Shown: in pieces, positions 1 through 64,000 of the stretch
How the letters are laid out: every line of letters starts with the position of its first letter
Numbering within the stretch: the first letter of the stretch is position 1
From: Paenibacillus thiaminolyticus
GTDB lineage: Bacteria > Bacillota > Bacilli > Paenibacillales > Paenibacillaceae
Direction of reading: 5' to 3'
DNA: 64,000 nt
Assembly (NCBI RefSeq): GCF_007066085.1
Contig: NZ_CP041405.1
Span: forward strand, 3,066,001-3,130,000
Position numbers and translations under genes: made by a program
The notes under the pieces: generated by a model
Database searches by the model: none
Told to the model about the DNA's origin: nothing
The model's input: the letters and a program-made list of their open reading frames with translations, nothing else

Positions 1-1161
1 GAAAGAATGGGCGGGAGAGAGACCGAGCGGCAGCAAGACCGTCGAACATAAATAAAGACTGCCCGTCGAGATGTAGGCTTCTCCGATACCAGGCTGATGG
101 CCGCAGAAGCCGATCGTCAGCCACCCATCCGCAGTGAAGGTTCCTTACGCCTCCAGCATGCGCCTCATGACGGCCGTCAAGCCGCAGCGCACCTGTGCCG
201 GCGACAATGAGGGCGGCAGCTGATCCAGCCAGGCCAGCTGTGCCAACAACTGAAACACGCCGCAGCGGTAAGCGAGCGATCGTCCAAGAGGCGGGAAGGT
301 CCCTTCAGGGGAGATCATCCGTTCCAATTGCCCCGCATGCCGCTTAGCGCGCTTCCATACCGCCGCCTTCATTCGTTCCCAGTCCGGGTAGCGATGGCCG
401 ACCGCCGTCAAGAGGTCCACCAGCATCGGCTGGATAACGAAGCTGTTGTAGTAGTCGGCATGATAGGCCGGACCGTCTCCATAAGCGCCATCGCCTGCAT
501 ACCATGACTCGTGCTGCGTCAAGGCGTAATCGATCCGCATCGCGTCCCAATCGGCTTCACCCGCTTGGTGCAGGAACGCCTCGATAGCTGCAGAGAACAG
601 CAGCCAATTGTTATAGTGCGGCCGGATGCGACGCGTCTCCCGCAATGCGTGAATGAGTTGCTGGCGGACTCTGTCGCGCAGCGGAAGCCACAGTGCCTCC
701 GGCGCCCTTAGCAGCGCCTGCGCCAGAAAAGCCGCATCCACAAGCGGTTGATATCCTTCGCTGAAGTTCAGCCGGTCCGGTGAATCCGGCGCGGTGGCCG
801 CATCGGTCGCCTCCATATACCAACCCTTCATCCGCTCCCGCAGTGCCGCTTCTTCCGGGGGGCCACCCGTCAGCGCCAGCCAAGGCGCGATGCCGGCCAT
901 CAAGCGGCCGAACGCTTCCAGCCCGGCGAACGGGCCGCGACCGTCACCGCTGCTCTCCAGCGGCATATCCCGTTGCAAGCGCCGCTCTGCAAGCGCCTTC
1001 AAGACTGGAGTCGCCAGTCGCTCAAGCGAATGCAGCCAATAGGCCCGATCCCGAACGCCCGGTTCAAAGTTAAGGGAGCTCTCACCGTTTGGCTCCTCGT
1101 TCCGCTGACAATTCTCGCTTGCCGAGAGCAAGCGCTGCTCCGTCCTCTCTTGTGATGCCAT
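1..1161 (-). pseudogene. DUF2264 family protein, interrupted by an in-frame stop and cut by the window edge
   Basis: The reading frame from 1161 to 148 encodes a protein of the DUF2264 family (recognisable stretches YNNWLLFSAAIEAFL, DGAYGDGPAYHADYYNSFV and SPEGTFPPLGRSLAYR). The family is uncharacterised; its helical repeats recall the alpha/alpha toroids of unsaturated glucuronyl hydrolases. A TAA lies at 145-147, but the same frame stays open for 48 more codons to position 1 and encodes typical DUF2264 C-terminal sequence (GTFTADGWLTIGFCGHQP, then YISTGSLYLC). So this is one gene with a nonsense codon, not a natural end. The start at 1161 has AGGAGG 7 bases upstream; an earlier ATG at 1185 lacks such a site. 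It could be a pseudogene, a sequencing error or, less likely, readthrough. Confidence 0.8.
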
Positions 1162-1327
1162 CGGCATTCCTCCTGTCCGCACCATTGCCAGACTTGAATT
1201 GAGAACTACTGTGTATTCTCATTATAACGGATGCACCGGTCGGCATATATAACAAAACCCCTGTTTCCCTGCGCGGAAAAAGGGGGAGTCGGGAATATAG
1301 GCTTCCGGCGGCAGGCACAAGGAGGGC

Positions 1328-1909
1328 TCAATAATAGAGTCTTGCGTCGTGATGCATGCCCGTCGGGTCAACCGATCGCTGCATACACCCGGGAGGAGGG
1401 CCGAGAATCAGCGATTCCGTAATGGGAGCTACCGCTTTCGCATAGTCCTCTGCGTTCACGCAATAGGCACGCTGCATCACTTCCTTCGGTACGGCCCGCA
1501 GAAAATCCGATCCAAACACAATATCCGGAGTCGGATGATCGAAAATCGTAAGGATATGAGCTTGGCTGGATTCGGCAATAATCCAATGAAACCAGCCTTT
1601 CGGGAAGATCGAGACTTGGCCTGGCCTCAGATGATAGACCATCAGCTTACGCGCAAACGGGTTAAACACCGCCGTAATGACCTCACCGCTAATGACAAAG
1701 ACCGTTTCCGTTACATTCGTATGCCAATGCGGCTGTATAATAATGCCCCGAGTCATATGGACATTGAAAAGTCCATTCTTGATCGCAGGGAGCTGTTCCC
1801 CGAACAGCTGCGTAATGTAATTGTACGGATCGCGCTTATAATTGAGGACCTGATTGGAATCGGCGGCCAACGTCACATCCGCTGCTTGCAGCACGGTATC
1901 GCTCATCAT
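1328..1909 (-). CDS. Single-domain cupin protein
   Basis: A 193-residue small cupin. Motif 1 is visible as PHWHTNVTETVFVISGE (H-x-H-x4-E-x6-G) and motif 2 as GQVSIFPKGWFHWI (G-x5-P-x-G-x2-H), so all four usual metal ligands (His, His, Glu, His) are present. It resembles one half of the bicupin oxalate decarboxylases and germins, but the substrate cannot be told from sequence. AAGGAGG at 1915-1921 lies 5 bases before ATG 1909 and 8 before ATG 1906, so either start is possible. It sits just downstream of the rpsI terminator and therefore needs its own promoter; a CATACAGT element at 1941-1948 resembles a sporulation sigma-E -10. Confidence 0.75.
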   Translation of the reverse strand: MMSDTVLQAADVTLAADSNQVLNYKRDPYNYITQLFGEQLPAIKNGLFNVHMTRGIIIQPHWHTNVTETVFVISGEVITAVFNPFARKLMVYHLRPGQVSIFPKGWFHWIIAESSQAHILTIFDHPTPDIVFGSDFLRAVPKEVMQRAYCVNAEDYAKAVAPITESLILGPPPGCMQRSVDPTGMHHDARLYY

Positions 1910-1940
1910 GGCTTCCTCCTTCTTAGGTAAACGTCTATAC

Positions 1941-1948
1941 ACTGTATG
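1941..1948 (-). promoter_or_regulatory. Possible sigma-E type -10 element upstream of the cupin gene
   Basis: The minus strand reads CATACAGT, matching the sigma-E -10 consensus CATACANT, about 32 bases before the cupin start. No convincing -35 is visible, so this is tentative. Confidence 0.25.
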
Positions 1949-2000
1949 CCCGGAAGGAAGGTTGGTGACGAACGGTTCAAGCGGCCTCCTGGAACAAATG

Positions 2001-2030
2001 AAAAGCCCTTGACCAACAAGGGCCAAGGGC
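2001..2030 (-). terminator. Intrinsic terminator after rpsI
   Basis: On the minus strand a 10-bp stem (GCCCTTGGCC with GGTCAAGGGC, one G-U pair) closes a 6-base loop and is followed by TTTT. It ends the rplM-rpsI unit. Confidence 0.8.
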
Positions 2031-2055
2031 GATAATCGTTGATATAACAGGCTTC

Positions 2056-2448
2056 TTAACGCTTCGAGAACTGAGGCGCGCGGCGAGCCGCTTTGAGGCC
2101 GTATTTTTTACGCTCTTTCATGCGCGGATCACGAGTCAGGAATCCTGCTTTCTTCAAAGAAGAACGCAGTTCCGGATCTGCTTTCAGGAGCGCACGGGAG
2201 ATCCCGTGACGGATAGCTCCTGCTTGTCCGGAGGTTCCGCCTCCGTGAGCCAATACGATTACATCATATTTGCCAAGAGTCTCAGTAAGGTTCAGCGGCT
2301 GTTTTACAATCAGCTTCAACGTTTCCAAACCGAAGTATTCGTTAATGTCACGTTTATTAATCACGATGCGGCCTTCGCCCGGTACGAGACGAACACGTGC
2401 TACCGAGTGCTTGCGACGACCTGTCCCATAGTATTGTACTTGTGCCAT
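2056..2448 (-). CDS. rpsI: 30S ribosomal protein S9
   Basis: This 130-residue protein is a full-length S9, a 30S head protein whose C-terminal tail reaches the P-site tRNA. The N-terminal [16 protein letters not shown] and the C-terminal basic tail ending in QFSKR are diagnostic; the last Lys-Arg is the part that contacts tRNA in known ribosomes. It lies 21 bases after rplM and is the last gene before the terminator at 2001-2030, the usual rplM-rpsI pair. Confidence 0.97.
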
Positions 2449-2469
2449 GAAACTGTCCTCCCCTTTCTA

Positions 2470-2907
2470 TTATCCGCGAAGTTCGTAAACTTCAGGTTGT
2501 TGTGCTTGATGCGGGTGTTCTGCGCCGGCATATGCTTTGATGCGAAGCTTCATTTTGTTGCCCATGCGCGTTTTTGGCAGCATGCCTTGAACCGCAAGTT
2601 CAATCATACGCTCAGGCTTCTTGTTCAGCATTTCCTGTGCGCTTGTCACTTTCAGACCGCCTGGATAGAGGGAGTGACGATAGTATTTCTTGTCTTGCAG
2701 CTTGTTGCCGGACAAGACGATTTTCTCTGCGTTGATAACAACGACGAAGTCGCCGCCGTCAACATGTGGTGTAAATGTCGGCTTGTGCTTGCCGCGGATA
2801 AGAGCCGCTGCTTCAGAAGCAAGGCGACCGAGTGTCTTGCCAGTTGCGTCGATAACGAACCATTTGCGCTCAACTTCAGCTGGCTTCGCCATATAAGTGG
2901 TACGCAT
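2470..2907 (-). CDS. rplM: 50S ribosomal protein L13
   Basis: L13 is an early-assembling 50S protein. The 145 residues match the length of the B. subtilis protein, and the start [16 protein letters not shown] aligns with it. [19 protein letters not shown] and the ending [16 protein letters not shown] are typical. The gene has its own sigma-A promoter at 3123-3151 and a leader of about 210 bases with two hairpins, which fits the L13 autoregulatory leader known in Firmicutes. It is followed by rpsI. Confidence 0.97.
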
Positions 2908-2936
2908 GAAACATCCTCCTCTGATGACCTTCGATA

Positions 2937-2955
2937 CAGTGTGAACGGCACACTG
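2937..2955 (-). promoter_or_regulatory. Hairpin in the rplM leader, candidate L13 leader element
   Basis: A perfect 7-bp stem (CAGTGTG with CACACTG, 5-base loop) lies about 30 bases before the rplM start. Firmicutes are known to carry an L13-binding leader ahead of rplM; I see the hairpin but cannot confirm the full consensus. Confidence 0.45.
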
Positions 2956-3054
2956 CGTCGCATATCACAATCTTTATTCATTACCATCGCTACGATAGTT
3001 CGTGTGTATATTCGTTCAGTACGTTCGTTTTCTTGATCTGTCACAAAATCTGTC

Positions 3055-3073
3055 AAAAACTGCCCATAGGCAG
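3055..3073 (-). terminator. Short terminator-like hairpin inside the rplM leader
   Basis: The minus strand has CTGCC-TATG-GGCAG followed by five T. It lies about 40 bases after the predicted rplM transcription start, so it could attenuate rplM-rpsI. The stem is only 5 bp. Confidence 0.45.
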
Positions 3074-3122
3074 CGTGATTTCTTTGCGGGGCCGTGGGAA
3101 AGCCTAAAGAAACACAGATGTT

Positions 3123-3151
3123 ATTTTACCGTATTCGGTGCTATTATGCAA
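3123..3151 (-). promoter_or_regulatory. Sigma-A promoter of rplM-rpsI
   Basis: The -35 TTGCAT (3146-3151) and -10 TAAAAT (3123-3128) are separated by 17 bases. The -35 overlaps the last codons of truA. Confidence 0.7.
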
Positions 3152-3965
3152 GGTCTTTTTTCCCTTCAGCAAGAACCGGGACGGCCTTATCCATCCGGTC
3201 TTCTCCGTCATATTCAACACTCCACAGCGTCAGGCCGTGAGGCACTGCCGTCGGTCCTGCGGACTCCCGGTTTTTCGCTGCAAGAATGGGTACAATATCA
3301 TCAGGAGAGAACTTACCCTCGCCCACCCAGATCAAGGTGCCCGCAATGATGCGTACCATGTTGTACAAGAAGCCGTTCCCCGTCACGGACACATAAATCC
3401 GGCCCCGGCCGGGCTCATGGTTCGTATTCGGTTCATGCTCCAAGCGCGCCTCGTAAATCGTGCGCACATTGGTTAGTTTCGGTGATTTGGGCGATGCGAC
3501 TGACGTAAAGTCATGCTCTCCAACGAAGTGCTGAAGCGCCTGCCGCATCGCCTCAATATCAAGCGGTGCGGGATGATGGAATTCCACATTGCGCCGGAAA
3601 ACATCACGCGTCCGCTCCGCCAGGATTGAATAACGATACGTCTTGCGCTTCGCTGAGAATCGGGCATGGAACGATTCGGGAGCTTCCCATGCATCCCGGA
3701 TGACAATGTCATCGGGCAGACGCGAGTTCATCGCGGCGCACCAACGTTCGATGGGTATCGATGACTCGGTCGCGAAGTTAACCACTTGCCCGAGCGCATG
3801 CACACCGGCATCCGTACGCCCGGAAGCCGTAACGGCCGCATGCTCCTTCGTCAACATGTGAATCGCTTCTTCGATGCGTCCTTGTATCGTATCCCGACCC
3901 GGCTGCGTCTGGTAACCGCTGTATGCCGTGCCGTCATAGCTTAACAGCATTCCAATGTTACGCAT
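3144..3965 (-). CDS. truA: tRNA pseudouridine(38-40) synthase TruA
   Basis: TruA converts uridines 38-40 of the tRNA anticodon arm to pseudouridine. The protein has 273 residues, slightly longer than the B. subtilis enzyme because of an extended C-terminal tail. The catalytic Asp lies in SGRTDAGVHALGQVVNF, and the RNA-binding GNGFLYNMVRIIAGTLI follows in the C-terminal half. It starts 76 bases after the terminator that follows rplQ. In B. subtilis and many relatives the ECF transporter genes (ecfA1, ecfA2, ecfT) lie between rplQ and truA; none are present here. Confidence 0.95.
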   Translation of the reverse strand: MRNIGMLLSYDGTAYSGYQTQPGRDTIQGRIEEAIHMLTKEHAAVTASGRTDAGVHALGQVVNFATESSIPIERWCAAMNSRLPDDIVIRDAWEAPESFHARFSAKRKTYRYSILAERTRDVFRRNVEFHHPAPLDIEAMRQALQHFVGEHDFTSVASPKSPKLTNVRTIYEARLEHEPNTNHEPGRGRIYVSVTGNGFLYNMVRIIAGTLIWVGEGKFSPDDIVPILAAKNRESAGPTAVPHGLTLWSVEYDGEDRMDKAVPVLAEGKKDLA

Positions 3966-4040
3966 ATAGCACCTCCGTGGTGAACCGCATGCATGGCAGC
4001 GGGGTGCCTGGGCCGCTGACGACAGCGTCCCGAGGCGATT

Positions 4041-4067
4041 AAAAAGAAAAGCTCCTCATGGGAGCCT
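4041..4067 (-). terminator. Intrinsic terminator after rplQ
   Basis: On the minus strand GCTCC-CATGA-GGAGC is followed by TTTTCTTTTT. It lies between rplQ and truA and closes the long S10-spc-alpha unit, perhaps with readthrough into truA. Confidence 0.7.
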
Positions 4068-4119
4068 TCTTTCACGCCGCTGCTGCGTCGTTATCGTATC
4101 GCTAAACAGGACCGCGAAC

Positions 4120-4485
4120 TTACGCGCGGTCAACCAGTTCCAAGTACACCATAGGCGCAGAATCGCCGCGGCGCGGTCCCAATTTCATGATGCGGGTGTA
4201 GCCGCCTGGACGTTCTGTGTAGCGTGGAGCAATATCCGAGAACAACTTCTGGATTGCATCCTGTTCTCCGTTCAGAGTCTCGCGGCGAACGAATGCAGCC
4301 ACCTGACGGCGAGCATGCAGATCCCCACGTTTCGCCAGCGTAATGAGTTTCTCAGCGATGGAGCGAACTTCTTTCGCTTTCGCTTCCGTCGTCTGAATAC
4401 GCTCATACAAGAACAAATCAGTTACCAAGTCGCGGAACAATGCTTTACGGGCACTGGAATCACGACCCAACTTTTGGTATGCCAT
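4120..4485 (-). CDS. rplQ: 50S ribosomal protein L17
   Basis: L17 lies at the mouth of the 50S exit tunnel. The 121-residue protein starts [20 protein letters not shown], the conserved family N-terminus, and ends [13 protein letters not shown]. It is 33 bases downstream of rpoA and is the last gene of the alpha operon, in the usual order rpsM-rpsK-rpoA-rplQ. Confidence 0.97.
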
Positions 4486-4518
4486 TGCTATTTCCCCTCC
4501 TTCTAAGCCAAGTTCCTG

Positions 4519-5463
4519 TTAGTCTTCCATGCGAAGGCCCAAGCCGAGTTCTTCGAGCTTCTCTTGAACTTCCTCCAAAGATTTGCGGCCCAGGTTCCGG
4601 ACCTTCATCATATCTTCTTCGGTCTTCGTAATCAGCTCTTGAACCGTATTGATGCCTGCACGCTTCAAGCAGTTGTAGGAACGAACGGAGAGATCGAGCT
4701 CTTCGATTGTCATCTCAAGCACTTTCTCTTTTTTGTCTTCCTCTTTTTCAACCATAATTTCCGCGTCTTTCGCTTCATCCGTCAATCCGACGAACAGCAT
4801 CAAGTGCTCCGTCAAAATCTTCGCACCGAGGCTCACCGCTTCTTCCGGTCGAATGCTTCCATCCGTCCACACTTCAAGGGTTAACTTGTCGTAGTTCGTC
4901 ACCTGGCCGACACGCGTATTCTCCACGTTGTAGTTCACGCGGGAGATCGGCGTGTAAATCGAGTCAACCGGGATCACACCAATCGGTTGGTCTTCCCGTT
5001 TGTTCCCGTCAGCCTGCACATAGCCACGACCACGATTTGCGAAGATTCGCATATGGAGTCTGGAACCTTGCGCTAAAGTTGCAATGCGGAGATCCGGGTT
5101 CAAAATTTCCACATCGCTGTCCGCTCGAATATCGCCAGCCGTTACAACCCCTTCGCCATCCGCATCGATTTCGAGAACTTTCTCTTCATCGGAGTGGATT
5201 TTGAGCGACAGGGCCTTCAAGTTCAAGATGATTTCCGTTACGTCTTCATAGACGCCTGGAATCGTCGAGAACTCGTGCAGGACACCGTCGATTTGGACGG
5301 ACGTCACCGCAGCACCAGGCAAGGAGGAGAGCAGAATACGGCGCAGGGAGTTACCTAGCGTCGTTCCGTATCCTCGCTCCAGCGGTTCTACGACAAATTT
5401 GCCGTATGTGCCTTCCTCATTGACGTCCACGGTCTCAATTTTCGGCTTTTCGATCTCAATCAC
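4519..5463 (-). CDS. rpoA: DNA-directed RNA polymerase alpha subunit
   Basis: Alpha dimerises to nucleate RNA polymerase assembly, and its C-terminal domain contacts UP elements and activators. I place the start at GTG 5463 ([14 protein letters not shown]) because AAGGAGG precedes it at the right distance and the length, 314 residues, equals that of B. subtilis. The N-terminal domain holds [19 protein letters not shown], and the C-terminal domain contains [18 protein letters not shown] and [15 protein letters not shown], with the DNA-binding helix-hairpin-helix. It lies between rpsK and rplQ. Confidence 0.97.
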
Positions 5464-5600
5464 TGTATAACCCTCCTTCAAACGTCGCTGGCGTTTATCA
5501 ACGTCAAACACCTACGGTCGGTCGATTCATGCAGTATGCCTAAACAACCATTATTCCCAACAGGCGCTAGCTTAATACTACACGCATCGGTGTGCCATCA

Positions 5601-5996
5601 TTATACGCGACGACGTTTTGGCGGGCGGCAGCCGTTGTGCGGGATTGGCGTAACGTCTTTGATCATGCTGACTTCCAAGCCTGCAGCTTGCAGGGAGCGG
5701 ATAGCAGCTTCACGACCTGCGCCAGGGCCCTTAACCATTACCTCAACCGACTTCATGCCGTGTTCCATTGCCGTTTTGGCAGCGGACTCTGCAGCCATTT
5801 GCGCAGCGAACGGAGTCGATTTACGGGATCCTTTGTAGCCCAAATTCCCGGAGCTTGCCCAAGAGATTGCGTTGCCGTGCGGGTCAGTAATCGTCACGAT
5901 CGTGTTGTTGAACGTCGAACGAATGTGAGCCACACCAGTCTCAATATTTTTACGGTCACGACGTTTTGTGCGTACGACTTTTTTCGCTTTAGCCAT
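5601..5996 (-). CDS. rpsK: 30S ribosomal protein S11
   Basis: S11 is a platform protein of the 30S subunit near the E site. The 131-residue protein has the conserved [18 protein letters not shown] and the C-terminal [18 protein letters not shown]. It is 19 bases after rpsM and 137 bases before rpoA; that gap holds only the rpoA ribosome binding site and no clear promoter or terminator. Confidence 0.97.
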
Positions 5997-6015
5997 TGCT
6001 AGTTATCCCCCCTTA

Positions 6016-6384
6016 TTACTTCTTCTTGTTCGCTACAGTACGACGAGGGCCTTTACGCGTACGAGCATTTGTCTTCGTACGTTGCCCACGAACAGGCAAT
6101 CCGCGGCGATGGCGGATTCCGCGATAGGATCCGATTTCGACCAAACGTTTGATGTTCAAAGAGATCTCGCGGCGGAGGTCACCTTCTACTTTCACATTTT
6201 TGTCAATCGCCTCACGGATTTTGTTCACTTCGTCTTCCGTCAAATCGCGAACGCGAGTATCCGGGTTCACACCAGCTTGCGCAATGACTTTCTGAGAAGT
6301 CGATTTTCCGATACCGAAAATGTATGTTAAGGCGATCTCAACGCGTTTATCACGTGGCAAGTCCACACCAGCTATACGAGCCAT
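6016..6384 (-). CDS. rpsM: 30S ribosomal protein S13
   Basis: S13 sits in the 30S head and forms bridges to the 50S and contacts with P-site tRNA. The 122 residues begin [20 protein letters not shown] and include [20 protein letters not shown] and the basic tail [16 protein letters not shown]. It opens the alpha operon after rpmJ, 20 bases downstream of it. Confidence 0.97.
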
Positions 6385-6404
6385 TAACGCTACACCCCCT
6401 TCTT

Positions 6405-6530
<126 letters not shown>

Positions 6531-6615
6531 CTAGTTATCAAGTTGCACCCGTATCTCCAGCCCGCGTCTGACGGCCTGCAAGTGCATGCAAGTGCTCCTC
6601 GGCCATAGCCGGGCG

Positions 6616-6831
6616 CTACTTCCGATATGTGATGCGACCTTTGCTCAAATCGTATGGCGAAAGTTGCACGACCACTTTGTCCCCTGTCAGAATACGGATG
6701 AAGTGCATCCGCAGCTTGCCGGAAACATGGGCTAAAATTTGATGACCGTTCTCCAACTCAACTCGAAACGTTGCATTCGGCAACGGCTCAATGACCGTTC
6801 CCTCCACCTCAATTACATCTTCCTTGGCCAA
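6616..6831 (-). CDS. infA: Translation initiation factor IF-1
   Basis: IF1 occupies the ribosomal A site during initiation. The single OB-fold domain is clear from [20 protein letters not shown] and the ending [15 protein letters not shown] choose the TTG at 6831 ([11 protein letters not shown], 71 residues): AAAGGAG lies 7 bases before it, whereas the ATG at 6837 is only one base from that site. The start follows the stop of the upstream KOW gene by 2 bases, so translation is probably coupled. Confidence 0.93.
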
Positions 6832-6833
6832 CG

Positions 6834-7145
6834 TCATTCTCCTTTCTGTTCAACATCTGCAGCGGCTGACTCTTCCGCAAATTTCGTCAGGACGTACCGG
6901 AGCTTACTGTTCGTAACCCGGCCGCTCTCCTGTAAACTTCGGACAACTTCATGGCTAATCTCGGGTAGCACCTCGAGATGAAGCAAGTTTTTTCGCTTAG
7001 GCTGGTCAAACTTTCGTTTGTCCCCATCCGCTATATTGACGTAGCGCGATTCTTCAATGCCGATGATGACTGCGAGCTTGCCCGCATCACGACCTCGAAG
7101 CACCTTGACGAATTGGCCGAGACGAGGGGTTGATTGTTCACTCAT
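6834..7145 (-). CDS. KOW-domain RNA-binding protein (YbzG-like)
   Basis: A 103-residue small protein with an N-terminal KOW motif ([21 protein letters not shown]), of the type related to L14e/L6e/L27e proteins, and a charged tail. Such a gene sits between map and infA in B. subtilis (ybzG) and relatives. The KOW fold suggests RNA or ribosome binding; the actual role is unknown. It is 10 bases after map and its stop nearly touches infA. Confidence 0.85.
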
Positions 7146-7155
7146 CGTCCATCAC

Positions 7156-7908
7156 CTACTCAACCAGCTTCGTCAAAATTTCGCAACCTTCCGGCGTTAC
7201 GGCTACCGTATGCTCGAAGTGAGCGCACAGCGTTCCGTCCGCCGTCACTACCGTCCAGTTGTCTGCGAGCGTCTTGACATACCGCTCACCGACAATGACC
7301 ATCGGCTCTATCGCAAGCGTCATGCCCGGTTTGAGACGCGGGCCGCGGTCCGGAATCCCGTAATTCGGGATTTGCGGCTCTTCGTGAAGATCCGTTCCAA
7401 TCCCGTGCCCAACGTATTCTCGCACGACGGAAAAACCTGCATCCTCGATTACGCGCTGGATCGCATGGGATATCGTAAAAAGACGCGTATCCGGCTTGAC
7501 TAGGGCGAGCCCTGCATAGAGCGATTGCTCCGTAACCTCGAGCAGCCGCCGGGCTGTCTCCGAGATCGTGCCGACGCCATAGGTCCAGGCCGAGTCTCCA
7601 TGATATCCACGGTATTCCGCACCGATATCGATGCTGATGATGTCGCCTTCGTTTAACTTGCGTGTGCCGGGAATGCCGTGCACCAGTTCTTCGTTGACTG
7701 ATACGCAGATGCTGCCGGGGAATCCGTTATACCCTTTGAACGAAGGTGTCGCCCCTTGGCTGCGAATGAACGTCTCTGCAATAGAATCGAGTTCACGAGT
7801 CGTGATCCCTGGCTTAATGGATTGGGCCAGAAGACGATGCGTTGCCGCAACAATTCGCCCAGCTTCTCTCATGAAGCCTAATTCTACTTCGGACTTACAG
7901 ATGATCAT
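7156..7908 (-). CDS. map: Methionine aminopeptidase, type I
   Basis: This enzyme removes N-terminal Met from new proteins. It has 250 residues of the pita-bread fold without the extra zinc-finger domain. Metal ligands are visible: the two Asp in [17 protein letters not shown], His in [16 protein letters not shown], Glu in AIEPMVIVG and Glu in [11 protein letters not shown]. His in [20 protein letters not shown] is the usual substrate-positioning residue. It follows adk with a 5-base gap, the usual secY-adk-map order. Confidence 0.96.
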
Positions 7909-7913
7909 CTTTT

Positions 7914-8564
<651 letters not shown>

Positions 8565-8586
8565 TCACTCCCCTTTATGCAAGCAC

Positions 8587-8636
8587 AGGCTTAACTTCGC
8601 CGGAAGTGGGGTGCTTCGATGCCATTCGTTAAGCCT
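8587..8636 (-). repeat. Inverted repeat in the secY-adk gap, adk-proximal
   Basis: Nine-base perfect arms (AGGCTTAAC at 8587-8595 and GTTAAGCCT at 8628-8636) are separated by 32 bases. It lies just before the adk ribosome binding site and may form a leader structure. Confidence 0.5.
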
Positions 8637-8656
8637 CTGCTATACAAGAAACAGCA

Positions 8657-8698
8657 CAATAGGTGCCGATGAGCACAAGGCTTCATCAGAACCTATTG
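8657..8698 (-). repeat. Inverted repeat immediately after secY
   Basis: The arms CAATAGGT (8657-8664) and ACCTATTG (8691-8698) enclose a second pair GATGA/TCATC. Together they form a long imperfect hairpin that starts right at the secY stop. It has no T tract, so processing or mRNA stability is as likely as termination. Confidence 0.5.
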
Positions 8699-8699
8699 C

Positions 8700-9995
8700 C
8701 TATTTATTGATGAAACCTTTGTAATGGCGTTTAATCAATTGGCTTTCAATTTGCTTCATCGTGTCAAGCGCGACGCCGACGACGATGAGAAGCGAAGTTC
8801 CGCCGATTTGAACGGAACGAGGCAATCCGGCGAGTGATCCGAAGAACACCGGTATAATGGATACCACCGCCAGGAAGATGGCGCCGGCCAGCGTGATGCG
8901 AGTCATGACCCGCGTCAAATATGTGGCTGTCGCTTTCCCTGGACGGATGCCCGGGATATAACCACCGTTCTTTTTCATTTGATCCGCCATTTGTTGCGGG
9001 TTCAACTGCACGAACGTGTAGAAGAACGTGAAGCCGATAATCATGAGCACGTACAATACCATGCCCAGCGGTTTATCGATCATCATATGGGTGATTATCC
9101 ATTGAGCCCACGCTTTATCCGCCCAGAACTGGGCGATTGTAGCAGGGAACATCAGCAGCGATGACGCAAAGATGACCGGAATAACGCCTGCCCCGTTGAC
9201 TTTCAACGGAATATGCGTATTTTGTCCGCCGTACATTTTGTTCCCGACCACACGCTTCGCGTATTGGACCGGAATTTTGCGGTTGCCTTGCTGAATATAG
9301 ATAACCCCGACGATGATGAGAACGATGAACAGCGCAATGATGATCATCTTAATGATGTTTAAGAACAGCTGATTGCCATCAATGAACTGGCTCTGCGCGA
9401 TCTCCTGGATATGTGTCGGAATACCTGCCACGATACCCGCGAAGATGATAATGGAAATCCCGTTGCCAATTCCCTTCTCCGTAATCTGCTCGCCAAGCCA
9501 CATCAGGAACGCTGTACCCGCCGTCAATACGATGGCGATTAGGATGTAATCCGTGTACGTGGCGTTCGGAACGAGTTCCAAGCCATATAGCCGGTTAAAA
9601 CCAATCGCTGTACCGAATGCTTGGATCAGACCCAGAACCACGGTGCCATAACGCGTCATTTGGGCAATTTTCTTCTTGCCCACTTCTCCCTCTTTGGCCC
9701 ACTCGGCGAATTTCGGCACAACATCCATCGTCAGCAATTGCATAATGATGGACGCCGTAATATACGGAAATATACCAAGCGCAAAGATAGAGAATTTAAA
9801 CAACGCGCCGCCGGAGAACGTGTTCAGGAAGCCAAACAGCTCCGTGCCCTGGTTGGCATTAGCAAAAACCGATGTATCCACACCGGGTACCGGGACAAAG
9901 GATCCGATGCGATAAACGATCAAGATCATAAGCGTAAAAAGGATTCTACGTCTCAGATCTTCGACTCGCCATATATTCGATACGGTCTTAAACAT
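8700..9995 (-). CDS. secY: Protein translocase subunit SecY
   Basis: SecY is the channel of the Sec translocon in the cytoplasmic membrane. The 431-residue protein shows about ten hydrophobic segments, with the plug region near TSVFANANQGTELFGFLNTF and the cytoplasmic loop KRVVGNKMYGGQNTHIPLKV. The start codon overlaps the rplO stop by one base (TAATG), indicating translational coupling. Its partner SecE is encoded far away at 37974. Confidence 0.97.
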   Translation of the reverse strand: MFKTVSNIWRVEDLRRRILFTLMILIVYRIGSFVPVPGVDTSVFANANQGTELFGFLNTFSGGALFKFSIFALGIFPYITASIIMQLLTMDVVPKFAEWAKEGEVGKKKIAQMTRYGTVVLGLIQAFGTAIGFNRLYGLELVPNATYTDYILIAIVLTAGTAFLMWLGEQITEKGIGNGISIIIFAGIVAGIPTHIQEIAQSQFIDGNQLFLNIIKMIIIALFIVLIIVGVIYIQQGNRKIPVQYAKRVVGNKMYGGQNTHIPLKVNGAGVIPVIFASSLLMFPATIAQFWADKAWAQWIITHMMIDKPLGMVLYVLMIIGFTFFYTFVQLNPQQMADQMKKNGGYIPGIRPGKATATYLTRVMTRITLAGAIFLAVVSIIPVFFGSLAGLPRSVQIGGTSLLIVVGVALDTMKQIESQLIKRHYKGFINK

Positions 9996-10438
9996 TAAAT
10001 CACCTCGGATTTGCCGCCGGCAGCCTCGATCTTCTCCACCGCAGATTGAGAGAACTTGTTCGCTTTCACTGTCAGCTTGACAGTCAATTCACCGTTGCCC
10101 AACACTTTGATTCCGCTCATTGGGTTTTTCACGATGCCTTGTTCCATCAACAGTTCCGGAGTAACTTCAGTACCAGCCTCGAAGCGGTTCAATTCCGTAA
10201 CATTCACTACCGCATACTCTTTACGAGTAGGGTTGATGAATCCGCGTTTTGGCAAACGACGGTACAGTGGGTTTTGTCCGCCTTCGAAGCCTGGACGAAC
10301 ACCACCACCGGAACGAGCGTTTTGACCTTTGTGACCGCGGCCAGCTGTCTTCCCGTTACCAGTACCGATACCGCGTCCAAGGCGGCGCTTGCTGTCTTTA
10401 CGGGAGCCAGGAGCCGGAGAAAGTTCATTCAACTTCAT
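9995..10438 (-). CDS. rplO: 50S ribosomal protein L15
   Basis: L15 is an assembly protein of the 50S core. The start is at ATG 10438 ([20 protein letters not shown]), giving 147 residues; an upstream start adds four residues without homology. The Gly-rich [20 protein letters not shown] is the signature of the rRNA-penetrating N-terminal extension. It ends in a one-base overlap with secY. Confidence 0.97.
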
Positions 10439-10526
10439 CGTTCGTCGCACCTCCTTAGTAATTTATGACTCTGCTATTTGTTGTCGCTATTGCGTGCGTT
10501 GCGTATGAAGCATGCATGAAGGAAGC

Positions 10527-10712
10527 TTACGCTTCGACTTCTTTGACGTCAACCAAGTGCTTCACTTGGTTCACCATTCCGCGGATCGCTGCGTTGTCGT
10601 CATGAACAACCGTCTGATTGATTTTGCGTAGACCCAATGTATTCACCGTTGTACGATGCGTTTCTGGGCGACCGATCAGACTGCGAACGAGGGTAATTTG
10701 CAACTTCGCCAT
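10527..10712 (-). CDS. rpmD: 50S ribosomal protein L30
   Basis: A 61-residue bacterial L30, starting [20 protein letters not shown] and ending in [13 protein letters not shown]. It lies 13 bases after rpsE. The 88-base gap to rplO contains nothing beyond the rplO ribosome binding site. Confidence 0.96.
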
Positions 10713-10725
10713 TGTCGTCCCCTCC

Positions 10726-11223
10726 TTATCCTAACAGTTCCTCAACGGATTTGCCGCGCAATTTCGCTACTTGCTCTGCCGTCTTCAGACGGGACAGACC
10801 TTCGAGCGTCGCGTTGACCATGTTGATGGAGTTCGAGGAACCAAGCGATTTCGTCAAGATATCGCCTACTCCCGCCAATTCCAACACGGCACGTACAGGA
10901 CCACCAGCGATAACCCCCGTACCTTCGGATGCTGGCTTCAAGAGAACTCTGCCTGCGCCGAAATGTCCGATGACTTGGTGAGGAATCGTCGTGTTCACGA
11001 ACGGAACATGGATGAGATTCTTTTTCGCGTCTTCGATGCCTTTGCGGATTGCGTCAGGTACTTCGGATGCTTTACCGATGCCTGCACCAACCCAGCCTTT
11101 GCCATCGCCGACGACTACGAGTGCGCTAAAGCTAAAGCGGCGTCCGCCTTTAACGACTTTAGCAACACGGTTAATTTGCACAACTTTTTCAGAAAGTTCT
11201 AACGTGTTAGGATCAACTCGCAA
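10726..11223 (-). CDS. rpsE: 30S ribosomal protein S5
   Basis: S5 lies near the mRNA entry and decoding centre and affects translational fidelity. The 165 residues include the S5 double-stranded RNA-binding domain ([20 protein letters not shown]) and the C-terminal domain ([20 protein letters not shown]). The loop [10 protein letters not shown], where spectinomycin-resistance changes usually map, looks wild type. Order rplR-rpsE-rpmD is standard. Confidence 0.97.
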
Positions 11224-11249
11224 GTCGTTTACCTCCTTCGATTGAATTC

Positions 11250-11618
11250 TTAGAATTCAAGGCCGGCTTCGCGTGCTGCTTCAGCCAATGCTTGAATTCG
11301 GCCATGATACAAGTAACCGCCGCGGTCGAATACGACATTGTCGTACCCTTGCGCCTTGGCGCGTTTTGCGATCAATTCGCCTACTTTGCTCGCAGCTTCT
11401 ACACTGCCGCCGTTCTTGATCTCTTCGCGAAGCTCTTTATCCATCGTCGATGCAGCTGCGATTGTTACGCCTTTTACATCATCGATAACCTGAGCGTAGA
11501 TGTGCTTGGAGGAACGGAATACGTTCAAACGCGGACGTGCTGTCGTACCTTCGATTTTCTTGCGTACACGAAGATGTCTTTTCAGACGCGCTTTATTTTT
11601 ATTCGCCTTAGTAATCAT
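11250..11618 (-). CDS. rplR: 50S ribosomal protein L18
   Basis: L18 binds 5S rRNA in the central protuberance. The 122 residues begin [20 protein letters not shown] and include [20 protein letters not shown] and the C-terminal [18 protein letters not shown], all family hallmarks. It follows rplF by 64 bases. Confidence 0.97.
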
Positions 11619-11682
11619 CTGATTGATTCACTCCCTTCGGAATAACCGTTAAGCTGCTAAGACAAGCGAGCTAGGCAAGAGT

Positions 11683-12225
11683 TTATTTCTTCTTGCCTGC
11701 TTTACCTTCTTTGCGGAGAATGCGCTCGCCTTCGTACTTGATCCCTTTGCCTTTGTAAGGTTCTGGTTCACGTACGGAGCGGATTTTTGCCGCATATTCA
11801 CCAACGCGCTCTTTGTCGATGCCTTTGACGATAATTTTCGTCTGAGCAGGCAGTTCGAACTCGATGCCCTCTTCTGGTGTAATCTCAACCGGATGGGAGT
11901 ATCCGACGTTCAACACGAGTTTGTTGCCGGTCTTGTTCGCACGATAACCAACACCAACGAGCTCCAATGTTTTGGAGAAACCTTCCGTTACTCCGTTAAC
12001 CATGTTGCTGATGACGCTTCGAGTCGTGCCGTGCAAAGAACGGTGAAGTTTATTGTCAGAAGGACGCTCAACATGAATCACGTTCTCTTCAACGGACACT
12101 TTCATGTCCTTATGAATTTCACGGGATAAGCTTCCTTTTGGTCCTTTGATGGTAATCACGCTATTGTCCAGAGTGACAGTGACGCCGCCTGGAACTGTAA
12201 TTGGCTTACGACCAATACGAGACAT
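11683..12225 (-). CDS. rplF: 50S ribosomal protein L6
   Basis: L6 lies at the base of the L7/L12 stalk near the factor-binding site. I use ATG 12225 ([15 protein letters not shown]), giving 180 residues; the upstream in-frame start has no homology. Two similar domains are present, and the C-terminal [20 protein letters not shown] is the L6 signature. Confidence 0.97.
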
Positions 12226-12258
12226 ATGTTGTTGCACCTCCAATCTTATGCGAATGGT

Positions 12259-12657
12259 TTACCAAACGTAGCAGACAACCTCGCCGCCAGTTTTGGCTTG
12301 GCGAGCTTCTTTGTCAGTCATAACGCCCTTGGACGTCGAAATGATAGCAATCCCAAGGCCACCCAGAACGCGTGGCACCTCAGTGGACTTCGTATACACG
12401 CGCAGTCCTGGCTTACTGATGCGCTTCAAGCCTGTGATGACACGCTCGTTGTCGGCACCATATTTCAGGAAAATGCGGATAAGCCCTTGTTTGTTGTCTT
12501 CAATATATTCTGCATCGCGGATAAATCCTTCGCGCTTCAAGATTTCAGCAATTTGCTTCTTCATCGTCGAAGCAGGCATCTCCACGGTCTCATGACGTAC
12601 TGTGTTAGCATTGCGAATGCGTGTAAGCATATCAGCAATCGGATCGGACATAACCAT
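12259..12657 (-). CDS. rpsH: 30S ribosomal protein S8
   Basis: S8 is a primary 16S rRNA-binding protein of the central domain. The 132 residues begin [20 protein letters not shown] and end with [20 protein letters not shown] and VVCYVW. It lies between rpsZ and rplF as in other Firmicutes. Confidence 0.97.
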
Positions 12658-12689
12658 TAGTGTAAACCTCCTTCCCGCAACAGGGTTGA

Positions 12690-12875
12690 TTACCAGCTAG
12701 CTTTTTTAACGCCAGGAATCTGGCCTTTGTATGCCAATTCGCGGAAACAAATTCTGCAAATTTTGAACTTACGTAATACAGAGTGTGGACGGCCGCAGCG
12801 TTCACAGCGTGTGTATGCCCGTACTTGAAACTTCGGTTTGCGTTGTTGCTTGATTTTCATCGAAGTTTTTGCCAC
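12690..12875 (-). CDS. rpsZ: 30S ribosomal protein S14 type Z, zinc-binding
   Basis: This is the short, 61-residue S14 with a zinc ribbon: [20 protein letters not shown] supplies the two CxxC pairs. I use the GTG at 12875 ([20 protein letters not shown]), 11 bases after AGGAGG, because the length then equals the B. subtilis protein; a further GTG at 12887 overlaps the ribosome binding site. The other zinc-type proteins in this window (L33, L36) are also of the C+ form. Confidence 0.95.
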
Positions 12876-12961
12876 GTGAGTTGACACCTCCTAAATCGTG
12901 TCCAAGATATCGATTCATGGAATCGTTCCGTTCGTACTACCTTGTTTGCCTTCGACGCGAA

Positions 12962-13504
12962 TTACTTCACGAAAGGCATGCCGAGTTGCGTCAACAATTC
13001 GCGGGACTCTTCGTCCGTTTTCGCCGTCGTTACGACAACGATGTCCATACCGCGTACTTTATCTACTTGATCGTACTCGATCTCTGGGAAGATGATTTGC
13101 TCCTTCAGACCGAGCGTGTAGTTGCCGCGGCCGTCAAATGCTTTGTTCGAGATACCGTGGAAGTCACGGACACGAGGAAGCGTGACGTTGAACAATTTGT
13201 CCAGGAAGTGATACATGCGCTCACCGCGCAAAGTCACTTTCACACCAATCGGCATTCCTTCACGAAGCTTAAAGCCTGCGATAGACTTCTTCGCACGTGT
13301 AATTACTGGTTTTTGACCCGCGATCAATTGCAGTTCAGCAACAGCCGAATCCAATACTTTGGAGTTTTGAACAGCCTCACCCATACCCATGTTGATGACG
13401 ACTTTCTCCACTTTTGGCACCTGCATAACGGTTGTATAATTGAACTTCTGCATCAGCGCAGGAGTAACTTCGTTCAAGTAACGTTCTTTCAGACGAGCTG
13501 CCAT
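12962..13504 (-). CDS. rplE: 50S ribosomal protein L5
   Basis: L5 binds 5S rRNA and contacts P-site tRNA and the 30S head. The 180 residues start [20 protein letters not shown] and contain [19 protein letters not shown] and [20 protein letters not shown]. The C-terminus is [17 protein letters not shown]. It follows rplX by 26 bases. Confidence 0.97.
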
Positions 13505-13530
13505 AAGGCACTGACCTCCTTTCTTAGCGA

Positions 13531-13881
13531 TTAGTCGATGATTGCGCCAGAGCGCTTAGCGACGCGCACTTTTTTGCCGTTCTCCACTTTGTAACCGATG
13601 CGCGTTACTTTACCGGACTTCGGATCCACGTGCATGACGTTGGATACGTGGATAGGCGCTTCTTGCTCGATGATACCGCCTTGCGGATTCGCAGCGTTCG
13701 GCTTCTGGTGCTTCTTCACCATGTTGACTCCTTCAACGAGAACACGGTTCTCGCGCGGATACGCAGCAATAACGCGGCCTTTTTTACCTTTGTCCTTACC
13801 CGTGATGACGATGACTGTATCGTCTTTCTTCACGTGCAGCTTATTGTTATGCGACTCGAGAATTTTCTTCAGTCGTGGCAT
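13531..13881 (-). CDS. rplX: 50S ribosomal protein L24
   Basis: L24 initiates 50S assembly at the 5' end of 23S rRNA. The 116-residue protein has the KOW motif [19 protein letters not shown] and the conserved [14 protein letters not shown]. It is slightly longer than the B. subtilis protein at the N-terminus ([16 protein letters not shown]). Confidence 0.96.
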
Positions 13882-13920
13882 GTGTCACACCTCCTGCATC
13901 TTGCCTGGCCGGCAAGTTGA

Positions 13921-14289
13921 TTAGATCACTTCCGGAGCCAGGGAAACGATTTTCATGAAGTCTTTCTCGCGAAGTTCACGAGCAACCGGTCCGAAAATAC
14001 GAGTTCCGCGTGGGCCCTTGTCTTCTTTTACGATAACTGCCGCGTTTTCGTCAAACGAGATGTAAGAACCATCTTTCCGACGAACGGAGCGCTTCGTACG
14101 AACGATTACAGCTCTTACAACGTCGCCCTTTTTGACAACGCCGCCTGGTGTTGCTTGTTTTACAGAACATACGATCAAATCACCAATGTGAGCCGCTTTG
14201 CGTCCGGTTCCGCCCAACACGCGAATACACATCAATTCTTTCGCACCAGAGTTATCTGCGACCGCCAAACGTGTGAATGGTTGAATCAT
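13921..14289 (-). CDS. rplN: 50S ribosomal protein L14
   Basis: L14 forms part of the bridge to 16S rRNA. The 122 residues begin [20 protein letters not shown] and end in [32 protein letters not shown] is the signature. It is the binding site for the silencing factor RsfS in known ribosomes. Order rpsQ-rplN-rplX-rplE is standard. Confidence 0.97.
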
Positions 14290-14324
14290 TCGATTGTCCT
14301 CCTTTCGTTGAAGCTATTCGCTGC

Positions 14325-14591
14325 TTAAACGATGACTGCTTTTTCTACGATTTCAACGAGTCTCCAGCGCTTGTCTTTCGACAACGGGCGAGTCTCCATG
14401 ATTTTCACAGTATCGCCGATTTTTGCTTCGTTGTTCTCATCATGCGCTTTGAACTTCTTCGTATAACGGATGCGCTTGTGATACAGGTCATGCTTCTTGT
14501 ATGTTTCGACCGCGACGACGACGGTTTTGTCCATTTTATCGCTGACGACTTTGCCGACTTGCACTTTACGAGCGTTACGTTGTTCACTCAT
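14325..14591 (-). CDS. rpsQ: 30S ribosomal protein S17
   Basis: S17 is an OB-fold primary binder of 16S rRNA. The start is ATG 14591 ([20 protein letters not shown]), 88 residues; GGAGG lies just upstream and the longer in-frame start includes that site. [20 protein letters not shown] is the family core. Confidence 0.96.
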
Positions 14592-14652
14592 GAGTGTTGG
14601 GCCTCCTTCCTGCATACAGGATCTCTATATTCCGATTCGACATCTAGGTCGA

Positions 14653-14853
14653 TTAACTAGTAATCCCAAGTTCTCTTTCACGAAGAACCGTATGTGCGCG
14701 AGCAATCGCTTTGCGTACATCACGGATACGAGTCGGGTTGTCAAGCTGTCCGGTAGCCAATTGGAAACGGAGGTTGAAAAGTTCTTCCTTGAATCCGGCA
14801 ATCTTTTGTTCAATTTCAGCAGTGGTCAAGTTGCGGAATTCACTAGCTTTCAT
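14653..14853 (-). CDS. rpmC: 50S ribosomal protein L29
   Basis: A 66-residue L29, two helices near the exit tunnel beside L23. It starts [20 protein letters not shown] and carries the family sequence [20 protein letters not shown]. Its ATG overlaps the rplP stop by one base (TAATG), so the two are translationally coupled. Confidence 0.96.
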
Positions 14854-15278
14854 TATGCTTCACCACCCATTTCTTCACGTTTCACGAACTTCGTCTTGAC
14901 TGGCAGCTTGTGAGCGGCAAGACGCATTGCTTCGCGAGCTACTTCCTCGGAGACACCAGAAAGTTCGAACATGATCTTGCCTGGTTTAACCACAGCTACC
15001 CATTTCTCAACGTTACCTTTACCGCTACCCATCCGAACCTCAAGCGGCTTCGCCGTGATTGGCTTGTCAGGGAAAATTTTAATCCATACTTTACCGCCAC
15101 GCTTGATGTAACGAGTCATCGCGATACGGGCAGCCTCGATTTGACGGTTCGTGATCCACGTCGGTTCCAATGCTTGGAGACCGAAATCGCCAAAGTTAAG
15201 CGTTGTGCCGCCTTTCGCTTGACCTTTCAAGCGTCCTTTGAATTGCTTGCGGTGTTTTACACGTTTAGGTACCAACAT
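14853..15278 (-). CDS. rplP: 50S ribosomal protein L16
   Basis: L16 lies between the A site and the GTPase centre and joins late in 50S assembly. The 141 residues begin [20 protein letters not shown] and include the conserved [19 protein letters not shown]. The Arg in VRMGSGKG corresponds to the position hydroxylated by RoxA in enterobacteria. It starts 2 bases after rpsC. Confidence 0.97.
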
Positions 15279-15280
15279 GA

Positions 15281-15946
15281 TTAGTTGCCTCCTTCCTGAG
15301 CAGCCTTTTTCTTAGCCGTAGGAAGTACCTCTCCACGATAGATCCATACTTTTACGCCCAGACGGCCGTAAGTTGTATGGGCTTCGGCTGTGCCGTAGTC
15401 AATGTCAGCGCGAAGCGTGTGAAGTGGCACAGTCCCTTCGCTGTAACCTTCCGAACGAGCGATTTCTGCACCGCCCAGACGACCGCTAACTGCAGTTTTG
15501 ATTCCTTTTGCACCAGCACGCATCGAGCGTTGGAGCGCTTGTTTCAGAGCGCGACGGAACGATACGCGGCGTTCCAGTTGTTGTGCAATGCTCTCAGCGA
15601 CGAGGATTGCATCCAAGTCTGGAGTTTTGATTTCCGAAATGTTGATGTGCACTTTTTTGCCGCCAGCGATAGTTGTTACTTCGCGACGAAGGGCTTCAAC
15701 TTCGGAACCGCCTTTACCGATGACCATGCCCGGCTTGGCTGTGTGGATCGTCACGTTCACGCGGTTAGCCGCGCGTTCGATTTCGATGCGGGATACGGCT
15801 GCATCCTTCAATTTGTTTTTCAAATACTCACGAATCTTTACGTCTTCGATAAGTAAGGTACCGAAGTCTTTTTCCGCGTACCATTTGGATTCCCAATCAC
15901 GGATGATACCAACTCGAAGTCCGACTGGATTTACCTTTTGACCCAC
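15281..15946 (-). CDS. rpsC: 30S ribosomal protein S3
   Basis: S3 lines the mRNA entry tunnel. The 221 residues begin [20 protein letters not shown]. The KH domain includes [20 protein letters not shown], and the C-terminal domain contains [20 protein letters not shown]. It is 13 bases after rplV and almost abuts rplP. Confidence 0.97.
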
Positions 15947-15959
15947 TCGTTATCCCTCC

Positions 15960-16292
15960 TTATTTTTCAGATACCACGATAGAAATGTGGCTGGTTCTCT
16001 TATTGATACGGCTTGCACGTCCCATAGCGCGCGGACGGAATCGTTTCAAAGTAGGACCTTGGTTCACGTACACTTGCTCGATTACGAGCTTGTTCACGTC
16101 CATTTGATAGTTATGTTCTGCATTGGCAATCGCCGAGTTGAGCAGCTTCTCCACTACCGGAGATGCCGATTTAGGCGTGTGGCGCAGAATCGCAATCGCT
16201 TCGCCCACTTGCTTACCGCGGATCAAGTCAATCACCAGCTTGACCTTGCGCGGAGAAATGCGAACATTATTCGCATGTGCCTTCGCTTGCAT
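15960..16292 (-). CDS. rplV: 50S ribosomal protein L22
   Basis: L22 lines the exit tunnel; its beta-hairpin forms part of the constriction near macrolides. The start is ATG 16292 ([20 protein letters not shown]), 110 residues. The hairpin tip [20 protein letters not shown] shows no insertions or deletions of the kind linked with macrolide resistance. Confidence 0.97.
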
Positions 16293-16327
16293 GGAAGTAC
16301 CTCCCCTCAAATGCTATATAGTCAAAA

Positions 16328-16606
16328 TTAGCGTCTTGTTTTTTTGTCGTCGTTCGTGTGGCCTTTGTACGTGCGTGTCGGCGCGAATTCGCCGAGCTTG
16401 TGTCCGACCATATCTTCCGTTACGTACACTGGCACGTGCTTGCGTCCATCATAGACACCGAACGTATGACCGATGAATTGAGGGAAAATCGTGGAGCGGC
16501 GCGACCAAGTCTTAACGACAGCCTTCTTGTTGGACTCGTTCATTTGCTCGACTTTCTTCATCAAATGACCATCGACGAATGGTCCTTTTTTCAAACTGCG
16601 ACCCAT
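16328..16606 (-). CDS. rpsS: 30S ribosomal protein S19
   Basis: S19 lies in the 30S head and contacts S13 and A-site tRNA. The 92 residues start [20 protein letters not shown] and contain [20 protein letters not shown]. It lies between rplB and rplV. Confidence 0.97.
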
Positions 16607-16677
16607 GTGTGAATCCTCCCTTCACAAAACCTTATGCTTGCGTGCGTTACGCCGCAGAGTATGCAGTCGGGTAAATA

Positions 16678-17508
16678 TTATTTCGTGCGATGACGTACGA
16701 TATATTTATCGGAATGCTTACCTTTTTTACGCGTTTTGTAACCGAGCGTCGGTTTGCCCCATGGAGACATAGGCGTTTTGCGGCCGATAGGAGCTTTACC
16801 TTCACCACCACCGTGAGGGTGATCAACCGGGTTCATGACGACACCGCGGACGGTAGGACGCTTGCCCAACCAGCGGCTGCGGCCGGCTTTACCGATTTTG
16901 ATAAGCTCGTGGTCGCCGTTGCCTACGGAACCGATTGTCGCGCGGCACACTTTGAGGACCTTGCGAACTTCGCCAGAGGACAGGCGAACCGTTACATATT
17001 TATCTTCTTTACCGAGCAATTGAGCTTCCGTGCCCGCTGCGCGAACCAGCTGGCCGCCCTTGCCTGGCTTCAATTCGATGTTGTGGATAACTGTACCTAC
17101 TGGAATGTTCTCAAGCGGCATTGCATTGCCTGTCTTGATGTCCGCTCCAGGACCCGATACGATCACATCGTTCACTTTCAGACCTTTTGGCGCGAGGATG
17201 TAACGCTTCTCACCGTCTGCATAATGAATCAACGCGATGTTGGACGTACGGTTCGGATCGTACTCGATCGTAGCAACGCGGCCTGGAATGCCATCCTTGT
17301 TGCGTTTGAAGTCGATGATCCGGTATTTACGCTTATGTCCGCCGCCACGGTGACGAACCGTAATTTTTCCTTGGCTGTTACGTCCTGCTTTTTTGCTCAA
17401 AGGAGCAAGCAGGGACTTCTCTGGCACATTCGTTGTGATCTCTTCGAACGTAGATACGCTCATGCCACGACGAGCCGGAGATGTCGGTTTGTACTTTTTG
17501 ATAGGCAC
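16678..17508 (-). CDS. rplB: 50S ribosomal protein L2
   Basis: L2 is a core protein close to the peptidyl transferase centre. The 276 residues begin [20 protein letters not shown]. The C-terminal [20 protein letters not shown] carries the conserved His that reaches towards the catalytic centre in known structures. It lies between rplW and rpsS. Confidence 0.98.
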
Positions 17509-17540
17509 TGGTTTTCCCTCCTTACTTTACGAGTGTGTCA

Positions 17541-17831
17541 TTATACCGTTTCGAAGAATTCAAGCGGCTTGCTGTCTTTCGCCAGCGTGACGAATGCTTT
17601 CTTCCATTCGGTTGTATATCCGGAGTAGCGGCCATAGCGCTTCGGCTTGGCTGGCACGCGAAGCGTGTTCACGTTCGCTACCTTAACTTTGAAAATCGAC
17701 TCAACGGCTTGCTTGATTTCCGTCTTATTCGCACGGATATCGACTTCAAATACATATTTCAGGTCGTTCATCATGTCAGCTGTGCGTTCAGTGATGATGG
17801 GACGCTTAATGATATCGCGAGGGTCTTTCAT
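17541..17831 (-). CDS. rplW: 50S ribosomal protein L23
   Basis: L23 surrounds the tunnel exit and docks trigger factor and SRP. The 96 residues start [20 protein letters not shown], and [18 protein letters not shown] sequence follows ([18 protein letters not shown]). Its ATG overlaps the rplD stop by one base, so translation is coupled. Confidence 0.96.
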
Positions 17832-18454
17832 TACGCGAACACCTCCTCTACCTTCTGAACCGCATCCTTCGTAATGATGAGCTTCTCATGGCGAAGCACG
17901 TCATATACGTTCACACCGTCTGCTGCAACGAGCTTCACAGAAGGAATGTTGCGAGCGGAGAGTGCCACATTGTCATTGTACTCAGGCACAACGACCAACG
18001 CTTTGCGGTCCACTTTCAGATTGTTCAAGATTGCAGCGAATTCCTTCGTCTTCGGCGCATTCATCGTCAATTGATCCAAGACGATAATTTGCTCTGCCAG
18101 AACTTTGGAAGACAGTGCGGATTTGATTGCCAGACGGCGAACTTTCTTAGGAAGCTTATACGCATAGCTGCGTGGTGTCGGACCGAATACCGTACCGCCG
18201 CCTTTCCATTGTGGCGAACGAATGGATCCTTGACGCGCGCGTCCAGTTCCTTTTTGTTTCCAAGGCTTGCGGCCACCACCGCTAACTTCAGAACGGGTTT
18301 TTACTTTGTGCGTACCTTGACGCATCGATGCAAGCTGCATAACAACCGCATCATGAAGCACGTGCTTGTTCGGTTCAATACCGAATACCGTGTCAGCCAA
18401 TTCGATCTCGCCGACTTGCGCACCGCTGATGTTGTATACTGCTACTTTTGGCAT
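17831..18454 (-). CDS. rplD: 50S ribosomal protein L4
   Basis: L4 helps form the tunnel constriction opposite L22. The 207 residues include the extended loop [20 protein letters not shown] and [20 protein letters not shown], the region where macrolide-resistance changes map; it appears wild type. In enterobacteria L4 represses its own operon through the S10 leader, but no such leader is established in Firmicutes. Confidence 0.97.
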
Positions 18455-18479
18455 TCTGAGCTCCTCCTTTCCTTACGGA

Positions 18480-19103
18480 TTACTTTTTGATAGCTTGCTT
18501 AACGTTAACGAAGCTGTTTCTCGGACCCGGAATGGAGCCTTTGACGAGGATGACATTGCGTTCTGCATCCACTTTGACAACTTCGAGGTTTTGAATCGTT
18601 ACGGTTTCGCTTCCCATGTGGCCTGGCAGGCGCTTGCCTTTAGGCACGCGGTTCGCTTGGATGGAACCCATGGAACCAGGACCGCGGTGATAACGGGAGC
18701 CGTGAGACATTGGTCCGCGGCTTTGGCCCCAGCGCTTGATTACGCCTGCGAATCCTTTACCTTTGGAGATACCTGTAACGTCAACGAATTCACCTTCTGC
18801 AAAGATGTCGGCCTTCAGCTCCTGGCCAACTTCGAATTGAGAAAGATCCACACCACGAAGTTCTTTTACGTAGCGCTTAGGCGTTGTATTAGCTTTCTTC
18901 GCGTGGCCGACTTCCGGCTTCGTCGATCTTTTTTCTTTTTTATCAGCATAGCCGATTTGGATAGCTTCATAACCGTCGTTCTCGACGTCTTTCTTTTGAA
19001 GAACGACGCAAGGACCTGCTTCGATAACAGTTACCGGCACTACGTTACCTTCTGGGGTAAACACTTGAGTCATGCCGAGCTTTTTACCTAAGATACCTTT
19101 CAT
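18480..19103 (-). CDS. rplC: 50S ribosomal protein L3
   Basis: L3 is an early assembly protein whose extension reaches the peptidyl transferase centre. The 207 residues begin [20 protein letters not shown], and the extension includes [20 protein letters not shown]. It is the second gene of the S10 operon, 48 bases after rpsJ. Confidence 0.97.
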
Positions 19104-19151
19104 GTTGACACCTCTTTTCGTTCCTTAATCCGAATCAATGTAATGCAAAGC

Positions 19152-19562
<411 letters not shown>

Positions 19563-19597
19563 TCACTTCATCGCAACGTCGACGAACAACATTCACT

Positions 19598-19626
19598 ATT
19601 ATAAATAAATGTCCCGGCTTTTGCAA
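19598..19626 (-). promoter_or_regulatory. Sigma-A promoter of the S10 operon
   Basis: The -35 TTGCAA (19621-19626) and the consensus -10 TATAAT (19598-19603) are 17 bases apart. Transcription would start near 19590, leaving a leader of about 130 bases. The rest of the 313-base gap between rpsJ and the HemAT gene shows no other feature I can support. Confidence 0.85.
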
Positions 19627-19773
19627 GCTTTTTTCATAACTGTTTTCGTAACCGTCCTTGCCATGCCAGGACAGCGTCCTCATCGGGTATTTCCAGACCC
19701 CCGTACGCCAATTTGATCGTTCAATATATGAATTCCCTCTATATAATAGGAGGATCTAAGAAGGGAGATTCAA

Positions 19774-21138
19774 TTACACACGAAGCGCGGTCTCATTCAG
19801 CCTCTCGGCCGAAGCAGCCACTTCGTTCGTAGCTTGTCCGATGCTCTCCGTCATCTCCAGCAGCGATTGCATTTCCGCCATGAAGCGCTCCAGCCCCTGC
19901 ACGCTCTGAACGGCCTGCCGCACAATGTCGCCGAAGGCCTCCTTCGTTCCCTCTGCCTGCTCATGCACGGCCGCGACGCTGTCCTTCACCAGCCGAATGC
20001 GGTGAACGACCGCGTTCGTCGCCAGCGTGGAGTTGCCGATCAGCTCCTCAATGTCGGCCACCGTATCCTTCGTATGAGCGGCCAGCTTGCTTACTTCCTT
20101 CGCTACGATTGCAAATCCGGCGCCCTGCTCTCCTGCCCTTGCGGCCTCAATGGATGCATTCAGCGCCAGCAGCCCCGTCTGCTCGGCGATCTCCTTCACG
20201 GCTCCTACAATCGAGCGGATGCGGAGCGATGTATCCTTCAAGTCCATGATCTGAGACTGCATCTCCTGCGCATTGAGATCGATATCACGAATCCCGTCCG
20301 AAAATTGAACCATTCGTTCCATCCCCCTGTGCGCCTTGTCCTCCGTCTGGGCAGCGGATTGGGTCGTCAGGTTGATCTTGTCGTTCATTTCCAGCCCTTT
20401 GCGCGTGAACTGCTGTATCGTCTCATTCGTGTCCGTTGTCAAGCGGGCCAGTTCCCCGCTTAGCTGCGAGACGCTTCCTTTCAGCTCCTCCTTCACCTCC
20501 TGATAGCTCTGCTCACGTTCCATCCGGCTGCGCTCTTCATACGCTTGCACGACGAGCTGCAGCTCCAGGCTCAGAATGCGGTTGACTGCCATGATGGCTT
20601 CGATTCTCGTCGGCTCCTCGCCGATATGAACATAGACTAAGGACGTCAATTCGTTCTGAAGGGTTTGGAACGCCCCGATATACCATTTCGTCTCCAATCC
20701 GATCTTCCGGTGCATCTCGGCAATTTTGATTCTCTTCATTATATAGGCATGATCGATAAGCCCATTGAACATCTCGCTAACATGCCGTTCCAGCGTCGAG
20801 TGTAGCCGTTCCAAGGTGCTGTGGGCCATAATCATATCCCGAAGTTCGTTGATATCGGTAATCTGAGAGTAAAAAGAGCGGGTGACATCCTTCATATAAG
20901 GAAGAATATGAGGCTGAATGCGACGGAGCAGTGTCAAATCGGCTTCGGTCAATCCAAGCAGCCCGATTTGACGGTGCAGCGGATGGCTGGAAGGCAGGCG
21001 AATCTCTCCTTGCAGCAGTTGTTCGTCATCATGCATATTCCACCTGTCGCGCTGCGGTGCGGCAGCCTGCCCGGACTCGTCTGGACGCCTTGTATGTAAA
21101 TGAGTTCTGAATCTTCTCCACATTTTGGTGCTTCTCAT
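19774..21138 (-). CDS. hemAT: HemAT-type globin-coupled chemotaxis sensor
   Basis: A 454-residue soluble methyl-accepting chemotaxis protein. Residues about 50-205 form a protoglobin sensor: His143 in EMHRKIGLETKWYIGAF is the expected haem-binding proximal His, and a Tyr at about residue 90 may be the distal residue. The C-terminal half is an MCP signalling domain with the tip EIAEQTGLLALNASIEAARA. No membrane segments are present, as in B. subtilis HemAT, an oxygen sensor for aerotaxis. It lies between tuf and rpsJ, an unusual place, with its own likely promoter at 21195-21222. The start has only a modest ribosome binding site (AAAGGG). Confidence 0.9.
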   Translation of the reverse strand: MRSTKMWRRFRTHLHTRRPDESGQAAAPQRDRWNMHDDEQLLQGEIRLPSSHPLHRQIGLLGLTEADLTLLRRIQPHILPYMKDVTRSFYSQITDINELRDMIMAHSTLERLHSTLERHVSEMFNGLIDHAYIMKRIKIAEMHRKIGLETKWYIGAFQTLQNELTSLVYVHIGEEPTRIEAIMAVNRILSLELQLVVQAYEERSRMEREQSYQEVKEELKGSVSQLSGELARLTTDTNETIQQFTRKGLEMNDKINLTTQSAAQTEDKAHRGMERMVQFSDGIRDIDLNAQEMQSQIMDLKDTSLRIRSIVGAVKEIAEQTGLLALNASIEAARAGEQGAGFAIVAKEVSKLAAHTKDTVADIEELIGNSTLATNAVVHRIRLVKDSVAAVHEQAEGTKEAFGDIVRQAVQSVQGLERFMAEMQSLLEMTESIGQATNEVAASAERLNETALRV

Positions 21139-21194
21139 CCTTTCCCTTTCTCTTCGATGCGGGTATGGCCTCTGCGGAGTGCTCGATTTTCCCT

Positions 21195-21222
21195 ATAATA
21201 TTGTACTTGCCGTTCTATACAA
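21195..21222 (-). promoter_or_regulatory. Possible sigma-A promoter of the HemAT gene
   Basis: The -35-like TTGTAT (21217-21222) and -10 TATTAT (21195-21200) are 16 bases apart, 57 bases before the start codon. I saw no good sigma-D motility promoter. Confidence 0.45.
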
Positions 21223-21304
21223 ATTATATAATCGATGTCATTCACAGCTTGGCGCATATCGTCAATTTCGTGAACGGCCCGGGAAGGATTCGGCTGATCG
21301 CATG

Positions 21305-21335
21305 AAAAAGCCCTTCATTCCGAAGAATGAAGGGC
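21305..21335 (-). terminator. Intrinsic terminator after tuf
   Basis: A perfect 11-bp stem with a TTCG tetraloop (GCCCTTCATTC, then GAATGAAGGGC) is followed by five T. A second GC hairpin (GCCGGC arms, 21343-21358) precedes it. This ends the str operon. Confidence 0.92.
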
Positions 21336-21364
21336 CGGGACCGCCGGCTCGCGCCGGCAGTTCA

Positions 21365-22558
21365 TTATTTAATGATGGATGCAACCGCACCAGCACCTAC
21401 TGTACGGCCACCTTCGCGGATAGCGAAGCGAGTACCTTCTTCGATCGCGATTGGAGCGATCAGATTAACAGTAACGGTGATGTTGTCGCCAGGCATAACC
21501 ATTTCAGTGCCTTCTGGCAGGTCAATGATACCTGTTACGTCCGTTGTACGGAAGTAGAATTGTGGACGGTAGCCAGTGAAGAAAGGCTTATGACGGCCAC
21601 CTTCTTCTTTGGTCAATACGTACACTTGAGCAGTGAACTCTGTGTGCGGCTTAACGGAGCCTGGCTTAGCCAATACTTGACCGCGCTCGATTTGGTTACG
21701 GTCAACACCACGGAGCAATGCGCCGATGTTGTCGCCCGCTTGAGCGGAATCCAGAAGCTTACGGAACATTTCAACGCCCGTAACAACGGATTTTTTCGTT
21801 TCTTCTTGGATACCAACGATTTCAATCTCGTCGCCCACTTTAACTGTACCACGCTCAACACGGCCAGTAGCAACCGTACCGCGGCCCGTGATGGAGAATA
21901 CGTCCTCGACAGGCATCAGGAAAGGCTTCTCAGTGTCGCGCTCTGGAGTCGGGATGTAAGAGTCGATTTGATCGAACAGCTCGACGATTTTGTCAGCCCA
22001 AGGGCCGTCTGGGTTTTGCAGCGCTTCACGTGCAGAACCGCGAATGATTGGAGTGTCGTCGCCTGGGAATTCGTATTCGCTCAGAAGGTCGCGAATTTCC
22101 ATTTCTACCAGTTCGAGCAACTCTTCGTCTTCAACCATGTCGCATTTGTTCATGAATACGACGATGTAAGGTACGCCTACTTGGCGGGAGAGCAAGATGT
22201 GCTCACGAGTTTGCGGCATTGGGCCGTCAGCTGCGGATACGACGAGAATCGCGCCGTCCATTTGTGCAGCACCCGTGATCATGTTCTTAACGTAGTCGGC
22301 GTGACCTGGGCAGTCTACGTGTGCGTAGTGACGAGTAGCGGACTCGTACTCAACGTGGGACGTCGAGATTGTGATACCGCGCTCGCGCTCTTCTGGAGCT
22401 TTGTCGATTTGGTCGTATGCGATTGCGTTACCACCGCCATACTTTTTCGTCAATACTGTCGTGATTGCAGCTGTCAAAGTTGTTTTACCATGGTCAACGT
22501 GACCGATCGTACCGATATTAACGTGCGGTTTCGTACGTTCAAACTTAGCCTTTGCCAT
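21365..22558 (-). CDS. tuf: Elongation factor Tu
   Basis: EF-Tu brings aminoacyl-tRNA to the ribosome as a GTP complex. The start at 22558 ([20 protein letters not shown]) gives 397 residues. G-motifs are [17 protein letters not shown] and NKCD. Kirromycin and GE2270A contact regions look ordinary. It is the last gene of the str operon, 95 bases after fusA, and is followed by a strong terminator. No second tuf copy is in this window. Confidence 0.98.
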
Positions 22559-22653
22559 TTGAACCAGTTCCTCCTTAATAAGTGGAATAAGTATGTTGGG
22601 CGGGCACATGACGTGTCATGTGCGCCAGCCGTTGCAAACATCAGGTCGGCGAA

Positions 22654-24729
22654 TTATACGCCTTTACTCTTCGAAATGATCTCTTCCGAGATATTCCGTG
22701 GAACTTCTTCATAGTGAGAGAGTTCCATCGAGAATACGCCACGGCCTTGTGTACCGGAACGGAGCGTTGTGGAATATCCGAACATCTCTGCGAGAGGTAC
22801 CTTGGCACGGATAATCTGTGCGCCTGCACGGGAATCCATACCTTCGATACGACCGCGACGGGAGTTCAGCATGCCCATTACGTCGCCCATGTACTCTTCA
22901 GGCACGGTAACTTCGACCTTCATGATTGGCTCGAGAAGAACTGGATTACATTTGTCCTTCGCTGCTTTAAGCGCCATGGAACCGGCAATCTTAAACGCCA
23001 TCTCACTGGAGTCGACATCGTGATACGAACCGTCGACGATCGTTGCTTTGATGTCTACGAGCGGATAACCGGCCAAGACACCGTTCTGCATCGATTCTTC
23101 GATTCCCGCTTGTACCGGCGCGATGTATTCGCGTGGCACAACCCCACCGACGATCTTGTTCTCGAATGCAAATCCTGCGCCTGGCTCTTGTGGTGCGAAC
23201 TCGATCCATACGTGACCGTATTGACCGCGACCACCGGACTGACGCACGAACTTACCTTCAACTCGTGCCGGTGTACGGAATGTTTCACGATAAGCAACTT
23301 GCGGGTTACCGATATTCGTTTCCACTTTGAACTCGCGGCGCATACGGTCGATGATGACGTCAAGGTGAAGCTCACCCATACCGCCCAGGATCGTTTGACC
23401 TGTCTCTTCGTCCGTGTGAGCGCGGAGCGTTGGATCCTCTTCCGTCAGCTTCGCCAAGGCTACGCCAAGCTTATCTTGGTCCGCTTTGGTCTTCGGCTCT
23501 ACGGCGATATGGATAACCGGCTCAGGGAAGTTCATGGATTCCAGAATAATCGGGTTCTTCTCGTCGCACAGCGTGTCGCCTGTGCCCGTATCTTTCAAGC
23601 CAACGGCAGCCGCGATGTCGCCAGAATAGACGATATCGATCTCTTCACGGCTGTTCGCGTGCATTTGAAGAATACGGCCGATGCGCTCGCGCTTGCCCTT
23701 CGTCGCATTCAATACGTAAGAACCGGAGTTCAATACGCCAGAGTATACGCGGAAGAATGTCAGCTTACCAACGTAAGGGTCTGTCATAATCTTGAACGCA
23801 AGTGCCGAGAACGGCTCTTCGTCCGAAGAATGACGAACCGATTCCGTTCCGTCTTCGAGATGGCCTTGAATATCAGGCACATCCAATGGAGACGGGAGGT
23901 AGTCGACAACAGCGTCGATCATCATCTGAACGCCTTTGTTGCGGTAGGAAGATCCGCAGACAACCGGGAAGATTTGAACGCTGCATACCCCTTTGCGGAG
24001 AGCGGCTTTCAGTTCAGGAACTGTAATCTCTTCGCCTTCGAGGTATTTCATTGTCAAGTCTTCGTCGAGCTCTGCAATCTTCTCAATCAATTCCAGACGG
24101 AGTTCTTCCGCTTTGTCTTTCAACTCAGCCGGAATTTCCGTCTCTTCGATTTCTTTTCCAAGATCGTCTTTGAAGATGTACGCTTTTTGCGTCATCAAAT
24201 CAACGATACCTACGAAATCATTCTCTGCGCCGATAGGCAACTGAAGCGCCACAGCATTCGCTTGCAAACGGTCTTTCATGGACTGGATGACATTAAGGAA
24301 GTCAGCGCCAATGATGTCCATTTTGTTGACGTAAGCAATACGAGGTACGCCGTAACGGTCGGCTTGACGCCATACCGTCTCGGATTGTGGCTCAACGCCT
24401 TCTTTTGCAGAGAAAACGCCTACGGCTCCGTCCAATACGCGAAGGGAACGCTCAACCTCTACCGTAAAGTCAACGTGGCCCGGAGTGTCGATAATATTAA
24501 CGCGGTGACCTTTCCATTGTGCGGTCGTTGCCGCCGATGTAATCGTGATACCGCGCTCTTGTTCTTGCGCCATCCAGTCCATTGTCGCGGAACCTTCATG
24601 GGTTTCACCAATCTTATGAGTACGACCGGTGTAGAACAGAATACGCTCCGTTGTCGTTGTTTTACCGGCATCGATGTGAGCCATAATCCCGATATTACGC
24701 GTATTTGCCAAGGAGAACTGTCTTGCCAT
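22654..24729 (-). CDS. fusA: Elongation factor G
   Basis: EF-G is the translocase GTPase. The start at 24729 ([20 protein letters not shown]) gives 691 residues, the normal length. Motifs are [19 protein letters not shown] and NKMD in domain I; domain IV includes [15 protein letters not shown], whose tip enters the decoding centre. It lies between rpsG and tuf. Confidence 0.98.
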
Positions 24730-24791
24730 GGAGTGATCTCCCTTCAAATTGGGTTAGGTAACTCAATAATCGAGACCCGCTCAGCTGAATC

Positions 24792-25262
24792 CTACCAGCG
24801 GTAGTGAGCATACGCTTTGTTTGCTTCAGCCATTTTATGCGTATCTTCGCGCTTCTTAACAGCAGCGCCTGTATTGTTGGAAGCATCGATAATCTCTGCT
24901 GCCAGACGTTCTTGCATGGTCTTCTCACCGCGGTTGCGAGAGTAGTTGACCAACCAGCGCAATCCCAACGAAGTGCGGCGCTCTGGCTTCACTTCGATAG
25001 GCACTTGATAGTTCGAACCGCCGACACGGCGAGCCTTAACTTCAAGGACCGGCATGATATTCTTCAATGCTGCTTCAAACACTTCCATAGGATCTTTCCC
25101 CGTGCGTTCTTGAATGAGCGTGAAAGAATCATATAGAATAGTTTGAGCAACACCACGTTTACCGTCGATCATGATGCGGTTAATCAGGCGAGTAACCAAC
25201 TTGCTGTTATACACCGGATCCGGCAGCACGTCGCGCTTAGGAACTGGACCTTTGCGTGGCAT
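24792..25262 (-). CDS. rpsG: 30S ribosomal protein S7
   Basis: S7 nucleates assembly of the 30S head and lies at the E site. The start at 25262 ([20 protein letters not shown]) gives the standard 156 residues. KVGGSNYQ-type sequence is present as [19 protein letters not shown]. It lies between rpsL and fusA. Confidence 0.97.
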
Positions 25263-25384
25263 GTGAATCCCCCTTTCCAAATAACTTCACAAGCAGAAGC
25301 GAGTCCGTCTTCCTCTCCCGAGGAATGCGTCTCTCTCTGTAACGGAATATGATAGGTGCACTATCCTATCCCAAGTGATCGCGA

Positions 25385-25807
25385 TTAGGATTTCTTCGCT
25401 TTCGGACGCTTCGTACCGTACTTGGAACGAGCTTGCATGCGGTTGTTCACCCCAGCAGTATCCAATGCACCGCGAACGATGTGGTAACGAACCCCCGGAA
25501 GGTCTTTAACCCGGCCCCCGCGCACGAGTACAACGCTGTGCTCCTGCAGGTTGTGGCCGATACCTCCGATGTAAGCAGTAACCTCAACACGGTTCGTCAA
25601 GCGAACACGGGCATACTTACGAAGTGCAGAGTTCGGTTTTTTCGGTGTCATCGTACCTACACGAGTGCAGACACCGCGTTTTTGAGGCGCGCTCAAATCC
25701 GTTTCTTCGCGCTTCAGCGCGTTGTATCCTCTTTGCAAAGCTGGGGACTTGGATTTAGTTACTTTGTCTTTGCGGCCTTTACGTACCAATTGGTTAATTG
25801 TTGGCAT
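25385..25807 (-). CDS. rpsL: 30S ribosomal protein S12
   Basis: S12 sits at the decoding centre and controls fidelity. The 140 residues begin [20 protein letters not shown]. The two regions where streptomycin-resistance changes occur read [13 protein letters not shown] and [13 protein letters not shown], the wild-type forms, so a sensitive genotype is predicted. It lies between rplGB and rpsG; the 136-base gap on the rplGB side contains no evident promoter. Confidence 0.97.
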
Positions 25808-25943
25808 GTTGGCACCCCCTTCCTATAAGTTTCAACACCTTTTACAATTCATTCATTTAAGCCCACAGATCCAGGTGGTTCATAAATGAACAAATGAAAT
25901 GTTTTTGCCATAGGACTTCCCCCGACAAAAACAATAGGTTTGC

Positions 25944-26201
25944 TTATGAATCCGTGTTGACGACAGCCACTGCAGCTGCGCCGACCTCGATGCCGCACGC
26001 CTTGCCAAGCTCGCGCATCGTCTCGACATATGTCAGCTTGATGCCCTGCTTCTCGCACAGTGCGATAATCTTCGAAGTCACTCGCGCATCGGCGTCTTCC
26101 GCCACATATACCTCGGCGGCTAAGCCTTGCTCAACCACCTTCAGTGTCTGCTTGGTCCCAATCTTAATCTTCTCATCCTGTAACCCTTTATCATAAGACA
26201 T
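25944..26201 (-). CDS. rplGB: L7Ae-family K-turn-binding protein (YbxF/RplGB type)
   Basis: An 85-residue protein of the L7Ae/L30e family, beginning MSYDKGLQDEKIKIGTKQTL and containing ADARVTSKIIALCEKQGIKL and GKACGIEVGAAAVAVV. B. subtilis YbxF at the same position binds K-turn RNA and associates with ribosomes. It is the first gene of the str transcription unit, 51 bases after a consensus-like promoter. Confidence 0.88.
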   Translation of the reverse strand: MSYDKGLQDEKIKIGTKQTLKVVEQGLAAEVYVAEDADARVTSKIIALCEKQGIKLTYVETMRELGKACGIEVGAAAVAVVNTDS

Positions 26202-26251
26202 GAATCATGTTCCTCCAAAAGTACAGGTCATTGCCTTGGGCACACTACGAT

Positions 26252-26280
26252 ATAGTAGCACTTTCGATTTCATGTGTCAA
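26252..26280 (-). promoter_or_regulatory. Sigma-A promoter of the str operon (rplGB-rpsL-rpsG-fusA-tuf)
   Basis: The -35 TTGACA (26275-26280, consensus) and -10 TACTAT (26252-26257) have a 17-base spacer. It separates the rpoBC unit from the str genes. Confidence 0.85.
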
Positions 26281-26326
26281 GAAATTATTTTTAGTTGAAA
26301 GAAAGCCTCCAAACGCCACCGTGAAG

Positions 26327-26368
26327 CATGCCGCCAGGCCGCCCCTTAAGCGGGCGGCAGGCGGCATG
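26327..26368 (-). terminator. Long GC hairpin after rpoC
   Basis: The arms CATGCCGCC and GGCGGCATG enclose a second stem GCCGCCC/GGGCGGC with a 7-base loop. No T tract follows, so it may terminate poorly or protect the transcript 3' end. Confidence 0.5.
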
Positions 26369-26381
26369 TTGCACGATTCTA

Positions 26382-29300
26382 TTATTCGGCTACGCCGACA
26401 CCGGCGGTGTCAAGCGCTTCTTCCGTCTCTTCTTCCATCAACGGGTTGATCAGCTTCACGCTGCGGTAGCGGTTCATGCCGGTACCCGCCGGGATCAGCT
26501 TCCCGATGATAACATTCTCCTTCAGGCCGAGCAGTTGGTCGACCTTGCCCTTGATTGCGGCGTCGGTCAGGACACGTGTCGTCTCCTGGAACGATGCAGC
26601 CGACAGGAAGGAATCAGTCTCCAGCGACGCCTTCGTAATACCGAGCAGCACCGGCTTGGCGACAGCCGGCTCTTTGCCGGACAGGATCGCATTCTTGTTC
26701 GCTGCTTCGTATTCATGAAGGTCGACATACGAGCCTGGAAGAAGCGTCGTGTCTCCCGCGTCGACAATGCGGATCTTCCGCAGCATCTGCTTAATCATAA
26801 CCTCAACGTGCTTGTCGTTGATTTCTACCCCTTGGTTCCGGTATACGCGCTGAACTTCCTGGAGGATGTAGTTCTGCACGCCGCGGATACCTTTGATGCG
26901 CAGCATCTCTTTCGGGTCGATGGAGCCGTCCGTAATCTCGTCCCCGGCCTCGATAGCCATGCCTTCGGTGACACGGATACGAGAGCCGTAGGTCACGGAG
27001 TATACTTTGGTCTCCGCTTCGCCTTGAACCTCTACCTCGCGGCGGTCCTTCGCTTCGCGGATCTCTTTGACGACACCGTCGATCTCGGAAATGATCGCTT
27101 GCCCCTTCGGATTGCGCGCCTCGAACAACTCCTGGATACGCGGCAAACCTTGGGTAATATCGTCTCCGGCGACGCCCCCGGTATGGAACGTACGCATCGT
27201 GAGCTGGGTTCCCGGCTCACCGATCGATTGCGCGGCGATGATGCCGACCGCTTCCCCGATCTCGACGTGCTTGCCTGTCGCCAGGTTGCGGCCGTAGCAG
27301 ATTTTGCAGACGCCGTGACGGGCGCGGCAGCTCAACACGGAGCGAATCATCAGCTTCTTCACGCCCGCATTGACGATTGCTTCGGCTTTGTCGGTATCGA
27401 TGAGCTCGTTCCGGTTCACCAGCACTTCGCCCGTCTCCGGATGACGCACCGTCTCGAACGAATAACGTCCCTCGATACGGTCGTACAAGCCTTCGATAAC
27501 TTCCTTCCCGTCGGAGATGTTGCTGACGAGGAAGCCTTTGTCCGTGCCGCAATCGTCCTCGCGCACGATCACGTCCTGCGCGACGTCGACGAGACGGCGG
27601 GTCAAGTAACCAGAGTCCGCCGTACGAAGCGCGGTATCGGCGAGACCTTTCCGCGCGCCGTGCGTCGAGATGAAGTACTCCAAGACGGTCAGGCCTTCGC
27701 GGAAGTTCGATTTGATTGGCAATTCAATAATCCGTCCGGACGGGTTCGCCATGAGACCGCGCATCCCGCCGAGCTGGGTAATCTGCGATTTGTTACCCCG
27801 CGCCTTGGAATCGACCATGAGCATGATGGAGTTGTAGCGGTCCATCGATTTCATGAGGATCTCCGTGATGCGGTCCTTCGTATCCGACCAGATCTCGATA
27901 ACACGGTCATACCGCTCGTCGTTCGTAATCAGACCGCGACGGTATTGATTCGTAATCACCTTGACCTTCTCTTCGGACTCCTTGAGGATCTCCACCTTCT
28001 CCTGCGGCACGATAACGTCCGCGACCGCGATCGTAATGCCTGCGCGGGTAGAGTACGTGAATCCAATCTGCTTGATCCGGTCCAGGATGACCGAAGTAAG
28101 CGTTGTATGGAATACATCGAAGCAGCGGGCAATAATTTGACCGAGATAGTCTTTGCCTACCGCGCCCGATTGCGGAATGCTCTGGAGAATCTCCTGAATA
28201 TTCGCGCCTTTTTCATGAATAAAGTAGAGATCCGGCGTTCCCTCGAACAAGTTGCGCTTAGTAGGCTCGTTGATATAAGGGAATTCCGACGGGAATATTT
28301 CATTGAAAATGATACGTCCCACTGTCGTCACGAGCAGCGCTTCCTGCTGCTTATCCGTGAACGAGGTCTTGTTCAGCGCTCTGGCCGGAATGACGACGCG
28401 CGCATGCAAGGAGGCCGTTCCGCGCTGGTAGGCGGATACCGCTTCATTGACAGAGGCGAAGATCATGCCGGAGCCTTTGGCTTCCTTGTTGTCCATCGTC
28501 AGGTAGAACGATCCGAGAACCATATCCTGGGATGGCGTAACGACCGGCTTGCCGTCTTTCGGGTTCAAGATGTTGCCGGACGCCAGCATGAGCAGGCGGG
28601 CTTCCGCTTGTGCTTCTGCAGACAACGGCACGTGAACCGCCATCTGGTCACCGTCGAAGTCAGCGTTGTACGCCGTACAGACGAGCGGGTGAAGACGGAT
28701 CGCGCGGCCTTCGACAAGGATTGGCTCGAACGCCTGGATACCGAGACGGTGAAGCGTCGGAGCGCGGTTCAACAGAACCGGATGCTCGCGGATCACTTCT
28801 TCAAGGACGTCCCATACTTCCGGACTGACGCGCTCGACTTTGCGCTTCGCGCTCTTGATGTTATGCGCCAAGCCTTTGTTCACGAGCTCTTTCATGACGA
28901 AAGGCTTGAACAGCTCCAGGGCCATTTCCTTCGGCAGACCGCATTGATACATCTTCAAATACGGGCCGACGACGATAACGGAACGTCCGGAATAGTCAAC
29001 GCGCTTCCCGAGCAAGTTCTGACGGAAGCGGCCTTGCTTCCCTTTGAGCATATGGCTGAGCGACTTGAGCGGACGGTTCCCCGGTCCGGTAACTGGACGG
29101 CCGCGGCGCCCGTTGTCGATCAGAGCATCGACGGCTTCCTGCAGCATCCGCTTCTCGTTCTGCACGATGATGTCCGGCGCGCCCAGATCGAGAAGCCGCT
29201 TGAGGCGGTTGTTCCGGTTGATGACGCGGCGGTACAGATCGTTCAAGTCGGAGGTCGCGAAGCGTCCGCCGTCCAATTGGACCATCGGACGAAGCTCCGG

Positions 29301-30002
29301 CGGAATAACCGGCAGCACGTCGAGGATCATCCACTCCGGCGCGTTGCCCGAATTGCGGAATGCCTCGATGACTTCCAGACGCTTAATCGCGCGGTTGCGG
29401 CGTTGGCCTTGAGCCGTGCGCAGCTCTTCCTTCAGCATCGTCAGCTCTTTTTCCACATCCAGATCCTGGAGCAGCTTCTTAACGGCTTCCGCGCCCATGC
29501 CGGCCTGGAATGCATGGCCGTACTTCTCGCGGTAGCTGCGGTATTCCTTCTCCGACAACAGCTGCTTCTTCTCCAGCGGCGTATCGCCCGGATCCGTCAC
29601 AACATAGGAGGCGAAGTAAATAATCTCTTCCAGTGAACGGGGCGACATGTCGAGAGCCAAGCCCATGCGGCTTGGAATGCCCTTGAAATACCAGATATGC
29701 GAGACGGGAGCAGCCAATTCGATATGGCCCATCCGTTCGCGGCGCACTTTCTGGCGCGTAACTTCAACGCCGCATCGATCACAGACGACGCCTTTGTAGC
29801 GCACCCGCTTATATTTGCCGCAGTGACATTCCCAGTCTTTCGTCGGTCCGAAGATCTTCTCGCAGAACAGGCCTTCTTTTTCCGGCTTGAGCGTGCGGTA
29901 GTTGATAGTCTCCGGCTTCTTGACTTCGCCACGGGACCAAGAACGAATCTTGTCGGGAGAGGCGAGCCCAATCTTCATATATTCAAAATTGTTGACGTCC
30001 AT
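26382..30002 (-). CDS. rpoC: DNA-directed RNA polymerase beta' subunit
   Basis: Beta' carries the catalytic magnesium site in [20 protein letters not shown]. The N-terminal zinc site has CHCGKYK and CDRCGVEV; the second zinc site has CGTDKG, then [15 protein letters not shown]. The length is 1206 residues, close to B. subtilis. AAGGAGG lies 8 bases before TTG 30005 and 11 before ATG 30002, so the protein may begin with either; the B. subtilis protein has one residue more than the ATG form at this end. It follows rpoB with a 171-base gap. Confidence 0.97.
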
Positions 30003-30173
30003 CAAGGAGCGACCCTCCTTAATTTGTACTAGAGTTCGCCGCTGTTGCACTTCTCACAGGAGCGGCAGGCTGTGTTCCAATCTATAGGGGCTGACGGTGG
30101 CCAGCAGCCGCTGTATTCAGCACGGCTTCCGGCCACCGTCGATACCAACGTGTCCTGATGCAGTTGCGGCGGC

Positions 30174-33100
30174 TTATTCCGCCACGTATTCGTCATCCAT
30201 GCCAAGATTCAGCTTGTCTTGCGGAATATCATCGTCATCGTCGAATTCGCGCATTTCGATTTCTTCCTCGTTCTCTGTCAAAATCTTGACATCCATACCT
30301 AAGCTTTGCAGCTCTTTGATCAAGACCTTGAAGGACTCTGGAACACCTGGCTCCGGAACGTTCTCGCCCTTGACAATCGATTCATAGGTCTTCACCCGGC
30401 CGACAACGTCGTCGGATTTGACGGTAAGAATCTCTTGCAGCGTATAGGCGGCGCCGTAAGCTTCAAGCGCCCACACCTCCATCTCCCCGAAGCGCTGGCC
30501 GCCGAACTGGGCTTTACCGCCGAGCGGCTGCTGCGTAACGAGCGAGTATGGACCTGTGGAACGGGCGTGAATCTTGTCGTCAACCATGTGCGCGAGCTTA
30601 ATCATGTACATGACGCCGACCGTAACTTCACGCTCGAACGGCTCGCCTGTACGGCCATCGTACAGGATGGTCTTGCCGTTGCGCTGCATGCCGGCTTCTT
30701 CCATCGTGTCGAATACGTCGTACTCGGTTGCACCATCGAAGACCGGCGTAGCCATATGCATGCCGAGGTAACGGGCAGCCATGCCCAAGTGAACCTCGAG
30801 CACCTGGCCGATGTTCATCCGGGAAGGAACGCCGAGCGGGTTCAATACGACTTGAACCGGCGTGCCATCCGGCAGGAACGGCATATCCTCTTCCGGCAGA
30901 ATGCGGGCGATGACCCCTTTGTTACCGTGACGTCCCGCCATTTTATCCCCTTCGGATATTTTCCGTTTTTGGGCAATATAAGCACGTACCAGTTGGTTGA
31001 CGCCTGGAGGCAGCTCATCGCCGTTCTCCCGCGTGAACACCTTGACGTCGACCACAATCCCGTCGGTTCCGTGCGGAACGCGCAGGGACGTGTCACGCAC
31101 CTCACGCGCCTTTTCGCCGAAGATCGCGTGCAGGAGACGCTCTTCCGCCGTCAGCTCGGTAACCCCTTTTGGCGTTACTTTGCCGACGAGGATGTCGCCA
31201 GCCTTAATCTCGGCGCCGACACGGATAATGCCGCGTTCGTCAAGATTTTTCAGCGCTTCTTCCCCCACGTTCGGGATATCGCGCGTAATCTCTTCCGGCC
31301 CCAGCTTCGTGTCGCGGGCTTCCGACTCGTACTCCTCGATATGGATAGAGGTGTAGACGTCTTCTTTGACCAATTTCTCAGACAGCAGAATCGCATCCTC
31401 GTAGTTGTACCCTTCCCAAGTCATGAAGGCAACGACGACGTTGCGGCCCAGCGCCAGTTCGCCAACTTCCGTGGACGGACCGTCCGCCAAAATATCGCCC
31501 TTCTTGACGATATCGCCTCTCTTCGCCAGCGGGCGCTGGTTAATGCAGGTTCCTTGGTTGGAACGCATGAACTTCTGCAATTTATATTTGACGAGGTCAC
31601 CCTTGACCTCTTTGCCGTCAATCATTTCAATGCGGCGGACTTGAACCTCGTTCGCCGTAACGCGCTCCACGATCCCGTCCACTTTGGACACGATGCAGAC
31701 GCCAGAGTCCTTCGCAGACTTGTGCTCCATTCCGGTTCCGACGAATGGCGATTCCGGCACCAGCAGAGGCACCGCTTGCCGCTGCATGTTGGAACCCATG
31801 AGCGCACGGTTGGAGTCGTCGTTCTCCAGGAACGGAATGAGCGCGGTCGCAACCGACACGACCTGCTTCGGCGAGACGTCCATATAGTCAACGCGCTCGC
31901 TCGGCATCGTCAAAATATTGTCGGACTGCTTGTTGTAGCGGACGATAACCATATCATCCTGGAACGAACCGTCTTCATTCAACAGCGCGTTCGCCTGAGC
32001 GATAACGTAGTTGTCTTCCTCATCCGCCGTCATATAATCAATCTGTGCCGTGACCTTGCCGGTCTTCGGATCGACCCAACGATACGGAGCTTCGATGAAG
32101 CCGTACTCGTTGACGCGAGCGAAGGTGGACAAGGAGTTGATCAGACCAATGTTCGGACCTTCCGGCGTCTCGATCGGACACATCCGCCCATAGTGCGAGT
32201 GGTGAACGTCGCGGACTTCGAAGCCGGCGCGTTCCCGTGTCAGACCGCCAGGTCCGAGTGCAGACAGACGGCGCTTGTGCGTCAATTCCGCCAGCGGGTT
32301 CGTCTGGTCCATGAACTGGGACAGCTGCGAGCTGCCGAAGAACTCCTTGATCGAGGCGATGACCGGACGGATGTTGATCAGCGCTTGCGGCGTAATGACG
32401 CTCGCATCCTGAATGGACATCCGTTCACGCACGACGCGTTCCATCCGGGACAGACCGATACGGAACTGGTTCTGCAGCAATTCGCCGACCGAACGGAGAC
32501 GGCGGTTGCCCAGATGGTCGATATCATCCGTGCTGCCGATACCATGCAGCAGGTTGATGAAATAGTTGATCGACGAGATGATATCGGCTGGCGTAATGTT
32601 CTTCACCGATTTGTCGATGTTGCCGTTGGAAATGACCTTGAGGACCTTGCCTTCCTCCAGCGGCGAGAATACATCGACGACCTGCATCGGAATGTCATCC
32701 GACTCCATTACTCCGCCTGCGACGTGATACGTCTTGAATCCGACGCCGCTCTCCAGGCGTGGCATGATCTCATCCAGCAGCCGGCGATCGATCATCTGCC
32801 CGGCTTCGGCTACGATCTCGCCTGTCTCCGCATCGACAAGCGTCTCGGCGAGGCGCTGGTTGAAGAGACGGTTCTTGATATGAAGCTTTTTATTAATCTT
32901 GTAACGGCCCACGTTGGCCAGATCATAACGTTTAGGATCGAAGAAACGTGCGATGAGCAAGCTTCTCGCATTATCCAATGTCGGCGGTTCACCCGGACGC
33001 AGGCGCTCATAGATTTCAATCAGCGCTTTTTCCGTAGAATCGGTATTGTCTTTATCCAGGGTGTTCCGGATGTATTCGTCCTGGCCAAGCAGCTCCAGAA

Positions 33101-33716
33101 TTTGCTCGTCCGTACCGAAGCCCAAGGCGCGAAGAAGAACGGTGACCGGAATCTTCCGCGTACGGTCAATCCGGACATAAATGATATCCTTGGCGTCCGT
33201 CTCCAGTTCAAGCCATGCTCCACGGTTCGGGATGACGGTTGCCGTATATGTCTTCTTCCCGTTCTTGTCGACTTTCGTACTGAAATAGACACTTGGGGAG
33301 CGAACCAACTGGCTGACAATAACACGTTCCGCACCATTGATGATGAACGTGCCTGTCTCCGTCATGAGCGGGAAATCACCCATAAACACTTCTTGCTCTT
33401 TGACTTCTCCGGTCTCTTTATTGAGGAGACGCACTTTGACCCGGAGCGGTGCTGCATACGTTACATCGCGTTCCTTCGATTCATCGACTGAATACTTAGG
33501 CTCGCCCAAGCTGTAATCGATAAACTCCAGAACCAAGTTACCCGTGAAATCCTGAATCGGCGAAATGTCTTGGAACATCTCACGCAATCCTTCGTCCAAA
33601 AACCATTCGTACGATTTCTGTTGGATTTCAATCAAGTTCGGGACTTCGAGTACCTCTTTGATGCGCGCGTAGCTGCGCCGAGTGCGTCGACCATACTGAA
33701 CAAGATGTCCTGCCAA
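30174..33716 (-). CDS. rpoB: DNA-directed RNA polymerase beta subunit
   Basis: Beta forms one jaw and the rifampicin pocket. I start it at TTG 33716 ([20 protein letters not shown], 1180 residues): a GGGGTGAG site lies 6 bases before, whereas the ATG at 33734 has none. The rifampicin region, roughly residues 460-495, reads [20 protein letters not shown], then [10 protein letters not shown], which is wild type, so sensitivity is predicted. [20 protein letters not shown] is the flap-adjacent core. The C-terminus is short and acidic. Confidence 0.97.
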
Positions 33717-33950
33717 CTTTAACTCACCCCTCATGTCTACTCACAAAAATTGGATTGCGAATCCTTTTCGGTATCCTTTATAATAAAGTCCACGAAAGAG
33801 ACTCTGAAAACGAGAAAATGGGTTGAACAAACAAAAAGAAAAACGTCCGCTCACGATAAAACGTCTTTTCCGATGGACGCCGTTTCTCCGTGCCGTCGTT
33901 TCCTGTTGTAGAACATCCTTCATATCCGATAGACTTGCCCAAAATGTAAA

Positions 33951-33956
33951 CATTAT
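33951..33956 (-). promoter_or_regulatory. Possible second rpoB promoter (-10 only)
   Basis: A consensus TATAAT lies about 235 bases before rpoB, but the matching -35 position (AATAC-like) is weak. It may be a secondary start. The rest of the 379-base gap between ybxB and rpoB is A/T-rich leader in which I see no gene. Confidence 0.35.
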
Positions 33957-34053
33957 ACTTCATTTCACGAAAATGTATTCGTCTTTTCAAAAAAAAGCTT
34001 GACATTTTGGTCATGTAAAGACATGAAGGCCATCCTAATACTGACATTTTATA

Positions 34054-34082
34054 ATAATACCACAACGGGCATGCCGAGTCAA
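34054..34082 (-). promoter_or_regulatory. Sigma-A promoter of rpoB-rpoC
   Basis: The -35 TTGACT (34077-34082) and -10 TATTAT (34054-34059) are 17 bases apart, just after the preceding methyltransferase stop. This gives a leader of about 330 bases. Confidence 0.75.
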
Positions 34083-34095
34083 CTTCGAATTTAAA

Positions 34096-34701
34096 CTATT
34101 CTTTGACGGCCCGATAGATGCGATACCCCTTCTCTTTGGTTACCAACTCCACTTGCTCCTCACCGAACAGCTCCCGAAGCTTGGCTTCCGCAGAAGGCGC
34201 CCCCTGCTTCTTCTGAATGACGATCCACAACGCTCCTCTATCATTCAAGTGAGCATATGATTGTTCAAAAATCCGGTGCACGACTTCTTTGCCGGCTCGT
34301 ATCGGCGGGTTCGTCAAAATGACGTCGAAGGTTGACGAGCCGATGCCGTCCAATCCGTCGCTCTTGCACACGGTCACATTGGATGTGCCGTTGCGCTTCG
34401 CATTTTCCTGGGCCAGTTCCAGCGCCCGTTCATTCACATCCACCATCGTCACCTGCCCACGCGGAGCGAGCCTGGCCGCCGTCAGCCCGATAGGACCGTA
34501 GCCACAGCCGACGTCAAGTACCTGTGCACCATCCGGAATGTCCATGTTCTCAATCAGCACACGGCTTCCGAAGTCAACTCCGCCCTTCGAGAACACGCCG
34601 GCATCCGAGACGAACTGCAGCGTATGCCCGCGCAGTTCCGCCTTCCAATATTGCCGATCATGGGGCGTATCCGGCCGGTGACTGTAATAATGTCCCGTCA
34701 A
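34096..34701 (-). CDS. Class I SAM-dependent methyltransferase (YbxB, RsmC-like)
   Basis: A methyltransferase of the RsmC family, which in characterised members methylates guanine in 16S rRNA. The SAM motif is VLDVGCGYGPIGLTAA, and the catalytic motif is LTNPPIRAGKEVVH. I use the TTG at 34701 (MTGHYYSHRPDTPHDRQYW), with AAGGAGGG 7 bases ahead; this gives 201 residues, the same as B. subtilis YbxB, which also lies between rplL and rpoB. Confidence 0.88.
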   Translation of the reverse strand: MTGHYYSHRPDTPHDRQYWKAELRGHTLQFVSDAGVFSKGGVDFGSRVLIENMDIPDGAQVLDVGCGYGPIGLTAARLAPRGQVTMVDVNERALELAQENAKRNGTSNVTVCKSDGLDGIGSSTFDVILTNPPIRAGKEVVHRIFEQSYAHLNDRGALWIVIQKKQGAPSAEAKLRELFGEEQVELVTKEKGYRIYRAVKE

Positions 34702-34848
34702 CTTCCACCCTCCTTCCGCTACGTTCAAAGTGCTGGTGTTCATTGGCTAAGATGCGCTAGCCTCTGTGATGCTCCAACCCTGTTCTTTGTCCTGCGCCCG
34801 AATGATGCGTCAAGGACAAGCGCGTCATGACGTCGTATCCTAGACAAC

Positions 34849-34877
34849 GAACCCCTTGAATGTTCTTCAAGGGGTTC
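34849..34877 (-). terminator. Hairpin after rplL
   Basis: A perfect 12-bp stem (GAACCCCTTGAA and TTCAAGGGGTTC, 5-base loop) lies 21 bases after the rplL stop. It has no T tract, so it may act as a partial terminator or processing site that sets the ratio of L7/L12 to RNA polymerase. Confidence 0.55.
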
Positions 34878-34897
34878 CGCACTTCAGCAAGCAAATA

Positions 34898-35263
34898 CTA
34901 TTTCAGTTCTACAGATGCGCCAGCTTCTTCGAGCTTCGCTTTTACTGCTTCTGCTTCGTCCTTGCTTACTTTTTCTTTCAATGGTTTTGGTGCGTTGTCT
35001 ACGAGATCTTTCGCTTCTTTCAGGCCGAGACCTGTGATTTCGCGAACGACTTTGATGACGTTGATTTTGCCAGCGCCTGGGCTCGTCAGAATTACGTCGA
35101 ATTCTGTTTGCTCAGCTGCACCAGCATCGCCAGCGCCGCCAGCCATAACTGCTACAGGAGCTGCAGCTGTTACGCCGAATTCTTCTTCGATTGCTTTAAC
35201 CAGGTCGTTCAGTTCCAATACGGACATGCCTTTGATGGCTTCCAAGATTTGCTCTTTGCTCAT
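34898..35263 (-). CDS. rplL: 50S ribosomal protein L7/L12
   Basis: L7/L12 forms the multi-copy stalk that recruits GTPase factors. The 121 residues have the N-terminal dimerisation helices ([20 protein letters not shown]), an Ala/Gly-rich hinge and the C-terminal domain with [24 protein letters not shown] sequence ([20 protein letters not shown]). It follows rplJ by 69 bases. Confidence 0.97.
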
Positions 35264-35332
35264 GGTTAAACCTCCATATTCATAGTAAGTTATAGTAGAA
35301 AATGTTCACGTTCCCGCATGGGCACGAGTCTC

Positions 35333-35836
35333 TTACGCTTCTGCTTCTTGCTTCTCTGCGACCGCCTTGACGGCGAGTGCGAAGTTGCGCACAGGCGCTT
35401 GGAGCACGCTGAGCAACATGGACAGCAAGCCTTCGCGGGAAGGCAGCTCGGCCAGTGCTTTGATTTGAGCTACATCGACAACGCGGCCTTCGACCACGCC
35501 ACCTTTGATCTCAAGAGCGTCATTTTTCTTCGCAAAATCGTTCAAAATCTTCGCAGGAGCTACTGCGTCTTCCGGGCTGAAAGCGATAGCCGTCGGTCCG
35601 GACAACACTTGATCCAGCTCGGACAATTCTGCTTCCGCTGTCGCACGGCGAACCAACGTGTTCTTCAACACTTGGAACTCAATGCCTGCTTCGCGCAATT
35701 GCTTACGAAGTTCAGTCACTTGAGACACGTTCAAACCGCGATAGTCCGCAACAACCGTCGTTACGCTGCCACGCAATTTCTCTGCGATTACTTGTACTTC
35801 TTGCTGTTTCGCTTCGATAACTTTTGCGTTTGCCAC
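35333..35836 (-). CDS. rplJ: 50S ribosomal protein L10
   Basis: L10 is the base of the L7/L12 stalk. I use GTG 35836 ([20 protein letters not shown]), placed 7 bases after AGGAGGTG, giving 167 residues. [20 protein letters not shown] and the C-terminal helix that binds L12 dimers ([20 protein letters not shown]) are present. Expression is expected to be controlled by the L10 leader upstream. Confidence 0.96.
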
Positions 35837-35908
35837 TCGATCCACCTCCTACAAGTTCTTATCTAACCGCATCCTGGACTATTATGTTCTGCCTACACGA
35901 GCATAAGA

Positions 35909-35936
35909 AAAGCCTCTGCAGTAATCTACAGAGGCA
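35909..35936 (-). terminator. Attenuator-like terminator in the rplJ leader
   Basis: A 10-bp stem (GCCTCTGTAG with CTGCAGAGGC, one G-U, loop ATTA) is followed by TTTTCTT. It lies between the L10-binding part of the leader and rplJ, as expected for an attenuator. Confidence 0.75.
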
Positions 35937-36082
35937 TCACGAATGCAGCGGCGCCTGATCACGCATGTTCCCATGCGCCACCGCATCTTCTATTCGAACA
36001 CCTCGGTAGGAGATTAAGCCTTACGGCACCTACTGTCTATGGTACGATTATTCATTTTCAACACACACGCGAATCTCACAAC
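35909..36082 (-). ncRNA. Ribosomal protein L10 leader
   Basis: The 5' untranslated region of rplJ-rplL contains, at 35999-36037, the conserved core of the L10(L12)4-binding leader: GACAGTAGGTGCCG, a short loop, then CTCCTACCGAGGTG. This is the autoregulatory element known upstream of rplJ in Firmicutes. It is followed by the attenuator at 35909-35936. The boundaries are approximate. Confidence 0.85.
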
Positions 36083-36088
36083 CTCATT

Positions 36089-36118
36089 AGAATACCACAG
36101 TCGGCCAACTTGTGTCAA
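36089..36118 (-). promoter_or_regulatory. Sigma-A promoter of rplJ-rplL
   Basis: The -35 TTGACA (36113-36118) and -10 TATTCT (36089-36094) are 18 bases apart, 40 bases after the rplA stop. Confidence 0.75.
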
Positions 36119-36159
36119 CCTTAACTATGGCACACGAAGAATGCGAGATGCTGCCGAAC

Positions 36160-36852
36160 TTAGCGATAGTTCGCTGTGTTCACGCGTGCGGCAGGTCCCA
36201 TCGTGGAAGATACCGCGATGTTCTTCATGTATACGCCTTTAGCCGCTGCCGGCTTCGCACGGTTCAACGCGTCGATGAGTGCTTTCAGGTTGTCATTCAA
36301 CTGTTCAGCACTGAAGGACGCTTTCCCGATAGGCGCATGAATTTGTCCTGCTCTGTCCAGACGGTACTCGATTTTACCTGCTTTGATCTCTTGGATCGCT
36401 TTGGCAACGTCGAATGTAACCGTGCCGGCTTTCGGGTTAGGCATCAGGCCTTTACCACCGAGGATACGGCCCAATTTACCTACTTCGCTCATCATGTCCG
36501 GTGTTGCCACGCAGACATCGAAGTCGAACCAGCCTTGCTGGATTTTGTTGATCATGTCCTGATCGCCTACAAAATCAGCGCCAGCCGCTTCCGCTTCTTT
36601 CGCCTTTTCGCCTTTTGCAAAGACGAGAACGCGCTTCGTCTTACCTGTTCCGTGAGGAAGGACGACTACCCCACGCACGTTTTGGTCCTGTTTGCGCGGA
36701 TCAACGCCCAAGCGCACAGCAACTTCGATTGTTTCGTCAAATTTAGCCGTAGCCGACTTTTTCACCAATTCAATGGCTTCCGCCGGCTCGTAAGTTGCAT
36801 CTCTATCGATCAACTTCGCGGCTTCTTCATACTTCTTGCCACGTTTTGCCAT
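36160..36852 (-). CDS. rplA: 50S ribosomal protein L1
   Basis: L1 forms the mobile L1 stalk at the E site. The start at 36852 ([20 protein letters not shown]) gives 230 residues; the longer in-frame start runs into the rplK end. [20 protein letters not shown] is the L1 signature. It follows rplK by 62 bases. Confidence 0.97.
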
Positions 36853-36914
36853 GATTTTGTTCCTCCTTTGTGGTAATAGCGGTTGAACCTCCCACATCTG
36901 TCACGCAGACCCGA

Positions 36915-37340
36915 TTAGTCTTCGATGACGATACCCATGCTGCGGGCTGTGCCTTCAACCATGCGCATAGCCGATTCTACGGATGCGGCATTCAGGTCTG
37001 GCATTTTTTGCTCAGCGATCTGGCGAACGGTGTCGCGCTTCACTGTAGCCACTTTCTTTTTGTTCGGCTCGCCGGAACCTTTCTCGATCTTGGAAGCCAC
37101 TTTCAGCAATACTGCTGCTGGAGGCGTCTTCGTGATGAACGTAAAGGAGCGATCCTCGAATACTGTGATTTCAACAGGAATGATAAGGCCTGCTTGATCT
37201 GCAGTCTTCGCGTTGAATTCCTTACAGAACGCCATGATGTTCACGCCTGCTTGACCCAGTGCTGGACCGACCGGCGGCGCAGGATTCGCTTTCCCTGCAG
37301 GAATCTGCAATTTTACCACTTTGATGACTTTTTTTGCCAT
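36915..37340 (-). CDS. rplK: 50S ribosomal protein L11
   Basis: L11 is in the GTPase-associated centre and is needed for the stringent response. The 141 residues begin [20 protein letters not shown] and include [20 protein letters not shown], the N-terminal region that forms the thiostrepton site with 23S rRNA. It forms a pair with rplA. Confidence 0.97.
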
Positions 37341-37365
37341 TGTCGTACACCTCCTTGCGCTAATA

Positions 37366-37393
37366 TGTGAGTCCGGAGCAAGCTCCCCTCACA
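37366..37393 (-). repeat. Hairpin in the nusG-rplK gap
   Basis: The arms TGTGAG/CTCACA enclose GAGC/GCTC, forming an imperfect hairpin without a T tract between nusG and rplK. It may separate the two pairs of genes; no good promoter was found here. Confidence 0.4.
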
Positions 37394-37416
37394 TCAGAAA
37401 ACCTGTCAAAGATGTA

Positions 37417-37950
37417 TTAAATCTTCTCCACCTGATGGTAATCCAGTTCAAGCGGGGTTTCCCTTCCAAACATGTTAACATGGACCTTCAACTTTGCTTT
37501 ATCGAGAAGGATCTCTTCGACCGTGCCGACAAAGTTAGCGAAAGGCCCTACCTTAATGCGTACCGATTCCTTCAATTCGAAATCGACCTTCGGCTTCGGC
37601 TCTTCCATTCCCATCTGCCGCAAAATCTGTTCAACCTCTTCCGGCATCAGAGGAATCGGCTTGGAGCCGGATCCTGTGGAACCGACAAATCCAGTGACAC
37701 CCGGCGTATTGCGAACAACATACCAGGATTCATCCGTCTGGATCATCTCAACCATAACATAGCCAGGGTAAACTTTGCGCATGACGGTTTTTTTCTTGCC
37801 GTCTTTGTTCACCAATTCTTCTTCCATCGGAACAAGAACCCGGAATATCTTGTCTTCCATTCCCATGGATTCGACGCGCTTTTCCAGATTGGCCTTCACT
37901 TTGTTCTCATACCCGGAATAGGTATGAACAACGTACCATCTCTTTTCCAT
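37417..37950 (-). CDS. nusG: Transcription termination/antitermination factor NusG
   Basis: NusG binds RNA polymerase through its NGN domain (MEKRWYVVHTYSGYENKVKA) and carries a C-terminal KOW domain (KVGPFANFVGTVEEILLDKA). The start at 37950 gives 177 residues, as in B. subtilis, and follows an AAGGTGG site by 7 bases. It follows secE by 23 bases. Confidence 0.97.
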   Translation of the reverse strand: MEKRWYVVHTYSGYENKVKANLEKRVESMGMEDKIFRVLVPMEEELVNKDGKKKTVMRKVYPGYVMVEMIQTDESWYVVRNTPGVTGFVGSTGSGSKPIPLMPEEVEQILRQMGMEEPKPKVDFELKESVRIKVGPFANFVGTVEEILLDKAKLKVHVNMFGRETPLELDYHQVEKI

Positions 37951-37973
37951 AACCAAGCCACCTTGGGACTTTA

Positions 37974-38183
37974 TTAAATAATCGCTTCGACGATCGCAGA
38001 AATACCGATGTCAAGGACCCAGAAATAAAGCGTCATAAAGAAAACCGTTCCCAATACGACCAGCGTATAGCTTGTCAGCTCTTTACGATTGGGCCAGCGA
38101 ACTTTTTTTAATTCACCCCAGCTGTCGGCAAAGAAGGAAAACATTGAACTGAAAGGTTTTTTCAGTTTCCCGAAGAAAGCCAC
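37974..38183 (-). CDS. secE: Protein translocase subunit SecE
   Basis: This 69-residue form has the single transmembrane segment typical of Gram-positive SecE (YTLVVLGTVFFMTLYFWVLD) preceded by the conserved amphipathic helix with ELKKVRWPNRKEL. The start is GTG 38183, with GGAGGTG 6 bases ahead. It lies between rpmG and nusG, the classic order. Confidence 0.95.
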   Translation of the reverse strand: MAFFGKLKKPFSSMFSFFADSWGELKKVRWPNRKELTSYTLVVLGTVFFMTLYFWVLDIGISAIVEAII

Positions 38184-38203
38184 GGACTACACCTCCATCA
38201 GAC

Positions 38204-38353
38204 TTATCTCGTTTCGCGATGAGAAGTATGCTCGTTGCAGAACTTGCAGAATTTCTTCAACTCAATGCGGTCTGGGTGATTGCGCTTGTTCTTTGTCGTC
38301 GTGTAGTTGCGTTGTTTGCAGCTCGTGCAAGCCATCGTAATAATTACCCGCAT
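38204..38353 (-). CDS. rpmG: 50S ribosomal protein L33, zinc-binding form
   Basis: A 49-residue L33 beginning [20 protein letters not shown]. Two CxxC pairs (Cys9/Cys12 and Cys36/Cys39) make it the zinc-binding form, the type encoded by rpmGB upstream of secE in B. subtilis. GGAGGTG precedes the ATG. It is first in the rpmG-secE-nusG unit. Confidence 0.95.
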
Positions 38354-38502
38354 GTAGTACACCTCCTGAAGACACCTTATTGTGATAAGAAGCGTCGAAA
38401 TTATAGTCTAACGAATACGGATACGCCCTCCTGCCCGATGACAGGGAGCTTCCGTTCCCGCAAGCTGAATAAGCCAAGCTTACTCAGTAATACGTACGCA
38501 TA

Positions 38503-38518
38503 TTTAGGCCTACCTAAA
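38503..38518 (-). promoter_or_regulatory. Small dyad at the predicted rpmG transcription start
   Basis: TTTAGG-CCTA-CCTAAA straddles the start site expected from the promoter at 38521. It may be an operator or early hairpin; there is no match to a known box that I recognise. Confidence 0.3.
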
Positions 38519-38520
38519 AC

Positions 38521-38549
38521 ACTTTATCACAAGGGTCAATTGAAGTCAA
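38521..38549 (-). promoter_or_regulatory. Sigma-A promoter of rpmG-secE-nusG
   Basis: The -35 TTGACT (38544-38549) and -10 TAAAGT (38521-38526), with an extended TGn before it, are 17 bases apart. Confidence 0.75.
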
Positions 38550-38777
38550 TGAAAAGATAGCGCTGCTGTGGGGTTCGCAGGGCTTCCTTGCTATGCCGTA
38601 GAACAGCTGCTTGCCGGTAAATCCGCTCTCTCGAAATCGACTATTATTCATTATTGTGGAATCTCTGCAAATCTAAACCTGTGACGATGAGGCAATCGAC
38701 AGACATGCGATAGGGGCGTTCAGCAGAAGGGGCAGATTGGGCAAAAAAGAAAGCGTCCGACCTTCTCCTCTCGAGGC

Positions 38778-38996
38778 TGTTCAAAAAGTCCGCTTGGGAT
38801 CACGAAGTACTCTGACAGGTAACTGGACATCGAATCTCGCATTCACTCTCGAAGAGTGTATGCTCTCGAAATATGTTTCCTGCGTAAGTTCCTGCGGGAA
38901 CATTAATAACTGCTCATGCAGCCTCACCTGCATCCCGCTGCTCTGTCTTCGAGTTCAAGCAACCTTCTCGGTGCTGAAAATCAGCCTTTTTGAACA
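38778..38996. mobile_element. MITE-like element with 11-bp terminal inverted repeats
   Basis: Perfect inverted ends TGTTCAAAAAG (38778-38788) and CTTTTTGAACA (38986-38996) bound 219 bases with no coding capacity. The interior has further palindromes (for example CACTCTCGAAGAGTG). It lies 29 bases after sigH, within the 672-base gap to rpmG. No clear target duplication is visible. The remainder of this gap holds only the rpmG promoter and leader. Confidence 0.6.
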
Positions 38997-39025
38997 CTGT
39001 CTTAGGCATTCCACGGACACTTCGT

Positions 39026-39685
39026 CTACTCTTCTCCGTCGCCGTCCCGCAGTTCCAGATAGCGCTCCAGCTTGCGCTTGACGCGCTGGAGGGCGTTGTC
39101 TATCGACTTGACATGGCGATCCAGATCAACGGCAATCTCCTGATAGGATCGTCCATCCAAATACAACATTAGCACTCTGCGCTCAAGATCGCTCAAAATC
39201 TCGGCCATCTTGTCTTCCAGTCCGACGAATTCTTCCTGATTGATAATCAGCTCTTCGGGATCCGACACGCGGGAGCCTCCGATAATATCAAGAAGCGTCC
39301 GGTCCGAATCCTCATCATAGATCGGCTTGTCCAAGGATACATAGGAGTTCAATGGAATGTGCTTCTGGCGCGTTGCCGTCTTGATTGCGGTAATGATCTG
39401 CCTCGTGATGCACAGTTCGGCAAACGCCTTGAATGAAGCCAACTTATCGCCCTTGAAATCCCGGATTGACTTATATAATCCGATCATACCTTCTTGTACG
39501 ATATCTTCGCGATCGGCTCCTATCAAAAAATAAGAGCGTGCCTTCGCACGTACGAAATTACGGTACTTGTTAATTAAATATTCTAGCGCTTCGCTGTCTC
39601 CCTCACGAACTGCGTCGACGAGATGTTCATCCGACAACCGTTCGTACGGACAGGGGGTGCTCAATGCTCTGAGGTCAACACTCAC
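39026..39685 (-). CDS. sigH: RNA polymerase sigma factor SigH
   Basis: Sigma-H drives stationary-phase and early sporulation genes in bacilli. The 219-residue protein has region 2 as YRNFVRAKARSYFLIGADRE and DIVQEGMIGLYKSIRDFKGD, and region 4 as LSDLERRVLMLYLDGRSYQE. I start at GTG 39685 (MSVDLRALSTPCPYERLSDE), 7 bases after GGAGGG. It has a sigma-A-type promoter overlapped by a palindrome. Confidence 0.96.
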   Translation of the reverse strand: MSVDLRALSTPCPYERLSDEHLVDAVREGDSEALEYLINKYRNFVRAKARSYFLIGADREDIVQEGMIGLYKSIRDFKGDKLASFKAFAELCITRQIITAIKTATRQKHIPLNSYVSLDKPIYDEDSDRTLLDIIGGSRVSDPEELIINQEEFVGLEDKMAEILSDLERRVLMLYLDGRSYQEIAVDLDRHVKSIDNALQRVKRKLERYLELRDGDGEE

Positions 39686-39732
39686 TAGCAATCCCTCCGG
39701 CCTGCAACGCAATTCACCGTTACATCACAAAT

Positions 39733-39759
39733 GATAGATTCAGTATATATGAATCTATC
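39733..39759 (-). promoter_or_regulatory. Palindromic operator candidate on the sigH promoter
   Basis: Perfect 10-base arms (GATAGATTCA and TGAATCTATC, 7 bases between) cover the -10 and spacer of the sigH promoter. A repressor binding here would block transcription. In B. subtilis sigH is repressed by AbrB, which has no such palindromic site. Confidence 0.6.
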
Positions 39760-39771
39760 TCACACCGTCAA
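39742..39771 (-). promoter_or_regulatory. Sigma-A promoter of sigH
   Basis: The -35 TTGACG (39766-39771) and -10 TATACT (39742-39747) are 18 bases apart, about 57 bases before the start. Confidence 0.75.
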
Positions 39772-39821
39772 CCAAGGAAAGCCTTATCCGGCGCGGAATT
39801 CCAGCTATTCGACAAATTGTG

Positions 39822-40361
39822 CTAATCTTTTTCCCCCCGGCGCATCCGTTCGAGCTTCAGCAATTGGTCCAGGCTGAGCTTCCCTTCCAGCGGATTGCGC
39901 TTCACCGGCTGCGAGGCATGCTCGCGAATCCGGCTCTCCACCTCGCGCCTCGATTGCTCCACGATGAGCCGAAGCTCGCGGGCCGATATGCGCAGCGCGC
40001 CGAGGCCGAGAACGACGCGCTGCTCGGTCATATCCGAGGTCGCCACATAGATCTGGCGCCGGCGATGGGAGAGCTCCTTGACGAGACGCTCGATGCATTC
40101 GTCCGCCGTTTCCTTCTCCTTCGTGAAGTAAACTTCGATCTTGCCCTGTGTGTAGGTGGCTCCCAGACCGGGGACGCGGTAGGCGTCAAACACGGCAATG
40201 ACCCGCCTGCCGGAATACGCCTGGTACTCCGCCAGGTTGTCCAGCAGGCGGTCACGCGCATCCTCGAGCCTCCGGTCGGCCAACTGCTTCAGCTCATGCC
40301 ACGCGCCGATCATATTATAGCCGTCCACCAGCAGCACGTCACGCCAATCTTGCTGCCGCAT
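39822..40361 (-). CDS. rae1: NYN-domain ribosome-associated endoribonuclease (Rae1/YacP)
   Basis: A 179-residue NYN/PIN-like nuclease. The N-terminal VLLVDGYNMIGAWHEL and internal VIAVFDAYRV and IYVATSDMTEQRVVLG hold the acidic active-site residues. B. subtilis Rae1 cleaves mRNA in the ribosomal A site. It starts 2 bases after rlmB and precedes sigH, as in B. subtilis. Confidence 0.9.
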   Translation of the reverse strand: MRQQDWRDVLLVDGYNMIGAWHELKQLADRRLEDARDRLLDNLAEYQAYSGRRVIAVFDAYRVPGLGATYTQGKIEVYFTKEKETADECIERLVKELSHRRRQIYVATSDMTEQRVVLGLGALRISARELRLIVEQSRREVESRIREHASQPVKRNPLEGKLSLDQLLKLERMRRGEKD

Positions 40362-40363
40362 TC

Positions 40364-41101
40364 TCAGCCGCGGCGCCGGCGCACGACCTCATACATAAAT
40401 ATCCCGGCGGCGACCGACGCATTTAACGAATTGATCTGTCCGGCCATCGGAAGCTTCAGCAGCGCATCGCAGGTCTGCTTGACGAGGCGGCCCATGCCCT
40501 TGCTCTCGTTCCCGATAACCAGCGCAAGCGGCATCGTGAACAGATCGGTCTCGTACAGGTCCTGGGTCGCGGACACATCCGTTCCGACGAGCCAGATGCC
40601 CCGCTCCTTCAACTGCTCCATCGTCTGCGCCAGATTCGTTACCCGCGCGACCGGCACATACTCTACGGCGCCGGCGGATGTCTTGGAGACGGTGGCGGTC
40701 AAGCCAACGGAACGGCGCTTCGGAATGATGACGCCGTGCACTCCCGTACAGTCTGCGGTCCGCAGAATCGATCCGAGATTATGCGGATCCTCGATCTCGT
40801 CGAGGACCAGGAGGAACGGCGTCTCCCCCTTCGCCTCCGCCCGGGCGAGAATATCGTCCACCTCCACGTAGCCATAAGCGGCTACCTGGGCGACGACTCC
40901 TTGATGCTGCACGCCTTCCGCCATCTGATCCAGCTTGCGCTTGTCCGCGGTCTGAACGATGACGCCCGCCTTCTTCGCCTCCGCGATAATCGGCTGCGTC
41001 AGATGCTTCTGCGCGTTGTCCGCAATCCATACTTTATGAATGGTACGGCCGGAGCGGAGCGCCTCGGTGACCGAGTGCTTCCCGGCAATGTATTCTTCCA
41101 T
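40364..41101 (-). CDS. rlmB: 23S rRNA (guanosine-2251-2'-O)-methyltransferase RlmB
   Basis: A SpoU-family 2'-O-methyltransferase. The N-terminal substrate-binding domain begins MEEYIAGKHSVTEALRSGRT. The SPOUT motifs are DEIEDPHNLGSILRTADCTG, LALVIGNESKGMG and LPMAGQINSLNASVAAGIFM. It has 245 residues. It follows mrnC by 108 bases. Confidence 0.94.
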   Translation of the reverse strand: MEEYIAGKHSVTEALRSGRTIHKVWIADNAQKHLTQPIIAEAKKAGVIVQTADKRKLDQMAEGVQHQGVVAQVAAYGYVEVDDILARAEAKGETPFLLVLDEIEDPHNLGSILRTADCTGVHGVIIPKRRSVGLTATVSKTSAGAVEYVPVARVTNLAQTMEQLKERGIWLVGTDVSATQDLYETDLFTMPLALVIGNESKGMGRLVKQTCDALLKLPMAGQINSLNASVAAGIFMYEVVRRRRG

Positions 41102-41209
41102 ATCTATGCTGCCTCCCGTAATGTTGCTTCCTCTTGCCGTTCAATCGGCTTATCCGAACTTGTCCTGGATTGTCCGGACTTAGGTGTATGATGCCTGTGT
41201 CCGGATCCG

Positions 41210-41755
41210 TCAATCCCGCTTCTCCGGCCGCTCAGCCAAGCCCAGTGCTTCCGGATTCCCCGGCTGCTCCGTCTGTGCCGGCGCTTGCTCCTCTTCCGGC
41301 GCCTGCACAACAATCTCGGCCAACTCCCGAATGCGGTCGCTCCGGCCGCTTAAGTACAAGTAGCCGAACAGCGCCTCTAGCGCTGTCGCCTGGCGGTACT
41401 CATTCACATTGGCGCTCTTCGGCACCGCAGACTTAGCGTTGCGCCCCTGGCGGACGATGTCCGCCTCCTCCGGCGTCAGCTGCGGCGCCAGTCGCCCAAG
41501 CGCCCGCGCCTGCGACTTGGCCGACACATAGCGTGTCGCCTGCCGGTGCAGCACATGCGGCCGATGATTCGGCAGCGAGATGAGATACTGCCGAATCGCC
41601 ATCTCATAGACCGCATCGCCCATATACGCCAAAGCGATCGGCGGCAGCAGCTTCGGCTCCTTCGCCGGCGGGTAAGGGAACAGCCACATTCCCCCCGCCT
41701 CTGCGCCGCCCGGGCGCTCTATCTCCATTCCCTGTTCCTCATTGTCATTCATCAC
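41210..41755 (-). CDS. mrnC: Mini-ribonuclease III
   Basis: MrnC matures 23S rRNA in Gram-positives using an RNase III catalytic domain without the dsRNA-binding domain. The core is PIALAYMGDAVYEMAIRQYL with the catalytic Asp, and AKSQARALGRLAPQLTPEEA; the second acidic site is in ATALEALFGYLYLSGR. The start is uncertain: GTG 41755 follows GGAG by 8 bases, and ATG 41728 further down also has a site; the frame is open up to the cysS end. A long Pro/Glu-rich tail follows the domain. Confidence 0.85.
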   Translation of the reverse strand: MMNDNEEQGMEIERPGGAEAGGMWLFPYPPAKEPKLLPPIALAYMGDAVYEMAIRQYLISLPNHRPHVLHRQATRYVSAKSQARALGRLAPQLTPEEADIVRQGRNAKSAVPKSANVNEYRQATALEALFGYLYLSGRSDRIRELAEIVVQAPEEEQAPAQTEQPGNPEALGLAERPEKRD

Positions 41756-41799
41756 GTCTATTGCTCCGTTCTTTGCATTCGGATGCACCCGCGGCTCCC

Positions 41800-43218
41800 T
41801 CATTTGCGGCGCCAACGGATGCCTTGCGGCGTATCTTCCAGGATAATGCCCTCGGCGGTCAGCATATCGCGAATCTCATCCGCGCGCGCCCAGTTCTTCG
41901 CCTTGCGCGCGTCCGTGCGCTCTTGAATCAGGCGGTCGATCTCCTCGTCAAGCAGATCCTCTTCCTCCTGCTCCGGGACGAGCCCGAGCACGTTGTTCAT
42001 CGCCTCGACCGCATCGAGCAGCGCTTGCAGATTCGCCGTCTGCCGCTCGTCCTGGGTTCCCTGCTGCATCGTGCTGTTCGCCAGGTTAACCCAATCGAAC
42101 ACGGCCGTAATCGCATCAGCCGTATTGAAGTCCTCCTGCATCTTCGCGTCGAACGTATCGAGGATGCCGGCCAGCTTCTGCTGCAAAGCTTCGTCCGGCT
42201 CCCGCTCCGCCGCGTCCTCCGCCGACTTGAGCAGATGGCGAAGATTCTGGACCGCATTGACGATGCGGCCTACGCTCTTCTCGGCCTGCATCATCGCTTC
42301 CTCGCTGAAATTCAGCGGGTTGCGGTAATGGGTGGCGAGGATGAAGTAGCGAATCGCCTCCATCTTGTAGCGCGCGCGGAGTTCCTTGACGATCACGCCG
42401 TTGCCGAGCGATTTCGACATTTTTTCGTTGTTGATATGAATGTACCCGTTATGCATCCAAATATTCGCGAGCGGCTTGCCGGTGAGCGATTCGGATTGCG
42501 CCACTTCGCATTCATGATGCGGGAACTGCAGATCCTGGCCTCCGCCGTGAATGTCCAGCGTATCTCCCAGGAATTTGCGTGCCATGGCGGAGCATTCGAT
42601 ATGCCAGCCCGGACGGCCCTCGCCCCACGGGCTCGGCCACGAGATCTCCCCCGGCTTCGCCGCCTTCCAGAGCACGAAGTCTTCCGGATTCTCCTTCCGC
42701 TCGTCGACCTCGACCCGGATGCCGTGCTGCAGCTCCTCCAGGTTCTGATGGGACAGCTTGCCGTATTCGGCGAAGCGGTTCGTGCGGAAATAGACATCCT
42801 TGCCGGATTCATAGGCATAGCCTTCCTCCACCAGATTCGCGATGAAGGCGATAATTTCCTCGATATGATCGAGCACGCGCGGGTTGTGCGTCGCCCGGCG
42901 GACGCCGATGCCGTCGATATCCTCGTAGAACGCCTGGATGAACTTTTCCGCGATGACAGGCACGGGCTCGCCCAGCTCGATCGACTTGCGGATGAGGCGA
43001 TCATCGACATCGGTGAAGTTCACGACATAGTTCACCTCATAACCGATCTGTTCCAAATAGCGCCGCACCACATCGAATACGATCTGGGGCCTGGCATTTC
43101 CGATATGAATATAATCGTACACGGTCGGGCCGCACACATACATGTTCACCTTATCCGGATGGATCGGCTCGAATGTTTCTTTGCGGCGCGTCATCGTGTT
43201 GTAAATCTGAAGCGTCAT
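41800..43218 (-). CDS. cysS: Cysteinyl-tRNA synthetase
   Basis: This class I synthetase has 472 residues. HIGH appears as YDYIHIGNARPQIVFDVVRR, and KMSKS as INNEKMSKSLGNGVI. Zinc ligands include the Cys of VCGPTVYDY, Cys in WHIECSAMA and His/Glu in FPHHECEVAQSE. It follows cysE by 36 bases, so both are presumably under the T-box upstream of cysE. Confidence 0.96.
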   Translation of the reverse strand: MTLQIYNTMTRRKETFEPIHPDKVNMYVCGPTVYDYIHIGNARPQIVFDVVRRYLEQIGYEVNYVVNFTDVDDRLIRKSIELGEPVPVIAEKFIQAFYEDIDGIGVRRATHNPRVLDHIEEIIAFIANLVEEGYAYESGKDVYFRTNRFAEYGKLSHQNLEELQHGIRVEVDERKENPEDFVLWKAAKPGEISWPSPWGEGRPGWHIECSAMARKFLGDTLDIHGGGQDLQFPHHECEVAQSESLTGKPLANIWMHNGYIHINNEKMSKSLGNGVIVKELRARYKMEAIRYFILATHYRNPLNFSEEAMMQAEKSVGRIVNAVQNLRHLLKSAEDAAEREPDEALQQKLAGILDTFDAKMQEDFNTADAITAVFDWVNLANSTMQQGTQDERQTANLQALLDAVEAMNNVLGLVPEQEEEDLLDEEIDRLIQERTDARKAKNWARADEIRDMLTAEGIILEDTPQGIRWRRK

Positions 43219-43254
43219 GTTGAGTTAACCTCCCTGTTCATATGCCCCTACGGG

Positions 43255-43944
43255 CTATTGACGTTGAGCAATTTTCGCGGAGCCCTCGCGAAGGGCTGCC
43301 GTCTCTTGCTTCTGTTGCTCCAGCTCGGTGCGCAGCGCATCGATCTCCCGCTGCATCCCGCGCAGCATGTCGATGACCGGATCCGGCAGCTGGGCATGGT
43401 TGAGCCGGTCGACACGGACACCGTCCTGCTTCACGATCCGTCCCGGGATGCCAACGACTGTACAGTTGGCCGGCACCTCCCGCAGGACGACGGAGTTGGC
43501 GCCGATGTTGGAATTATCGCCCACCTTGAACGAACCAAGCACCTTGGCCCCGGAGGCGATGACGACGTTGTTGCCTATCGTCGGGTGGCGCTTGCCCTTC
43601 TCCTTGCCGGTTCCGCCGAGCGTGACCCCTTGATAGATGACGACATCGTTCCCGATCTCGCAGGTCTCGCCGATAACGACGCCCATGCCGTGGTCGATGA
43701 ACAGCCGTTCCCCGATGCGGGCGCCGGGATGAATCTCGATGCCCGTTATGAAGCGGCTCACCTGGGAGATGATGCGGGCGAGCGTGAACCAACGGTGTTT
43801 ATAGAACCAGTGCGCCACCAGATGCGCCCAGATCGCGTGCAGGCCGGAGTACGTAAAGATGACTTCAAATCGGCTGCGTGCCGCCGGGTCGTTCTCGAAT
43901 ACGGCCCGGATATCGGATTGCATTCTTCGATAGATGCGTCGCAT
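43255..43944 (-). CDS. cysE: Serine O-acetyltransferase
   Basis: CysE makes O-acetylserine, the first step of cysteine synthesis. The 229-residue protein has the left-handed beta-helix hexapeptide repeats ([20 protein letters not shown]) and the acetyl-CoA site [16 protein letters not shown] use ATG 43944, preceded by AAGGGGGA, because the longer frame to 44148 only translates a tandem repeat. The C-terminal helical tail is long and Gln/Glu-rich. Confidence 0.94.
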
Positions 43945-44020
43945 GACCCGTCCCCCTTTTCTCAGTCGGCTTGATTCGTTCATAAATGCGGTGGCCGGAG
44001 AACACGATTTTCCCGCATCC

Positions 44021-44330
44021 GTGTACTTCAAACGCGGACCTAAAACGTGTTCTCCAATCGTGTAGTTCAAACGTGTAGTTCGATCGTGTAGTTCGATCGT
44101 GTAGTTCGATCGTGTAGTTCGATCGTGTGTACCACTCGGGCACTTCAATTGGGTACTTTAAACGCGTCTTCGATCGTGTACTTCAAGCTCGTTTTCAAGC
44201 GTGTACTTCGATCGCGTACTTCGATCGTGTTCTGCAATCGTGTCTTCAATCGCGTACCTCAAGCGTATACTTCAAACATTTACTTTAAACGCATACTCCA
44301 ATACGTACTCCAAAATACTGCAAAATTACA
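44021..44330. repeat. Degenerate 13-bp tandem repeat array between the T-box and cysE
   Basis: About 24 imperfect units with a plus-strand consensus near GTGTACTTCRAWC fill this stretch; four consecutive units (GTGTAGTTCGATC) around 44070-44121 are identical. A few units are 11 or 12 bases. It lies in the transcribed leader of cysE. It is not a CRISPR array because no spacers are present. Confidence 0.85.
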
Positions 44331-44360
44331 TGATTTTCATCAACACCGTTGGACGGCCTA

Positions 44361-44500
44361 ATGAATCCTGCAAATCTACAGGAATTCTCGCTGTTCTTGC
44401 TCAAAAAGTCGTCTGATTAGCAAAAAAACTGCACTTTTGCAGCATTTCACGCTCATTCCCGCTCCGAGGTGAAAAATTGCTGCGTTTTTGCAGGATTGAC
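44361..44500. repeat. Palindromic TGCA-rich repeats, family shared with 62763-62999
   Basis: Three copies of a short element of the type AATCCTGCAAAAACGCAGCA lie at about 44363, 44429 and 44474 (the last inverted). Each can form a CTGCA-TGCAG hairpin. The same family occurs in three 50-bp-spaced copies near the rRNA operon. Confidence 0.7.
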
Positions 44501-44567
44501 GGCCGTCCAAAAACGTTGCCAGTCTACAGATTATAAGCAGACCGAGGCCCCTTCAAGTCCTTCATAC

Positions 44568-44605
44568 AAAAAACGCCTCCGCAGCCGGCATCGGCTGCAG
44601 AGGCG
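44568..44605 (-). terminator. Regulated terminator of the cysE T-box
   Basis: CGCCTCTGCAGCC pairs with GGCTGCGGAGGCG (one G-U), loop GATGCC, then TTTTTT. It would be replaced by the antiterminator when uncharged tRNA binds. Confidence 0.85.
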
Positions 44606-44971
44606 CAAGGCGCGGTTCCACTCTGCATAGACAGCGATTAGGCGCCTGCAGCCCCATTGCAGGATTTGGCCACGCCAACGAATATCGCTATCCATCTTCA
44701 CTGTCCCGTAACGCGGACAACCCGCCGCCCCCTACCCGTGCCCGATGCACGCTCAAGGACGGAGCTTCCGGGCGCAACGCGCCAGCCGCGAACCGGAACG
44801 ACTTGCAGCCTGCAGGCTTCGGCTGTCTTGTCTGCCGCGTCCTGCCCGGTCGTTCTCTCTGTGCGGTTCAGTATCGCTGACGCTCTCCCGTTCAACGCCT
44901 TTTTGGATGATTCGACTTCTTATCGTCCACCTTAGATTATTGCCTTTCCTAACATCCCAACTATCCTGATG
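44568..44971 (-). promoter_or_regulatory. T-box riboswitch controlling cysE-cysS
   Basis: The conserved T-box sequence reads AGAGTGGAACCGCG on the minus strand (44611-44624). It is followed by a terminator of 13-bp stem (44574-44605) and six T (44568-44573). The leader starts near 44971 and is about 400 bases. A Cys specifier is expected from the downstream genes and from B. subtilis; a TGC within GGCTGCAAGT near 44805 is one candidate, but I could not fold stem I with certainty. Confidence 0.88.
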
Positions 44972-44977
44972 CTTCTC

Positions 44978-45007
44978 AGTATATCGGATCGGTCCGCCGG
45001 CTGACAA
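44978..45007 (-). promoter_or_regulatory. Sigma-A promoter of the cysE-cysS leader
   Basis: The -35 TTGTCA (45002-45007) and -10 TATACT (44978-44983) are 18 bases apart. Confidence 0.7.
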
Positions 45008-45017
45008 TAAGAAGTTG

Positions 45018-45030
45018 GCCCCTTAGGGGC
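45018..45030 (-). terminator. Weak hairpin upstream of the cysE promoter
   Basis: GCCCC-TAA-GGGGC followed by CAACTTCTT could be a weak end for the gltX transcript. Confidence 0.3.
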
Positions 45031-45040
45031 GGTCGACAGT

Positions 45041-45157
45041 TATGCCCCTTGGCCGAGACGGCCTGCACTATGCCACATAGCCGCGACAGCTCGCAGGTGA
45101 TGCCTCCTGGCCGCGACGGCCCGCAGGTATGCCACTTGGCCAAGGCGGCCTCACATC
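45041..45157. repeat. GC-rich degenerate tandem repeat of about 29 bp after gltX
   Basis: Four units starting near 45041, 45069, 45099 and 45128 share the pattern ATGCC-N4-GGCC-N2-GMCGGCC-N2-CA. The array lies between the gltX stop and the cysE promoter. Confidence 0.65.
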
Positions 45158-45234
45158 TGCGCTCCTCGCAGTGGCGGTTCCGCAGCTACACGCCTAGGCG
45201 CTGACAGACCGCTGGCTCAGCCGCTGACGGCCGC

Positions 45235-46689
45235 CTACGCGCCTTGGCGGAGACGGTTCAGAACCGTCTCTTTGCCGAGCAGCACGATCGTCTCGTTCAG
45301 ATCCCGTCCATGCATCTGGCCGGATACGGCAACGCGGACCGGCATGAACAGCCCTTTGCCCTTGGCGCCGGTCTCCTTCTGCACTTCCTTCAATGCAGCC
45401 TTGACCATGTCGGCGTCCCACGCGTCCGCCGCTTCGAGCTTGGCGTGCAGCGCCTGCAGCACCGCCGGAACCTGCGGCTCCTCGAGGATGGCCTTCGCCT
45501 CTTCGTCTATCGCCAGCTCATCGCGGAAGAACATCTCCGACAGCTCAACGATGTCCGAAGCGCAGGTCATCTGCTCCTGATACAGCTTCACGAGCGCCTT
45601 CGCCCAAGCATGCTGCTCTTCGCTCAGCGCCTCCGGCAGGCGTCCCGCCTTCTGCAAGTGCGGGATGGCGAGCGCCGCAATCCGCTCCGGATCCGCCTGC
45701 TTCATGTATACGTTATTCAAGTGAGCCAATTTGTTCGTGTCAAATACGGCCGGACTCTTCGACAGCCGGTTCGCATCGAAGATCCGAATCAACTCCTCGC
45801 GGGAGAAAATCTCCTCTTCCCCTTCCGGCGACCAGCCAAGCAGCGCGATGAAGTTCAGCATCGCTTCCGGCAAATAGCCGAGCTGCTCGTATTGCTCCAT
45901 GAACTGGATGATCGACTCGTCCCGCTTGCTCAGCTTCTTCCGGTTCTCGTTCACGATGAGCGTCATATGCCCGAATACCGGTGCTTCCCACCCGAATGCT
46001 TCGTAGATCATCAATTGGCGCAGCGTATTCGTGATATGATCTTCGCCGCGCAGCACATGCGAGATGCGCATCAAGTAATCATCGAGCACGACGGCAAAGT
46101 TGTAGGTCGGGATGCCGTCCTTCTTCACGATGACCCAGTCGCCGGTCGTCTCGGACTCGAACGTAATCTCGCCCTTGACGAGATCGTGGAACGTATAGGA
46201 GCGCTGCTCCGGCACCGCGAAGCGGATGCTCGGCTGGCGGCCTTCCGCTTCCAAGCGCGCCCGGTCCTCTGCCGTCAGATGGCGGCAAGTACCAGCGTAC
46301 TTCGGCGTCTCCCCTCGCGCCATCTGCGCTTCCCGATCCGCCTCCAGTTCCTGCTCGGTACAGTAACAGTGGTAGGCGAGACCGCGCTCCAGCAGCTCGT
46401 CCACATGCTTGTTATAAATATCGAGACGCTCAGTCTGACGATACGGCCCGTATTCTCCGCCGACATCGACGCTCTCGTCCCAATCCATGCCGAGCCATTG
46501 CATATACTTGAACTGATTCTCTTCGCCGCCTTCCACATTGCGCTTCACGTCCGTATCCTCGATGCGGATGATGAATTCCCCGCCTTGATGACGTGCGAAT
46601 AAATAGTTGAATAATGCCGTGCGCGCATTGCCGATATGCAGATGTCCTGTCGGACTTGGCGCATAGCGGACACGAATGTCGTTGCTCAT
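45235..46689 (-). CDS. gltX: Glutamyl-tRNA synthetase
   Basis: This class I synthetase has 484 residues and probably is non-discriminating (charging also tRNA-Gln), as in other Firmicutes that lack GlnRS; that cannot be read from sequence here. HIGH appears as [20 protein letters not shown] and KMSKS as [14 protein letters not shown] zinc-type cluster is seen in [15 protein letters not shown] and TCRHL. It lies downstream of ispF by 57 bases. Confidence 0.96.
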
Positions 46690-46746
46690 TAGGATTCCCC
46701 TCCGGACACATTGCCTAGTCTTGATCTATCCAATAATGATACCATA

Positions 46747-47229
46747 TCACTGCGAAACGTGAAATAAGCACACAACCGCTTGCGCCGCGATGCCTTCCCC
46801 CCGGCCCGTGAAGCCGAGCTGCTCGGTGGTCGTCGCCTTGACGTTGATCTGCGACACGTCCGCTTCCAGGAGACGCGCCAGATTGGCGGCCATCTCCGGC
46901 ACATACGGCAGCATCTTCGGCTTCTGCGCGATAATCGTGCAGTCGAGGTTGCCGAGCCGGTAGCCCCGCTCCTTCGCCAGCGCCCATACCTTCTCCAGCA
47001 GGACGCTGCTGTCTGCGTCCTTATATGCTTCGTCCGTATCCGGGAAGTGCTTGCCGATATCGCCCAGCCCGAGCGCCCCGAGCACCGCGTCGCTGACCGT
47101 ATGCAGCAGCACGTCCGCATCGGAGTGCCCCAGCAGCCCCTTGTCATACGGAATATGCACGCCTCCGATAATGCAAGGACGGCCTTCCACCAATTGGTGG
47201 ACATCGAAGCCTTGTCCCACTCGTATCAT
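46747..47229 (-). CDS. ispF: 2-C-methyl-D-erythritol 2,4-cyclodiphosphate synthase
   Basis: IspF performs the fifth step of the MEP isoprenoid pathway. The start at 47229 ([20 protein letters not shown]) gives 160 residues. Zinc ligands are in GFDVHQ and the His of [34 protein letters not shown] is the family C-terminal motif. It follows ispD by 70 bases. Confidence 0.95.
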
Positions 47230-47299
47230 GTTCTGCCTCTCCCTTCGTCGTTCCATCCGTTGTTGCCGCTCTTTTTACCCTTCTTTGTACCCTTCTTTT

Positions 47300-48013
47300 T
47301 TACCGCTCTTCCCCTGACCGTGCTGCGCGGCGGGCGAGCCACCAGGACGCCCATTCCAGATCGTCGGGCGTCGTCAGCTTCACATTCGTGTATTCCCCTT
47401 CCACGATGCGGACCTGCATCCCGGCCCGCTCCACCAGCATCGCATCGTCGGTGCCGATGAATCCGTCCTTAGCGGCCTGTTCATGCGCCGCCATCACGTC
47501 GGCAAGACGAAAAGCCTGTGGGGTCTGAATCGCCCACAAGCTGCGTCGGTCCGGCGTCGCCGTAATGACGCCTCCGTTCACCTGCTTAATCGTATCCTTC
47601 ACCGGCACGGCCAGGACGGCCGCCCCATGCTCTCTGGCAGCCCGATAGCATGCCTCTACGCTGTCCGTCTCCACGAATGGCCGCACGCCGTCGTGAATCA
47701 ACACATAGTCCAGGCCTAGCGCCCGGACCGCCTGGAGCCCGGCGTACACGGAATGCTGCCGCTCCGCGCCGCCGGCGACGATAGCCCGGACCTTGTCCAA
47801 GCCGCACTCCTCCTGCCAAGCGGCGCAGCGGGCCGTATCCTCCGGGGAGACGACCCAGACGATGGCTTCGCATGCCGGCATCGTCTGGAACCGCTCCAGC
47901 GTATGTATAATGACCGGCTTGTCCAGCAGCGGTAAATATTGCTTGCTCTCGGCGGCGCCCATGCGCGATCCTCTGCCGGCCGCCACGATAACCACTCCAA
48001 AGCCCTGTTCCAT
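47300..48013 (-). CDS. ispD: 2-C-methyl-D-erythritol 4-phosphate cytidylyltransferase
   Basis: IspD makes CDP-methylerythritol in the MEP pathway. The CTP-binding loop is VVIVAAGRGSRMGAAESKQY, and the active site includes VLIHDGVRPFV and TPQAFR. I use ATG 48013 (MEQGFGVVIVAAG, 237 residues), with GGAGG 9 bases ahead. It lies 42 bases after yacL, in the order yacL-ispD-ispF-gltX of B. subtilis. Confidence 0.94.
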   Translation of the reverse strand: MEQGFGVVIVAAGRGSRMGAAESKQYLPLLDKPVIIHTLERFQTMPACEAIVWVVSPEDTARCAAWQEECGLDKVRAIVAGGAERQHSVYAGLQAVRALGLDYVLIHDGVRPFVETDSVEACYRAAREHGAAVLAVPVKDTIKQVNGGVITATPDRRSLWAIQTPQAFRLADVMAAHEQAAKDGFIGTDDAMLVERAGMQVRIVEGEYTNVKLTTPDDLEWASWWLARRAARSGEER

Positions 48014-48055
48014 CCCTGTCAACCTCCATGATGGTGCTCTTCCCATCATACCTGT

Positions 48056-49147
48056 TTATTGGGCTTTTTCCAACAGTTTCGGCTTGGCAAAAATCATGCG
48101 TCCGGCCGACGTCTGCAGTACGCTCGTCACGAGCACCTCCATCGTCATGCCGATATACTCGCGTCCGCCTTCGACGACGATCATCGTGCCGTCATCCAGA
48201 TAAGCGACGCCTTGGCCATGCTCCTTGCCGTCCTTGATGACCTGGACGACGATCTCCTCGCCAGGCAAGACGACCGGCTTGACCGCATTGGCCAGGTCGT
48301 TGATGTTCAGAACCGACACGCCCTGCAGCTCGCATACTTTATTCAAGTTGAAGTCGTTCGTGACCACTTTGCCTTTCAACACTTTGGCCAGCTTCACCAG
48401 CTTGCTGTCCACCTCGGAGATTTCCTCGAAGTCTCCTTCGTAGATCAGCACCTTCACTTCCAGTTCTTTCTGGATCTTATTCAAAATATCCAAGCCTCTC
48501 CGGCCGCGGTTCCGCTTCAGCAGGTCCGACGAATCAGCGATATGCTGCAGCTCTTCCAGCACGAATTCCGGGATCACGATCGTCCCTTCAATAAATCCTG
48601 TCTTGCAGATATCGGCGATGCGGCCGTCGATGATGACACTCGTGTCCAATATTTTATGCTCTTCGAAACGAACCTCTTCTTCCTCCGGCACCGGCTCGCT
48701 CAGCCATGGCAGGGCGGCGATCCATTCCGCCATATCCTGCTGCTTCATCAGCGCGATCTGCACGCCCGCGCTGGCGAACAGCACCAATAGTACGGCCGAC
48801 AGCATCAGCCCGCCGCTTCCGAATTCACGCAGCAGCGGCGTCAGCAGCGCGCCGAAGCAGATTCCGGCGAAGGCGCCGGCCGTGCCCGTAACCAAGGTTC
48901 CTGTGGACACGAGCGCGATGCGCTCCCGCCATCCATTCCAGCTTTTTGCCAACGGCATATAAAGTACACGACTGATTACGAATAAGCAAAATGCCCCGCC
49001 TAACGCCCATGTGAGCCGGCCGGCAGATAGTCCCGGATTCACCAATCCCGTGAAGCCCATGGTCTGGGCATACCAATAGCCATGGAGCTCCCAACCGGCC
49101 CAGGCGCCGATAAGGCCCGCTATTCCGGTAAACCAACGTTTGAACAT
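48056..49147 (-). CDS. Membrane PIN/TRAM-domain protein (YacL family)
   Basis: A 363-residue protein with about four N-terminal membrane segments, then a PIN nuclease-like domain ([54 protein letters not shown]) and a C-terminal TRAM domain. The acidic residues of the PIN active site are present. B. subtilis YacL has the same layout and place; its function is not established. The start at 49147 follows GAGGAGGTG. Confidence 0.9.
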
Positions 49148-49222
49148 GTGCGTCCACCTCCTCACTTTCAATCGATTTCCTTACAATTATGGCCCAAGCT
49201 CCCGGCTCCTAATCGTTGATTT

Positions 49223-49256
49223 CCATATTTTCCTGCCTGTCCAAGTTGAAATATGG
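49223..49256 (+). promoter_or_regulatory. Dyad over the -35 of the promoter at 49246
   Basis: The arms CCATATTT (49223-49230) and AAATATGG (49249-49256) flank 18 bases; the right arm overlaps the -35 hexamer. It could be an operator. Confidence 0.35.
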
Positions 49257-49275
49257 TAATTCAGAGACGTATAAT
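49246..49275 (+). promoter_or_regulatory. Sigma-A promoter of the 131-residue gene
   Basis: The -35 TTGAAA (49246-49251) and consensus -10 TATAAT (49270-49275) are 18 bases apart on the plus strand. Confidence 0.7.
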
Positions 49276-49349
49276 GGACATGAAACCGTGTTGTGAGCGA
49301 TTCATGCGGCCTGTGTGCCGCATCATATCAAGAATAGAGGTGGATGGAA

Positions 49350-49745
49350 ATGAGTACTCCCAATTTGCAAGCGCTCCAAGAGCAAGTAGCCGATCTTGTA
49401 CTGCGACACCGGAGCCTGTTGGACATTCTGTCCAAGTACGGCCAGTCCGACGCCTCGGTTAACCGTGCCGTTACGAAAGCAATCACTGAATGCGGATGCC
49501 TGGAGCTTCATGCCAAGCGTCAGCCTTATAAGGCAGAGATGGACGTGGAGGAAGCTCGCCAGTCCCTCGAAAGCCATGTACACGGCCATTTATGCGAAAA
49601 TTGCAAAGATATCGTGAAGCACGAACTGGGCAAGCATCTGTTCTATATGTCGGCTCTGTGCAACCTCCTCGACATCAGCCTTGACGATGTGGTGAAGCAG
49701 GAATCCAGCCGGTGCGATACGCTCGGTATCTTTAACTTGTCTTGA
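49350..49745 (+). CDS. Conserved Cys-rich helical protein of unknown function, distantly MazG-like
   Basis: A 131-residue protein on the opposite strand to its neighbours, with its own promoter and terminator. The C-terminal ELGKHLFYMSALCNLLDISL resembles a MazG-fold helix pair, but the acidic metal-binding motif is incomplete, so nucleotide hydrolysis is doubtful. It has a CxC (Cys48, Cys50), a CxxC (Cys82, Cys85) and His at 76, 78 and 80, which could bind metal. The start at 49350 is 6 bases after AGGTGG; the ATG at 49344 abuts that site. I recall close homologues across Paenibacillus with no assigned role. Confidence 0.75.
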   Translation: MSTPNLQALQEQVADLVLRHRSLLDILSKYGQSDASVNRAVTKAITECGCLELHAKRQPYKAEMDVEEARQSLESHVHGHLCENCKDIVKHELGKHLFYMSALCNLLDISLDDVVKQESSRCDTLGIFNLS

Positions 49746-49750
49746 AGAAG

Positions 49751-49773
49751 CAGCCGCAGCCGCGGCTGTTTTT
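49751..49773 (+). terminator. Terminator of the 131-residue gene
   Basis: CAGCCGC-AGCC-GCGGCTG is followed by TTTTT on the plus strand, 6 bases after the stop. Confidence 0.8.
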
Positions 49774-49788
49774 GTGTTCAGGCACGCG

Positions 49789-49817
49789 AAAAAGCCCTCT
49801 CCGCCAATGGAGAGGGC
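49789..49817 (-). terminator. Terminator after pssA
   Basis: The arms GCCCTCTCC/GGAGAGGGC are followed by five T on the minus strand. The same hairpin could work in the plus direction too. Confidence 0.8.
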
Positions 49818-49861
49818 TTCTTCCGTATAATATCATGAACGATAGCAAGTGCAGGATGCCG

Positions 49862-50590
49862 TTACGAATGCTTCGAGCGGACCCATTCTTCCGAATCACG
49901 CTGCTTGCCTCGACGCCGGTTCAGCATCCTAACGTTTTTTTTTAAGCCGAGCAGAGCGTACAGGACCAGCGGCACGAAAATAAGCTTCGGCGTCTGCTCC
50001 GGCTTCCAGAGCGCGATGCCGACAGCTGCCGCGATGACGAAAGGCGTCAGCCAGAGCGCTTTTTTGGAAATGCCGACCTTTTTGAAATTCGGGTATTTCA
50101 CGGTGCTAACCATTAAGTACGATAACAAAAGCATGGCGATGATGAGATACGGTGCCGGAATACTTTCATGGAACAGCGCCAAGGTGCAGGCCACACCGCC
50201 TGCAGCCGGAATCGGCAAGCCGATGAAGTAACCCGGAATGCCTGCCTTCACATTGAAGCGGGCCAGCCGGAGCGCCCCGCAGATCGGGAAGATGGCGGTC
50301 ACTACCCATCCCAATGCTGGAGTCATATCGCTAAAAGCTACAACGTACATAATAAATGCCGGCGCCACACCGAAGGAAATGACATCGGACAAGGAATCAA
50401 GCTCTTTGCCGAATTCGCTCTGCGCGTTCAAGGCCCGGGCCACGCGGCCGTCGAGACCATCCAGCAGCATTGCGATGATAATCATGAGAGCAGCCAAATC
50501 ATAATTATTATGAAACGCAAGCATGATGGAAATGATTCCGAGGAACAGGTTACCAACGGTAAACAAGCTCGGAATGGACTTTGTAATCAT
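49862..50590 (-). CDS. pssA: CDP-diacylglycerol-serine O-phosphatidyltransferase
   Basis: PssA makes phosphatidylserine, precursor of phosphatidylethanolamine. The CDP-alcohol phosphatidyltransferase motif is complete: DGLDGRVARALNAQSEFGKE, then LDSLSDVISFG, with the catalytic Asp residues. Several membrane helices follow. The start at 50590 (MITKSIPSLFTVGNLFLGII) gives 242 residues. No psd gene is nearby. It lies between yacL and disA, a position not seen in B. subtilis. Confidence 0.92.
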   Translation of the reverse strand: MITKSIPSLFTVGNLFLGIISIMLAFHNNYDLAALMIIIAMLLDGLDGRVARALNAQSEFGKELDSLSDVISFGVAPAFIMYVVAFSDMTPALGWVVTAIFPICGALRLARFNVKAGIPGYFIGLPIPAAGGVACTLALFHESIPAPYLIIAMLLLSYLMVSTVKYPNFKKVGISKKALWLTPFVIAAAVGIALWKPEQTPKLIFVPLVLYALLGLKKNVRMLNRRRGKQRDSEEWVRSKHS

Positions 50591-50644
50591 AGGTTCACCT
50601 CTAATTTTACTATGCCCAACGTTCATCTTTTCATTGTAGGAAAA

Positions 50645-51718
50645 TCAAATTTGCCTGTCAATGAATACCTGCTCCTGAATGCGCTTGAGCCCTTCCTTGA
50701 TAGCGCGTGCACGCACTTCGCCAATTCCGTCCACGTCGTCCAGTTCTTCAATCGTAGCCATCATGACGTGAGGCAAGTATTGGAACGTGTCCACCAGGTT
50801 CTGTATGATGACGTTCGGCAAGCGAGGAATCTTGCTCAACACGCGGTAACCGCGTGGCGACACGGATTCATCCTGAATTGCGCTTGTCGTCGGGTAACCG
50901 AGCAGCCGAATCAGATGATGCGCGTCCAGCAGTTCGTCGGCCGTGCTCTTCTTCAGCTGAACGAGGATATCGCGGACTTTGTCATCCCCGTTGTCGCGGG
51001 CATAGTCCTTGAGCAGCAGCCACGCATCCTCCTCCGTATTGCTGACGAGCTCTTCCAACTGCATGCTGATGAGACGGCCTTCCGTTCCCAGCTCGTTGAT
51101 GTAACGCTTTATCTCCATTTTAATACGTAATACCATCTCGATCCGTTGCAAAACATTGACGACATCGTACAACGTCACTTGCTCCTCGAACTCGGAAGCG
51201 GTCAAGTTCGTCATTCCCTGAACGAGCACGGCTCGATATTTCTCCAAGGTCTGTATCGCCTGATTCGCCTTCGTCAGGATAACGCCGATCTCCTTCAGCG
51301 CATAGCGGAGGCTGCCTTGATACAGGGTAATAATATTGCGGCGCTGGGAGATCGAGACGACCAGCTTGCCCGTCTGCTTCGCGACCCGCTCCGCCGTGCG
51401 GTGGCGAATCCCCGTCTCAATCGACGGGATGGAGGAATCCGGGATCAGCTGCGTGTTCGCATACAGGATCCGCTTCACGTCTTCGCTCAAAATGATCGCG
51501 CCGTCCATCTTGGCCAACTCATACAAGTAGCTCGGCGAGAAATCGCTGTTGATGGAAAAGCCGCCATCGACGACCTCCATCACTTCCGGGCTGTAGCCGA
51601 CGACGATAAGCGCGCCTGTCTTCGCCCGGAGCACGTTCTCCAGTCCGTCGCGGAACGGAGTGCCCGGCGCCACCATGCGCAACAGATCGTTCATAATATC
51701 CTGCTGACTGTCCTTCAT
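50645..51718 (-). CDS. disA: DNA integrity scanning protein DisA, diadenylate cyclase
   Basis: DisA makes c-di-AMP and halts on damaged DNA, linking genome state to sporulation. The 357 residues include the DAC domain with [18 protein letters not shown] (DGA motif) and [19 protein letters not shown] (RHR motif), a helical spine, and a C-terminal helix-hairpin-helix ([20 protein letters not shown]). It starts 16 bases after radA. Confidence 0.96.
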
Positions 51719-51734
51719 TCTATATCTAAGCCCC

Positions 51735-53102
51735 CTAACCTAACGCTGCGGTCAATGCTTCCGCTACCGTATTTACGCCCACTATCTCAATATGTCCAGA
51801 AGGGGTCCATCCCCGCAGGCTTTTCTCTGGCAAAATAATCCGCTTGAAGCCCAGCTTCTCGGCTTCCTTCACGCGCTGCTCCGCACGGGACACCGCGCGC
51901 ACTTCTCCTGTCAGTCCCACTTCGCCGAAGACGACGTCATACGCCTGGGTCGGCATATCGCGGAAGCTCGACGCCAAGGCGACTGCAATGGCGAGATCGA
52001 CCGCTGGCTCATCGAGCTTCAGCCCGCCGGCCACATTCACATAGGCGTCCTGGTTCTGAAGGAACATGCCCATGCGCTTCTCCAGCACGGCAATGATGAG
52101 CGACAACCGCTGATGATCGATTCCCGTCGACATTCTCCGCGGCGAAGGGAAGTTCGTCGCCGACACGAGCGCCTGCATCTCGACAAGAACCGGGCGCGTC
52201 CCTTCCAAGCTGGCGACGACCGTCGAACCGGAGACGCCAAGCGGGCGTTCCTGAAGGAACATCTCTGACGGATTCTTCACTTCCGTCAAGCCGCCTTCCG
52301 TCATCTCGAAGATGCCGATCTCGTTCGTGGAACCGAAGCGGTTCTTCACGGCCCGCAGGATGCGGTACGAATGATGGCGCTCGCCTTCGAAATAAAGCAC
52401 GCAGTCCACCATATGCTCCAGCATGCGGGGGCCGGCAATGGCTCCTTCCTTCGTCACATGGCCGACGAGAACGGTCGCGATGCCTCTTCCCTTCGCAATG
52501 CGCATGCACACGCTTGTGCATTCGCGAACTTGAGCCACGCTACCGGGAGCCGATTCGACCGACGGCTGATATACCGTCTGGATCGAGTCGATGACGAGAA
52601 AATCGGGGCTCATGGCCTCGATCGCCTCTTCGATATACTGCAAATTCGTCTCGCTCAGGACGAACAGACGCTCGGACAGCACCCCGAGCCGGTCGGCGCG
52701 CAGCTTCGTCTGGCGCGTCGATTCCTCGCCAGACACATACAGCACCTTCAAGCCGCTGACTGCCAGCGCATTGGACGCCTGGAGCAGCAGCGTCGATTTG
52801 CCGATGCCCGGGTCACCGCCCACGAGGATGAGCGAGCCCGGCACCAGGCCGCCGCCGAGCACACGGTTCAATTCGTCAATCGTCGTGGACAGGCGCGCTT
52901 CCTGTTTACTTTCTATTTGTATGATCGATTGCGGTTTTTCTTTCGTCCCAATGAAGGATGTGTGGACGCCCGCCGTCTTAACGACCGTCTCCCGCTCCTC
53001 CACCATCGTGTTCCACTCGCCGCAGCCCGGGCATTTGCCCATCCATTTCGGCGATTCATATCCGCAATCCGTACAGAAAAACTTGGTTTTTACTTTGGCC
53101 AT
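51735..53102 (-). CDS. radA: DNA repair protein RadA
   Basis: RadA is a RecA-like helicase for recombination intermediates. The start at 53102 gives 455 residues. The zinc finger is [20 protein letters not shown], Walker A is [14 protein letters not shown], the RadA-specific KNRFG motif is present in [14 protein letters not shown], and the C-terminus is Lon-protease-like without its catalytic dyad being evident. It precedes disA and is separated from clpC by a terminator. Confidence 0.95.
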
Positions 53103-53284
53103 ATCAGCCGACACTCCTACTGACGCATCATTGTATAGGTTGCCACATCTATATTAGGTTTATCGGCATAACGCGATACAAAGATAAAGCGTGACAAATT
53201 TTTACTGGCTATTGCCGAAGATTGTACATTACCTTTAAGTTTACCATTTTTAAGTAGGGGGCGAAAGGACTTTCGCATTTCATG

Positions 53285-53319
53285 AAAAAAACGCATCTCC
53301 TCCCGGAGGAAGAGATGCG
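53285..53319 (-). terminator. Terminator of the ctsR-mcsA-mcsB-clpC operon
   Basis: The arms CGCATCTC/GAGATGCG with an inner CCTCC/GGAGG-type stem are followed by seven T on the minus strand. The 180 bases on to radA hold no promoter I can support. Confidence 0.85.
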
Positions 53320-53346
53320 CTTGGATGGATCCATTCTATGAAAATG

Positions 53347-55785
53347 TCAGGCCTTGGTCGGCGTAGTGCGCAGCACGACCAGGTTGCCGTCCTGTTCGTC
53401 GATCGTGACGGAATCACCTTTCTCAATGTCGCCCTTCAGCAATTCCTCGGACAGGCGATCTTCGATATGCTTCTGAATCGCCCGGCGGAGCGGACGCGCT
53501 CCGTAGGCCGGATCGTAGCCTTCCTTGGCCAGGAACGCCTTGGCCGCATCGGTCAATTGGAAATCGACCTCCTGCTCCTTAAGCCGCTTGCGCAGTTCCT
53601 CGGCCATCAGCGTTACGATCTCGGCAATATGCTTCTCTTCCAGCGAGTGGAAGACGATAATCTCGTCGATCCGGTTCAGGAACTCCGGACGGAAGCTCTT
53701 CTTCAATTCCGCCATCACTTTGTCTTTCATATTGTTGTAGTCGCGCTCATTGTTGTCGGAGGAGGTGAAGCCCAGCGTCGTATTGCGCTTGATCGCCTCT
53801 GCGCCGACATTCGAAGTGAGAATGATGAGCGTGTTGCGGAAGTCGACGACCCGTCCCTTGGAATCGGTCAGGCGTCCGTCCTCCAGCACCTGCAGCAAGA
53901 TATTGAATACTTCCGGGTGCGCCTTCTCGATCTCATCGAGCAGCACGACGGAGTATGGCTTGCGGCGCACCTTCTCGGTCAGCTGGCCGCCTTCTTCATA
54001 ACCGACATATCCCGGAGGCGCTCCGACCAAGCGGGCGGTCGAATGCTTCTCCATATACTCGGACATATCGATGCGGATGACCGCATTCTCGTCGCCGAAG
54101 AGCGACTCCGCCAGCGCGCGGGCCAATTCCGTCTTCCCGACCCCGGTCGGGCCGAGGAAGATGAACGAGCCCATCGGGCGCTTCGGATCCTTCAAGCCTG
54201 CCCGTGCCCGGCGAATCGCCCGGCTGACCGCCTTGACCGCTTCGTCCTGGCCAATGACGCGCTCATGCAGGACCTCTTCCATATTGAGAAGACGCTGCGT
54301 CTCTTCTTCCTTCAGCTTCACGACCGGCACGCCGGTCCAACTGGAGACGATCTGGGCGATATCTTCCGGCGTTACCTCGGAATCCATGCGGCCCTGCTTT
54401 TCCTTCCACTGGTTCCGCACCGAATCCAGCTCCTCGCGCATCTTCTGCTCCGTATCGCGAAGCGCTGCCGCTTTCTCGAATTCCTGGCTCTGCACGGAAG
54501 CGTCCTTCTCCTTGCGGATGTCGTCCAGACGAGCTTCCAGTTCCTTCAGATTTGGCGGTACCGTGTAGGAATTCAAGCGTACTTTGGACCCTGCCTCGTC
54601 AATCAGGTCGATTGCTTTGTCCGGCAGGAAGCGATCCGTAATATAGCGGTCGGACAGCTTCACGGCCTGCTCAATCGCTTCATCGCTAATTTTGACGCGG
54701 TGATGCGCTTCATAGCGATCCCGCAGCCCTTTCAAAATCTGAATCGTCTCTTCAAGCGTCGGCTGATCGACGGTAATCGGTTGGAAGCGGCGCTCCAGCG
54801 CGGCATCCTTCTCGATATATTTGCGGTACTCATCCAAGGTCGTCGCCCCGATGCATTGCAGCTCGCCCCGGGCCAGCGCCGGCTTCAAAATGTTGGACGC
54901 ATCGATGGCGCCTTCCGCTCCGCCCGCGCCGATGAGCGTGTGCAGCTCGTCGATGAACAGGATGATATTGCCCGCCTGGCGGATCTCATCCATAATTTTT
55001 TTCAACCGATCCTCGAATTCACCCCGGTACTTCGTGCCGGCCACGACAGATCCCATATCGAGCGTCATGACGCGCTTGTCGCGCAGCGTCTCCGGAATCT
55101 CATTGTTGATAATCTTCTGAGCGAGCCCTTCCGCTACCGCGGTCTTCCCGACGCCCGGCTCCCCGATGAGGACCGGATTGTTCTTCGTCCGGCGGCTCAG
55201 CACCTGGATGACGCGCTCAATCTCTTTGCTGCGGCCGATGACCGGGTCGAGATTGCCTTCCTTGGCGGCAGCCGTCAGGTCGCGTGCCAGACCGTCCAGC
55301 GTCGGCGTGCTCACATTTTGTGATTGGCCATGATGGCTGGATACCGCTTCACTGCTGCCCAGCAGCTGCAGCACCTGCTGGCGCGCCTTGTTCAGGCTGA
55401 TGCCGAGGTTGTTCAACACACGGGCCGCTACGCCTTCGCCTTCACGAATGAGGCCAAGCAAAATATGTTCCGTACCCACATACGTATGGCCCAGCTTGCG
55501 GGCTTCATCCATGGACAGCTCAATGACTTTTTTGGCGCGTGGGGTGTAGGCGATGTTGGTCGGCTGCTCCTGCCCGCGGCCAATGAGGGATTCCACTTCG
55601 TCCTGAATCTTCTCCAGACCGAGGCCGAGCGCGACGAGCGCCTTGGCGGCAATGCCTTCGCCTTCCCGGATCAGGCCAAGCAAAATATGCTCGGTTCCGA
55701 TATTGTTATGTCCGAGACGCACGGCTTCTTCCTGAGCCAATGCCAATACTTTCTGGGCACGTTCCGTAAATCTTCCGAACATCAT
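53347..55785 (-). CDS. clpC: ATP-dependent unfoldase ClpC
   Basis: ClpC is the Hsp100 partner of ClpP, assisted by MecA and McsB. The 812 residues contain two N-terminal Clp repeats ([20 protein letters not shown]), AAA1 with GEPGVGKT, the coiled-coil/UVR middle region ([20 protein letters not shown]), and AAA2 with [14 protein letters not shown]. The C-terminus is [20 protein letters not shown]. The ATG at 55785 is 2 bases after the mcsB stop, and its GGAGG lies in the last mcsB codons. Confidence 0.97.
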
Positions 55786-55787
55786 AT

Positions 55788-56873
55788 TCAAGCACCTCCA
55801 TTGGTCGTCTTTGATTTGCTTAATTTGTCGCGTATCAGTCTTGCCCGATACATGTCGCGTTCTTCCGTAGACAATGATTTCTTGTATATATGCTGAAGGA
55901 AGCCTGGCTGTGTCATCACAAGCAGTTCATTGAAATCGGAAGGATCAAGATGGTTCAAAATAATCAGATCCGAACCGAGCCGGATATCCGACAGCCGTTG
56001 GGCCGCTTCCTTGGAATCCATTATCGCCGCGTGCTTCAATATCCCGTAGGATCGGCAGATGCGATCCGTCAGGCGCATGCGGTTGTTCTCCAGCAGCTGT
56101 TCGCGCGCCGCCTTCTCATGCCCGATGATTTGCTTTACGACGCTGTACAAGCTGTCGATAATCTCGGCTTCCGATTGGCCAAGCGTAATCTGATTCGACA
56201 CCTGGAACAGATTGCCTATCGCCTCGCTGCCTTCGCCGTAGATGCCGCGCACCGCCAGCCCCACCTGGTTGACCGCCTGCAAAATGCGGTTAATCTGCTG
56301 GGTCATGACGAGGGCCGGCAAATGCATCATGACGGAGGCCCGGATCCCCGTGCCCACATTGGTCGGGCAGCTGGTCAAGTACCCCCGCTTCTCATCGAAT
56401 GCATAATCGACATGCGCCTCGAACACATCGTCGATACGGCTGGCCTGCTCCCACGCTTCCCGAATCTGCAGCCCTGGGTACAAGCATTGAATGCGAAGAT
56501 GGTCTTCCTCGTTCAGCATAATGCTGATAGACTCATCCTCGCTCAGAATGACCGCCCCGTTCCGCGATTCATTCACGAGGGTCGGCGAGATCAAATGCTT
56601 CTCAATCAGCACCTGCTTCTCCAGATCGCTTAGTTCCGCCAGGTTCCATCGATGGAAAGACGTATGGAAGCCCGACATCTCCGGCTGCTCGATGACCGCG
56701 GTCAGCTGGTTCAGCACTTCGGCCGATTGCTGATTCGTCGCAAGCAGCGGGAACGGCACGCCGCATAGGTTGCGCGCTACGCGGATGCGGCTGCTGATGA
56801 CGATCTCGGAGTCCGGTCCCGTTCCGCGCATCCAGTCACTTATCGCATGCTCCATGAATTGGCGTTGGGCCAT
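55788..56873 (-). CDS. mcsB: Protein arginine kinase McsB
   Basis: McsB phosphorylates arginine to mark proteins for ClpCP and inactivates CtsR. The phosphagen-kinase-like catalytic domain is clear from [40 protein letters not shown] and [20 protein letters not shown]. The start at 56873 ([17 protein letters not shown], 361 residues) follows AAAGGAG by 8 bases. It lies between mcsA and clpC. Confidence 0.96.
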
Positions 56874-56932
56874 TTCGTCATCTCCTTTCACCTTGCCGAT
56901 CATTCGTCGTTATCATGATATCGTTCAGGGGG

Positions 56933-57496
56933 TTAGCCATGCTGAACAGGCGAGTCAGGGCCCCCTTCGCTCCCTTCCTTCTCCAGCTGCCGAATACGGT
57001 CGCGCAGCTGCGCCGCCCGTTCGAATTCTTCCTGCGCAATGCTCTTCTGAAGCTCGAACTTCAATTCATCCAGCTCACGCTTGCGTTGGATGCGCCCGCC
57101 GCCGCGCTTCGGAATTTTGCCGGTATGGACCGTATTGCCATGAACCCGCTTCAACAGCGGATCAAGACGGTTGCCGAAGAAGGAGTAGCATTCGTCACAC
57201 CCGAACCGGCCCAGCTTGCCGAACTGAGAGTAGGTCAGCCCGCATTTCTCGCAGCGCATCGCTTGGGGCTTCTGCCCACCGTAGTCGCCGCTTCCCTGGG
57301 CGGCTCCGCCGGACAGATCGAAGTCCAACAATCCTGACAGCAAATTATGGATGGAGAAGCCGTTAGCCGTGCCCGGTATCCATTCGCCTTTCTCACGAGC
57401 ACATGATTCACAGATGTGAAATTCCGTCTTCTGCCCGTTTATGATTTTCGTAAAGTGCAGTGTAGCCGGCTTCTGACCGCATTGTTGACACATCAT
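56933..57496 (-). CDS. mcsA: McsA, zinc-finger activator of McsB
   Basis: McsA has four CxxC pairs, CQQC near residue 4, CESC, CEKC and CDEC, that bind zinc, and a C-terminal UVR motif (LQKSIAQEEFERAAQLRDRI). It activates McsB in B. subtilis. I use ATG 57496 (MMCQQCGQKPATLHFTKI, 187 residues), 9 bases after AAGGAGG; ATG 57502 is only 3 bases from it. It lies between ctsR and mcsB. Confidence 0.94.
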   Translation of the reverse strand: MMCQQCGQKPATLHFTKIINGQKTEFHICESCAREKGEWIPGTANGFSIHNLLSGLLDFDLSGGAAQGSGDYGGQKPQAMRCEKCGLTYSQFGKLGRFGCDECYSFFGNRLDPLLKRVHGNTVHTGKIPKRGGGRIQRKRELDELKFELQKSIAQEEFERAAQLRDRIRQLEKEGSEGGPDSPVQHG

Positions 57497-57595
57497 GGCC
57501 ATTCTCCTCCTTATCCTCGTGGGTTCAAATTATAGTAAAGGGATCGGCAGTCCGACTGGCGCCTGCTTCCCGGGTTAAAATAATGGCGGCATGCG

Positions 57596-58060
57596 CTAGT
57601 GCTTGCTTAGCAGCCCGAGCAGCATCGCACGCAGGAGACGGGCGCGGATCTCGTCCCGATAGGGCAGCTTCACCGCCAGATTGTCGCGTGATACGGCCGC
57701 CCGCAGCAGAATCGCTTCCCGCCGGGAAATGACGCTCGCTTCTTCCAGTTGATAGATGAGCCCTTCCGCTGCCTCTTGCCCGATCCGATTGCCAATCGAT
57801 TCGCATAGATGGGCATGAATCGCCCGCTGAGCCGGAAGCTCAATCCGCTGAATGCGGATATAACCGCCGCCGCCTCGCTTGCTCTCCACAACATATCCCT
57901 TCTCCAAGGTGAAGCGAGTGCTGATCACATAGTTAATCTGGGAAGGAACACAGGAGAACTGCTCTGCGAGATCATTCCGCTGAATCTCCACGGCGCCTTC
58001 CGGACTATCGATCAGCATAATTTTCAAATGCTGCTCAATCAAATCGGAAATATTGCGCAT
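57596..58060 (-). CDS. ctsR: Transcriptional repressor of class III stress genes CtsR
   Basis: CtsR is a dimeric winged-helix repressor of clp genes that releases DNA at high temperature. The DNA-binding part has QFSCVPSQINYVISTRFTLE, and the Gly-rich wing/thermosensor is KRGGGGYIRIQRI. The start at 58060 (MRNISDLIEQHLKIMLIDSP) gives 154 residues. It heads the operon and its own promoter carries a CtsR box, so it is autoregulated. Confidence 0.96.
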   Translation of the reverse strand: MRNISDLIEQHLKIMLIDSPEGAVEIQRNDLAEQFSCVPSQINYVISTRFTLEKGYVVESKRGGGGYIRIQRIELPAQRAIHAHLCESIGNRIGQEAAEGLIYQLEEASVISRREAILLRAAVSRDNLAVKLPYRDEIRARLLRAMLLGLLSKH

Positions 58061-58133
58061 CTTCTGCCCTCCTTTGCGTCCATATCTCTCTATATTAGCT
58101 TTAACCATTATTGACTGTTACTTATTCGGAGAT

Positions 58134-58156
58134 GACAAAAACAATGGGTTTTTGTC
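58134..58156 (-). repeat. Inverted repeat in the ctsR leader
   Basis: Perfect 9-base arms (GACAAAAAC/GTTTTTGTC, 5-base loop) lie between the CtsR box and ctsR, inside the 5' untranslated region. Confidence 0.5.
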
Positions 58157-58170
58157 AAATTAAGTCTGAC

Positions 58171-58187
58171 TTTGACTTTCTTTGACC
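58171..58187 (-). promoter_or_regulatory. CtsR operator
   Basis: The minus strand reads GGTCAAAGAAAGTCAAA, an excellent match to the CtsR heptad repeat RGTCAAANANRGTCAAA. It starts just after the -10 of the ctsR promoter; a further partial half-site (AGTCAGA) follows. Confidence 0.9.
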
Positions 58188-58195
58188 TTGACTTT

Positions 58196-58224
58196 ATGAT
58201 AGCACTTTTTTCTTGTGTTTTCAA
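58196..58224 (-). promoter_or_regulatory. Sigma-A promoter of the ctsR operon
   Basis: The -35 TTGAAA (58219-58224) and -10 TATCAT (58196-58201) are 17 bases apart. Confidence 0.8.
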
Positions 58225-58315
58225 GCGGATTCTTCATACGCCCATCCTTATTTAGTGTAACAAAAATGAACCAATATTAAACTTGCATACCAAAGAATTA
58301 AGGAAATCCGAAGCC

Positions 58316-59212
58316 CTAGGATCGATGCGCGGCCCTATCCAGCAAGGCGATGAACTGTCTTGCCGCCGGGGATAGATGCTTGTTTTTATGAAAAATATAA
58401 CGAATGCCCCGTTCAAAGGTTACATCCTCCATCGGAATCTTGACAAGCAACCGGCTGTCGATTTCCTGCTTCACCGCAAGCCCGGACACCGCCGCAATGC
58501 CTAGTCCGTGTATGACACCTTGCTTGATCCCCTCGAGGCTGCTGATTTCGATTGTATTGGAGATGGCAATCCCCGCTTGCCCAAGTTTTTGATCAAGAAA
58601 ATGCCTTGTCGCTGAATGATCCGGCTTCATCAGAAAGGTCTCATGCTGGAGATCATGCAGGGTGCACATGTCTTGCTGCGCCAATGGATGGTGCGGCGGC
58701 GCAATAAATACAAGATGATCTTGATGAAACGTGCTCGCATAAAAACGGGTCTCGTCGATGGGAATATGATCCGATAAGACGAGAAATTCCACGCCGTTGG
58801 ACTCCAGCAGCTGCGTGAGCTGTTGGGACGACGTTATTTTCATGCTGATATTAATATTGGGGAACTGCGCTTTATATTGAGCAAGCATGGAAGGAAGCAA
58901 ATAGACGCCAACGAAGTTGCTTGCGCCAAAGGAGAGGGTCCCTGCTGACATATCCTCCATTTGATGAAGATGCTCCTTGGCCGCTTGCAGCAAGTTCACG
59001 ATCTGTTCCGCGTAGGGCTTGAACAGCTCGCCTTGTTTGGTTAAGTACAGCTTTTTGCCGATTCGATCGAACAGGCGCGTCTCCAAGTCCTCTTCCAAGC
59101 TTTGAATTTGCATGCTGACCGCCGGTTGAGAACAGTAGAGCCGTTCCGCCGCCTCCGTGAAATTTAAACAATGAGAGAGCGTAATGAAGGTTTCGAGCTT
59201 GTTGATATTCAT
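58316..59212 (-). CDS. LysR-type transcriptional regulator
   Basis: A 298-residue LTTR with an N-terminal winged helix (LNFTEAAERLYCSQPAVSMQ) and a type 2 periplasmic-binding-like effector domain (ISMKITSSQQLTQLLESNGV; EISSLEGIKQGVIHGLGIAA). It is closest in feel to the CysL/CysB-like LTTRs but the effector is unknown. It is transcribed away from the DASS transporter gene with a 136-base gap holding a T-N11-A dyad, so it probably regulates that pair. ATG 59224 is also possible, but is only 3 bases from the ribosome binding site. Confidence 0.88.
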   Translation of the reverse strand: MNINKLETFITLSHCLNFTEAAERLYCSQPAVSMQIQSLEEDLETRLFDRIGKKLYLTKQGELFKPYAEQIVNLLQAAKEHLHQMEDMSAGTLSFGASNFVGVYLLPSMLAQYKAQFPNINISMKITSSQQLTQLLESNGVEFLVLSDHIPIDETRFYASTFHQDHLVFIAPPHHPLAQQDMCTLHDLQHETFLMKPDHSATRHFLDQKLGQAGIAISNTIEISSLEGIKQGVIHGLGIAAVSGLAVKQEIDSRLLVKIPMEDVTFERGIRYIFHKNKHLSPAARQFIALLDRAAHRS

Positions 59213-59241
59213 CGCATGACTCATCCTCCTCCGATATAACT

Positions 59242-59256
59242 ATAACGAAATGTTAT
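59242..59256. promoter_or_regulatory. LysR-type T-N11-A dyad
   Basis: ATAAC-GAAAT-GTTAT is a perfect dyad in the divergent LysR/DASS intergenic region, of the classic LTTR box form. Confidence 0.6.
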
Positions 59257-59277
59257 GAATACGATTATGCAATCAAA

Positions 59278-59307
59278 TTGTCTTATAATTATAGGCGCCG
59301 TTATAAT
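59278..59307 (+). promoter_or_regulatory. Sigma-A promoter of the DASS transporter operon
   Basis: The -35 TTGTCT (59278-59283) and consensus -10 TATAAT (59302-59307) are 18 bases apart. The LTTR dyad lies about 25 bases upstream, where activation would be expected. Confidence 0.65.
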
Positions 59308-59348
59308 GAAAACGCAATCATTTTTTATCACTTTGGGAGGATGTTTTC

Positions 59349-60845
59349 ATGACGATGAAGCCATTCAAGTCAGACGGCAATTCCACAGAACCGAACAAAC
59401 CAGTGGCGAAGAAAGGTCGCTTTGAATCGATATTTAAAAAAGCAGGGATTCCGCTAGCCGTCCTGGTGTTCCTCATTCTGATGCTCATGCCCACGCCCGC
59501 AGGCTTGGAGCCGCAAGCGCAAAAAGCGATTGCAATCTTCGCCAGTGCGCTTATACTATGGGTCAGCGGCGCCTTGCCGATTTACTTAACCTCCATGATC
59601 GCCATTATTGTGCTGAGCTTATCCGGTACCGCTGAAGAGAAAACGGCCTTCGGCACGCTTGGATTTGATGTCATTTGGCTCATGGTGTCCGCGTTTATTC
59701 TTACCTCCGCGATGATTAAGTCCAATCTGGCGCGAAGGTTTGCGCTCTGGATGGTGACCAGGTTCGGACAAACGCCAAAGAAGACATTGCTTGTCTTAAT
59801 TTTCATCAACTTCGCCCTCGCGTTCTTCGTGCCATCGACGACAGCGCGGGCAACACTCATGGTGCCGATCTGTCTCATCTTGTTGGAGATCTATAAGGCC
59901 ACTCCCGGAAAAAGCAATTTCGGCAAATTAATGATGCTGCAAGGGGTACAAGCCGATGCGATCGCCACATCCGGAGTGATGACCGCGACGGCTGCGAACA
60001 TCATTGCCGTCGGCTTCATTAACGAGCAAGCTGGAGGCTCAATCGGATATATGGATTGGCTCGCCGCCTCCATGCCAACGGCCATCATTACGATGCTGCT
60101 GACGTTCTTCGTTGGTCTCAAGCTCTTCTCCTTCAAAGGGGAGGCGGAGTTCGAAGGCGCAATGTCCAAGCTCAAAGATGAATTGAAGAAGCTGGATAAA
60201 TTTTCGCTGGATGAGAAAAAGGCCATGACAATCTTCTTGCTTACGGTTCTGTTATGGGCGACGGAAGATTATCACAAATTCTTGTTCGGCTTCGAAATTA
60301 GTGTATACATGACAGCGGTCATTGCAGGCGTGCTCTGTCTGCTGCCGCGAATCGGATTGCTTACTTGGAAGGAAGCCAACATTAAATGGGATCTGATGAT
60401 TTTTGCCGCAGGCGCTTATGCCGTCGGGAATGCGTTGGAGAAGTCGAAGGGCGCCGAATGGATGATCAACAAAGTCGTCTACGGTCTCGGCCTGGAACAA
60501 ATGAATCATATGCTCGTCTATGTCGTCGTTATCTTTATCAGTATGTACAGTCATTTAATATTCACGAGCAAGACGGTACGGACCACGATCCTGATTCCCG
60601 CTTTTATCGCGCTGGCCAAATCGTTAGGGATGGACCCGGTTACGCTTGCCCTGGCTTCCGCCATGACGTTAACCTATACGATTACGTTACCGCCGCATTC
60701 AAAAGTAAATACCATTTATTTCTCAACCGGATATTTCAGCGTGTTTGATCAGGTGAAATATGCTATCGTTACCTGCTTTATCGGTGCGACCGTCATTAGT
60801 GTGTCCGTATTTACGTGGTTCCAAATTCTTGGATATTCATTATAA
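59349..60845 (+). CDS. DASS-family anion:sodium symporter or exchanger
   Basis: A 498-residue membrane protein of the divalent anion:Na+ symporter family (SLC13/CitT/YflS type), with about 11-12 hydrophobic segments after a charged N-terminus. Family members carry dicarboxylates, citrate, sulfate or related anions. The first substrate-binding signature, usually S-N-T, reads S-T-T at residues 163-165 (VPSTTARATLMVP), and the second half has MYSHLIFTSKTVRTTILIP. The substrate is unknown. The start is at 59349, 8 bases after GGGAGG. It is followed after 37 bases by an ApgM-like gene. Confidence 0.9.
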   Translation: MTMKPFKSDGNSTEPNKPVAKKGRFESIFKKAGIPLAVLVFLILMLMPTPAGLEPQAQKAIAIFASALILWVSGALPIYLTSMIAIIVLSLSGTAEEKTAFGTLGFDVIWLMVSAFILTSAMIKSNLARRFALWMVTRFGQTPKKTLLVLIFINFALAFFVPSTTARATLMVPICLILLEIYKATPGKSNFGKLMMLQGVQADAIATSGVMTATAANIIAVGFINEQAGGSIGYMDWLAASMPTAIITMLLTFFVGLKLFSFKGEAEFEGAMSKLKDELKKLDKFSLDEKKAMTIFLLTVLLWATEDYHKFLFGFEISVYMTAVIAGVLCLLPRIGLLTWKEANIKWDLMIFAAGAYAVGNALEKSKGAEWMINKVVYGLGLEQMNHMLVYVVVIFISMYSHLIFTSKTVRTTILIPAFIALAKSLGMDPVTLALASAMTLTYTITLPPHSKVNTIYFSTGYFSVFDQVKYAIVTCFIGATVISVSVFTWFQILGYSL

Positions 60846-60882
60846 GCATGTTCAGATAAGCAAATGATAGAGGAGTGCGCCC

Positions 60883-62124
60883 ATGCTATACAGAAAAGTA
60901 ATTATGGCCATTGCAGACGGATCGGGAGATCGCCCGCATCCGCTTTTAAATGATAAAACACCGTTAGAATATGCCGATACACCTCATTTGGATCGGTTGG
61001 CTGCGGAAGGAATCACTGGCATGATCGATTTAATCGGATCGGGAATTCCCGTTGGAACCGATATGGGGCATATGATATTATTCGGCTTTCAGCCGGAGGA
61101 CTATCCGGGCCGCGGCCCCATTGAGGCGCTCGGCATCGGTATGGACGTCGAGCCCGGAGATGTCGTGCTTCGATGCAACTTCGCCACGATTAATGACGAG
61201 GGCGTTGTCCTGGACCGCCGTGCCGGGCGAATCCGCAACAACACGGCAGGGCTTGCCGATGCGCTTGATGGGATGGAACTCATTGAAGACATCCGCGCTT
61301 ACTTCAAGCCGGCAACGGAGCATCGGGCTGTGCTCGTTCTGCGCGGTACCGGTCTTAGCGATCGGATCAGCGATTCCGATCCGAAAGCGCCGAACGACGG
61401 CCAACCTTATCTCCCTGTTGAAGCGCTGGATGAGACGCCGGAAGCGAAGCGGACCGCCATGGCCGTTAACCTTTTTATGAAAAAGGCCCATGCGATTCTT
61501 GCTTCGCATCCCATCAATCGGGAGCGTATGGCGCAAGGACATCCGCCTGCCAACTTCATTCTGACCCGAGGCGCGGGAAGAATGGCGCAATTGGAGCCCA
61601 TCGCCACGACAATGAAGTTCCGCGGCAGCTGCATCGCTGCGGAAAGCACAGTGCTCGGGGTGGCCAAGCTGGCCGGCTTCGAAGCGATTACCGACGCCAG
61701 GCTGACGGGCAGCATAGATACTGACGTTGAACTAAAAGCAAAGCTGGCGCTTGAGCAAATTGCCCGCCATGATATTGTCTACGTCCATCTCAAGGCTCCT
61801 GATTTGATGGGACATGACAATGACCCGTTGAAAAAAGCACTCACCCTTGAATTATTCGACCGGATGGTCGGGCTGATCGCGGAGCAGCTGCCTGACGACG
61901 TCTACTTGGCTCTGGCCGCGGATCATTCAACGCCTTGTGAAGTGAAGGAGCATACGGGAGAGCCTGTCCCGGTCGTGATCTACGGCCCGAGCATCCGCAA
62001 AGATCGGGTAACATCTTATAATGAAATGGACTGCGCATATGGCGCCTTAGGGTGCATGTCCGGCAATGAGTTCGTGAGGACCTTGCACGGTCTGATGGGA
62101 TATGTGAAGAAGCAGGGAAATTAA
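60883..62124 (+). CDS. ApgM-family phosphomutase/phosphohydrolase with predicted Thr nucleophile
   Basis: A 413-residue member of the alkaline-phosphatase superfamily, closest to archaeal cofactor-independent phosphoglycerate mutase (ApgM). Metal-binding Asp12 lies in IMAIADGSGDRPHP, and HNRE-type ligands in KAPDLMGHDNDPLK and LALAADHSTPCEV. The nucleophile loop reads IPVGTDMGHMILFG: archaeal ApgM has Ser where this has Thr59. RGPIEALGIGMDVEPGDVVL and RCNFATINDEGVVLDRRAGR are conserved. It shares an operon with a DASS anion transporter, so it may act on an imported phosphorylated or phosphonate-like acid rather than in glycolysis. The start has AGAGGAG upstream. Confidence 0.8.
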   Translation: MLYRKVIMAIADGSGDRPHPLLNDKTPLEYADTPHLDRLAAEGITGMIDLIGSGIPVGTDMGHMILFGFQPEDYPGRGPIEALGIGMDVEPGDVVLRCNFATINDEGVVLDRRAGRIRNNTAGLADALDGMELIEDIRAYFKPATEHRAVLVLRGTGLSDRISDSDPKAPNDGQPYLPVEALDETPEAKRTAMAVNLFMKKAHAILASHPINRERMAQGHPPANFILTRGAGRMAQLEPIATTMKFRGSCIAAESTVLGVAKLAGFEAITDARLTGSIDTDVELKAKLALEQIARHDIVYVHLKAPDLMGHDNDPLKKALTLELFDRMVGLIAEQLPDDVYLALAADHSTPCEVKEHTGEPVPVVIYGPSIRKDRVTSYNEMDCAYGALGCMSGNEFVRTLHGLMGYVKKQGN

Positions 62125-62134
62125 GTTCAATCCG

Positions 62135-62173
62135 AAGCGGAGTCTTTGATCGCATCAAAGACTCCGCTTTTTT
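62135..62173 (+). terminator. Terminator of the DASS/ApgM-like operon
   Basis: A perfect 15-bp inverted repeat (AGCGGAGTCTTTGAT and its complement, 3-base loop CGC) is followed by T6. One further A-T pair extends the stem. Confidence 0.95.
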
Positions 62174-62228
62174 GTATGGGGATATTGCTCGCCTGAGTTG
62201 AGGATGATCGCTCGTTCGATATTTGGCT

Positions 62229-62379
62229 CTCCACAAAGCTGTGGATATCCGTTGTTAAAATGCATGATCTTACATGATATTTGTGAACATTCCGTGGATA
62301 TTGTGTATTAAAATGTGGATGATGAGGATAACATGCAGGATTTTGCAGGCCAAAAAGATATTCACAGGTGGATAACTTT
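62229..62379. promoter_or_regulatory. Cluster of DnaA-box-like sequences in A/T-rich DNA
   Basis: Four variants of TGTGGATAA (TGTGGATAT near 62241, CGTGGATAT near 62292, TGTGGATGA near 62314, GGTGGATAA near 62368) lie within about 150 A/T-rich bases. Each has one or two mismatches to the DnaA consensus. No dnaA or dnaN is nearby, so this is not an ordinary oriC. Confidence 0.3.
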
Positions 62380-62762
62380 ATTTATTGGCGATTGGGCTTA
62401 TGAGACAACATTCGTTTCGCTGTCTGGTCTGACTTGTGGACAAATTACGCTTAACTGCTCGTCGAAAGTTCACTTCTTCTCGCAAGGTCTCGAAAAGTGA
62501 TGCTAACCCGGCAAGCCTTGTCGCTCAACGTCACCTGTGGTATCTCTATATCCGTATGCCTGAACCGCCTGCACAGTTGGCAGTGCATATATGGTCTTCC
62601 ACGTATGCATTATATAACCTTGCATTATATTGCCTTGTACACCCTTGTCTTGTATGGCCAGTAAAGTAAACACAGTTTCTTGGAGCTAGCATGACCTGTA
62701 CAACGAATTTTCAGTCATATGAAGACGGCGTGGAGTCTCTGCAAGGGTAACATCGCTAGTGC

Positions 62763-62999
62763 GAATCCTGCAAAAATGCAATATTTCGCCAGACACGCCT
62801 ATTCGAAAATGGGAATCCTGCAAAAGCGCAGCAATTGCCTATGCAAGGCTTCACCAAATAGGGAATCCTGCAAAAATGCAGCAATTTCCCCCGTTTCGCT
62901 TGACTTAGGTGCAAAAGGGAGTAAAATGATGTAGATTTGCAGGAATTACGTCGTTTATCGACTCAGACAGCACAAAATACTGTATGTATGCAGCAATTC
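62763..62999. repeat. TGCA-palindrome repeats with 50-bp spacing
   Basis: Direct copies of GAATCCTGCAAAAATGCAGC start at 62763, 62813 and 62863, exactly 50 bases apart; inverted or degenerate copies follow at about 62930 and 62975. The family also occurs at 44361-44500. Short frames over it are products of the repeat. Between 62380 and 62760 I see nothing I can support. Confidence 0.75.
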
Positions 63000-63132
63000 G
63001 TCCTCCACACGCTCAGTCCCAGGAAGCGACGACGCCTCTAGGATGACAGTCCGACCGGTTACCGCATTCCCCTGCATCGCCTCTGCCCCGTCTGGCGACT
63101 CCGCTTCGCCCCGGGAACTATGACTGTGGACA

Positions 63133-63162
63133 TAAAAAAACCACCGACAGAAAGTCAGTGGT
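63133..63162 (-). terminator. Terminator of the rRNA operon
   Basis: ACCACTGAC-TTTCT-GTCGGTGGT (one G-U pair) is followed by seven T on the minus strand, just after the 5S gene. Confidence 0.85.
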
Positions 63163-63170
63163 CTTTGTCT

Positions 63171-63287
63171 GCTTGGCAGCGTCCTACTCTCCCAGGACCC
63201 TGCGGTCCAAGTACCATCGGCGCTGGAGGGCTTAACGGTCGTGTTCGGGATGGGTACGCGTGGAACCCCTCCGCTATCGCCACCAAA
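63171..63287 (-). rRNA. rrf: 5S ribosomal RNA
   Basis: The minus strand begins TTTGGTGGCGATAGCGGAGG and contains the diagnostic CCCATCCCGAACACG and GGGAGAGTAGGACGCTGCCA. Length is about 117 bases. It follows the 23S gene by 64 bases; ends are approximate to a few bases. Confidence 0.95.
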
Positions 63288-63351
63288 CAGATAAGGTATT
63301 GTACCTTAAAAACTGAATGCGAAAGTTTGTCTTGCGAATCATCTTACTTAG

Positions 63352-64000
<649 letters not shown>

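Follow-up and report, generated by a model that had tools for sequence, protein, structure and literature searches.

The closest described relatives of the enzyme considered here are the archaeal phosphoglycerate mutases (ApgM), of which two proteins with solved structures were compared: PH0037 (2zkt) and the T. acidophilum enzyme (3kd8 and 3idd, which are one protein). Archaeal-type iPGM genes have been described in Clostridia and other bacteria, with none in 96 Bacilli, and the part of that account available to us mentions neither a Thr variant nor a carrier (PMC2964296). Regarding whole systems, the substrate-induced import of phospho-acids that we propose below resembles PgtP of Salmonella, but PgtP, according to the accessible part of PMC10715179, is an MFS antiporter under two-component control and without a dedicated enzyme, whereas our module consists of a DASS carrier, an enzyme and a LysR-type regulator. 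The PhnR-PhnA and PalR-PalA operons also cluster a LysR gene, transporter genes and a gene for a P-releasing enzyme; these, as far as the available text of PMC10574752 goes, have transporters and enzymes of other families and phosphonate substrates. The families of the enzyme and of the carrier are known, and so is control by LysR.

The window, i.e. the whole stretch of 64,000 nucleotides that was analysed, covers positions 3066001-3130000 of the 6.6 Mb single-contig genome of Paenibacillus thiaminolyticus. An earlier note on this DNA had described an ApgM-like enzyme with an adjacent DASS anion transporter gene and a divergent LysR gene, and both neighbours lie where it placed them. The features of this module (positions in the window) are as follows:

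58316-59224, minus strand: LysR-type regulator of 302 aa (PF00126 and PF03466), divergent from the carrier gene
59242-59256, no strand assigned: inverted repeat ATAAC-N5-GTTAT, probable LysR operator of the T-N11-A type, predicted from the sequence
59271-59281, no strand assigned: second conserved box AATCAAATTGT, from the gap alignment
59278-59307, plus strand: sigma-70-like promoter TTGTCT-18-TATAAT, predicted for the carrier-enzyme pair (consensus scan, 10/12 matches)
59349-60845, plus strand: DASS-family sodium-coupled anion carrier of 498 aa (PF00939; TIGR00785)
about 59832-59849, plus strand: PSTTAR loop of the carrier, located by alignment
about 60564-60575, plus strand: TSKT loop of the carrier, located by alignment
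60883-62124, plus strand: ApgM-T, an ApgM-type metalloenzyme of 413 aa with an ATG start and Thr at the nucleophile position
61054-61071, plus strand: GTDMGH loop of ApgM-T (residues 58-63; Thr59 codon at 61057-61059)
62134-62170, plus strand: intrinsic-terminator-like hairpin (17 pairs, then a T run; consensus scan), which closes the two-gene operon

ApgM-T matches both Pfam domains of the family far above the cut-offs (PF10143 cap, 167.9 bits; PF01676 core, 133.6 bits) and scores 433.1 bits with the TIGR00306 apgM model (cut-off 320). Archaeal phosphoglycerate mutases are the top match of its predicted fold, which is common to them over the whole length, and its identity to 2zkt is 42.1% in the alignment. 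HMMER aligned T59 to the Ser of GSDTAH in 2zkt and of GSDTSH in 3idd and 3kd8, which bears out the earlier reading of G-T-D-M-G-H as a Thr in place of the catalytic Ser. The same note had considered the metal ligands intact, and indeed the six candidate residues D12, D307, H311, D347, H348 and H357, which we take to bind metal as in iPGM, are invariant in a 60-sequence alignment. When the conserved columns of the clade were compared with both archaeal chains, only five positions differed, including Thr59. ApgM-T shares with archaeal ApgM both Pfam domains, the fold, the metal-ligand columns and most of the other conserved ones, but differs from it in the Thr nucleophile, in a Gly at position 62, in forming a clade of its own, in its linkage to genes for a carrier and for a LysR protein, and in that the genome usually has a separate GpmI.

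Thr59 is not a stray change in the window protein. T was found in 121 of 121 sequences (the window and the best 120 of 5304 matches) and in 120/120 sequences of a sister group (the best 120 of 1035 matches, without overlap with the first set); as both sets hold the best 120 matches only, these counts describe the clade and not the whole family. The alignment suggested in the earlier note, asking for conservation of this Thr in a clade that neighbours DASS genes, thus gave T in the window protein and in 240/240 listed relatives, and a link to the carrier in all 24 loci read (see below).

The models of narrower scope were less uniform. The cut-off of the PRK04024 equivalog (489 bits) divides the Thr clade internally, as the window protein (466.4) and L085 (447.1) fall below it and L079 (499.5) and L126 (494.2) above; the Ser-type protein of L076 also exceeds it (496.2). 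ApgM-T remains under the cut-offs of TIGR02535 (ThrB2, proposed homoserine kinase; 258 bits, cut-off 446.3) and NF038358 (PhpG phosphonoformyl transferase; 280.6 bits, cut-off 545), and far under those for DeoB, the phosphopentomutase, which has another cap domain and a sugar-phosphate substrate. Phosphopentomutase belongs to the same Pfam family and also uses a Thr nucleophile, so this residue is not diagnostic of a hydrolase or of NPP/PhnA enzymes and, taken alone, settles no reaction type. The earlier note had regarded it as typical of nucleotide pyrophosphatases and phosphonoacetate hydrolase; the Thr is present at the aligned position, but the window protein gave no match to PF01663 (Phosphodiest, the NPP/PhnA type) at E <= 0.001. 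Some homologues of ApgM-T do bear a precomputed PF01663 tag. Among the matches listed, named clade members carry the label of phosphoglycerate mutase, and the closest named enzyme match is from Paenibacillus thiaminolyticus (95%).

A family survey with TIGR00306 covered 398 genomes of a phylum sample, of which 124 gave matches. In total 128 loci were read, exclusive of the window's own locus and a 61-aa fragment (G505:C202); L058 and L060, duplicates of L003 and L004, were removed before counting, and the window and L057, whose source genomes are near-identical, were each counted. The nucleophile residue is S in 118 loci, T in 8 and a gap in 2. Most of the Ser loci have PGSDVAN or PGSDTAN, the type to which ThrB2 belongs according to the accessible part of PMC9026213. 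One protein with such a motif, L027, was tested and exceeds the cut-offs of two models, that of the proposed homoserine kinase (528.5 bits, cut-off 446.3) and PRK04200 of phosphoglycerate mutase (560.6 bits, cut-off 426). Of the eight T loci, five belong to the DASS-linked clade and two, L086 and L094, do not; L098 is divergent, its aligned T being doubtful. In a 59-row enzyme tree built with a quick method, the DASS-linked Thr sequences formed one clade (SH-aLRT 98), joined to 2zkt at 81, with L086 and L094 on long branches outside.

Three other loci of the family may be mentioned here. At L086:906-4696, a Thr case outside the clade, a GTDTAL ApgM-like protein is encoded behind genes that read as cobalamin-biosynthesis-like. 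On a Rhodococcus plasmid (L127:4338-7287), a distant ApgM-like gene of the 'alkaline phosphatase family' directly follows an annotated selD and a cytidyltransferase gene, a group that possibly represents a nucleotidyl-activated pathway. In a Bacteroides plasmid record (L128:2541-7613), an ApgM-like gene that scores 600 bits with the homoserine-kinase model (cut-off 446.3) lies between thrA and thrC.

The link between enzyme and carrier is constant in the material examined. In a family sample of 295 genomes, enzyme and carrier (each at E <= 1e-60) matched the identical 12 genomes, and in a phylum sample of slightly different size (396 genomes, against 398 in the survey) the carrier was present in exactly the six genomes with a clade enzyme; as the genomes are related, these co-occurrences are not independent events. 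All 24 distinct clade-enzyme loci read, a small share of the 241 clade sequences, are linked to the carrier, with the two genes adjoining in 19 and separated by one gene in 5. In 19 rows (longest-ORF starts; two duplicates), carrier and enzyme are on the same strand with a gap of at most 49 nt, including one 8-nt overlap; in the window the gap is 37 nt. The carrier and enzyme distances of the 24 loci are correlated (r = 0.953, with 0/9999 permutations as high), which shows joint inheritance, as common descent alone would raise r too. The LysR-carrier-enzyme module is also able to reside on plasmids: at L126:5367-9059 it is found on a Macrococcus plasmid, where a predicted mecB and a gene for a class A beta-lactamase are also present.

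The carrier scores 240.6 bits with TIGR00785 (cut-off 198.6), and all 14 solved relatives listed for it are DASS/SLC13 carriers. PF00939 and TIGR00785 are common to it and to DiT1, SLC13A2 and VcINDY, but its substrate loops contain STT and SKT, whereas the aligned loops have SNT and SNV in SLC13A2 and SVS and SGA in DiT1. Loops of the SNT type are thus absent from the window carrier, and from DiT1 as well. PSTTAR was found in 147/147 aligned carrier rows and TSKT in at least 139/147 (duplicates included). To our knowledge, DASS carriers transport plain carboxylates or sulfate and never phosphate esters, and we know of no class of phosphate-ester acids among the substrates of DASS/SLC13.

In the five sister loci, some of which are close relatives of one another, the gene order is the same throughout: LysR, carrier, a ca. 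250-aa exported protein, the enzyme, and a beta-CASP protein of metallo-beta-lactamase fold. Their carriers are 47-48% identical to that of the window. The operons are:

L079:3690-6989
L081:3341-6770
L083:3333-6924
L084:3219-6645
L085:3964-7250

Two genes flank that of the Thr enzyme here, one for an exported beta-sandwich protein and the other for a beta-CASP nuclease-like protein. LysR and carrier are separated in L083 by an ORF that, by reading, is transposase-like.

A LysR homologue is encoded 5' of the carrier in 23 of the 25 distinct module loci (the 24 and the Klebsiella locus described below); none was found in L008 and L059. The inverted repeat ATAAC-N5-GTTAT is exact in 9 of the 20 LysR-carrier gaps examined, with near variants in several more, and AATCAAATTG is invariant in 11/11 aligned Paenibacillaceae gaps, its final T being A in two; both counts are without a shuffle control. 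The promoter call is weak alone, because the scan of the region gave 8 sites against 5.6 +/- 2.3 in shuffles. The terminator hairpin has the longest stem of the 8 found, a count slightly above that of shuffles (5.1 +/- 2.1).

A different gene follows the carrier on plasmid pmk2 of Klebsiella sp. PL-2018, where LysR and carrier genes precede a gene for a 201-aa CobC-like histidine phosphatase instead of ApgM-T. The pmk2 carrier is 72% identical to that of the window and hence nearer to it than those of the sister loci. The carrier tree contained 15 Proteobacterial rows, 14 of which were grouped (96) beside the window carrier (82) and among the enzyme-linked ones; P0357 (Edaphovirga) fell outside this group, and the program issued a warning on the long branch of L085. 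For the phosphatase, CobC-type models score highest, all below cut-off, with dPGM models lower still, and its best solved relatives are CobC and entries named phosphatase (1ebb and 1h2e, PhoE). As the displacement concerns one plasmid locus, with a gap of 130 nt and an adjoining IS6 transposase, chance adjacency could explain it.

Homologues of the pmk2 phosphatase occur in 63 other plasmid records. Four of these regions were examined, one of which bears no annotation. In the three annotated regions read (50-53% identity), the gene lies behind ABC-importer genes, with an RpiR-type regulator before the phosphatase and, in 2/3, a Na/Pi cotransporter gene after it; this order can be read as organophosphate import, internal release of Pi and Pi export. 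On alphaproteobacterial plasmids (L187:3087-10285 and L188:3110-10360), the operon comprises an RpiR-type regulator, a binding protein without an NCBIfam match, an ABC permease, an ATPase, the histidine phosphatase and the Na/Pi cotransporter, and looks like a separate system of organophosphate import and dephosphorylation.

Based on these comparisons, we tentatively favour the view that the module imports and dephosphorylates a phosphoglycerate-like acid, although we would not quite call it probable. The LysR protein would respond to the acid taken up, or to what is made from it, by switching on the operon of carrier and enzyme. Sodium-coupled import of a small phosphorylated carboxylic acid would presumably be the task of the DASS carrier, whose second substrate loop contains a Lys, and ApgM-T would hold this acid in the cytoplasm in a pocket of the phosphoglycerate mutase type. 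Thr59, activated by two divalent metals, might then accept the phosphate to form phospho-Thr. The phosphate would most likely pass to water, yielding the free hydroxy acid and Pi, or, less likely, back to another hydroxyl, as in a mutase. Phosphoglycerate would be among the likeliest substrates, along with close analogues like phosphoglycolate, phospholactate or an unusual isomer. Hydrolysis is favoured because of the histidine phosphatase in the enzyme's place, the redundancy with GpmI, and a PhnD/PtxB-like binding protein (L010:6258-7130; a lipoprotein by reading) encoded 15 nt past the stop codon of the Thr enzyme in L010, where no ABC permease or ATPase was recognised in the remaining 1.6 kb.

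On the other hand, the mutase-type columns kept in ApgM-T and the L059 locus, in which a GAPDH-like gene (under every GAPDH cut-off) takes the place of LysR about 270 nt 5' of the carrier, would be no less compatible with a mutase. The carrier would then import 2-PG, 3-PG or PEP, in the manner of Salmonella PgtP, and ApgM-T would be a dedicated mutase feeding gluconeogenesis or glycolysis. Its nearest solved relatives, by identity, tree and fold, are phosphoglycerate mutases, and Thr nucleophiles are known among mutases, as in phosphopentomutase. Bacterial uptake of PGA and PEP exists as well, according to the available part of PMC10715179. However, a second mutase would be redundant in the 15 of 17 module genomes that have GpmI as a separate gene, a phosphatase takes its place in Klebsiella, and the clade's Thr, invariant in the sequences examined, contrasts with the Ser of both solved archaeal proteins; we consider this route rather unlikely. 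Glycerate kinase, present in 15/17 module genomes and 18/18 controls, does not help in choosing between the readings. A kinase-like phosphotransferase, acting on an acid that enters unphosphorylated, would agree with the plain carboxylates and sulfate that, as far as we know, DASS carriers transport. ThrB2, a member of the ApgM family, is a proposed homoserine kinase (PMC9026213, accessible part), a ThrB2-like copy lies between thrA and thrC, and PhpG is a phosphonoformyl transferase according to NCBIfam. Nevertheless, R113, R116, H147, R229 and K304 are retained in ApgM-T and altered in the six ThrB2-like sequences compared, and a kinase would hardly be swapped for a histidine phosphatase, which makes such a reaction improbable.

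The earlier note had proposed uptake and dephosphorylation, or C-P cleavage, of an acid. The first part agrees with the linkage in 24/24 loci and with the phosphatase in the enzyme's place, while for the second, in which the carrier would import a phosphonocarboxylate like phosphonoacetate or phosphonopyruvate and ApgM-T would cleave its C-P bond as PhnA does, we see very little chance. PhnA is an enzyme of the AP superfamily with a likely Thr nucleophile, and LysR genes and transporters recur in C-P hydrolase operons (PMC10574752, available part); the binding protein 3' of the enzyme in L010 would also fit, as would the 165 bits of the LysR protein on an aminoethylphosphonate LysR model (cut-off 341, with two other models scoring higher). 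Against this, the window protein does not match PF01663 at the threshold given above, its closest relatives are phosphate-ester mutases, the Klebsiella substitute is a phosphoester enzyme, and none of the ten neighbour genes tested with Pfam encodes a phosphonate enzyme.

Returning to import with dephosphorylation, it is possible, although we have clear doubts, that the module represents a laterally mobile type of phospho-acid import, in which a DASS/SLC13 subtype for phosphate-ester acids is combined with an exchangeable cytoplasmic P-releasing enzyme from either of two unrelated superfamilies; this would be ApgM-Thr in Bacillota, and in Proteobacteria a histidine phosphatase (one locus). In the open full-text literature, outside which most subscription papers lie, we found no account of the Thr clade as a constant partner of a DASS subtype, or of the histidine phosphatase exchange. 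If import and dephosphorylation were true, the phosphoglycerate mutase annotation of the clade would have to be corrected, phospho-acids would join the substrate range of the DASS/SLC13 superfamily, and intact organic phosphate would be taken up in Bacillota and perhaps Proteobacteria. A clade labelled phosphoglycerate mutase, with an invariant nucleophile swap and its own carrier and regulator, also offers a clean test of the Ser-to-Thr swap in a mutase scaffold.

Beyond the module, the window contains a 5S rRNA gene (63171-63287, minus strand) and a 23S rRNA gene of which the end is included (63349-64000, minus strand), and on the opposite flank what reads as a ctsR-mcsA-mcsB-clpC-like operon.
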